From: Spirochaetales bacterium
GTDB lineage: Bacteria > Spirochaetota > GWE2-31-10
Direction of reading: 5' to 3'
Assembly (NCBI GenBank): GCA_022508205.1
Contig: JAFLVQ010000004.1
Location: forward strand, 1-37,708
Length of the DNA: 37,708 nucleotides
Shown here: positions 1 to 37,708 of the stretch, one piece after another
How positions within the stretch are numbered: the stretch's first letter is position 1
Layout: each line of letters begins with the position of its first letter
Made by a program: the position numbers and the translations under genes
The notes under the pieces: generated by a model
Databases searched by the model: none
The model's input: the letters and a program-made list of their open reading frames with translations, nothing else
What the model was told of the DNA's origin: nothing

Positions 1-116
1 GAATAAGACGACAAAATTATACAAGAAATCGGGCTGATTTTTTTAATATACGGCTGACGCGATTCATTTTTATTTGAAAATGTCTTTGCGTTTTCACTGC
101 AATATGTCCGTTTTAA

Positions 117-1445
117 TTACCTTGACCAGCTTTTCATTAATTCCCAAAGCTGTCCTTTTATTCCTTTTTTGCGCATCCTTTCAAAAAGTTTCATATTAAC
201 GCCTTTTTCCAGTCCGGGAATAATCCAATTTTTGCGAACTGCACAAGCCTCAAGCAGATAATCGATAATTGTATTTTTAACTGCCGGTGAAATGTAAAAT
301 TCCGGTTCTATCCCGACGTCGTCAATACCTACATCTTTGAGAATCGGAGTATTCGGATACAGTCTGACGCCGACAAATCCTATAATAGAATCTGGGTCTG
401 ACGCATCGATATTTTTTACGGTTTCGGCAAGTGTTTCCATTGTTTCACCCGGCCCGCCGAATATCATTGAGTGATTATATTTAATCTCGTATTTACGGCA
501 TAATTCACAGCTGCGGAAAATATCTTCGACGGTAAAAAATTTGTGGTACCCTTTCAGTGTTATGTCACAAAACGCATCGGTTCCTAAATCCATTGATGTA
601 AGACCGGCAGTTTTACATGCGGCGGTAAATTCATCTGTAAAAATCGGTGCAAAAAATCCGGTCCATTGAATTTTTAGATTTCTGCGGACAATTTCATTAA
701 TTATATCAATCGAATATTTTTCGGGATGATTGAAAACGCTGTCTACAAAATAGAAATGGCGTATATCAGCGGTTTCTGCCCAATGCTGAATTTCATCGAC
801 AATATTTTCAGGACTTCGCAGTCTGTACTTATGTCCTTCGATTGTCGGATATGTACAATATGAACAGTCAAACGCACAGCCTCGTTTGGTTTGAATATTT
901 ATACAGCCGCCTTTTTGGTAATATCCGGCGACGTCAAATCCATTACGCGACGGAAATGTATTGAAATTAATATCCTTGATTTCTGCCGATTTTATAATTG
1001 TTCCCTTTTTTACACTGCCGATTTCAATCTGTTCCAGTAATGAAACAAAACTATACTCTCCCTCTCCCGCAATTCCGTAATCAGCACCAAGCTCGTTCAG
1101 AAAATATTCGGGAAAAATCGTATAAGCTGAACCTCCGACTATAACATCGGCATTGCAGTTTTCTCGAATCACTTTCATCATCGACTGATAATAAGAAAGA
1201 TAATTTTCCGCAATCGGAAAAGCATTGTTGTCTACATTGCGAATTGAAAATCCGACTACATCCGGCATAAAAGTTTTTATTTTTGCTTTAAACGCTTCCT
1301 GCGGATTTTCTTCAAAGCATGCGTCAAATACTTGCATTTCGTATTTGCCGGTTGATTCCACGGCATGTGCAATATAAGAAGCTCCAAGCGGAAATACCGG
1401 ATCGGGGAATTTTTCTCTGTTTATGGCAGCAATCAAAACCTTCAT
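117..1445 (-). CDS. B12-binding-domain radical SAM protein
   Basis: The 442-residue protein has an N-terminal cobalamin-binding-type Rossmann region (residues 1-150, with VIVGGSAYTIFPEYFL near 102-116 and GIAGEGE near 124-130). A radical SAM domain follows, with the CxxxCxxC cluster motif at C190, C194 and C197 (GCAFDCSYC). The family transfers methyl groups or carries out other radical chemistry, and the substrate here cannot be read from sequence. A clear AAGGAG site lies just upstream of the ATG. It is the last gene of a minus-strand run, 26 nt after the HAD phosphatase gene. The family assignment is firm and the specific role is unknown. Confidence 0.85.
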   Translation of the reverse strand: MKVLIAAINREKFPDPVFPLGASYIAHAVESTGKYEMQVFDACFEENPQEAFKAKIKTFMPDVVGFSIRNVDNNAFPIAENYLSYYQSMMKVIRENCNADVIVGGSAYTIFPEYFLNELGADYGIAGEGEYSFVSLLEQIEIGSVKKGTIIKSAEIKDINFNTFPSRNGFDVAGYYQKGGCINIQTKRGCAFDCSYCTYPTIEGHKYRLRSPENIVDEIQHWAETADIRHFYFVDSVFNHPEKYSIDIINEIVRRNLKIQWTGFFAPIFTDEFTAACKTAGLTSMDLGTDAFCDITLKGYHKFFTVEDIFRSCELCRKYEIKYNHSMIFGGPGETMETLAETVKNIDASDPDSIIGFVGVRLYPNTPILKDVGIDDVGIEPEFYISPAVKNTIIDYLLEACAVRKNWIIPGLEKGVNMKLFERMRKKGIKGQLWELMKSWSR

Positions 1446-1471
1446 ACTTTTCTCCTTTACAAATTGTATTC

Positions 1472-2119
1472 TCAGATTTTTTTTAATAATTCCAAAAGTT
1501 CATTGGGGTGGGAAATCAAATTGACGGCTGCACTGTTCAGCAATTCCGTTTTCGTTCGGAATCCCCATGTCACACTTATGCAGTCGATTTGCGCATTTTT
1601 TGCCGTAAGTATGTCGACTTCGGAATCGCCTACGTATACAGCATCCGATTTACTGCTGTTAAGCTGCCGCAGCACATTTTCTATTCCGTCGGCAGCCGGT
1701 TTGCGTTTCATTCCGGGTTGATCTGCCGCCATCACGGTGATCATATCAAAATATTTGCGGCACAGCTCTTTTACCGCTTCAATGCGCTTGTTTGAAACTA
1801 TTGCGAGCTTATAATTTTGTTTTACAAGATTATTCAACATCTGCATAATTCCGTCGTACGGCGCGGTTTTTTCATCACAGTGTGCAAAATAGTATTCACA
1901 AAAATAGGTAAATGTACTTTCGATTTTTTTGTCGGAAGTTCCGGCCGGAACCGCACGATTAACAAGCGTACGCATACCGTTTCCGACAAAACACCGCACT
2001 TCTTCCGTTGTGCGTTTCGGAAAATCCATGTATTCCAAAGCTGCGTTTATGCTGTCGGTCAAATTATCGAGTGTATTGAGCAGCGTTCCGTCAAGATCGA
2101 AAATCACAGTATTTTTCAT
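1472..2119 (-). CDS. HAD-superfamily phosphatase, phosphoglycolate phosphatase-like
   Basis: The 215-residue protein carries the haloacid dehalogenase signature: nucleophile motif I FDLDGTLLNT (D8, D10), motif II VSNKR, and motif III/IV KPAADGIE followed by GDSEVDI. A helical cap sits between motifs I and II, as in the Gph/PpaX branch, which hydrolyses small phosphoesters such as 2-phosphoglycolate or pyrophosphate. The ATG overlaps the stop of the upstream methyltransferase gene by one base (TAATG), so the two are translationally coupled. Gph is the best guess, but HAD substrates cannot be fixed from sequence. Confidence 0.8.
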   Translation of the reverse strand: MKNTVIFDLDGTLLNTLDNLTDSINAALEYMDFPKRTTEEVRCFVGNGMRTLVNRAVPAGTSDKKIESTFTYFCEYYFAHCDEKTAPYDGIMQMLNNLVKQNYKLAIVSNKRIEAVKELCRKYFDMITVMAADQPGMKRKPAADGIENVLRQLNSSKSDAVYVGDSEVDILTAKNAQIDCISVTWGFRTKTELLNSAAVNLISHPNELLELLKKI

Positions 2120-2799
2120 TATTTGCAGCCTTCTATCATTAGTAAAAATTCACCTTTACTTTTGTTATCACGTGCCAATGCTTTCAAAATTTCTTTGGCA
2201 TTGCCGCAGTAAACTGCTTCATCAGGCAGCGTAAGATTGAATGTAAGAACAATATTCCGTTTCGGTGCAAAATTTTGCGTTAGTTCAAGAATATTTTTCA
2301 ATCTGTACGGTGTTTCCAGTAAAATAACCCATTCTTTGCGCTTTAATAATTTTTTCAAATCTTGTTCGCGCAACCCTTTCTTTTGAGAGATAAAGCCGGC
2401 GAAATAAAAAGAACGAATCTCGAAAGGAGACAATTGCAGTGATGTTATAAGAGAGTTTGCGCCGGGAAGCGAAATTAGTTTCACGTGCTTTTCGGCAACA
2501 TAGCGCAGCACGGGGAAACCGGGATCTTCAAATACCGGAGAACCGCAGTCGGAAACAAGCGCACCGGTTTTGCCGGCAGATAAAAAATCGTTCAATTGCT
2601 CCAAACAGCTTTCGCGGTCTTTGCGCTGACATTCAATCCATTCTTTTATTGGAATCTGCAATTCGGCTGCAAGTCTTATGTATTCCTTATGATGTTCACA
2701 GACGACAAAATCAACTTCTTTCAACACACGGACTGCCCGCAATGTTATATCTTCAGGATTTCCAAGCGGTGTCGGCACTATGTAAAATTCCAACTTCAT
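2119..2799 (-). CDS. RsmI-like tetrapyrrole-methylase-fold rRNA methyltransferase
   Basis: The N-terminus FYIVPTPLGNPEDITLRAV, the glycine-rich LVSDCGSPVFEDPG and the LPGANSLITSL block match the RsmI family, which 2'-O-methylates C1402 of 16S rRNA with SAM. At 226 residues it is shorter than the roughly 280 usual for RsmI and lacks the C-terminal helical domain. The usual AEDTR motif reads CEHHKE, so it belongs to a divergent branch. The start is ambiguous: GGGAG abuts the ATG at 2799 with no spacer, while the TTG at codon 3 (2793) lies at ideal distance. The gene is translationally coupled to the HAD phosphatase gene. Confidence 0.75.
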   Translation of the reverse strand: MKLEFYIVPTPLGNPEDITLRAVRVLKEVDFVVCEHHKEYIRLAAELQIPIKEWIECQRKDRESCLEQLNDFLSAGKTGALVSDCGSPVFEDPGFPVLRYVAEKHVKLISLPGANSLITSLQLSPFEIRSFYFAGFISQKKGLREQDLKKLLKRKEWVILLETPYRLKNILELTQNFAPKRNIVLTFNLTLPDEAVYCGNAKEILKALARDNKSKGEFLLMIEGCK

Positions 2800-2874
2800 C
2801 TCCCAATGATTTTACTCAAACATAGCATAAAAACGATATTGCCGCCGGATTTTGTACCGACAGGCAAATCGGCA

Positions 2875-3786
2875 TTAAAATTTATTTATCTTGAAAAGCA
2901 GAACGACTACAATTGCGGACACTCCCATTATAATCGAGAGTCCCCAGACCGCATTTATGGATTCTTGAAACGGAAGCGGAACATTCATTCCGTAAAAACT
3001 CGAAAGAAATGTCAGTGGCAGCATAATTACGGAGATCATTGCCAATATTTTCATAATTTTATTGGTTCGATATGTAAGCAGCGTATCGATCGAAGAGTAC
3101 AAACCTTCAACCAGTTCCTGATAATCTTCTGCCATATCGATTATTTTTCCCAGATAATCTCCGATGTCTCCCCAGTAAATGTCCATATTTTTATCCTGCT
3201 GATCTTTCATTTTTTCAAAAACAGTAAAAATATTGCGCTGCGGTTTTAAAGATGATTGCAAAAAAATTATATTTCGACGCAATGCCGAAATTTTTTCGAT
3301 CACACTTTCCGGGCGTTTCTTGTCATAATTGTTATCAATCCAGTCTATGTCGTAGCTAATCTGCGTCATAATGGGAAATATCTGCAATACCAACTTATGC
3401 AAAAGTTTGTAAAGCAGATAATCTACTCCCTGTGAAAAATATTTATTAAACTTGCTTTCGGTGTTTTTAAGCTGTTCAAACGAATCAGTAAGCCGATTCA
3501 TTTTTGGGGAATGAATTGTGATGAGAAAATTTTCACCCCAGAAAAAATCGAGTTCTTCTATTAAAAAACGATTGTTTTTGCCCTTATCGCAGACTATCGG
3601 AAAATGAAGTACGACAAAACGGTAATCGTCATATGCTTCAAATTTCGGTCGCTGCACTTTTGAAAGGCAGTCATCTAAATCCAAATCATGAAAATTGTAC
3701 GATTTTCTCAGGTAATTCAAATCTTCCGGTGTTACATTTACAATATCAATCCATGTCACTTTATCATTAGATACAATATCCAGCAT
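2875..3786 (-). CDS. corA: CorA-family divalent metal ion transporter
   Basis: The 303-residue protein has a large cytoplasmic alpha/beta N-terminal domain, a long stalk helix and two C-terminal membrane helices. The first helix ends in the family signature YGMN (G266-M267-N268), which forms the Mg2+ selectivity filter of the pentameric channel. The C-terminus FKINKF is basic and cytosolic, as expected. The start follows an AAGGAG site. It lies 28 nt downstream of the pullulanase gene on the same strand, so co-transcription is likely without a functional link. CorA homologues can also carry Co2+ or Ni2+, and the ion is not determined here. Confidence 0.9.
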   Translation of the reverse strand: MLDIVSNDKVTWIDIVNVTPEDLNYLRKSYNFHDLDLDDCLSKVQRPKFEAYDDYRFVVLHFPIVCDKGKNNRFLIEELDFFWGENFLITIHSPKMNRLTDSFEQLKNTESKFNKYFSQGVDYLLYKLLHKLVLQIFPIMTQISYDIDWIDNNYDKKRPESVIEKISALRRNIIFLQSSLKPQRNIFTVFEKMKDQQDKNMDIYWGDIGDYLGKIIDMAEDYQELVEGLYSSIDTLLTYRTNKIMKILAMISVIMLPLTFLSSFYGMNVPLPFQESINAVWGLSIIMGVSAIVVVLLFKINKF

Positions 3787-3814
3787 TATAATCTCCTTGT
3801 TGCATAAAATAAAT

Positions 3815-6025
3815 TTATTTTTTATCTATACTTGAGAGACTGACTCCGTTTTTCACAAAAACAGCACCGCTCAAACGTGAAACGGTTACTTGCTGAGTAT
3901 TGAGCGTCGGTGGGTTTTCGGGGAAATAATCGTCTGCAAAAAGCAATATACTCCAACCGTCTTCTTTGAGGTCTACATTTATATCGTATTGATATGGATT
4001 GATTACGATAAAAAACTTTTTATTTTCACTGTCCAGTGTATATCCTATTGCATTTTGATTATCCGGCAAAAATATGTCACTGCGAAACTCTATTGCTTTT
4101 CTGACATCAATATCAAGCGGCAAAGAGAATACACGGTTACTTTTACGCATGTCGATCAAATTTTTATAATAAGTAAACACATCGAAAAATTCCATTTTGC
4201 GTTTCCATGAAACCGCATTGATTTCGTCCGGGCTGTTGTAACTGTTTTCCACACCGTGTTTTGTGCGCATAAAATCTTGTCCCAGATGAAGAACGGGAAC
4301 ACCTTGACTTGTAAGCAGAATAAATGCTGCCAGTTTATGCTGCGCTTTTATTTTTTCCAAAAGTTGGGCATCATTAGGACGTTTTTTGTCCAGTTCGGCA
4401 AATTTTACGGTATCGTGCAGTGAGTAATATAATTTATCGAACAAAGTGTTATTGTCATGAACTTCGACATAATTCATTGTCTCGAAAGGTACAGCGGCAA
4501 ACGTATTGATACTTCCCAGAATTCCCTGAATGACTCGGTCACGATGATTTGCGCCTGACGACTGGATAAAACCATGTTCCTTTACATTAAAAACTGCACC
4601 TTTTATTGCATCTCTGAAATCATCATTGAAGACCGAAAAAGAATTGTATCGCTGCATTCCCTTGTAAGTAGGTTGAATCGGCGTTAAACCGCCTGTCCAT
4701 GGCTCTCCGTAAATGAAAATATCCGACTTGATAATGCTCAGCTCTTTTACGATTTCTTGTATTGTTTTCAAATCTATAAGTCCCATCAAATCAAATCTGA
4801 ACCCATCGAAGTCGTAAAAATCGGTCCAAAAGCGCAAGGTATCAACAATAAATTTCCGTACCATCGGAGCTTCACTTCGCAGTTCATTGCCGCATCCCGA
4901 ACCATTTGAAATGTAACCGTTGCCGAATCGATAATAGAAATACGGAACAAAGGCATTAAATGAAAAAATGCCGTCCCCGTAGAAGCCTTCCGCAGTGTGA
5001 TTGTAAACAACATCAAGAATTACACGCAGTCCGTTTTTGTGAAGTGATGCGACCATTTTGCGGACTTCGCGAATTTTTGAATCATCTTTCCAATTTGATG
5101 AATAAATACCGTCGGGACTGTTGAAGTAACGCGGCATATATCCCCAGCCGTATTCATTCTCATTGCTTTCGTCATTGTCGAAATCTTGTATCGGCATGAT
5201 TTGAACCGTATTAACGCCGAGTTCTTTAATGTGCGACAAAAGCGTCGATACTTTAGCCGATTTTTTTCCCTTTGTGGCTTTTTCCTGATATGAAGTTTTA
5301 TCAAGCGTTAATGCAGAATATTTTCCGCGATGAACGGTGCCGGAATCTTGTGCCACAGAAATATCGCGCATGTGAATTTCGTAAACTATGGGTGAAGCCA
5401 ACGGTGTTTTTTCCAATAAAGGCTCTTTTTTACCGTAACTTTTTTCATTGATTACCATTGCACGGCCTGTTTTTCCGATAACGCATTTTGCGTACGGGTC
5501 AACTACATCTTTCTCGCCGGGGAATTCCGGATATTCACCGAAAACATTGAATGAATAGAATTTACCTTTGAGATTTTCCTTTATGCAGACGCTCCAAACG
5601 CCGTAATCGCCTTCTGTCATAGGGTAGGAGACAGCTTTTCCGCCTTCCGGAGCCGAATAAATATTCAATACAATACGTTCTGCCGTTGGTGCAAATACTT
5701 TGAATGATGTGGCTCTCGGCGTATAAACCGCGCCTAAATCATTTCCCGGATAGCGATATTTTACACTGTCCAAAATGCCGTGAGGAATCAGCTGAAGTTC
5801 CTGCGCACTGTTTGATAAAAAATATGCTTTCTTAATATTCAAATTAGTTATTTTTAAAATAAGACGAGTACCGCAAATATATTTTACGGAATAAGGAATT
5901 TCTTTTTTGCTGGAATAAAGATAAATTCCGCTGATATGTTCCGGATCGATATTTTTTTCAAAGTAAACAGAAACGGTATCAGCTGAATCAATCAAGGCGT
6001 GAATCATTTTGTTTTGAATATCCAT
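3815..6025 (-). CDS. pulA: Type I pullulanase (GH13 alpha-1,6-glucan debranching enzyme), cytoplasmic
   Basis: The start is set at the second ATG (6025) because AAGGAGAGG lies 3 nt before it and overlaps the first ATG at 6040. The product is about 736 residues. An N-terminal beta module (about 10-85) and a CBM48-like domain (about 95-190, GAVYTPRATSFKVFAPTAERI) precede the GH13 barrel. Catalytic blocks are DVVYNHT, GFRFDLMG (nucleophile Asp), IYGEPWTGG (acid/base Glu) and VEVHDNN. The pullulanase YNWGYDP motif appears as YGWGYMP, followed by RYFNSPDGIYSS. There is no signal peptide, so it should debranch imported dextrins or stored glycogen, complementing the GH13 lipoprotein at 30340-34791. 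Confidence 0.9.
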   Translation of the reverse strand: MDIQNKMIHALIDSADTVSVYFEKNIDPEHISGIYLYSSKKEIPYSVKYICGTRLILKITNLNIKKAYFLSNSAQELQLIPHGILDSVKYRYPGNDLGAVYTPRATSFKVFAPTAERIVLNIYSAPEGGKAVSYPMTEGDYGVWSVCIKENLKGKFYSFNVFGEYPEFPGEKDVVDPYAKCVIGKTGRAMVINEKSYGKKEPLLEKTPLASPIVYEIHMRDISVAQDSGTVHRGKYSALTLDKTSYQEKATKGKKSAKVSTLLSHIKELGVNTVQIMPIQDFDNDESNENEYGWGYMPRYFNSPDGIYSSNWKDDSKIREVRKMVASLHKNGLRVILDVVYNHTAEGFYGDGIFSFNAFVPYFYYRFGNGYISNGSGCGNELRSEAPMVRKFIVDTLRFWTDFYDFDGFRFDLMGLIDLKTIQEIVKELSIIKSDIFIYGEPWTGGLTPIQPTYKGMQRYNSFSVFNDDFRDAIKGAVFNVKEHGFIQSSGANHRDRVIQGILGSINTFAAVPFETMNYVEVHDNNTLFDKLYYSLHDTVKFAELDKKRPNDAQLLEKIKAQHKLAAFILLTSQGVPVLHLGQDFMRTKHGVENSYNSPDEINAVSWKRKMEFFDVFTYYKNLIDMRKSNRVFSLPLDIDVRKAIEFRSDIFLPDNQNAIGYTLDSENKKFFIVINPYQYDINVDLKEDGWSILLFADDYFPENPPTLNTQQVTVSRLSGAVFVKNGVSLSSIDKK

Positions 6026-6062
6026 AATCCTCTCCTTCATTTAATAAAATTTGTTGCCGCAA

Positions 6063-6090
6063 ATTTTAAAAATTTATTTCATTACTTCAA
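6063..6090 (-). promoter_or_regulatory. Putative sigma70 promoter of the pullulanase gene
   Basis: On the minus strand, TTGAAG (6085-6090) and TAAAAT (6063-6068) are separated by 16 nt and lie about 40 nt before the chosen start. The match is reasonable, but the region is AT-rich, so a chance match is possible. Confidence 0.4.
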
Positions 6091-6094
6091 TTGC

Positions 6095-6167
6095 ACAAAA
6101 ATCAGGCTGCCCAAAAAGAATCATTGTATTGAATTTGCGTTTCAGCATTTAGACTTATTGGGCAGCC
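6095..6167 (-). terminator. Intrinsic terminator of the DUF1858 gene
   Basis: Arms GGCTGCCCAA (6105-6114) and TTGGGCAGCC (6158-6167) pair perfectly over 10 bp and extend by AAG/CTT after one mismatch. On the minus strand the hairpin is followed by GATTTTTGTG. The 43-nt loop is longer than usual. It would insulate the pullulanase gene from upstream transcription. Confidence 0.6.
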
Positions 6168-6215
6168 GGATATAAAAAAATCAATATGCAAGTATTTGCA
6201 AAACCTTAAGCAAAA

Positions 6216-6419
6216 TTATTCTTTGTTCACAGCCTTTTTCAAATCTGCCATAAATTGTTCCACAGGAATTCCGTGAGCTTCTAATCCTTGCTTTATAGTT
6301 TCGTATCTTGCCATTGCGCAGCCGATACAACCGATACCGTATGCCCCAAAAACGCCTAATGCATCGGGATAATCTTGTACCAGTTCGCGAATATTCATAT
6401 TTTCTGAAAGTTCAGTCAT
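6216..6419 (-). CDS. DUF1858 small redox-disulfide-type protein
   Basis: This 67-residue protein opens with the DUF1858 pattern (MNIRELVQDYPDALGVFGAYGIGCIGC). A CxxC pair at C31/C34 sits in the GIGCIGCAMA turn. Members of this family are often found near hybrid-cluster proteins or other metal-redox enzymes and are thought to use the cysteine pair for redox or metal contact, but none of those partners is nearby. A strong AAAGGAGGG site precedes the ATG. It lies 74 nt after the phosphatase gene and ends in its own terminator. Family confidence is high; the function is unknown. Confidence 0.85.
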   Translation of the reverse strand: MTELSENMNIRELVQDYPDALGVFGAYGIGCIGCAMARYETIKQGLEAHGIPVEQFMADLKKAVNKE

Positions 6420-6493
6420 AGTACCCTCCTTTGGTTGCTAAAAAGTACCTACTATTACACTGAAAAAAGTGAAAAATCAATATGCTTTACAAC

Positions 6494-6952
6494 TTATAAT
6501 TTTTCCAGCAGTGAACAGCAGGTCCTTTCGCATATTTTAAAAACGTCTTCAAAGCCTTTTTTTCCGCCGTAATACGGATCCGGTACATTGCCGTTTCCGT
6601 CCGGGTCGAATTTTCGGAACATCATAACTTTACTTTTCCCATTTTCGTTTTCGTCGGCTAACCACAAAAGTTCTTTGTAATTGTCTCTGTCCATTGCCAA
6701 AATATAATCAAAATTGTCGAAATCTTCTTCTTCGATTTGACGGGCTTTATGCTGCGTCGAAAGTCCGTGCCGGGCAAGTTCGGCTGCGGCTCTGGAATCC
6801 GCCGGCAGTCCTTGGTTGCATGACGAAGTCCCCGCCGAATCGATGAAAAAATCATTTTCACGCCCGGTTTTGCTTACCATATTTCTGAATATTGCTTCTG
6901 CCATTGGAGAGCGGCAAATATTTCCCAAACAAACAAATAAAATGCTTTTCAT
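6494..6952 (-). CDS. Low-molecular-weight protein-tyrosine phosphatase family protein
   Basis: The 152-residue protein starts with the P-loop VCLGNICRSP (nucleophile C8, R14) and carries the general-acid motif DPYYGG with Asp125. This is the complete active site of the low-molecular-weight phosphotyrosine phosphatase fold. Length is normal. Arsenate reductases share the fold but need extra cysteines at set positions; DPYY favours a phosphatase. The ATG overlaps the recQ stop (ATGA), so it is translationally coupled to the helicase. No tyrosine kinase partner is seen in the window. Confidence 0.9.
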   Translation of the reverse strand: MKSILFVCLGNICRSPMAEAIFRNMVSKTGRENDFFIDSAGTSSCNQGLPADSRAAAELARHGLSTQHKARQIEEEDFDNFDYILAMDRDNYKELLWLADENENGKSKVMMFRKFDPDGNGNVPDPYYGGKKGFEDVFKICERTCCSLLEKL

Positions 6953-8931
6953 TTACTAACTGCCTCCTGCAAAATGTTTTTGCCGTCTGTCGATATTTTT
7001 ACTACGGGATATTTTTTGTTGTCAATGTACAAAAATCCCATCTCCAAAAGTTCGTCTATATGTGCGGCAATTTCGTCAGTATCCAATCTTGACAAAATGC
7101 CGAAATCTTCCAGTTCATGAAAACGTTCGTCGAGTTCAAATGAACCTTTGAGTAATGCGGCAAGTTTTTTCTTTCCGAAATTGATTTCGCCTAAATAGAC
7201 AGACTGCAAAATTTTCCTTTCAATACTTGAAAGTTTCGGTTTGTCGATTGTAAAAGTTCTGCGGCACAAATCACACGCAGCGCAATTTTCGATCTGATAT
7301 TTTTCGCCGAAATAAGAAAGCAGACTGTGTCGTCTGCATTTGCCCGCGCTTAGTTGTGCATATTTAATCAACGCATCGAGTTTTTCATAATCTACTTTGA
7401 TTTTTTTGTTTACCATATTGCGGTATTCTTTTTCCTGATTCGAGCTCAGTTTTGAATTCAAAACTTTAAGCCGTCGTCCGGCACGCAGCTTTGTCAGTGA
7501 AATGCAATTGTCTTTTTCCAGCTGCAACAAAGTTTCATCAAGCTGATTTATATTCACATCAAGCCGTCGTGCCAGTTTTTGCTTTGTAATTGTAAAGGAT
7601 ATTTTTCCCGCCGCAAATCTGCGCAGACTTTCATAATCAAACTGCCAGCCTTTAGGCGGATGATTCAATTTTATTTCCAAAACTTCTTCGCGAATATATT
7701 CGATTTCGATGCAGCCCATATACTGCAAAATTTTATAAACAGCCGCTTGTGCATGACTTGAAAGTCCTTCCATGTCGAGGGCTTCGTCGTCGTAAAGCAG
7801 CCGTTTTTTTGAATCTTTGACAATTTTTGCCAATACACTGCGCAGCAATTCCAGCGGCGGATTTTTGGAATCGATAAAAAACCGCTGTATTTTTACATCC
7901 TGCTCCATGTATTGCAGCAGACAAAACGATGTCTTGCCGTCACGCCCCGCACGTCCTGTTTCTTGGTAGTACGCTTCAATTGTTCCCGGAATAGAATAAT
8001 GAGCCACAAACCGAATATCAGGTTTATTTACACCCATTCCGAAAGCATTTGTCGCAATCAAAACATCAACTTTATTTTGCAAAAAATCATCCTGCGCTTT
8101 ATTTCGGACTTGTTTATTAAGCCGTGCATGATAACACGCAAAACGCAGTTTACTGTTGGTTCGCAGGTAATTGTAAACTTCTTCCGCATCTTTGACACTG
8201 GCAGTGTAAATGATTCCGGGTGCTTTTGCTTTTTGCATAAAATCGAGAAGTCCGCGCTTTTTATCTTCACTTCGGTAGAATTTTTTTACACCGTAAATCA
8301 AATTTTCCCGATTAAAACCGTTAATTACAATTTCAGGGTTTTTCATCTCCAATGAATTTATAATATCGTTGCGAACATCCTGCGTCGCAGTTGCCGTAAG
8401 GGCAAGTACAGGCGCGCAGTTAAGATATTTTCTCACGGCGGAAAGTCTGCGGTAATCCGGTCTGAAGTCATGTCCCCATTCCGAAATACAATGTGCTTCA
8501 TCTACTGCAAAAAGCGATAATTCTACACCTTTGAGCCATTCTAAAAAGCGTTGATTGCGAAAACGTTCCGGAGTGAGATACAGCAGCTTTACTTTACCCG
8601 ACAAAACATTTTCCGCAGTCTCACGTGCGGTTTCCGGAGTAACGGTGGAGTTCAGCATTGCGGCGGGGTAGCCTCGTTCCGCAAGACTGTCAAGCTGATC
8701 TTTCATCAGTGAAATAAGCGGAGAAATTACAACGGTGATTCCCGGCAGACAAAGAGCCGGAACTTGGTAACATAAACTTTTACCGCCTCCGGTAGGCATT
8801 ACTCCAAGCGTATCATGCCCGGTCAGCACTGCTTCGATAATTTTATCTTGTCCGCTGCGAAAATTATCATAGCCGAAATAATCGCGCAAAACTTTCAGCG
8901 AAGTTTGTTTTATCGATAGAATTCGGTTCAT
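6949..8931 (-). CDS. recQ: RecQ-family ATP-dependent DNA helicase
   Basis: The 660-residue protein has Walker A GVMPTGGGKSLCYQ, the DEAH box with RecQ-specific VDEAHCISEWGHDFRPDYR, motif III ALTATAT, and motifs V/VI AFGMGVNKPDIRFVAHY and YYQETGRAGRDG. After the helicase core (about 1-340) comes a winged-helix-like stretch (about 360-490), and only then a Zn site built from C-x(17-20)-CxxC-like cysteines (KCRRHSLLSYFGE...NCAACDLC, about 530-560). In E. coli RecQ the Zn site directly follows the core, so this resembles a variant branch. No HRDC domain is obvious. It is coupled by ATGA overlaps to genes on both sides. Confidence 0.9.
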   Translation of the reverse strand: MNRILSIKQTSLKVLRDYFGYDNFRSGQDKIIEAVLTGHDTLGVMPTGGGKSLCYQVPALCLPGITVVISPLISLMKDQLDSLAERGYPAAMLNSTVTPETARETAENVLSGKVKLLYLTPERFRNQRFLEWLKGVELSLFAVDEAHCISEWGHDFRPDYRRLSAVRKYLNCAPVLALTATATQDVRNDIINSLEMKNPEIVINGFNRENLIYGVKKFYRSEDKKRGLLDFMQKAKAPGIIYTASVKDAEEVYNYLRTNSKLRFACYHARLNKQVRNKAQDDFLQNKVDVLIATNAFGMGVNKPDIRFVAHYSIPGTIEAYYQETGRAGRDGKTSFCLLQYMEQDVKIQRFFIDSKNPPLELLRSVLAKIVKDSKKRLLYDDEALDMEGLSSHAQAAVYKILQYMGCIEIEYIREEVLEIKLNHPPKGWQFDYESLRRFAAGKISFTITKQKLARRLDVNINQLDETLLQLEKDNCISLTKLRAGRRLKVLNSKLSSNQEKEYRNMVNKKIKVDYEKLDALIKYAQLSAGKCRRHSLLSYFGEKYQIENCAACDLCRRTFTIDKPKLSSIERKILQSVYLGEINFGKKKLAALLKGSFELDERFHELEDFGILSRLDTDEIAAHIDELLEMGFLYIDNKKYPVVKISTDGKNILQEAVSK

Positions 8932-10520
8932 CGATTTTCACCGAAAATACTTACTCTGTTTCCGCCGCAGTCAAGAGCATTGTCAAGCTCGTTTTCCGCT
9001 TCATCAATCAATTTTTGAATATCGATGTCGCGTTCTTTTTTTGATGAAAGCCCGATTGAAAAAGTCACAGCTACATTTCCCCGAGACGGCGAAATAAAAT
9101 AATTGTGCTTGTCTTTATCTGCCAAAAAGTTTTTCAGTTTGTATATTGTGTCTTCTTCTTTTGAATTTTCGCACAAGCCATAAATAAAAGGGAACACTTC
9201 AAATACAACATATCCCGAAAAAGCCTGCATTATATCATCGGAAATTTTCATGTTCAGAATATTGGCTTCATCTTCCGAAAGTTCCTCGAAAAGTTTGTAT
9301 CTGTTGTCTGCTTCGAGAAATGCAAGAGTAACATTTTTATTTGTATTCAGCATATCACTGAGACGCTCTTTCAAACTTTCGTTATTTTTTTGATTGGTAA
9401 AAATCGGTTTGATTTCGTTGGAAAATAAAATTTTAAGAAAATACAGAATATCCGACATCACTAAATTTTCGTTTTTAATCCAAGTAAATTCAAAAAATCC
9501 GAACAAATTTGTTTTGCTGTAAGGGTACAATGGAATATGCACAACTCCGTGCATTTGCGGACTGCTGATTATACGTAATGATTCGATATTGAGCTTTTTG
9601 CCGGTTTTGATGTTAATGAAATCATCCTTTTGAGAAATATAAATGCCGGCATTTTCCCATCCGAAATAATGTGTTCCTATTTGTAATCCTTTTAAAATAT
9701 ATTGCTCCGGAGTAAACCCGAATCTGAAAAGTCGGTACATCAATAACAGAGGAAATTTTTCGGTAAAATCATCGGATATTTTAAAGTCGCGTGTCCAAAT
9801 TTCACGGTAAGCGTCCAGTTCATTTGTTTCCTCTTCTGTTTCTTCGTTGACTTCTATTTCATCTTCCGAATCTTCTTCCTGCCACAAGGAATCTTCGGTA
9901 TCATGTTTTTTTTCGGAAACAGTGCGCAGTTCGTCTCTCAAGTAGCGGTCATCTTCTTCGATGTTTAATTCTTCATCGTCTTCCTGTTTTTTCAAAATGA
10001 TCTCTTTTTTCCCATTTCTTTTGGGAATAACCGGAGTTTTTGCCGGATAGAAAAAAATGATGATGAAAATCAGCCCGATAATGAAAATCAAGACACTGAC
10101 TAAGATAGGGATAAGCAAATATTTTATTTGATAGTAAACGGGAAATTTGCGCATCCAAACGGTATAGCGAAGTGTTCCGGCAGTTCTTTGATAAGAACGC
10201 AGTTTTGATTTGCTTTCGTTGAGTTTATCCATAATCGATTCGGTTCCGTTCGGAAAGAACGAGCAATCATAAATTACGGGAATCTGCGGTAAATTGGGAC
10301 GTTTTACCAGAATCAAAACGACACTTTCATCGCTGATATTTTCAATTTGATAATCTTCCAATTTGTCCATTACCAGAACAGGTGTTAATTCATCAAGGAT
10401 TCGGTTTACTTCATTTTCCTGATAATTCGGAATATTGAAACTTTGTACAGTAATATAAATGAGTGTGAATGTTGTTACCAAAATAGCAAAACAATTTCTG
10501 ATAACTTTTATGCGATTCAT
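8928..10520 (-). CDS. Two-TM membrane protein with C-terminal degenerate GGDEF-like domain
   Basis: The start is set at the ATG at 10520, preceded by GGGAGGGAAAG; an in-frame ATG 13 codons upstream has no such site. The protein (about 530 residues) has a membrane helix near 8-26, an extracytoplasmic region to about 125, a second helix near 131-155, a very acidic linker rich in E and D (about 165-240), a GAF-like region and a C-terminal part. The end VTFSIGLSS...LIDEAENELDNALDCGGNRVSIF matches the tail of GGDEF domains, but the GGDEF signature is lost (VFEVFPFIYGLC at that place). It is therefore probably not a cyclase. Its stop overlaps recQ. Confidence 0.7.
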   Translation of the reverse strand: MNRIKVIRNCFAILVTTFTLIYITVQSFNIPNYQENEVNRILDELTPVLVMDKLEDYQIENISDESVVLILVKRPNLPQIPVIYDCSFFPNGTESIMDKLNESKSKLRSYQRTAGTLRYTVWMRKFPVYYQIKYLLIPILVSVLIFIIGLIFIIIFFYPAKTPVIPKRNGKKEIILKKQEDDEELNIEEDDRYLRDELRTVSEKKHDTEDSLWQEEDSEDEIEVNEETEEETNELDAYREIWTRDFKISDDFTEKFPLLLMYRLFRFGFTPEQYILKGLQIGTHYFGWENAGIYISQKDDFINIKTGKKLNIESLRIISSPQMHGVVHIPLYPYSKTNLFGFFEFTWIKNENLVMSDILYFLKILFSNEIKPIFTNQKNNESLKERLSDMLNTNKNVTLAFLEADNRYKLFEELSEDEANILNMKISDDIMQAFSGYVVFEVFPFIYGLCENSKEEDTIYKLKNFLADKDKHNYFISPSRGNVAVTFSIGLSSKKERDIDIQKLIDEAENELDNALDCGGNRVSIFGENR

Positions 10521-10575
10521 ATCTTTCCCTCCCTTTTTTACGGTACAGCTTTTTTTCATCTGCTGGCAAAACAGT

Positions 10576-13041
10576 CTAATTTATGCAAGTAATACAAAAG
10601 TTATAGTCTTTTACCGAAACAAGTATTGTTTTTCCCGGATGAATATTTCCTCGTATGATTTCCAAACTGATTGCATTTTCAATATAATTTTCAATTACAC
10701 GGCGAAGCGGGCGTGCTCCGAACTCAGGCGAATATCCGAGTTCCGCAATTCTTTCGCAGACGTTAGTATCAAACTGTACTTTATAGCCGATGTCCTCGAT
10801 TTTTTTGCGCAATTTTTCCAGTAACAATTTTGTTATTGATAATATATGTTCTTTTTCCAACGGATGAAAAACTATGATTTCATCTATACGGTTTAAAAAT
10901 TCCGGCTTGAAAAATTTTTTTGTTTCTTCGAGAATTTTTTCTTTCATTACTCCGTAATCGTCGAATTTGGACGACGTTTCTGCAAAACCGATGTGTTTGC
11001 CTAAATCAAACATTTTTGACGATCCGAGATTTGATGTTCCGATAATTATCGTATTGCGAAAACTTACTTCCACACCTTGACTATCGGTAAGTTTACCTTC
11101 ATCGAAAATTTGAAGCATTAAGTTGAAAACATCTTCGTTGGCTTTTTCCATTTCGTCAAGCAGCACCACAGAAAAAGGATTTCGCCTGATTTGCTCGGTC
11201 AATTGACCGCCTTCGTCGTACCCTACATATCCGGGCGGTGAACCTATTATTTTGGAAACGGAATGACGCTCCATGTATTCCGACATATCCAGACGGACAA
11301 TTTTCGTTTCATCATCAAAAAGAAAGTCTGCCAAAACTTTTGCAAATTCCGTTTTCCCGACTCCCGTCGGCCCGAAAAACAAAAATATTCCTATTGGCCG
11401 TCCGGCATCTTTTATTCCGGCACGATTTCTTCTGATAGCATTGGCAACTGCCGTAACAGCCGAGTCTTGACCGATGATTCTTTTATGAAGAACATCTTCC
11501 ATTGCAACGAGTTTTTTTGCCTCGGTTTCAACGACTTTACAAACCGGAACGCCGGTAATTTTACTTACTACTGCAGCCACATCTTCCGCAGTTACTATAT
11601 TGGAACTTTTTTCCTGTTCTTCTTTCCATTTTGCGCGAATTTTTCTCAGTTTGGCTTCTATTTCGTTGACTTTCATCTGGACTTCTACCACAGCCGTTAC
11701 TCCGCCGGAATCTGCGCTTTCACTGAATGCCAAAGTTCTTTTACGGCGCAGTTCCGCAAGCTGAGTCTCAAGGTGATACACTTCCGGGTGAGTGGAAACC
11801 AAGAAGATTTTTTTGCGTGCACCTGCTTCATCGAGTAAATCAATTGCTTTATCGGGTAAGAAACGCTCGCTTATGTATCGGTCAGACAGCCGTACCGCAG
11901 CTTCCAATGCGTCTTCCTCATAAATAACGTCATGGTGCGCACTGTATTTTTCGCTGACTTCTTTTAAAATTTTTATCGTTTCGTCAATTGACGGTTCTTT
12001 TAACTGTATGACTTGGAAGCATCTGGAAAATGTACGGTCTTTTTCAATTGTTCTTTTATAATTTTCGCAGGTTGCGGTACCGATTAATTGAATTTGTCCG
12101 CGTGTCAGTGCCGGTTTTAAAATGTCAGACATCTTGATTGAACCCGAACTCGAATCCATTAGTATTTGTATTTCATCGATAAATGCAATTACGCGTCCTC
12201 CGGCATTTTCAAGTGCATCGACGACAGCTTTCATGCGTTCTTCAAATTCGCCTTTAAATTTTGTTCCGGCCGTCAGCTGTACTACGTCGAGCTGAATTAT
12301 TTTTTTTGACTGCAGCGTTTTCGGTACTCGATGTGCGGCGATTAATTGAGCTAACCCTTCTACAAGTACGGTTTTGCCGACTCCGGGTTCTCCGATGATG
12401 ATAGGATTGTTTTTTATGCGGCGTGCCAATATTTCTACAATTCGTTCTATATCCTCTTCACGTCCCACTATAGGGTCAAGTTTTCCCGACTGTGCAAGTT
12501 CAGTCAAATCTGTTCCGAAAACATCAAGAACATTTTCCTGACTTTCACCGTCCCTTGCCGTAATCGTCATACCATTGCGAATACTCAAAACAGCCGCTTT
12601 GCATTTTTCGTAAGACAAGCCGACTGATCGTAAAATCTCATACGACGGACTGCTTATTTCATCATGGAGAAATGCAAGAAACAATGACTCTGTTGTAATG
12701 AATTTGTCGTGAAACTCCCTTGCTTCATGTGAAGCGATTTCTAAAAGCAACTCTACATCGGGACTTAATGTAATTTCGGTAGGAAGGGATGTTTGTTCCG
12801 AAGCTGCCGGAAACAACGTGTAGACTTTTTCTATTACCGTATCGGCAACGGTTTGGGCTTCCATCTCGATTTCTTTCAGCATGCGCAAGATTCCGGAATC
12901 TTCCTGTTCCAACAATCCCAAAAGAATGAATTCCGGCGTAAATACCGACTGCTGAAAATTTGCCAGCTCCATTGTTCCGATATTTATTGCCTGAATTACT
13001 TTTTCTGTAGAATTACGTAAATATTTTTGAAACAATTTCAT
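10576..13041 (-). CDS. clpC: ClpC/ClpA-type AAA+ chaperone, ClpP partner
   Basis: The 821-residue protein has a double Clp-N domain (about 1-145), AAA+ module D1 with GEPGVGKT and Walker B AFIDEIQ, a short coiled middle domain (about 395-470), and D2 with GPTGVGKT and VVLLDEMEKA. The short middle domain separates ClpC/ClpA from ClpB. The D2 loop contains IGF (KHIGFAETS), the tripeptide used to dock on ClpP, so an unfoldase for ClpP proteolysis is expected. As in the rsmI-like gene, GGGAG touches the ATG and a TTG at codon 3 (13035) has ideal spacing. It lies 6 nt after the upstream envelope-protein gene. Confidence 0.88.
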   Translation of the reverse strand: MKLFQKYLRNSTEKVIQAINIGTMELANFQQSVFTPEFILLGLLEQEDSGILRMLKEIEMEAQTVADTVIEKVYTLFPAASEQTSLPTEITLSPDVELLLEIASHEAREFHDKFITTESLFLAFLHDEISSPSYEILRSVGLSYEKCKAAVLSIRNGMTITARDGESQENVLDVFGTDLTELAQSGKLDPIVGREEDIERIVEILARRIKNNPIIIGEPGVGKTVLVEGLAQLIAAHRVPKTLQSKKIIQLDVVQLTAGTKFKGEFEERMKAVVDALENAGGRVIAFIDEIQILMDSSSGSIKMSDILKPALTRGQIQLIGTATCENYKRTIEKDRTFSRCFQVIQLKEPSIDETIKILKEVSEKYSAHHDVIYEEDALEAAVRLSDRYISERFLPDKAIDLLDEAGARKKIFLVSTHPEVYHLETQLAELRRKRTLAFSESADSGGVTAVVEVQMKVNEIEAKLRKIRAKWKEEQEKSSNIVTAEDVAAVVSKITGVPVCKVVETEAKKLVAMEDVLHKRIIGQDSAVTAVANAIRRNRAGIKDAGRPIGIFLFFGPTGVGKTEFAKVLADFLFDDETKIVRLDMSEYMERHSVSKIIGSPPGYVGYDEGGQLTEQIRRNPFSVVLLDEMEKANEDVFNLMLQIFDEGKLTDSQGVEVSFRNTIIIGTSNLGSSKMFDLGKHIGFAETSSKFDDYGVMKEKILEETKKFFKPEFLNRIDEIIVFHPLEKEHILSITKLLLEKLRKKIEDIGYKVQFDTNVCERIAELGYSPEFGARPLRRVIENYIENAISLEIIRGNIHPGKTILVSVKDYNFCITCIN

Positions 13042-13047
13042 CTCCCA

Positions 13048-14433
13048 TCACTGCGGTTCTTTGGAAATATCCAGGAAAACATTCCATTGCGGAATTCTCT
13101 TTCCGGAATTACTATCGATAATCGGCATATCATTTTCTATTCTTCCGGCAAGCTCATCATTTAGCTTCATATAATAGCAGCCGTTTTTTGAATAATGTGC
13201 GGCGGTTCGTTCTCCGGTTTTATCCTGCAAATGAGTTTTGATCCATTTTACACCGCTTGTATAATACCAGTAATCTTTATATTTAAAAGCGACAAGCAAG
13301 CGGGTATCGGATAAATTAGGATACTCATACTTTTTTATATTAAGATTAGTCGCCACTGAAATATTGTGTTTTATCAGTTCATTCTCAACTTCTTCCCACG
13401 AAATGTTTTTTGTAAAATCTTGTTTTTCTTTTTTTACCAAAGGAACGACAAAGAATGCTTCGCAGATTAACCCCAATCGTTTAAATGTATAGTAATAAAA
13501 AAATGCAATTGATTTGTAATCACCTTTGCGTGTGTACAGTAAATTGTAAGGTTTAACCCAATTGCTTTCAATATCGTAATCTTCCACTGCACTTATATTT
13601 ATGCTTACAAATTGCACAAGTTTGTTAAATATTTCCTGTGCATCACCGTAAGAAGCCAGTTGCTTTATGAAGTTTTCATACGCTTCGATACGTTCTTTGT
13701 CTGCAAGTGTTCTCGAAAAATTAAAATCAGCCTGATCCAAAAGGTTTCGCAGTGCTGCTTCGTCTGCCGAAGTCAAATTCGTACGCAGAACATATCCTCC
13801 GTTGTTTTTGCGTTCCCAATAATATTCTTTGATTGTTCGTTCCAAATCGGGAGACTGCATATAAATCTCATTCATTTTGTCTACGGTAATGACTTGCGGT
13901 AAATCACTTTTCCATTCGATTTTTCCGGAAAGTTTGTCAAGCAAGATACGAACGGCAATGGCTGAAGTTATATAATCAAGCTCGTTTCCGGCTTCGGTAA
14001 AGGATTTCCATCGTGGGTTATAAAAATTAATATACGACTGCAAAACTATGGAATCATAATCTGCTACTGTAAAATAAATTGCAAAAGGCTCATCTTCCAG
14101 ATTTTCAATCTTGAAACTTCCCATATCTCCCGGATACGTTGCCGGATGAACCAAAGTTAAGCGCACTTTATTGAAAGTATAACTGTCTCCGGTAAACAGC
14201 AGTGAACTCAATTTTGACTTTTCGGTACTGTCTATACGAATTCTGTGGAGCTGAGTTTTGTCTATAACGCGACTGACATAAAAATTTTTAGAATTTTTTG
14301 TAGGATACGAAACGGTTTCGTAAGGTTCCATAAAATAGTAAGCATCTTTATAGATTACCTGAACTCTGAAACGAGCGAATATCGAACAGCAAGTTAAAAG
14401 CAGCAATACTGCACAAAGATTTTTTTTCAGCAT
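13048..14433 (-). CDS. Exported protein with degenerate transglutaminase-like region
   Basis: I prefer the ATG at 14433 (MLKKNLCAVLLLLTCCSIFA) because it has GGAAA 5-6 nt upstream; an in-frame ATG four codons earlier has no ribosome site. A signal peptide of about 18-20 residues ends near SIFA, and the mature part is about 440 residues, soluble and probably periplasmic. Around residue 300 the stretch NLLYTRKGDYKSIAFFYYYTFKRLGL resembles the active-site helix of transglutaminase-like proteins (RKGDCxxxA), but the cysteine is Tyr, so catalysis is unlikely. It heads the clpC-recQ run and looks like a lineage-specific envelope protein of unknown role. Confidence 0.65.
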   Translation of the reverse strand: MLKKNLCAVLLLLTCCSIFARFRVQVIYKDAYYFMEPYETVSYPTKNSKNFYVSRVIDKTQLHRIRIDSTEKSKLSSLLFTGDSYTFNKVRLTLVHPATYPGDMGSFKIENLEDEPFAIYFTVADYDSIVLQSYINFYNPRWKSFTEAGNELDYITSAIAVRILLDKLSGKIEWKSDLPQVITVDKMNEIYMQSPDLERTIKEYYWERKNNGGYVLRTNLTSADEAALRNLLDQADFNFSRTLADKERIEAYENFIKQLASYGDAQEIFNKLVQFVSINISAVEDYDIESNWVKPYNLLYTRKGDYKSIAFFYYYTFKRLGLICEAFFVVPLVKKEKQDFTKNISWEEVENELIKHNISVATNLNIKKYEYPNLSDTRLLVAFKYKDYWYYTSGVKWIKTHLQDKTGERTAAHYSKNGCYYMKLNDELAGRIENDMPIIDSNSGKRIPQWNVFLDISKEPQ

Positions 14434-14484
14434 AAGCGTTTCCATTTATTTTTTTGAGGTTTTATCCTTATCTCCGGAAAATAT

Positions 14485-14532
14485 ACTCAAAAAACATTAT
14501 CGAAAATCGACTTCATTTTCTTTATTTTCGAT
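14485..14532 (-). terminator. Possible terminator after fabH
   Basis: A 9-bp inverted repeat, ATCGAAAAT (14499-14507) and ATTTTCGAT (14524-14532), is followed on the minus strand by AATGTTTTTTGAG. The stem is AT-rich, so termination would be weak. It lies in the 189-nt gap between fabH and the next gene. Confidence 0.35.
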
Positions 14533-14622
14533 TCAAATATGACTAAACAATTCAACATTCCGTAATTGTACTGTATAGGAGGCCGGAAACAAGTTTGCAT
14601 ACAGACTGCTGCTTCCAATGTC

Positions 14623-15603
14623 TTATTGCCATTCTAAAATCACTCCGCCCCAGCTTAACCCGCCGCCAAACCCAAGCAGCATTACTTTATCGCCAGTTTT
14701 GATTTTTCCTTTTCTGACGGCTTCATCCAATGCCAAAGGAACAGAGGCACTCGATGTGTTTCCGTATTTTTGAATATTGATAAAGAATTTTTCAATCGGA
14801 ATTTCACAATCTTTTGCAACTGCATCAATAATTCTGATATTTGCCTGATGAAAAATAACCGCGTCCAAATCCGAAGATGCAATATTTGCTTTTTCAATAA
14901 GGCGCTTTACGCAGGCAGGTATTTCTTTAATGGTAAACTCATAAACTTTTTTGCCTTCCATTTTAAAGTACAAGTCTTCTTTGGCAATATTTTCATTTGA
15001 GTTATACGGAATTTTGCTTCCGCCGACAGGAATTCTGATGTAAGCAGAACCGGATCCGTCACTGGAATAGTCATGAGCAAGAATATTCGGTGCTCCATTT
15101 TCTTTTTTCAGCAGTATCGCTCCGGCTCCATCACCGAATAATATACAGCTGTTTCTGTCTTCCCAATTTAGTATACGGGAATAAACGTCCGAACCGATTA
15201 ACAAACAATTTTTGTACATTCCCGATTCCAAAAGACCTGCGGCAACACAAAAACCGTACACAAATCCGGCGCAAACTGCGTTTAAATCGAACGCAGGAAT
15301 TTTCCCGCATCCCAATTCATTTGCGATTATCGGCGCACTGGAGGAAATCTGATAATCCGCAGTCGATGTAGTCAGTATCAGCAAGTCAACATCTTTCGGT
15401 GAAACTTCGGCAGCGGCAAGTGCCTTTTTGGCAGCGGCAACACTTAAAGAAACCGTAGATTCTTCCGGTGCTGCAATGCGTCTTTCGTGAATTCCCGTGC
15501 GCTGAACAATCCAGGTGTCGGATGTATCTAATGTTTTTTCCAGATCGAAATTTGTCAGTATTTTTTCCGGTACATAGCTGCCAGTACCCAATATCTTAAT
15601 CAT
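14623..15603 (-). CDS. fabH: Beta-ketoacyl-ACP synthase III
   Basis: FabH condenses acetyl-CoA (or a branched acyl-CoA) with malonyl-ACP to start fatty acid synthesis. The 326-residue protein has the thiolase fold with the complete catalytic triad: C111 in LNAVCAGF, H252 in VIFHQANIR and N282 in YGNTSSAS. The CoA-binding DTSDTWIVQRTGIHERR is present near 26-42, and the C-terminal LLGFGGGLSWGG is typical. No other fab genes are close by. It has its own promoter (15665-15693) with an operator-like dyad just downstream, so expression is probably repressor-controlled. An AAGGAAAAG site precedes the ATG. Confidence 0.95.
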   Translation of the reverse strand: MIKILGTGSYVPEKILTNFDLEKTLDTSDTWIVQRTGIHERRIAAPEESTVSLSVAAAKKALAAAEVSPKDVDLLILTTSTADYQISSSAPIIANELGCGKIPAFDLNAVCAGFVYGFCVAAGLLESGMYKNCLLIGSDVYSRILNWEDRNSCILFGDGAGAILLKKENGAPNILAHDYSSDGSGSAYIRIPVGGSKIPYNSNENIAKEDLYFKMEGKKVYEFTIKEIPACVKRLIEKANIASSDLDAVIFHQANIRIIDAVAKDCEIPIEKFFINIQKYGNTSSASVPLALDEAVRKGKIKTGDKVMLLGFGGGLSWGGVILEWQ

Positions 15604-15632
15604 AACTTTTCCTTATAAAACAACCGCATAAA

Positions 15633-15663
15633 GTGACCACTAGGTCATTTTTTTAATGGTCAC
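15633..15663 (-). promoter_or_regulatory. Operator-like dyad at the fabH transcription start
   Basis: TGACC-ACTA-GGTCA (15634-15647) is a perfect interrupted dyad, and a third half-site TGGTCAC (15657-15663) pairs with GTGACCA (15633-15639). The cluster lies immediately downstream of the -10 box, so a bound protein would block initiation. A further ACCA-N6-TGGT element lies just upstream of the -35. The cognate regulator is not in the window; a hairpin role in the leader RNA is the alternative. Confidence 0.5.
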
Positions 15664-15664
15664 C

Positions 15665-15693
15665 CTTATAGCAAAAAAATAGTTTGATAACAA
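15665..15693 (-). promoter_or_regulatory. fabH promoter
   Basis: On the minus strand, TTGTTA (15688-15693), a 17-nt spacer and TATAAG (15665-15670) with the extended -10 TGC form a good sigma70 promoter. Predicted start is near 15658, giving a leader of about 55 nt. Confidence 0.6.
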
Positions 15694-15738
15694 GACCATT
15701 TCGGTGGTTCGCGTTTTTTTATAAAACAAAACGATAAA

Positions 15739-17424
15739 CTAACGCATCCAAATATCGCGGCGCCGTTTCATGTAGTTATCGTATTTCTCGTGCCGTGTAA
15801 ATTTGAGATAGAAGCAAAGTCGGCAACATGCAGTCACAGCAATCCAGCATGCAAATATTATTCCCAGCAAATAAATAAAAAACCAGCCGTAAGATGTATA
15901 AAATGATTTGATTTCCAGCAGAGGAATTTTTTCCGCATGAGATTCGGGTTTGAGCAAATGCGAACGGTAATTGATGCATCCGTTGGCATCCGTAACTACG
16001 GAATAACCGGTGCACGTTGAGCGTATAAGACAGCGTCTGTTTTCGATTGCGCGGATTGTAGCGATTCGCAAATGCATTTCCGGTTCAATTGTTCGTCCAA
16101 ACCATGAGTCGTTGGTACAGTTTATAATCAAATTGGCAGATTCGCCTTTCTCATTGAATATTGATTTGCGTATATATTCCGGAATAATGGCTTCGTAACA
16201 GATATTGACGGCTATTTTAAAATCTTCATATTCGATGAAACGTGGACCTTCCCCCTGAGAAAATTCTTTCAGTCCCATTATCGGGAATATAAAGGATAAA
16301 AAGCGCACCGGAGCTCGTTCCGTAAAAGGCAGCAGCTTATTTTTGTAATACGATTCGATTTTTTCTCCATTTGAATCTATAAGGAAAAGACTGTTGAAGA
16401 TGTCGGTAGGAACTCCGGGTCCGTTATCACGTCTAGCATGTCCGCCGAACAACAGCAAACTATCGCCGGGGAAACGACTTCTTACTCTGAAGAAGTCCGT
16501 TTGGGATTCATTGAACCAAATTGGGATTGCAGATTCCGGCCATACGATTAATTCAGGATGTTCATTCGACAATTCCGATGAAAGTTCATTATAGACAGTA
16601 ATCATTTCGGAAGAAGTCATACTTTTTTTTTCTGCTCCGGAAATATTTCCCTGAACTATGCCGATTGAAACTTTTTTTGCAGCTTTCATTTTTCTGCTTA
16701 CAAAATCGAATCTGGCACTGCCGTAAACTGCTGTAATTATTATTAATGAGAATACCGCAGCACCATATATGACCGTATGTTTGTTAAATATATTTTCAGG
16801 TCGTTTTTCGGATTGAAGACAGCGAGATACTGTTTCCGCGAAATATGCCAGAAAACTGTTTGCAATCATTATCAGAAAAGTAACATAGCTTATGCCGAAC
16901 AAATCGACAGATTGAATAATGTTTACAGTTTGATACTGGGAATATCCGAGATAATCAGCCCAAAGTTTGGGATAGAAATAATCGAAAACGGTTCCCGAAA
17001 CTGCGAAACCGAAATAAAATAAGAACGATTTGTTCTTTCCTAAAAAATTTGCCGCGGCATAACAAAGCGTGTAATTCAATCCTGCCAGAAAAGAAAGTCC
17101 GAAAAGGATAATGAGCGCAAGCAAAAAAGAAAGCGGTATGCTCCACTCCGGAAGCCCGAAAGTTTTTGACATCCCCGTTATGGGAACGATCATCCACCAA
17201 AAGTGAGCAAGATATGCAGTAAATCCAAATATTGCCGAATATTTTATGCCGTCATACGTTTTTTCGCTTTTTAAAAAAAAAATTACCGGAGCAAAAGTAA
17301 ACCACGCAAAGATGCTGCCGAAAAATTTTATATAACCGACGTTAGATAATGACCAAATCACACCCAAAAGCGGATACAATAAAATTTTCTGTCTGTCTTT
17401 CAGTTGTGATCCGAAAACCGTCAT
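15739..17424 (-). CDS. lnt: Apolipoprotein N-acyltransferase
   Basis: Lnt adds the third acyl chain to the N-terminal cysteine of lipoproteins in the inner membrane. The 561-residue protein has about seven hydrophobic helices in the first 230 residues, then a nitrilase-like periplasmic domain, and a final membrane helix near 525-545. The E-K-C triad is visible: Glu in VWPESAIP, Lys in YKNKLLPFTE and Cys in NICYEAIIPE. The partner gene context is cheY-like, 17 nt upstream, in the same operon. It fits a genome that encodes at least two lipoproteins in this window. Confidence 0.92.
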   Translation of the reverse strand: MTVFGSQLKDRQKILLYPLLGVIWSLSNVGYIKFFGSIFAWFTFAPVIFFLKSEKTYDGIKYSAIFGFTAYLAHFWWMIVPITGMSKTFGLPEWSIPLSFLLALIILFGLSFLAGLNYTLCYAAANFLGKNKSFLFYFGFAVSGTVFDYFYPKLWADYLGYSQYQTVNIIQSVDLFGISYVTFLIMIANSFLAYFAETVSRCLQSEKRPENIFNKHTVIYGAAVFSLIIITAVYGSARFDFVSRKMKAAKKVSIGIVQGNISGAEKKSMTSSEMITVYNELSSELSNEHPELIVWPESAIPIWFNESQTDFFRVRSRFPGDSLLLFGGHARRDNGPGVPTDIFNSLFLIDSNGEKIESYYKNKLLPFTERAPVRFLSFIFPIMGLKEFSQGEGPRFIEYEDFKIAVNICYEAIIPEYIRKSIFNEKGESANLIINCTNDSWFGRTIEPEMHLRIATIRAIENRRCLIRSTCTGYSVVTDANGCINYRSHLLKPESHAEKIPLLEIKSFYTSYGWFFIYLLGIIFACWIAVTACCRLCFYLKFTRHEKYDNYMKRRRDIWMR

Positions 17425-17441
17425 TACATATTACCTTCGTT

Positions 17442-17831
17442 TTATCTCTTTACAACAGATTGCAAAACTCTGCTGACTTTTTCCGAATCCAAAGGTTTTA
17501 CGATAAAACCTTTTGCTCCGATCATCAGCGACTGTTTTACCAAATCTTCTTTTCCCAAAGCACTCATCATAACAACATTTGTTTTCGGATTGATTTTCAT
17601 GATTTCTTTCAGGCAAGAAATGCCATCCATGCCGGGCATAGTTATATCCAAAGTTATTAAATCTATTTCATCACCTAACTTTTTAAAAACTTCCAAACCT
17701 TCGACTCCGTCGGAAGCACTGCCGATTACCTTGAAGTTTTGAGCTTCCAACATTCTGGAAATTTGTTTTACTTGGAATGTACTGTCATCAATAATCAAGA
17801 CATTCCACTTACCATCGGCTCTATCGCTCAT
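17442..17831 (-). CDS. Stand-alone CheY-like response regulator
   Basis: The 129-residue protein is a single receiver domain with the acidic pair D15-D16, phosphorylatable D62 in LDITMPGMDG, S90 in MMSALG (position of the conserved Thr/Ser) and K112 in VKPLD. No output domain is present, so it acts by protein contact, as CheY does at the flagellar switch. No chemotaxis genes adjoin it; its neighbours are a Nudix-like gene and lnt. An AAGGAG site precedes the ATG. Assignment to the chemotaxis CheY itself is not supported. Confidence 0.9.
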   Translation of the reverse strand: MSDRADGKWNVLIIDDSTFQVKQISRMLEAQNFKVIGSASDGVEGLEVFKKLGDEIDLITLDITMPGMDGISCLKEIMKINPKTNVVMMSALGKEDLVKQSLMIGAKGFIVKPLDSEKVSRVLQSVVKR

Positions 17832-17868
17832 AATTTTCTCCTTCGATTTACTAATTCATAGGAACATA

Positions 17869-18276
17869 TCAATCGGTTATATGTTTCTTCAAATCGTCTG
17901 CACATGTTTCCAAGAATTTTTTTTCATCATCGGCTAAATCCAATCCGCCGAGTTCCTCGAATGTAACATACTTGAAAGCACTGTAATCACTGTGAAGCGT
18001 AATTCCGGCGGGATTTTCGGTATTTACGTGAATGAACATTGCAATCTCAATCCCGTTACCGATGTTTTGTTCTATGCTGCCGATTTCAGCTGCCGGAATA
18101 ACGTCTATACCCAAATTGTCTTTGGATAAATTTATTATTGCATTATCAACTTTTTCATCATCTTTGAGAGCTGCATTCGGGAATTCCCATTTACCGTCCT
18201 TTCTTTGAAAAATAGCTGTTTTTTTGTCCGAAATAATTACTGCTGCAGCTTTATTAGTCAGATTTGATAAATCCAT
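17869..18276 (-). CDS. Nudix-fold protein with degenerate Nudix box
   Basis: The start is the ATG at 18276, 11 nt after AAGGAG; an upstream in-frame GTG touches that site. The 135-residue protein resembles a Nudix domain: a strand pattern around AAVIISDKKTAIFQRKDGKWEFPNAALKDDEKVDNAIINLSKDNLGIDV and a C-terminal FKYVTFEELGGLDLADDEK. The Nudix box should read Gx5Ex7REUxEExGU; here the REUxEE core is INLSKDN, so the metal-binding glutamates are missing. It is more likely a binding or regulatory domain than a hydrolase. It leads the operon containing the CheY-like gene and lnt. Confidence 0.65.
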   Translation of the reverse strand: MDLSNLTNKAAAVIISDKKTAIFQRKDGKWEFPNAALKDDEKVDNAIINLSKDNLGIDVIPAAEIGSIEQNIGNGIEIAMFIHVNTENPAGITLHSDYSAFKYVTFEELGGLDLADDEKKFLETCADDLKKHITD

Positions 18277-18325
18277 AACAACCAACACTCCTTACTTTAA
18301 ATCACACTTGATATTAAGCCATTTA

Positions 18326-18355
18326 ACTATATAGTCTTTTTCTTTCATATTTCAA
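18326..18355 (-). promoter_or_regulatory. Putative promoter of the nudix-cheY-lnt operon
   Basis: On the minus strand, TTGAAA (18350-18355) is followed by TATAGT (18326-18331, 18-nt spacer) or the overlapping TATATA (18328-18333, 16-nt spacer). It lies about 50 nt before the chosen ATG. Confidence 0.5.
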
Positions 18356-18525
18356 GCTATTTATAAACCTTTTTTTCTCTCTCTATATATAAATATTAAT
18401 TTATTTTTTTTCAATTTTCTTTTTTCATTGTCCTGTGGTTTGTTTTTATCTTTTTGTGCAAATAATTATTTGTAATTTGACAAAAAAAATTTTATTTTGC
18501 AGTCCCTCATTATTAATAATATTCT

Positions 18526-18534
18526 TGCTAAAAT
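18526..18534 (+). promoter_or_regulatory. Extended -10 element for rdgB
   Basis: TGCTAAAAT is an extended -10 (TGn plus a 5/6 hexamer) 63 nt before the rdgB ATG. No good -35 is found at standard spacing, which is acceptable for extended -10 promoters but leaves the call tentative. Confidence 0.35.
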
Positions 18535-18597
18535 GGGAATAGTAGTGCATTTTATTCTCTAAAATATGCTGTGTTTCACGAAAAAACAGGATTGAAA

Positions 18598-19215
18598 ATG
18601 GATACAATTATACTTGCAACGAAAAATCGACATAAAACAAGAGAACTTTCTGAAATTTTCGGCGGCTCGATTCTGCTGAAAGATTTGACATCGATTGATT
18701 TCAATAAAGAAATAATTGAAGACGGAAATTCTTTTATTGAAAATGCAATAATTAAATGCAGAACCGTATATGAAACAGTCGGACTTCCCGTACTGGCAGA
18801 TGATTCCGGCTTGTGTGTGGAAGCTATGGGCGGAAAGCCGGGAATTCACACGGCACGTTACGGCGGGGAAGGGCTTACCGATGTTCAGCGTTATGAGCTT
18901 ATGCTGCGGGAAATGAAAGGGCAGACAAACAGAAATGCGGCTTACATTTGCGCTTTAGTGCTTTACATTTCGCCTACACGTTTTTATATTGTGCAGGAAG
19001 ACTGCCGCGGGACACTGCTTGAGTCTCCTGTCGGAACCGGCGGTTTTGGCTATGACCCGATATTTTTTACTCCTGTATATGGGAAAGGAATGGCAGAAAT
19101 AAGCGAAGAGGAAAAAAATGCAATTTCTCACCGCGGCAAAGCGGCACTTGCCATGAAAAATCTTATTTTGAATCTGAATATTCATAAAGCAAATAATTAT
19201 GGAAAAAAACTCTGA
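18598..19215 (+). CDS. rdgB: XTP/dITP diphosphatase (RdgB/HAM1 family)
   Basis: RdgB hydrolyses dITP, dXTP and their ribo forms so they do not enter nucleic acids. I chose the ATG at 18598, which begins MDTIILATKNRHKTRELSEIF, the family's usual N-terminus; an in-frame ATG 9 codons upstream adds unusual residues. The 205-residue protein contains LADDSGLCVEAMGGKPGIHTARYGG, GFGYDPIFF and the SHRGKA C-terminal motif. Its end overlaps the start of birA by 17 nt, indicating coupled expression in a long plus-strand operon. Confidence 0.93.
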   Translation: MDTIILATKNRHKTRELSEIFGGSILLKDLTSIDFNKEIIEDGNSFIENAIIKCRTVYETVGLPVLADDSGLCVEAMGGKPGIHTARYGGEGLTDVQRYELMLREMKGQTNRNAAYICALVLYISPTRFYIVQEDCRGTLLESPVGTGGFGYDPIFFTPVYGKGMAEISEEEKNAISHRGKAALAMKNLILNLNIHKANNYGKKL

Positions 19216-19960
19216 CGCAGCCATAAAGTTACAGTCAATATATATTCCGACTGTTGAGTCTTCTACAAACACTCTGCTGATGCAGCGGGATTTTAGCGAC
19301 TATACCGTAATTTATACTTTTAATCAGATTTCCGGACGCGGACGTTTGGGGAGACAATGGGTTAATATTCCCAATAAAAATTTAGCATTTTCAATAGGAC
19401 TTCGCAGTTTGAAATGTCAGCCGATTTGGATTACTGCCGCGTTGTCCGTTGCCGCAACAACTGCTTTGGAGAAAAACGGACTTGCGGGCACATGGATAAA
19501 GTGGCCCAACGACATTTTTGTGGGACAAAGCAAACTTGCCGGAGTTTTGACCGAATCCACATGGGAAAATAATAAAATCGACAAATGCGTTGCCGGAATC
19601 GGAATCAATCTCAATTCATCCGATGAAGAACTTCGGTCAACCGTAACCGACAAACAGGCAACATCTTTTTTTGCGCAAACAAATAAAAAAATAAATTTGG
19701 AACATTTTGCAAATTGCCTGCAAGAAAATATTGTAGACTGTCTGGAATTGCTGAAAAATGGAGGAGTTTCTTATATGAAGCAGCTTTGGCTGTCTAAGGC
19801 GAAGCTCATCGGTGAAAAAGCCGAGCTTTCGGAAATTTACAAAAGCAGTTCTGTAATTTCCGGAGTAATCGAAAATATCGACGATAACGGTTTTTTATAC
19901 TTTAACGACGGAACGAAAACGTTTCGTGTTGTTACGGGTGATATAAAAATTATTTTTTAA
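19199..19960 (+). CDS. birA: Biotin--[acetyl-CoA-carboxylase/OadA] ligase, no DNA-binding domain
   Basis: The 253-residue protein has the biotin-protein ligase core: SGRGRLGRQWVNIPNKNLAFSI (biotinyl-AMP-binding glycine-rich motif), KWPNDIF, KLAGVLTES and CVAGIGINLN. The N-terminal winged helix of E. coli BirA is absent, so this is a class I ligase without repressor function. Two genes downstream lies oadA with a biotinyl domain, the only visible substrate in the window. The neighbourhood therefore links the modifying enzyme with its target. The ATG lies within the end of rdgB. Confidence 0.93.
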   Translation: MEKNSDAAIKLQSIYIPTVESSTNTLLMQRDFSDYTVIYTFNQISGRGRLGRQWVNIPNKNLAFSIGLRSLKCQPIWITAALSVAATTALEKNGLAGTWIKWPNDIFVGQSKLAGVLTESTWENNKIDKCVAGIGINLNSSDEELRSTVTDKQATSFFAQTNKKINLEHFANCLQENIVDCLELLKNGGVSYMKQLWLSKAKLIGEKAELSEIYKSSSVISGVIENIDDNGFLYFNDGTKTFRVVTGDIKIIF

Positions 19961-19981
19961 TAAAAGATTAAGGAGTTATTA

Positions 19982-20215
19982 ATGACAACTACAGAACTTT
20001 TGGGACAAGCCGTTTGGGTAATGCTTTTCGGAATGGCTATCGTATTCTGTTTTCTTACTCTCCTGATATGGGCAGTAAAACTTTCAAATAAAGTAATCGA
20101 GCTGCTGGGGTTGAATAAAAATGAACCTGCAAAACCTGTTCCCGCCGCTCGGAAAAAAGATGTTCCGGCAGCTGCGATTGCGGCAGCAGTGCATAATTAC
20201 AGACAGAAGAAATAA
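19982..20215 (+). CDS. oadG: Oxaloacetate decarboxylase gamma subunit
   Basis: This 77-residue protein has one N-terminal membrane helix (about 10-33, AVWVMLFGMAIVFCFLTLLIWAV) followed by a short cytosolic tail rich in Pro, Ala and Lys. This is the layout of OadG, which binds Zn2+ and tethers the alpha subunit to the membrane beta subunit. It precedes oadA and oadB in the usual G-A-B order. An AAGGAG site lies 6 nt before the ATG. Sequence alone is weakly conserved; context makes the call firm. Confidence 0.88.
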   Translation: MTTTELLGQAVWVMLFGMAIVFCFLTLLIWAVKLSNKVIELLGLNKNEPAKPVPAARKKDVPAAAIAAAVHNYRQKK

Positions 20216-20246
20216 CAAAATATTTTTAATTACTTAGGAGAACAAA

Positions 20247-21977
20247 ATGGCAAAAAAAATAGCTATTACCGATGTCGCTTTGCGTGACGGACATCAGTCT
20301 TTGCTCGCAACCAGAATGTTGACTTGCGATATGCTTAAAATAGCCGAAAAAATGAATAAAGTAGGTTATTGGTCACTTGAAACATGGGGCGGAGCAACTT
20401 TCGATTCTTGTATTCGTTTTTTGAATGAAGACCCGTGGGAAAGGATTCGCGGCTTGAAAAAAGCAATGCCCGATACGAAAATGCAGATGCTTCTGCGCGG
20501 ACAAAATCTGCTGGGATACAGACATTATGCTGATGATGTCGTGGAAAAATTTGTTGAGACCGCAGTAAAAAACGGTGTTGATATATTCAGAATTTTCGAT
20601 GCATTAAATGATACCCGCAATATGAAAGCTTCGTTTGCGGCTGTCAAAAAGCAAAAAGCGCACATTCAGGGGTGTATCAGTTATGCGGTAACTCCGGTTC
20701 ACACAGTGGAAAAATATGCCGAGCTGGCAGAAGAGCTGGAAAAAATGGGAGCCGATTCTATCTGCATAAAAGATATGTCGGGCTTACTCAAACCGTACAC
20801 TGCGCAGGAACTGGTAAAAGCAATTAAGAAAAAAACATCGCTTCCGTTGAGCATTCATTCCCATGCTACAACCGGAATGTCTGTAGCTACACTTGTAAAA
20901 GCCATTGAAGCAGGTGCGGATATGATTGACACCGCAATTTCTCCGCTGTCGATGGGAACAAGTCATTCACCGACCGAAACAATGGTTGAAATCTTAAAAA
21001 ATACGCAGTATGACACCGAATTGGATTTGGCACTGTTGAATGAGATTGCGCAATATTTCAAGGAAGCAAAAAAGAAATATGCGGATTATGCATCGTCATT
21101 TACAGGTGTCGATACTCGCATTTTGCTTTGTCAGGTTCCGGGCGGAATGCTTTCAAATCTGGAAAATCAGTTGCGTGAACAAAATGCGCTGGATAAACTT
21201 GACGATGTTCTCAAAGAAATTGCCGTAGTACAAAAAGATTTCGGGTATCCGCCTCTTGTTACGCCGACTTCTCAAATTGTAGGAACACAGTCTGTATTTA
21301 ATGTACTTTTCGGTCGCTACAATAAACTTACTGCGGAATCGAAAAATCTGCTTATCGGAAATTACGGACGAACACCGGCTGTTCCCGATGCCGATTTGGT
21401 AAAAAAAGCACTGAAAGAACTGAACATAGAAAAAGTAACCGATTGCCGTCCGGCTGATTTGCTGCCGAATGAAATGGACAAACTCCGCAGCGAATTGGAA
21501 GAAAAAAAGCTGCTTGATAATATCAGCGATGAAGATTTAATGACTTATGCAATGTTTCCTCAAGTTGCACCTAAATTCTTTGCCGAACGAGCTAACGGAC
21601 CTGTCGAAATTAAACCGACTGAAAAAACAAAGGCTTCCGGTAAAAAAGGAGCTGAGGCTTATATCGTAAATGTTGACGGTGTAGATTACAATGTCAGCGT
21701 AAGGGAAGAAGGCACAATATTGATTGATGCCGGACATGCTCCGGCCGCACCGAAAGCCTCCGGTGACGGAAAAATTATTGCGGCACCGGTTGCGGGAACT
21801 GTTTTCAAACTGCCGCTTGCGGAAAATTCCGAAGTTGTATCGGGAGATACGGTAATAATTCTCGAATCCATGAAGATGGAGCTGGAAGTAAAAGCTACCG
21901 ATGCCGGAAAAGTTCGTTATTTAACAAAAGAAGGAATTTCCGTTTCAGCCGGAGATCCATTAGTGGAAATCGTATAA
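20247..21977 (+). CDS. oadA: Oxaloacetate decarboxylase alpha subunit, biotin-dependent
   Basis: OadA moves the carboxyl group of oxaloacetate onto biotin, giving pyruvate. The 576-residue protein has the carboxyltransferase barrel (about 1-300; TDVALRDGHQSLLATRM, the metal-ligand IHSHATTG and the carbamylated-Lys region CIKDMSG), a conserved PYC/OADA helical domain (about 300-460), a Pro/Ala/Lys linker and a C-terminal biotinyl domain with K543 in ESMKMELE. All catalytic features are present. It is flanked by oadG and oadB, with birA upstream. Confidence 0.96.
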   Translation: MAKKIAITDVALRDGHQSLLATRMLTCDMLKIAEKMNKVGYWSLETWGGATFDSCIRFLNEDPWERIRGLKKAMPDTKMQMLLRGQNLLGYRHYADDVVEKFVETAVKNGVDIFRIFDALNDTRNMKASFAAVKKQKAHIQGCISYAVTPVHTVEKYAELAEELEKMGADSICIKDMSGLLKPYTAQELVKAIKKKTSLPLSIHSHATTGMSVATLVKAIEAGADMIDTAISPLSMGTSHSPTETMVEILKNTQYDTELDLALLNEIAQYFKEAKKKYADYASSFTGVDTRILLCQVPGGMLSNLENQLREQNALDKLDDVLKEIAVVQKDFGYPPLVTPTSQIVGTQSVFNVLFGRYNKLTAESKNLLIGNYGRTPAVPDADLVKKALKELNIEKVTDCRPADLLPNEMDKLRSELEEKKLLDNISDEDLMTYAMFPQVAPKFFAERANGPVEIKPTEKTKASGKKGAEAYIVNVDGVDYNVSVREEGTILIDAGHAPAAPKASGDGKIIAAPVAGTVFKLPLAENSEVVSGDTVIILESMKMELEVKATDAGKVRYLTKEGISVSAGDPLVEIV

Positions 21978-21992
21978 ATCGGAGCAAAATAA

Positions 21993-23447
21993 ATGAAGAT
22001 TTTAAGCAAAAATAAAAAAACAATAATTTATTGTATCGGAATTATTGCAGTTGTTTGCTGCATCGGTTTTGTGCGTACGTGCATAATGCAAAAAGGATCA
22101 GTAAATACGGCTGTTTCCGCAAAAACACAAACTCCCGAAATTATAAACCGCAGTGTGATTTCTGAAGAAATCGAAGTCGACGTAATTCCCGAAAAGATTG
22201 TTATAGAAGAAATTGCATCGGAAAAAGAGATTCAAAATGAAGATGAAAGTTTTTCCGTGAGCGACACTCTGAAAGGGCTTTTACATACAACAGGTATTTA
22301 CTCTTTTTTTACTGAAAGGACAGAAAACGTAGCCTCCAACGGAAAAATCAATGTTACTTACGGATGGCAGAAAGCCGTAATGATTCTGATTGCATTTGTG
22401 CTGCTGTATTTAGGCGGTGCGAAAGGATTTGAACCATTGCTGCTGATTCCTATAGGCTTTGGAACGTTACTTGTAAATGTTCCGCTTGCCGGAATGGGAG
22501 ATGCGCCTCATGGTTTTTTGTATATGCTTTTTGAAACCGGTATTCAAACCGAATTATTTCCACTGATAATTTTTATGGGTGTAGGTGCCATGACTGATTT
22601 CGGCGCTTTAATCGCAAATCCGAGAACTGCACTTTTGGGAGCTGCAGCACAGTTTGGAATTTTCGGTTCTCTTTTGGGTGCAATTTGTTTGGATTTTATT
22701 CCGGGAATAAATTTTTCAATGCGTGATGTTTGTGCTATTGCAATCATAGGCGGAGCCGACGGTCCAACGTCAATCTATGTTTCATCGAAATTAGCACCGG
22801 AAATGCTCGGTTCCATTGCCGTAGCTGCATATTCATATATGGCTTTGGTTCCGTTGATTCAGCCGCCGATTATGCGTGCTTTAACAACGAAAAAAGAACG
22901 CTGCATAAAAATGAGACAGCTCAGGGAAGTCAGCAAAATAGAAAAAATTATTTTTCCTCTGATCGTTCTTTCTCTATGCGTTCTTTTTATTCCGTCATCG
23001 GTACCGTTAATCGGTGCATTTACATTCGGTAACTTTGTAAAGGAAATCGGTATTGTAGAAAGACTGTCCAAAACAATGCAGAATGAATTATTGAATATCG
23101 TTACGATATTCTTGGGGCTTGGAGTGGGAATGCAGATGTCTGCCGACAAATTTATGCAGCTTTCGTCACTCGGAATATTATTAATCGGATTAGTTGCGTT
23201 TACATTCGGAACAGCTACCGGAGTTATATTTGCGAAAATAATGAATTTATTTTCTAAGGATAAAATCAATCCGTTAATCGGAGCTGCGGGTGTTTCTGCG
23301 GTTCCTATGGCTGCGCGTGTGGCAAATAAAGTCGGAATGGAAGAAGAGCCGTCAAACTTTTTGTTAATGCATGCTATGGGACCTAACGTTGCCGGAGTTA
23401 TCGGTTCGGCTATCGCTGCCGGTGTAATGATTTCGATGTTTGGGTAA
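21993..23447 (+). CDS. oadB: Oxaloacetate decarboxylase beta subunit (Na+ pump) with N-terminal extension
   Basis: OadB decarboxylates carboxybiotin and exports Na+. The 484-residue protein has the family core from about residue 93 ([14 protein letters not shown]), the essential [17 protein letters not shown] and [12 protein letters not shown] motifs, and a C-terminal [16 protein letters not shown]. Before that is an unusual extension of about 90 residues: a membrane helix (about 10-30) and a Glu-rich linker (about 45-90). Usual OadB length is about 360-440, so the extension accounts for the size. It follows oadA by 15 nt. Confidence 0.93.
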
Positions 23448-23496
23448 AAATTATGGGGAATAAAAAACTGCAAAGTATATTCGGAAGGGATTTGTT

Positions 23497-23949
23497 ATGG
23501 AAAAAATATGGCTTATATGGTTGATAATCGGTATTTTGCTTATTATCGGGGAAATATTCACACCGTCTTTCTTTATGATTTTAATAGGAATAAGCAGTCT
23601 TTTTGCCGGAATTGTTGCATTTTTTGTTCCCGCAAATCTGATATTTATTCCGTTATGTGTATTTGCGGTATCGACGGCATTGCTGCTTATTTACCTTCGT
23701 CCGATTTGCTTGAAGTATTTGTACGATAAAAATGCGTTATCATCTAATGTCGATGCAATGAAAGGCAAAATATTGACAGCCGAAACTAAAATCGACGGTA
23801 CCAATAACGGAACGGTAAAACTTTATGCCGATTTGTGGAAGGCACGAACCGAAGACGAAAGCGTCATAGAAGCCGGTGAAAAAGTTTGTATCGTAAGAGT
23901 CGAAGGAAATACTGTAATTGTGAGTAAAAAATCAGATTCTGATTTGTGA
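23497..23949 (+). CDS. Short NfeD-family membrane protein
   Basis: The 150-residue protein has three or so hydrophobic segments in the first 75 residues (WLIWLIIGILLIIGEIFTPSFF, then ILIGISSLFAGIVAFFV and a third segment) and a C-terminal OB-like beta domain (about 85-145, VDAMKGKILTAET...GEKVCIVRVEGNTVIVSKK). This is the short NfeD form without the ClpP-class protease domain, which is typically encoded next to a stomatin-like SPFH protein, as here. The pair is thought to act in membrane-domain organisation. The AAGGGA site lies before the ATG. Confidence 0.87.
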   Translation: MEKIWLIWLIIGILLIIGEIFTPSFFMILIGISSLFAGIVAFFVPANLIFIPLCVFAVSTALLLIYLRPICLKYLYDKNALSSNVDAMKGKILTAETKIDGTNNGTVKLYADLWKARTEDESVIEAGEKVCIVRVEGNTVIVSKKSDSDL

Positions 23950-23981
23950 ATTGATAATTTTTAATCTAAAAGGAGCGAATA

Positions 23982-24962
23982 ATGGGAATACTTACTATTT
24001 TGATTGCGTTAGTTGCAATTCTGATTCTTTTCATACTCATCAAAGGGATACGTATCGTAAAGCAATCTACGGTTATGATTGTGGAACGTTTGGGGAAATA
24101 CCATAAAACGTTAAGTACCGGAGTAAATTTAATAATCCCTATTCTTGATACAATCCGAATTGTACCGAAAAGAGTATCACGAACAGACGGATCGGGGCGT
24201 TCGTATATTCAATATACAAGAACCGATTTTATTGATATGCGCGAATGTGTTTATGATTTCCCGAAACAGACCGTTATCACAAAAGATAATGTTACTATAG
24301 AAATAAACGCTATTCTTTATTACCAAATTACCGACCCGTTCAAAGCGACTTATGAAATCGAAGATTTGAGTCTGGCAATTGAGAAACTTACACAGACGAC
24401 ACTGCGTAACATTATCGGAGAGCTGGAACTGGATCAGACTCTTACAAGCCGTGATACGATAAATAATAAACTGCGCGAAATCCTTGATGAAGCGACAGAT
24501 AAGTGGGGCGTAAAAGTAAATCGTGTGGAATTGCAGGATATAGTTCCGCCTAAAGACATTCGTGATGCGATGGAAAAACAAATGCGTGCGGAACGAGAAC
24601 GCCGTGAAATGATATTAAAAGCGGAAGGTGAAAAATCAGCCAAAATTTTACAGGCAGAAGGAGAAAGAGATAAGTTGATTGCCGAAGCAGAAGGTGAGAA
24701 GCAATCTCGAGTACTGCGCGCGAAAGGTGAGGCAGAAGCGAAACTTGCGATTGCGAATGCGGAAGCGGAATCTTTGAGATTGCTTGACGAAACTCTGAAA
24801 AGTTCGTCCCTGAATCCGGCACAGTATATGGTCGCATTAAAATATGTGGAAACAATGAAAGATATTGCATCTCAGAAAGGCGAAAAGGTAATATTTATGC
24901 CATACGAATCGAGCGCACTTATGGGATGCGTAAGCAGTATAAAAGAGTTATTCAACAAGTAA
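23982..24962 (+). CDS. SPFH/stomatin (QmcA-like) membrane protein
   Basis: The 326-residue protein has an N-terminal membrane helix (about 4-21), the SPFH/band 7 domain (about 22-200; VERLGKYHKTLSTGVNLIIP, the DFPKQTVITKDNVTIEINA block) and a long Ala/Glu-rich coiled coil (about 195-265), as in paraslipins that assemble into large membrane rings. The partner nfeD-type gene lies 32 nt upstream, a widely conserved pairing. An AGGAGCG site precedes the ATG. It is not the HflK/HflC pair, which would be two genes. Confidence 0.93.
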   Translation: MGILTILIALVAILILFILIKGIRIVKQSTVMIVERLGKYHKTLSTGVNLIIPILDTIRIVPKRVSRTDGSGRSYIQYTRTDFIDMRECVYDFPKQTVITKDNVTIEINAILYYQITDPFKATYEIEDLSLAIEKLTQTTLRNIIGELELDQTLTSRDTINNKLREILDEATDKWGVKVNRVELQDIVPPKDIRDAMEKQMRAERERREMILKAEGEKSAKILQAEGERDKLIAEAEGEKQSRVLRAKGEAEAKLAIANAEAESLRLLDETLKSSSLNPAQYMVALKYVETMKDIASQKGEKVIFMPYESSALMGCVSSIKELFNK

Positions 24963-25077
24963 AATATAGGCAGTGAAATGGCAGAATAGCTCTTTTTATT
25001 TGTGAAATATTTACACTTCACAGCATATAAAAAAAATGATATTCATTGCTGCAATTTTTTTCATGCTTATACATAAG

Positions 25078-25083
25078 GAACTT
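25078..25083 (+). promoter_or_regulatory. Possible -10 box for pgi
   Basis: TATACA lies 27 nt before the pgi start, with a weak TTGCTG 16 nt upstream. The preceding 147-nt gap also has a small TGTGAA/TTCACA hairpin (25001-25022) but no clear terminator after the SPFH gene, so read-through from upstream is equally possible. Confidence 0.3.
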
Positions 25084-25109
25084 TTTATTAACCAAAAAGG
25101 AGTTTTATA

Positions 25110-26495
25110 ATGGAAAGAAAAATTTCGGTAGATTATTCATTTACATTTCCGTTTATTACAGAGGAACAATTTGATGCTTATAAAAGTGAAGCATTAAAAG
25201 CTATGGAAACTTTGGAAAACGGTGTAGGTGCCGGAAACGATTTTATCGGATGGAGAAATCTTCCTGCGCAAATGCTGAAGTCCGATGAGTTCAAGGAAAT
25301 TTTGGAAGTGGGAAACGAAATTTACACAAAAGGCGATTTGCTTGTTTGTGTGGGAATAGGCGGAAGCTATCTGGGAACAAAAGCTGTAACGGAAGCTCTT
25401 TTGCACCCGTTTCACAATGCTTTGGCAAAAAGCAAAACCGGCGGACCGAGAGTCCTTTTTGCTGGTCAAAATATAAGCGGAAGCTGGTTAAAAGCAATTA
25501 TTGACGAGATAGAAGCCGCTGACAGCGTTTATGTGAATAATATTTCAAAATCCGGAACCACAACGGAACCAAGCATCGCTTTCCGCTACATTAAAAATGT
25601 TATGGAGAAAAAGTACGGGAAAGTAGAAGCTGCCAAGAGAATAATTGCTACTACCGATGCCGCAAAAGGTGCGCTGCGTAAGTTAGCAACAAATGAAGGT
25701 TACAGAACATTTATTATTCCCGATGATGTCGGCGGAAGATTTTCGGTTTTGACACCGGTCGGAATTTTGCCGATTGCAGCTTCCGGAATCGATGTAAAGA
25801 AATTACTGCAAGGTGCGGAATATGCGTCTCAATACACAACCGAAAAAGATTTCTCTAAAAACCCGGCACTGGTTTATGCTGCCGTAAGAAATCTTCTTTT
25901 GAACAACAAATATCACACCGAAATTCTTGTAAATTACGAACCTTGCCTGCATTATTTAAGTGAATGGTGGAAGCAGCTGTACGGTGAGAGCGAAGGAAAA
26001 GACGGGAAAGGGATTTTCCCTGCGTCGGTTGATTTTACGACAGATCTTCATTCTATGGGACAATGGATTCAGGATGGACAACGTTTTATTTTTGAAACCG
26101 TTTTGAATATTGAGAAACCATTGAACGATTTGACAGTCGTTTCCGATCCGGATGATTTGGATGGCTTGGAATTCCTTGCCGGAAAAAGTTACGATGAAAT
26201 CAACAAAAATGCACAGCAGGGAACTTTAATTGCGCATTACGAAGGAAAAGTTCCTAATCTGAAAATTAATGTTCCCGAATTAAATGAGTTTTTCTTGGGA
26301 CAACTTTTGTATGTATTTGAAAAAGCGTGCGGAATTTCCGGTTATTTGCTTGGAGTAAACCCATTTAACCAACCGGGAGTAGAAGCGTACAAGAAAAATA
26401 TGTTTGCACTGCTGAACAAACCCGGCTATGAAGAACAAAAAGCCGCTTTGGATGAAAAAATGAAAACTCTCCCATCGGGAAAAGTTACCGAATAG
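25110..26495 (+). CDS. pgi: Glucose-6-phosphate isomerase
   Basis: Pgi interconverts glucose-6-phosphate and fructose-6-phosphate. The 461-residue protein is of the shorter bacterial type. Sugar-phosphate-binding SIS motifs are clear: VGIGGSYLGTKAV, ISKSGTTTEPSIAFR, DVGGRFSVLTPVGILP, the catalytic region YGESEGKDGKG, and the C-terminal signature GVNPFNQPGVEAYKKNMFALL. A strong AAAAGGAG site precedes the ATG. It links glucose released by the pullulanase and GH13 enzymes to glycolysis. A strong terminator follows. Confidence 0.97.
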   Translation: MERKISVDYSFTFPFITEEQFDAYKSEALKAMETLENGVGAGNDFIGWRNLPAQMLKSDEFKEILEVGNEIYTKGDLLVCVGIGGSYLGTKAVTEALLHPFHNALAKSKTGGPRVLFAGQNISGSWLKAIIDEIEAADSVYVNNISKSGTTTEPSIAFRYIKNVMEKKYGKVEAAKRIIATTDAAKGALRKLATNEGYRTFIIPDDVGGRFSVLTPVGILPIAASGIDVKKLLQGAEYASQYTTEKDFSKNPALVYAAVRNLLLNNKYHTEILVNYEPCLHYLSEWWKQLYGESEGKDGKGIFPASVDFTTDLHSMGQWIQDGQRFIFETVLNIEKPLNDLTVVSDPDDLDGLEFLAGKSYDEINKNAQQGTLIAHYEGKVPNLKINVPELNEFFLGQLLYVFEKACGISGYLLGVNPFNQPGVEAYKKNMFALLNKPGYEEQKAALDEKMKTLPSGKVTE

Positions 26496-26507
26496 TCGAT
26501 AAATGAT

Positions 26508-26578
26508 TGAGTAATAAAAAATAAAGCGAGATGAAAGCCTCAACTGCGTTTGTCAGGAGCTTTCAGCTCGCTTTTTTA
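26508..26578. terminator. Bidirectional terminator between pgi and the MetH-activation gene
   Basis: Arms AAGCGAGATGAAAGC (26524-26538) and GCTTTCAGCTCGCTT (26559-26573) pair over 15 positions with one mismatch. TTTTTT follows on the plus strand (to 26577) and TTTATTTTTTATTAC on the minus strand, so it can end both converging transcripts. Confidence 0.85.
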
Positions 26579-26597
26579 TTATTGAGTTACTTTCCCA

Positions 26598-27206
26598 TTA
26601 GCTTTCGATTCCGACAAATGCAGTAATTGATTTTTCGGGAATCATCAAACAAGAAGGCGAAAGTTGGATTCCGATAGCTTCTGGATTAAGCAGTTTGAAA
26701 ACTTTTTTTTGCATTTCAAGGCTCATGTCTGAATATCCCGGGCTGAAACGTTTTTTCAGTATACTGCCGCCTTTGGGCGCCGCTATTTTTCCCAAGAAAC
26801 AGTGCATGTATTCCGCGCCTTCTTCTACAATTTCCGAACCGACAGCGTCGTAAATCACCGCATTGAATATTTCGCTGGTGTCAAGAAAATTTTGACGTTT
26901 TTCCATCAGCTTACTGCCGATGGTAACGGCGAAAAGTGCGATTTTACTGCAATTTTTCATTAAGTCGCAAAAACTTTCGGATACAAAAATTTCTGTTCCG
27001 ATACTGATATTTTTCCCGTCATTGTTTTTAACATCGAAAAAATCATACCGTGCTTTCAATTCACACATCGTAAAAGCATCGTTGATTGTCCTGTCGATTT
27101 TGTCTTTCATTTCTGCGGAAATTTCAGTGGAAATGCGATGTCCCATTCGATTGTAGATGCGCTTGAACGGAATATTTACCGGCAAAGAAAAAAGCTGCGA
27201 AACCAT
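26598..27206 (-). CDS. Stand-alone vitamin B12-dependent methionine synthase activation-domain protein
   Basis: The 202-residue protein matches the C-terminal reactivation domain of cobalamin-dependent methionine synthase: an RFSPGYSDMSLEMQ block (compare RFSPGYGD), then IGIQLSPSCLMIPEKSITAFVGI (compare the MxPxKSVSG segment). In E. coli MetH this domain binds SAM so that cob(II)alamin can be reductively methylated. Here it is encoded alone, so it would act on a MetH that lacks the domain or on another corrinoid methyltransferase; none is in the window. The ATG shares one base with the trmH-like stop (TAATG). Confidence 0.85.
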   Translation of the reverse strand: MVSQLFSLPVNIPFKRIYNRMGHRISTEISAEMKDKIDRTINDAFTMCELKARYDFFDVKNNDGKNISIGTEIFVSESFCDLMKNCSKIALFAVTIGSKLMEKRQNFLDTSEIFNAVIYDAVGSEIVEEGAEYMHCFLGKIAAPKGGSILKKRFSPGYSDMSLEMQKKVFKLLNPEAIGIQLSPSCLMIPEKSITAFVGIES

Positions 27207-28114
27207 TATTTCATCTCCATTTGACGAGTGTATTCACTTAAAAAAATGCCTCCGGCAACAGATACATTCAGGCTTTCTACATTGTCGGTTCCCGGAATTA
27301 TCAGCGATTCATCGAGTCTTTGCATAACATCTTTTGAAATACCGTCGGCTTCCTGTCCAAAAACGAGAATTATTTTTTTGCACATTGAGTATTCATACAC
27401 CGAAAGGCTGCTGTGGCTTGATGTCCCGACTATTTTGTAACCGTTTTTTCTTGCCCATAATATGAATTTTTTTGCGGATTCTATCCCGTAAAGATTCACG
27501 AACTCGCAGCCGCCCTCGCTCATTCGTGCCGTAGCCGGAGAAATGACGGTTTTTTCTCCGTTGACGACTAAATGTTTCCAGCCAAAATGTGCCATTACTC
27601 GCATCATTATTCCGATATTGTGCGGATTTACCACTCCGTCAAGCCATAAAATCGGGGCATTTGTCGGTAAATCTGCGATGGTTTTGGTTTTTACGGTTTT
27701 AGTCAATATCGCAATTCCTTCATGATGAGTCGAATCGGTAAGTTTTTTCAAATCCTCATCATCGATAATTCGATAAGCAATTTTTTTTGTACTGCAAAAT
27801 TTCAGCAATTCACCGAATTCTTTTACAAGTTCTTTTACCAAATAAACTTTTATAATGTCATTTTTGCGCTGTTTAAAAACAGTGTGGCACGTATGTACAC
27901 CGCAGTAAAACTGTTCGTTTTTTTTCTTGCTGTGAAGTTTATTTTTTGCCTCGCTGTTTTCGCTGTTATTGTTTTTCAGCACTTTTGTATTGTCGGAATT
28001 ATAAGAATCTTTACCGGAAACAAACGAAACGCGCTTATTTTTATTATACTTTTGCTTGCTGCTTTTTTTGTGATAATCAAAAACATTCCGATGGTCTATA
28101 ATTTTTTTTGACAT
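27206..28114 (-). CDS. TrmH-family (SpoU) RNA 2'-O-ribose methyltransferase
   Basis: The 302-residue protein has a basic, Asn/Lys-rich N-terminal tail (about 1-65), a substrate-binding SpoU_sub_bind-like domain (about 70-140) and the trefoil-knot SPOUT domain. Knot motifs are clear: motif 1 VVNPHNIGIMMRVMAHFGW, motif 2 ILVFGQEADGIS and motif 3 LNVSVAGGIFLSE. The target is probably 23S rRNA or tRNA. The N-terminal tail is poorly structured and lineage-specific. It has a good promoter with a palindrome over its -35 and is coupled to the MetH-activation gene. Confidence 0.88.
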   Translation of the reverse strand: MSKKIIDHRNVFDYHKKSSKQKYNKNKRVSFVSGKDSYNSDNTKVLKNNNSENSEAKNKLHSKKKNEQFYCGVHTCHTVFKQRKNDIIKVYLVKELVKEFGELLKFCSTKKIAYRIIDDEDLKKLTDSTHHEGIAILTKTVKTKTIADLPTNAPILWLDGVVNPHNIGIMMRVMAHFGWKHLVVNGEKTVISPATARMSEGGCEFVNLYGIESAKKFILWARKNGYKIVGTSSHSSLSVYEYSMCKKIILVFGQEADGISKDVMQRLDESLIIPGTDNVESLNVSVAGGIFLSEYTRQMEMK

Positions 28115-28148
28115 GAAATCCTCGCAGTTAAAAAATAAACTTTCGAGC

Positions 28149-28177
28149 AGTATATTAATTCATGATTGAAATTTCAA
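28149..28177 (-). promoter_or_regulatory. Promoter of the trmH-like gene
   Basis: On the minus strand, TTGAAA (28172-28177), a 17-nt spacer and TATACT (28149-28154) give 5/6 matches in both boxes. The predicted start leaves a short leader before a GAGG site and the ATG at 28114. Confidence 0.6.
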
Positions 28178-28179
28178 TC
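28164..28179. promoter_or_regulatory. 16-bp perfect palindrome in the divergent intergenic region
   Basis: GATTGAAATTTCAATC is a perfect palindrome and contains the -35 box of the trmH-like promoter. A further GATTGAA half-site lies at 28183-28189. It could be an operator. No regulator gene adjoins it. Confidence 0.4.
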
Positions 28180-28222
28180 GGTGATTGAAGAAACTTGGTC
28201 GTTGTTTTTGTGAAATTTAGTA

Positions 28223-28250
28223 TTGCATAACTTATAAATTGAATTATAGT
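28223..28250 (+). promoter_or_regulatory. Possible promoter of the RlmL-like gene, start-proximal
   Basis: TTGCAT (28223-28228), a 16-nt spacer and TATAGT (28245-28250) predict transcription starting at about 28257, only 1-2 nt before the ATG at 28259. No Shine-Dalgarno site is present. The mRNA could therefore be leaderless. Confidence 0.4.
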
Positions 28251-28258
28251 TGGCTGCT

Positions 28259-29464
28259 ATGTCATTGGAAAGAAGAATTAAAATACAAGTCAAAGGAAAA
28301 GCACACCAATTTTTCGCAGTGTATCCGCCGGGATTTGAAGACATCGGAATTTCGGAACTCAAAAATGCGGGAATTACTCAAATCGACGCTGTTGAAACGG
28401 GCGGAATTTTATTTACCGCAAAAATTCAGCAAATGATGCAGGCTGTTTTGCTATGCCGCGGCGCAGTCAGAATATTAATGCGGCTTGCACATTTTAAAGC
28501 ATCCAATTTTTCGATGTTGATGCGTCATCTGAAAAATAAAATCGTCTGGGAACTTTATCTGCCGCCTAAGTGCATTCCCGATTTTTCCGTATCGACTGCA
28601 AAATCAAGACTGTACCACGGCGACGCAATTGCCGAACACGCGAGGAAAGCGTTTATTTCGATGATGGGGCCCGATACTTCCCGACAGGAACAGACTGTTT
28701 ATATTCGCATTGTGAATGACAGGTGTACAATAAGTCTTGACTGCTGCGGAGAATCACTGTATCGGCGCGGATATAAAATGTACACGACGGATGCTCCGCT
28801 GCGTGAAAATCTTGCGTCACTTTTGATAGAACGAATTGCCGCGGAATTTCCCGAAAATCATTATGATGCTGTTTATGACCCGATGTGCGGCAGCGGAACA
28901 TTTCTTACCGAAGCCGCTTTGCAGACCGAAAAATTGCAGAGTAAACTTGCGGCTTTGCGCTCCTTTGCATTTCAGCATTGGCCTGTATATTCCGAAGCGG
29001 CTTTTAATTTTATCGCACGGCAGCAGCCTGCTGCGTTCAATGCCGTTTTTTCGAGTGACTTGCGAATTTTCGGAAGTGATATTGATACGGGAAATATACA
29101 GCTGACATCCGAAAATGCCGCGAATCTCGGTTTGACTGCGGTTAATAATTTTACCGAACAGTCGGAAGAACCTGCTGTCTATTTAATGCCTATTGATTTT
29201 TTTAGAACATCAAAGAAATTAATCCCATCTAAAGAAAAAATGCTTCTGATTTTTAATCCGCCGTACGGAAAGAGACTTAAAATCGATAAAAAAATATTTT
29301 TTGCTCACATAGGCAATCATTTAAAACGACATTATAAAAATTGCGATGCACTGGTTATCGTACCCGATGAGGAATCGGAAAAAGCCATGAAACTGCATTA
29401 TGAGAAAAAATGGATCTTCAAAAACGGCGGTCTGCCTGTCGCCGCACTGTTTTTCCATTTATGA
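28259..29464 (+). CDS. THUMP-domain class I rRNA methyltransferase (RlmL/YpsC-like)
   Basis: The 401-residue protein has a ferredoxin-like and THUMP N-terminal part (about 10-170, beginning FFAVYPPGFEDIGISELKNAG) and a Rossmann methyltransferase domain with motif I YDPMCGSGTFLTEAAL (about 204-220) and the NPPY catalytic motif in LLIFNPPYGKRL. This combination marks the RlmL N2-guanine branch (m2G2445 of 23S rRNA); the RlmK half of E. coli RlmL is absent. The ATG at 28259 has no ribosome site, and an in-frame TTG 3 codons upstream is no better. Its exact rRNA target is inferred only from family. Confidence 0.87.
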   Translation: MSLERRIKIQVKGKAHQFFAVYPPGFEDIGISELKNAGITQIDAVETGGILFTAKIQQMMQAVLLCRGAVRILMRLAHFKASNFSMLMRHLKNKIVWELYLPPKCIPDFSVSTAKSRLYHGDAIAEHARKAFISMMGPDTSRQEQTVYIRIVNDRCTISLDCCGESLYRRGYKMYTTDAPLRENLASLLIERIAAEFPENHYDAVYDPMCGSGTFLTEAALQTEKLQSKLAALRSFAFQHWPVYSEAAFNFIARQQPAAFNAVFSSDLRIFGSDIDTGNIQLTSENAANLGLTAVNNFTEQSEEPAVYLMPIDFFRTSKKLIPSKEKMLLIFNPPYGKRLKIDKKIFFAHIGNHLKRHYKNCDALVIVPDEESEKAMKLHYEKKWIFKNGGLPVAALFFHL

Positions 29465-29484
29465 GTATAATGCCAGAATTATAC
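29465..29484 (+). repeat. Small hairpin after the RlmL-like gene
   Basis: GTATAAT (29465-29471) and ATTATAC (29478-29484) form a perfect 7-bp hairpin with a 6-nt loop right after the stop codon. No T-run follows, so termination is doubtful; it may stabilise the 3' end. Confidence 0.4.
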
Positions 29485-29515
29485 GTGCAGTATAGTTCTC
29501 AAATCATGTGATTCC

Positions 29516-29544
29516 TTGACATCGACATGGATTTTGCCTATTAT
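29516..29544 (+). promoter_or_regulatory. adk promoter
   Basis: TTGACA (29516-29521), a 17-nt spacer and TATTAT (29539-29544) make the best consensus sigma70 promoter in the window. The leader is about 28 nt with an AAAGGTGA ribosome site. Confidence 0.8.
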
Positions 29545-29578
29545 CTCGCATATTTTTATTTTTTAAAGGTGAAACATC

Positions 29579-30208
29579 ATGAAGCTAATTTTTTTTGGAG
29601 CTCCCGGTGCAGGGAAAGGGACTATTGCCAAACAGTTGAAAGAAAGTGCCGGAATTCCTCACATCAGTACCGGAGATATTTTCCGTGAAAATATTAAAAA
29701 GCAAACCGAATTGGGAAAAAAAGTAAAAGCGATTCTCGATGCGGGCGAACTTGTTCCCGACGAGCTGACTATTTCTCTTGTAGAAAGTCGCGTAAAAGAA
29801 GATGACTGCAAGAATGGCTACATCCTTGACGGATTTCCCAGAACAATGGTTCAGGCAGAAGCTTGGAGCAAGATCGATGAAGCCGATGCGGCGATTTACT
29901 TTGATATTGAAGACGCAGAAGTTGTTCGCCGTTTGGGCGGCAGAAGAACATGTCCTTCATGCCAAGCGATTTTCCATGTGGAAACAAATAAACCTAAACT
30001 CGAAGGAGTTTGCGATAACTGCGGTGCGGCACTTGTTATTCGTCCCGATGATGCAGCAGATGCAATTCAAAACAGATTAAAAGTTTATCACAACCAAACA
30101 GAGCCATTATTGGATTACTACACAAAACGCGGAAAAGTAATTTCCGTAAATGCGGTCGGAACGCCGGAAGCTGTGTTTAACGAACTGCAAAGTAAACTGA
30201 AAAAATAA
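29579..30208 (+). CDS. adk: Adenylate kinase, zinc-LID type
   Basis: Adk interconverts ATP + AMP and 2 ADP. The 209-residue protein has the P-loop GAPGAGKGT (7-15), the AMP-binding HISTGDIFRENI and DGFPRT, and a LID domain with four cysteines C125, C128, C145 and C148 in the Zn-binding CxxC...CxxC arrangement found in many Gram-positive and spirochete enzymes. Length is normal. It stands alone under a strong promoter and ends at an intrinsic terminator. Confidence 0.97.
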   Translation: MKLIFFGAPGAGKGTIAKQLKESAGIPHISTGDIFRENIKKQTELGKKVKAILDAGELVPDELTISLVESRVKEDDCKNGYILDGFPRTMVQAEAWSKIDEADAAIYFDIEDAEVVRRLGGRRTCPSCQAIFHVETNKPKLEGVCDNCGAALVIRPDDAADAIQNRLKVYHNQTEPLLDYYTKRGKVISVNAVGTPEAVFNELQSKLKK

Positions 30209-30225
30209 TCAATTCCAATCAAGTG

Positions 30226-30267
30226 GGACTGTCTGAAAAACAGAATGTTTTTAGGCAGTCCTTTTTT
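30226..30267 (+). terminator. adk terminator
   Basis: GGACTGTCTGAAAAA pairs with TTTTTAGGCAGTCC through a stem with one wobble and a bulge, followed by TTTTTT. Confidence 0.85.
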
Positions 30268-30287
30268 ATGTTCCGATACAATGAAAT

Positions 30288-30319
30288 AAAAAAACCGGCA
30301 AGTTTAAAACCTGCCGGCT
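30288..30319 (-). terminator. Terminator of the GH13 lipoprotein gene
   Basis: On the minus strand AGCCGGCAGG...CTTGCCGG forms a GC-rich hairpin (CCGGCA at 30295-30300, TGCCGG at 30312-30317) followed by TTTTTTT. It sits back to back with the adk terminator. Confidence 0.85.
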
Positions 30320-30339
30320 GATAAATCAATCATTAAAAC

Positions 30340-33300
30340 TTATTTCTTCAAATATGCTCCGTCTTCACCGATTTTGCTATAAGCATGATCATTGTCAAGA
30401 ACATATATTCGCATATTTCCTTGACCGATAGCGTCAGTTGTAATTGTAGAACCGCTTACTCTGGTACCGGTAATTACTTCGGTGTAATTTCCGTTTGGAA
30501 CTCCGGTGAAAGTTGCACTGCCGTTTATCGCAACGCAAGCGAAACTGTCGGTTCCGTCTGCTGTGTAGCGGCGTTTGAATGCGATTTGACCATTGCAGCC
30601 CTGTGTGGAATACTGGCCTTTTTGCAGAGCAGGAATTGCACGTCTGATTTTATTCAATCGGATAATGTGCTGCGCAAGATCGTGCTTCAATGTGCTGGCA
30701 ACTGTTCCGCTTGCAGTGAAATCGCCGTAACCTGTTGCCGTTACAGATCCTTTAAGATGGTCCCCGAAGTAAGCACGTCCCGATTTTTCAAGCGGAACAC
30801 GTCCGTTTGCAGGGTCGATGCAAAGTCCTTTCTGGAATTCAATTTCCGAACCGTAGTAAATGCACGGAATTCCTCGGAATGTAAAAATCAAGTTGAGTTT
30901 GTCCGGCCAATAACCGTTGAAACGTTTGTCTTCAGGTGCATTGTCAGGAGCATAGTCGTGGCTGTCGACGTACGTTACGTTCCAAGTCGCGTCATTAAAG
31001 TCAGGGTCGTTTGTATCAACCGCAGTGCGGAATGCGTCTCCGGCTTCTCTGAATGCCCAGTGCATTGGGAAGTCAATCTGGTCGAGATAGCTTCTCATAC
31101 TGTAGTCGGGAGCGTGGTATTCGTTGCCCTTCAGCAGATGATTTGCGATTTCGCCATCCCGTGTAGGATGATTGAAACTTGACTTATACTTTTCAAAATG
31201 AGCAGTTGCCGAAGCACTGTTTGTTTTGTGATCTGTATCACTCCAAGGAAAACTGTCCTCTTCTTTCCATGTGTAGAATGCAGGCGAAAGAGCGGGAACT
31301 CCTTCATTCCAGCGACCGCGATAACGTGCACACGTTTCACCGAAGATATAGAAATTCTCACCGCCGGCTTGCATAAATTCCGGAATAAATGCCTTGTTGA
31401 ATGTCAATCGGCTGATATGTTTTACCGTATCGATTCGGAATGCGTCTACTCCCATTTCGATATATTTAATATAAGCATCTCTTAAATATTTGAATACAGT
31501 CGGATTTTCCGTATTCAAGTCAACACAGTCTCCGGCCATTTGACCGAGCTGGCAGTTTTCGCTGTTCCAATCAATCATCTTTGCATGATGATAAATAAAA
31601 TCCGTGTCGATTGAATCTTCTTTCATTGCGTTGATTCTTGCTCCATACTGAACTCCGCCGGCAGCAGTGTCATAATCGGAGGCACCCGCCATGGAAAGTC
31701 CTTTCATTAAATGATTATATTGTTTGCCGTTTTTGGCAACTTTCATAAACGGACTTCGCGGTGTCGAAGTAGGTGTCGGAATATCTTTGTTCACATACGG
31801 AGTAGTTTCCTTGTCGAACATGTGGAAAAGATTCTTTTCACCGAAGTTTCCTGTGTGATTCAAAACAATATCCTGAATAACTTTAATTCCCTTAGCGTGA
31901 CAGGCGTTGATAAAGTCTTGGTATTTGTAGTCTGTTGATTCGTAACGCGGGTCAACTGTGCTGAAGTCGTATGCATGATAGCCATGGTAGTCGATACCGG
32001 AGGCGTTTTGTACAACAGGAGTAATCCAAATCGCACTGAATCCAAGTGCTTTGATGTAATCGAGTTTTTCGGCAAGTCCTTTAAAATCGCCGCGCCAAGC
32101 GCAGTCTGAGGGAGAACCGAACGGAAGATATTCGCCGCCTTCATCCCAGCAGTATTCGTTGTTGCTTGGGTCGCCGTCATAGAATCTTGTTGTCATTACA
32201 AAGTAAATTGTTTCTTCTCGGAAATCACTTGAAACCTTTTCTTTTACTTCGATTGTTTTGCTTGCTGTTTCGGATTTGGCACCTTCGTTATCGGTTACGG
32301 TAAGGTATAAAGTTACCGTTGTTTCATTTTCGGGAAATATAACTTCGCAAGTTTGTTTGTTGTTACCGTTTTTAATAGTAGTAGCACCGCTGACTTCCCA
32401 CTCGTAACTTGCGATTGTTCCGTTAGGGTCGTATGAACTTGCGCCGCTGAAAGTAACGGTTGCGCCCGGCGATACTCTTCCCGCGCCGCTGATTACCGCT
32501 ACCGGCGGACGATTTGCATTATCTGTTTTTAAATTCAGTGATACTCCGTCGGAAATATTACCGGCAGAATCTATGGCAACTGCGGTAATTGTGTAGCTTC
32601 CGTTCGGAACTTCGCCGCTGTCCCATTTATAGGTTGTGGAATAAACGGTTCCGCTTGCGGTGATTGATGCAATAGTTGTACTGTCGAGCATAAGCTCTAT
32701 TTTTGCAAGATTTTTGTCATCGGTTGCGGAAATCGTAAATGTTACATTATTAGAAACGGTTCCTGTTTGATCCGATGTAAAACTTACAATTACAGGTTTG
32801 GCGGTATCTTCCGGATTGAAATCGGTCCAATTTCCGTCTTTGTACCACCATTCACCTGCATCGCGGCTAAGGTTGGCTGTTTGTTCCGACCAGCCGCCTG
32901 TTGCTTTTGTAAAAATAATATTTGCTTTGGTAACATTGAATGTATAAGTATACCAAGAAGAATTCCCTTCTTTTGTCATTGTAAAATGCTTTTGGTTTAT
33001 AGAAGAATCGGAAGTTTCCCAAACGTAGCAGTTTATATATCCGTAAGCATGAAGAACAATTCTGTCCGTAATCACAGCCTTGTAATGTACTATTAAAGTA
33101 TATGTTACAGTGCCGCCGTCTGTCGATGTAAGGACGATTTCTATCATTTTGTCGGCGGAACTTCCGTCTTCGGAAACTTTCACGGTGCAGGCTTTTCCGC
33201 TTGTTGCCGATTGCCCGTCGATTGTAAAGTTTTTGGTATTATCATTTACTACTGCGGTAATCTCGGCCGACGTATTATCGGAATTGATATTCATTATACT

Positions 33301-34791
33301 GCTTACAGGCACATTTTCGCTGTTTACGGTTAATGAAAGCAGTTCGGCAGTACTTGATTTTTCTATATTCAGCGTATACGTTTTTGTCGTTGTTTTATCT
33401 TCTGCCGTTACCGTAATGGTTACTGTGCTCGGTACGCTTACTTCAAGTCCGGTGAGTGACTGACCGTTGATTTTTACGGTTGCGCCCTCTTCTTCCGGTG
33501 TCACGGTGATTTTGACTTTTGATTCGGAAGTAGATACGGTCATTGAACCGGAAACAGCTATTGATTTTCCGTCTACCGTAACACTTTTCAAATTGGCATT
33601 GCTGTTTTTCTCTTCGGCCTTTCTCGTTACTTTTATTGTGTATGTTGTGCTGTTGATTTGATTTGCCGCAGTAACTTTTACGCTTAAAGTAGTTTCGCCT
33701 TCTTTTAAGTCGTAAGTTGTTCCCGAAACTTTATCTGCGGAAGCTCCGACGTCTTTGATAGTGAATAGCATTGCTGCCGATTTGACGTTGTAATCCACTG
33801 TCGCAGTGTAATTTGTTGTGCTTTCGGAAAATTTCGGTGACAAATCAATTGAATCGTCTCCGGCGAGTAATTGCAATGATGACAATGCAGATACATTGGA
33901 AGCATTTTCCTCTGCCCGTGTAATCAACAGAGTATACATATTGATTTTAGCGGTTTTTGATTCTACACGAACAGAAATTGTTTGCGTAACTCCGGGTTCC
34001 AATGCCAATTCTTCGTTGTTAGGAGTGAGAGCTACTGTGCAGGAAGCGCTTTCCGCTTTGACAGTAACCGAATTTACTCCGTACGGAACGCCGACTGTAT
34101 ACTCATTTTGTGTTCTCTTGAAATTTTCAAGGTAATTTGTTCCGTTACTGTCTATAACTTCCAAGCTGTCAAGATAGGCTCCTTCGGCATCGATAACGGA
34201 ATAGCGATGTTCTATGACTTTTGATTTTATGCTGCCTCTTACGGCAAGAGCTTTAATCGTGTAATTACCTGCCGGAAGTGCGAAAGGTTCTTCGTACTCG
34301 TCCAAATCTTCCGTAGGTTCGCTTCCGTTTGTCGTGTAGTATATTTTTGTACCGTATATATTATGAGCAAGCGTAATTTTTTCGCTTGTCGTGATTTCGT
34401 CTTTGTCCGGATCGATAGTCGGATCCGAGATGTAAACTGAAAATTTGTTTTCCACAACAGGAGATTCATTGTATTTGCTGTGATAAAGGCGCGCTTTGAT
34501 TGTGCATGATTCTTTCAGCGTAATTCCTTTGCTTGGGTCGTAGAAGAGCGAATCTTTGCTCGACAGATCCGGTTCGGTTCCGTCTGTAGTATAGTAAAGA
34601 TTGGCATCGCTCGGCGAATAGTCAAAGCGTATTACTGTTCCGTATTCTACCTTATTATCTGTGGTAAGAAATGTAGGGCTGGCTAATGTTTTTTTACCCT
34701 GTGTAACAATGCTTGTATTTGTTATGTTTGTACAGGAAAAGATTATGATAAAACTTAAAATACATGCGCAAAAAAAGCGACTTTTTCTCAT
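30340..34791 (-). CDS. Multimodular surface GH13 alpha-amylase-type lipoprotein
   Basis: The 1483-residue protein begins with a lipoprotein signal peptide (lipobox IFS-C20, relaxed spirochete style). Modules follow in order: two chitobiase-type beta domains (about 34-120, 125-205), four cadherin-like beta sandwiches (about 205-575), a starch-binding CBM26-like module with aromatic residues (about 575-660, GEWWYKDGNWTDF), an Ig-like domain (about 664-757), a PKD domain (about 757-853) and a GH13 barrel (about 858-1400). Catalytic residues are visible: IQDIVLNHT, DAFRIDTVKH (nucleophile), FGETCARY (acid/base) and VDSHD. A C-terminal beta domain follows. It should hydrolyse starch outside the cell, feeding the cytosolic pullulanase. 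Confidence 0.9.
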   Translation of the reverse strand: MRKSRFFCACILSFIIIFSCTNITNTSIVTQGKKTLASPTFLTTDNKVEYGTVIRFDYSPSDANLYYTTDGTEPDLSSKDSLFYDPSKGITLKESCTIKARLYHSKYNESPVVENKFSVYISDPTIDPDKDEITTSEKITLAHNIYGTKIYYTTNGSEPTEDLDEYEEPFALPAGNYTIKALAVRGSIKSKVIEHRYSVIDAEGAYLDSLEVIDSNGTNYLENFKRTQNEYTVGVPYGVNSVTVKAESASCTVALTPNNEELALEPGVTQTISVRVESKTAKINMYTLLITRAEENASNVSALSSLQLLAGDDSIDLSPKFSESTTNYTATVDYNVKSAAMLFTIKDVGASADKVSGTTYDLKEGETTLSVKVTAANQINSTTYTIKVTRKAEEKNSNANLKSVTVDGKSIAVSGSMTVSTSESKVKITVTPEEEGATVKINGQSLTGLEVSVPSTVTITVTAEDKTTTKTYTLNIEKSSTAELLSLTVNSENVPVSSIMNINSDNTSAEITAVVNDNTKNFTIDGQSATSGKACTVKVSEDGSSADKMIEIVLTSTDGGTVTYTLIVHYKAVITDRIVLHAYGYINCYVWETSDSSINQKHFTMTKEGNSSWYTYTFNVTKANIIFTKATGGWSEQTANLSRDAGEWWYKDGNWTDFNPEDTAKPVIVSFTSDQTGTVSNNVTFTISATDDKNLAKIELMLDSTTIASITASGTVYSTTYKWDSGEVPNGSYTITAVAIDSAGNISDGVSLNLKTDNANRPPVAVISGAGRVSPGATVTFSGASSYDPNGTIASYEWEVSGATTIKNGNNKQTCEVIFPENETTVTLYLTVTDNEGAKSETASKTIEVKEKVSSDFREETIYFVMTTRFYDGDPSNNEYCWDEGGEYLPFGSPSDCAWRGDFKGLAEKLDYIKALGFSAIWITPVVQNASGIDYHGYHAYDFSTVDPRYESTDYKYQDFINACHAKGIKVIQDIVLNHTGNFGEKNLFHMFDKETTPYVNKDIPTPTSTPRSPFMKVAKNGKQYNHLMKGLSMAGASDYDTAAGGVQYGARINAMKEDSIDTDFIYHHAKMIDWNSENCQLGQMAGDCVDLNTENPTVFKYLRDAYIKYIEMGVDAFRIDTVKHISRLTFNKAFIPEFMQAGGENFYIFGETCARYRGRWNEGVPALSPAFYTWKEEDSFPWSDTDHKTNSASATAHFEKYKSSFNHPTRDGEIANHLLKGNEYHAPDYSMRSYLDQIDFPMHWAFREAGDAFRTAVDTNDPDFNDATWNVTYVDSHDYAPDNAPEDKRFNGYWPDKLNLIFTFRGIPCIYYGSEIEFQKGLCIDPANGRVPLEKSGRAYFGDHLKGSVTATGYGDFTASGTVASTLKHDLAQHIIRLNKIRRAIPALQKGQYSTQGCNGQIAFKRRYTADGTDSFACVAINGSATFTGVPNGNYTEVITGTRVSGSTITTDAIGQGNMRIYVLDNDHAYSKIGEDGAYLKK

Positions 34792-34891
34792 ATTTTAATG
34801 TCTCCTTTGTTTATTTCATTTTATTAAGGCGCATAAGCAATTATTACGCCAGTGACCGGTTAATGATTCAGTAAGTATAGAATTTAGAAGC

Positions 34892-34919
34892 AGTATAGTT
34901 CGGGTTCAGTGTGTTACAA
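34892..34919 (-). promoter_or_regulatory. Putative promoter of the GH13 lipoprotein gene
   Basis: On the minus strand TTGTAA (34914-34919) and TATACT (34892-34897) are 16 nt apart. The -35 lies inside the first repeat unit. The leader would be about 95 nt and ends with AAGGAG 10 nt before the ATG. Confidence 0.4.
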
Positions 34920-35272
34920 AGGGACAGACCTTGATTCCAAGTTGGTATACAGGCCTGACCCTTTTTGTGTCCGGCTTGTACGGATTCGGCGTGTTGCAAA
35001 GGGACAGACCTTGATTCCAAGTTGGTATACAGGTCTGACCCTTTTTGTGTCCGGCTTATACGGATTCGGCGTGCAACAGGGGGACAGGCCCTGATTCTAA
35101 TTTAGGATACAGGTCTGACCCTTTTTGTGTCCGGCTTATACGGATTCAGTGTGTTGCAAAGGGACAGGCCCTAATTCTAATTTAGGATACAGGTCTGACC
35201 CTTTTTGTGTCCGGCTTATACGGGTTCGGCGTGTTACAAGGGGACAGGCCCTGATTCTAATTTGGTATAGAA
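34898..35272 (+). repeat. 80-bp tandem array of terminator-like hairpins
   Basis: Left arms GGGACAGACC or GGGACAGGCC recur exactly every 80 nt at 34921, 35001, 35081, 35161 and 35241. The first four copies complete a 41-nt hairpin with right arm GGTCTGACCC (GGCCTG variant in copy 1) followed by TTTTT; copy 5 is cut off after the loop. Between hairpins is a conserved 39-nt spacer containing GTCCGGCTTATACGGATTC. Two loop types occur: CCAAGTTGG (copies 1, 2) and CTAATTTAG (copies 3, 4), a paired change that keeps an inner stem. The array resembles REP-type or MITE-type elements, and each unit could terminate plus-strand transcripts. Confidence 0.85.
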
Positions 35273-35275
35273 CAA

Positions 35276-35338
35276 GATTCCGCCGCATCGAAGAATATTC
35301 GTAATGGAGGAGTTACGGACACCGATGAAGGCGGAATC
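35276..35338. repeat. Structured 63-nt inverted repeat next to the array
   Basis: GATTCCGCC (35276-35284) pairs with GGCGGAATC (35330-35338); inside, CATCG pairs with CGATG and CGTAA with TTACG around TGGAGGAG. This multibranch element begins 4 nt after the truncated fifth array copy. No T-run follows, so it is not a typical terminator. It may be a separate mobile-element end or a structured RNA. Confidence 0.55.
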
Positions 35339-35360
35339 AATTTAATATATAACCAAAACA

Positions 35361-35388
35361 TTGACTGTTTTTTTTTTTTTTTTACACT
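35361..35388 (+). promoter_or_regulatory. Promoter of the small lipoprotein gene with a homopolymer spacer
   Basis: TTGACT (35361-35366) and TACACT (35383-35388) are separated by 16 nt consisting of one G and 15 T; the full run is 16 T (35368-35383). The predicted start near 35395 leaves about 25 nt to the ATG. Confidence 0.5.
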
Positions 35389-35419
35389 TCCGTAAATTTT
35401 ATTATGCGGAGGTCATTCT

Positions 35420-35794
35420 ATGACAAGGAAATTTTTGAATGTTTTGGCAGTGTTGAACATCGTGACAATGATGTTTTTAAGCGGATGTACTGCTGCGGGA
35501 GTGGAATGCGGTTTGATAGGTATATGGGAACGTTCCGATACTGTGATAACGACGGGGGGCTACAGCATGGAAATCATAACATCTTATGAATTCACAAACG
35601 ATGACAAAATGATATTTGAAGTGAATACGGTATACGGAAAAAGTGTGTCTGAATATACAATCAAATCCGTAAACAATCGTATGATAAAATGTAATGATGG
35701 CAGCGTAATTGAATATCGAAATTTAGGCTTCGATTCTGTCGAATTCGGAGATTCCGGCATTGGCACTTGGGCGGAATTCGCTAAAGTTTATTAA
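35420..35794 (+). CDS. Small lipoprotein, lipocalin-like/DUF5640-like
   Basis: The 124-residue protein has a signal peptide with lipobox LSG-C23 and a mature beta-rich domain of about 100 residues (GLIGIWERSDTV...SYEFTNDDKMIFEV...SEYTIKSVNNRMIKC). The G-x-W motif and strand pattern resemble small lipocalin-like bacterial lipoproteins; the exact family is not certain and no ligand can be proposed. GGAGGT lies 6 nt before the ATG, an almost ideal site. It stands alone, with a truncated hairpin copy upstream and a full copy downstream, and its promoter contains a 16-T tract. Confidence 0.75.
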   Translation: MTRKFLNVLAVLNIVTMMFLSGCTAAGVECGLIGIWERSDTVITTGGYSMEIITSYEFTNDDKMIFEVNTVYGKSVSEYTIKSVNNRMIKCNDGSVIEYRNLGFDSVEFGDSGIGTWAEFAKVY

Positions 35795-35834
35795 TTAGTT
35801 TGTCACGGAAGAGACTATTCATTTTCTCGTAACT

Positions 35835-35882
35835 AAAAAGTGTCAGACCCTGATTCCAAGTTGGTATACAGGTCTGACACTT
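35835..35882. terminator. Lone copy of the array hairpin acting as a bidirectional terminator
   Basis: AAGTGTCAGACC (35838-35849) and GGTCTGACACTT (35871-35882) pair perfectly over 12 bp, with the same CCAAGTTGG loop as array copies 1 and 2. On the minus strand TTTTT follows, just after the cyclase stop at 35890; on the plus strand it lies 43 nt after the lipoprotein gene. Confidence 0.75.
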
Positions 35883-35889
35883 CTTGATA

Positions 35890-37708
35890 TTATTTAACTG
35901 TCATTTTGAAAACACCGTCCCAGTCTTGAGGCGGAGGATTCAGCCGGAAGTATTCTATTCGTTCCAAAAAAATGTATGACGTTTTGTCATTGTATTGATC
36001 GGTACACATTACAAAAAAATTCTCGGCTTCATTCCATTGTTGTTTTCTGTAATAGGCAAGTCCCTTTTCAAATTTTTCTTTAAATGCTATGGCTTTATTT
36101 GAGTATTTATTTTTTTTCTGTAAGATTTCGTAAATCCGCACGGGCTCTTCTTTTCCTTTTACTACTATAAAATCAAGCTCACGACATATAAATGCGTCGT
36201 TAAGGCGATTGTAAACTATTTCACTTATGATTGTTTTAGTCATGTAGATTTTATTTGCACTTTCAAGCCGTGCACCGAGATTTACTGCATCACCGATGGA
36301 AGTAAAATCCATTCTGGTTCTTGCACCGACAGAACCGAAAATAACTTTTCCGCTGTTGATTCCTATTCCCAAAGAAATTACTGGTTTGCCTTTTTTCAAA
36401 CGCTTTTTAGATTCCTGCTCCATAACTTTGCAAATCTGTATTGCTGCATTACAAGCATTCTGCTCTTTTCTTGGGCCTGAAAAAAATGCCATCATTTCAT
36501 CGCCGACGAATTTATCAATATCTCCATTGTTGTTTAAAATAATCTTTGTTTCCAAATCAAGGTAATAGTTCAAAATAGAAACGACATCCTTAGGATTCGA
36601 CTTCTCACACAATGCAGTAAAGTCGCGTATATCGGTAAATAAAAACGCCAAATCACGAACTTTGGTTTTTGTATTTTCAGAATTGCTTCCGGCATTTCGC
36701 AAAGTTGACACGGAAATATACGGAATAATTCCGCGAATTACGGAAACCATATTATCTATTTCATTTGACAAATCTTTAATCTCATCATTCGTTTCGATTG
36801 AATTTGTGAATATAAGATTTTCCGGAGTAATGTTTGCGTTTTTGCTTGTGAGCATTCTCGATAATAATATAGACATATTGCGTACATTCGTTCGCAGAAT
36901 CAACAGCGGCGTTATCATGTAGTTGGCAACTAAAAATATCAATAGAATCGAAATATGCAGGAATATTATCAGCAAAGTAAGTGTGGTAATTACGGTTTGA
37001 ATATACGGACTTGAAAGAATGTCTTTGTTGAAAGTAACAACCGAAAATCCGACAAAGCGATTTTTCCCGTTTTCTTCGGGTATTGTTATCGGCCAAATAT
37101 ATTTGGTTATATCCTTATTATTTTCATCATTTAATACCGGGTTGCGGGAATTTAAAATATAATGGTTATAATATTTTCTGGCTTTTTCGGGTGATATAAC
37201 CATTTCTCTTTTATCTTTGATCGAGGAAATATCCTCGGTCGAATGAGTTAGCGGATATGCCGGAAAAACCGTGGTATTGGAAATATCTTCCATATAAATA
37301 ACGGATGATTTCTCATGAAAAATATCGATTCTATTAAATGGGAAATTGGTTTTTTCATTAGCTACTTTTCTGAAAGCGAAAAATGAATGAATAAGCCTAT
37401 CATTTCCTTCGGTAGTATAAAAAATATTGGCTGTCTGTGCTGCATGTGTACGTCCCGCATCATTGATGGATATTGACAGCAGATGACGATAACGATACAA
37501 AATTCCGAATACCAAAGAAAATAAAACGGATAGCATTATGCATAAAAACGAAATAAGTACTTTCGTGCGCAAAGATATATAGCGGTTGGAGGAGTATTTG
37601 TTTTTGGATTTATTTCGAGCTGCCGGTACATTATTATATTCTGGATTATTGGAATATTCTGGATTATTGGAATATTCTGGATTATTGGAATATTCTGGAT
37701 TATTGGAA
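35890..37708 (-). CDS. Membrane adenylate cyclase (class III), partial at the right edge
   Basis: The frame stays open to the window edge (605 residues visible). A TTG at 37572 is not a likely start: it has no ribosome site and coding continues upstream. Order: four SNNPEY repeats, a basic stretch, membrane helix 1, an extracytoplasmic sensor region of about 160 residues, helix 2, a HAMP-like linker, the cyclase domain and a short TPR-like tail ending in PPPQDWDGVF. Metal-binding Asp in LFTDIRDF and VGDEMMAFF, Lys in IDKFVGD and Asp in MDFTSIGD (adenine choice), and Asn/Arg in NLGARLE are all present, so it should make cAMP in response to an external signal. Confidence 0.9.
   Translation of the reverse strand, partial: SNNPEYSNNPEYSNNPEYSNNPEYNNVPAARNKSKNKYSSNRYISLRTKVLISFLCIMLSVLFSLVFGILYRYRHLLSISINDAGRTHAAQTANIFYTTEGNDRLIHSFFAFRKVANEKTNFPFNRIDIFHEKSSVIYMEDISNTTVFPAYPLTHSTEDISSIKDKREMVISPEKARKYYNHYILNSRNPVLNDENNKDITKYIWPITIPEENGKNRFVGFSVVTFNKDILSSPYIQTVITTLTLLIIFLHISILLIFLVANYMITPLLILRTNVRNMSILLSRMLTSKNANITPENLIFTNSIETNDEIKDLSNEIDNMVSVIRGIIPYISVSTLRNAGSNSENTKTKVRDLAFLFTDIRDFTALCEKSNPKDVVSILNYYLDLETKIILNNNGDIDKFVGDEMMAFFSGPRKEQNACNAAIQICKVMEQESKKRLKKGKPVISLGIGINSGKVIFGSVGARTRMDFTSIGDAVNLGARLESANKIYMTKTIISEIVYNRLNDAFICRELDFIVVKGKEEPVRIYEILQKKNKYSNKAIAFKEKFEKGLAYYRKQQWNEAENFFVMCTDQYNDKTSYIFLERIEYFRLNPPPQDWDGVFKMTVK
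37637..37708 (-). repeat. 18-bp in-frame tandem repeat, at least four units
   Basis: TATTCTGGATTATTGGAA (plus strand) occurs four times without mismatch and continues to the window edge. It is a whole number of codons and encodes SNNPEY in the cyclase frame, so copy number changes would alter only tail length. Confidence 0.9.

Follow-up and report, generated by a model that had tools for sequence, protein, structure and literature searches.

Tandem and dispersed hairpins in a Spirochaetales genome as probable recognition sites of a RAYT-type transposase

It is still an open question how REP-like repeats become dispersed and whether they are really mobilised by RAYTs, and most REP work concerns proteobacterial GTAG REPs and single-copy RAYTs. 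In E. coli, TnpAREP needs a bulge in the stem, and restoration of a regular stem abolishes REP activity (PMC8266576). In Di Nocera et al. 2013 (PMC3733652), RAYT-like genes lie between long TIRs that have no relation to GTAG REPs, the motif GGGGWSAS is present in some (but not all) of the described TIRs, and TIRtron/TIRYT repeats are dispersed as singles, dimers, and clusters. According to the same paper, CGTC-tagged repeats occur in Spirochaetes and are said to be without a dedicated transposase. The system in the two congeneric spirochaetes described here lacks GTAG; it includes multi-copy RAYT elements whose ends are clean, arm types that are cognate to the RAYTs, and a tandem array.

The window (the whole stretch of DNA analysed, contig C142; 37,708 nucleotides) belongs to a gut Spirochaetales MAG of 2.23 Mb (207 contigs; 86% complete). 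Five left arms spaced by 80 nt, with four complete hairpins and a T-run after each, had been noticed in the original prediction, and this was confirmed: the hairpin cores were located at 34921, 35001, 35081, and 35161 with an exact spacing of 80 nt, CCCTTTTTG was found 3' of every complete array hairpin, and a fifth left half (35241-35269) had the last letters ...GGTATA. TRF gave a period of 80, 4.5 copies, 89% match, and 0 indels over 34911-35269. The features were as follows (CM, covariance model):

34911..35269, + strand: 80-bp tandem array, 4.5 units, ~39-nt spacers (TRF)
34921..34961, + strand: hairpin copy 1, 41-nt core (CM R1 60.1 bits; sequence)
35001..35041, + strand: hairpin copy 2 (CM R1 62.2 bits; ssDNA fold z -5.0)
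35081..35121, + strand: hairpin copy 3 (CM R1 61.9 bits)
35161..35201, + strand: hairpin copy 4 (CM R1 63.6 bits)
35241..35269, + strand: half copy 5, left arm and central palindrome (sequence; BLAST 48 nt at 85%)
35840..35880, + strand: lone hairpin, GTG/CAC arms (CM R1 56.2 bits; ssDNA fold z -5.1)

The loop centre was CCAAGTTGG in array copies 1 and 2 and the lone copy at 35840, and CTAATTTAG in copies 3-4, both of which had been given correctly, and was CTAATTTGG in the half copy. The change of the outer stem from GGG/CCC (array) to GTG/CAC (lone copy) was also correct as stated; a further difference, absent from the original prediction, was that the outer stem of the array hairpins (GGGACAG/CTGACCC) contained an A.A mismatch where the lone copy had a T-A pair. 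When ssDNA folding was compared with that of shuffles, array copies 1 and 2 and the lone copy were much better (z values of -3.2, -5.0, and -5.1, respectively), and array copies 3 and 4 were weaker (-1.5 and -2.7, respectively). The array was located between two divergent genes, and the lone copy between convergent genes ending at 35794 (+) and 35890 (-). The array units were in direct orientation, not the alternating inverted REPs of a BIME, and the ~39-nt spacer was locus-specific, with no match outside its own locus in a genome search. At the right edge of the window (37636-37708), an 18-bp unit (ATATTCTGGATTATTGGA) was also found to be perfectly repeated in tandem, with 4.1 copies.

A genome-wide search for the hairpin, proposed together with the original prediction, revealed a dispersed and mostly intergenic family. 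BLAST with the 80-bp unit gave 82 matches in the genome, and only the hairpin part matched away from the array locus. A CM of 49 distinct 41-nt copies without gaps gave 148 two-strand matches in the own genome, and ~108 separate hairpin places were counted in the examined stretches of the MAG, from which a permissive half-site scan (mostly noise) was left out. Only 11 of the 108 places were inside ORFs of at least 100 aa and 97 were outside, against 77% of random positions inside there; GTAG REPs likewise have many dispersed intergenic copies. Since many copies were located at contig ends, the true numbers are probably higher, and some arrays may have collapsed. Further tandem arrays had a spacing of ~90 nt (e.g., contigs C179 and C70), and doublets ~62 nt apart with a common spacer, CGATTAGCTTTGCTTTAAAT, recurred at several own-genome loci. 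No GTAG or GTGG tetranucleotide was conserved 5' of the palindrome, and the flanks of the copies varied. In a CM search of 59 relatives, only a congener (G001; Spirochaetales RGIG8597, a water-deer caecum MAG) was rich, with 41 matches (~50 hairpin places), and three of the other 58 had 1-3 weak matches each; among the genomes searched, the family was nearly genus-restricted. Two other repeats were observed in the own genome: a near-perfect palindrome subfamily (GGGACAGACCCTAATACCAAAATAGGATTAGGGTCTGTCCC; L145, L164, L166, and L168), unlike the asymmetric array copies and in some cases bordered by TTATA/TTAAT, and a 30-bp tandem repeat containing an N run, AACACAGACAACAATGCCGGTACTGGTAGT, on contig C143 (L154, 400-630).

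No Y1/RAYT enzyme was encoded within the window, as had been noted, and one PF01797 (Y1/HUH) RAYT-like gene was found elsewhere in the same MAG (contig C143; 149 aa; 51 bits, over the cut-off). THFH/THIH and Y were conserved in A2. The best NCBIfam model of this protein was REP_Tyr_transpos (71 bits; 83 and 72 for the congener proteins), with two of the three RAYTs just below the curated cut-off of 80 bits and the score far above that of the IS200 model. A profile of the three RAYTs matched the E. coli TnpArep structure 4er8 (E=3e-5), and together these matches identified a Y1/HUH catalytic domain of the RAYT type. The hairpin arms GGTCTGACCCC and GGTCTGACTC were located upstream of the own-genome RAYT gene; downstream of it, no hairpin arm was found. 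Of 105 own-genome copies, 39 carried the motif GGGGWCAG, which fits GGGGWSAS. The motif also occurred upstream of the own-genome RAYT gene, and in other genomes of the phylum it was enriched in the vicinity of RAYTs (14 in 24 kb vs 5 in 54 kb, p=1.6e-4).

In a contig scan of the genomes, the close relatives of the RAYTs belonged mainly to the congener, which had 14 RAYT matches. Its type A copies were ~92% identical in the coding region, and every preserved right end consisted of GACGACAGRCC, 3 nt, and a 15-nt ATNC-N7-GNAT directly after the stop codon (one end deviated at one position of the latter pattern), beyond which the DNA was unrelated between copies; left ends matched right ends, reading outward likewise. 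Type B elements were delimited by TGCCCAGA... and ...TCTGGGCA, and terminated in a full hairpin. In the examined elements of types A and B, no second (tnpB-like) gene was found. The same hairpin units therefore capped RAYT genes where ends were preserved, on both sides in the congener where both ends were preserved, and on the upstream side only in the own genome, so that the expected flanking of a RAYT by copies was borne out in full only in the former. Since ACGA arms occurred with type A, TGCC with type B, and GGGT with the own-genome RAYT, arm type followed RAYT type. The original REP/RAYT-like reading was right in kind. Literature searches for a paper on RAYTs in spirochaetes and for GTCAGACC with a transposase gave none and nothing relevant, respectively.

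Half copy 5 broke off approximately where the congener RAYT elements have their right ends. A hairpin formed as a right-end/left-end junction of the 80-bp unit fits a half copy ending in GGTATA, and is not claimed here because a complete hairpin closes the type B elements. At the left side of L112 and at ~2829 of L095 (G001), half hairpins ran on, at the same point, into a second palindrome (GTATTTAACTRCGTTAAATAC), which is a different repeat. Elsewhere in the phylum, a RAYT-like gene lay between two direct copies of AACAGACCTGAAGGTCTGTTGCTACATTTGTTATATGGTAAAGG at 1342 and 1927 (L080; G031), and a RAYT gene in a different family had GGGGTCAGACCCC palindromes upstream and GGGTCTGACCCC downstream with the same core (L072; G043; positions 1383, 1418, and 2127).

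Most likely, an ssDNA transposase of the RAYT type (Y1, HUH) recognises the hairpins as REP/TIR-like sites, which would have spread through the genome as non-autonomous elements; a genus-level RAYT hairpin family is itself well supported. Points against this explanation are the upstream-only arms of the own-genome RAYT, the lack of a conserved GTAG head, and the two NCBIfam scores just below the curated cut-off. We infer the mobility of the hairpins, including binding, cleavage, movement, and the route to the 80-bp array, along the following lines. The outer arms would fold on a single-stranded (e.g., lagging-strand) template, and the RAYT would bind the folded arm and the imperfect ATNC-N7-GNAT palindrome, cut near the palindrome edge, and join copies. 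The array would represent local tandem amplification of one hairpin and its flanking DNA via RAYT strand transfer or replication slippage at the hairpins, and amplification could be purely by slippage. Transcription termination by T-tailed copies would be incidental.

The own-genome RAYT is a single copy without a downstream end, and the array spacers are locus-specific, as would be the case if the array arose by simple slippage of an old hairpin and the family were a relic without a mobilising enzyme in its own species. This explanation is rather unlikely, because the congener RAYTs are multi-copy and ~92% identical with clean ends, which argues for past activity there, and because composite doublets with the same spacer are found at several own-genome loci. 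A role as intrinsic terminators, bidirectional terminators, or mRNA 3' stabilisers agrees with the CCCTTTTTG ends of the array hairpins, the position of the lone copy between convergent genes, and the avoidance of ORFs. However, TTTT was found within 10 nt on either side in just 20 of the 108 places (random DNA, ~10% per side), indicating that the T-run is no conserved part; a terminator scan called no full array hairpin, the array lies between divergent genes, and the capping of transposase genes by type-specific arms is not a property of terminators. We regard such a role as improbable.

The paired substitutions in the loop stem had originally been taken as a sign of selection for folding, and this was not upheld by the pairing of the copies. 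In the 49 distinct copies, whole-structure pairing was 86.4%, compared with 86.4% in shuffles, and 20 double changes were observed, compared with 21.7. The loop pair flagged earlier was C-G 15, C-A 14, T-G 11, and T-A 7 times. In larger sets, the inner six pairs were below shuffles (79.9% vs 82.4%, z -3.7); since the shuffle tests ignore the relatedness of the hairpin copies, this small deficit could be caused by relatedness, and the safe statement is that there was no evidence of compensatory change in the inner stem. On the other hand, the outer five pairs covaried: 78.9% vs 75.9% (shuffled) in the own genome (G000), 67.7% vs 45.5% in the congener, and 75.4% vs 62.4% (z 11.1) in both. Variation without kept pairing, which had been named as evidence against selection for the folded form, was thus found in the inner stem but not in the outer arms, and only for the latter did the compensatory argument stand. 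The pairs were GGGA/TCCC, GTGT/ACAC, TGCC/GGCA, GTGA/TCAC, and ACGA/TCGT, and covariation was seen chiefly from one arm type to another and from one species to the other; the signal comes from few arm types and so corresponds to few independent events, not 152, with relatedness again disregarded by the shuffles. The lack of covariation in the inner stem agrees with the loss of E. coli REP activity on a regular stem (PMC8266576).

A structured regulatory RNA (tandem riboswitch-like or sRNA) under RNA-structure selection would account for the stable fold, tandem copies, and outer-arm covariation, but appears very improbable from the 0 matches in an Rfam covariance-model search, inner-stem pairing at or below the shuffle level, and the association of the hairpins with RAYT ends. 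A reading of the array as integron attC sites on which an integron integrase acts, to which imperfect palindromes in tandem and the occurrence of integrons in spirochaetes would point, is largely refuted and has next to no probability, because no integron integrase was over the cut-off in the 86%-complete MAG (best 80 bits vs a cut-off of 265), all 14 control genomes likewise gave integrase matches, and there were no gene cassettes between array copies.

The centre of the recognition site proposed for the RAYT was hypervariable. Among eight type A ends, the mean pairwise difference was 48% for the 11 letters at the centre but 2% for the 12-nt arm, compared with 8% in the coding region of type A elements, 18% at third codon positions, and 9.5% in upstream non-coding DNA (four copies). 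All other parts of the element, even the third codon positions, diverged far less than the centre (L112-L121 right ends), of which only the pattern ATNC-N7-GNAT was retained. A target-site duplication of the 15-mer was rejected because the two end palindromes differed in L112 and L115, in which both ends were readable; there is thus no simple target duplication. Possible causes of the hypervariability are capture of the target, exchange between copies, and rapid mutation. Tentatively, and as a possibility that we consider doubtful, the imperfect 15-nt palindrome ATNC-N7-GNAT, present at the element ends and in all hairpins, might be acquired at insertion (as the target site in the host or through a swap with a different hairpin) and not be stably inherited, which would explain the divergence of the loop relative to the arm and coding region, as well as the lack of inner-stem covariation. 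If true, the hairpins would be element-target hybrids, and the RAYT would recognise the folded outer arm and a palindromic pattern with largely free letters. Since one centre is common to array copies 1 and 2 and the lone copy, the centre travels with local copies, and capture at each event is not a full explanation. A covarying outer arm against a hypervariable centre makes the recognition rule and cleavage point directly testable.

Among the known systems, IS200/IS605 (IS608) elements share with the spirochaete family a Y1 HUH transposase, hairpins at the ends, and a presumed ssDNA substrate, but differ in the protein, which is of the RAYT type here (REP_Tyr_transpos outscores the IS200 model), and in that the type A and B elements examined carry no tnpB-like gene. 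Tandem grouping of repeats and conserved linkers are also seen in BIMEs and REPINs; however, the spirochaete units are direct rather than inverted REP pairs, and their linker is locus-specific. The likeness to GTAG REPs and REPtrons includes short imperfect palindromes in many intergenic copies, a RAYT gene near the same repeats with family-specific cognate pairing (PMC2817692; PMC8266576), and an imperfect stem, whereas the spirochaete hairpins have no GTAG/GTGG head, the congener RAYT is multi-copy, and the element ends are defined by the repeat itself. Type A arms read ..TGTCGTC, a possible resemblance to the CGTC-tagged Spirochaetes repeats of PMC3733652. By the description in that paper, the closest known kind is TIRtron/TIRYT rather than GTAG REPs: in both cases, a RAYT-like gene is bounded by repeats unrelated to GTAG REPs, the motif GGGGWSAS occurs, and singles, dimers, and clusters are found. 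The spirochaete family differs from TIRtrons, as described there, in its host, the switching of outer-arm letters with RAYT type, and the hypervariable central palindrome and 80-bp direct tandem array. Its novelty is that of a new branch of an already known kind of bacterial repeat.
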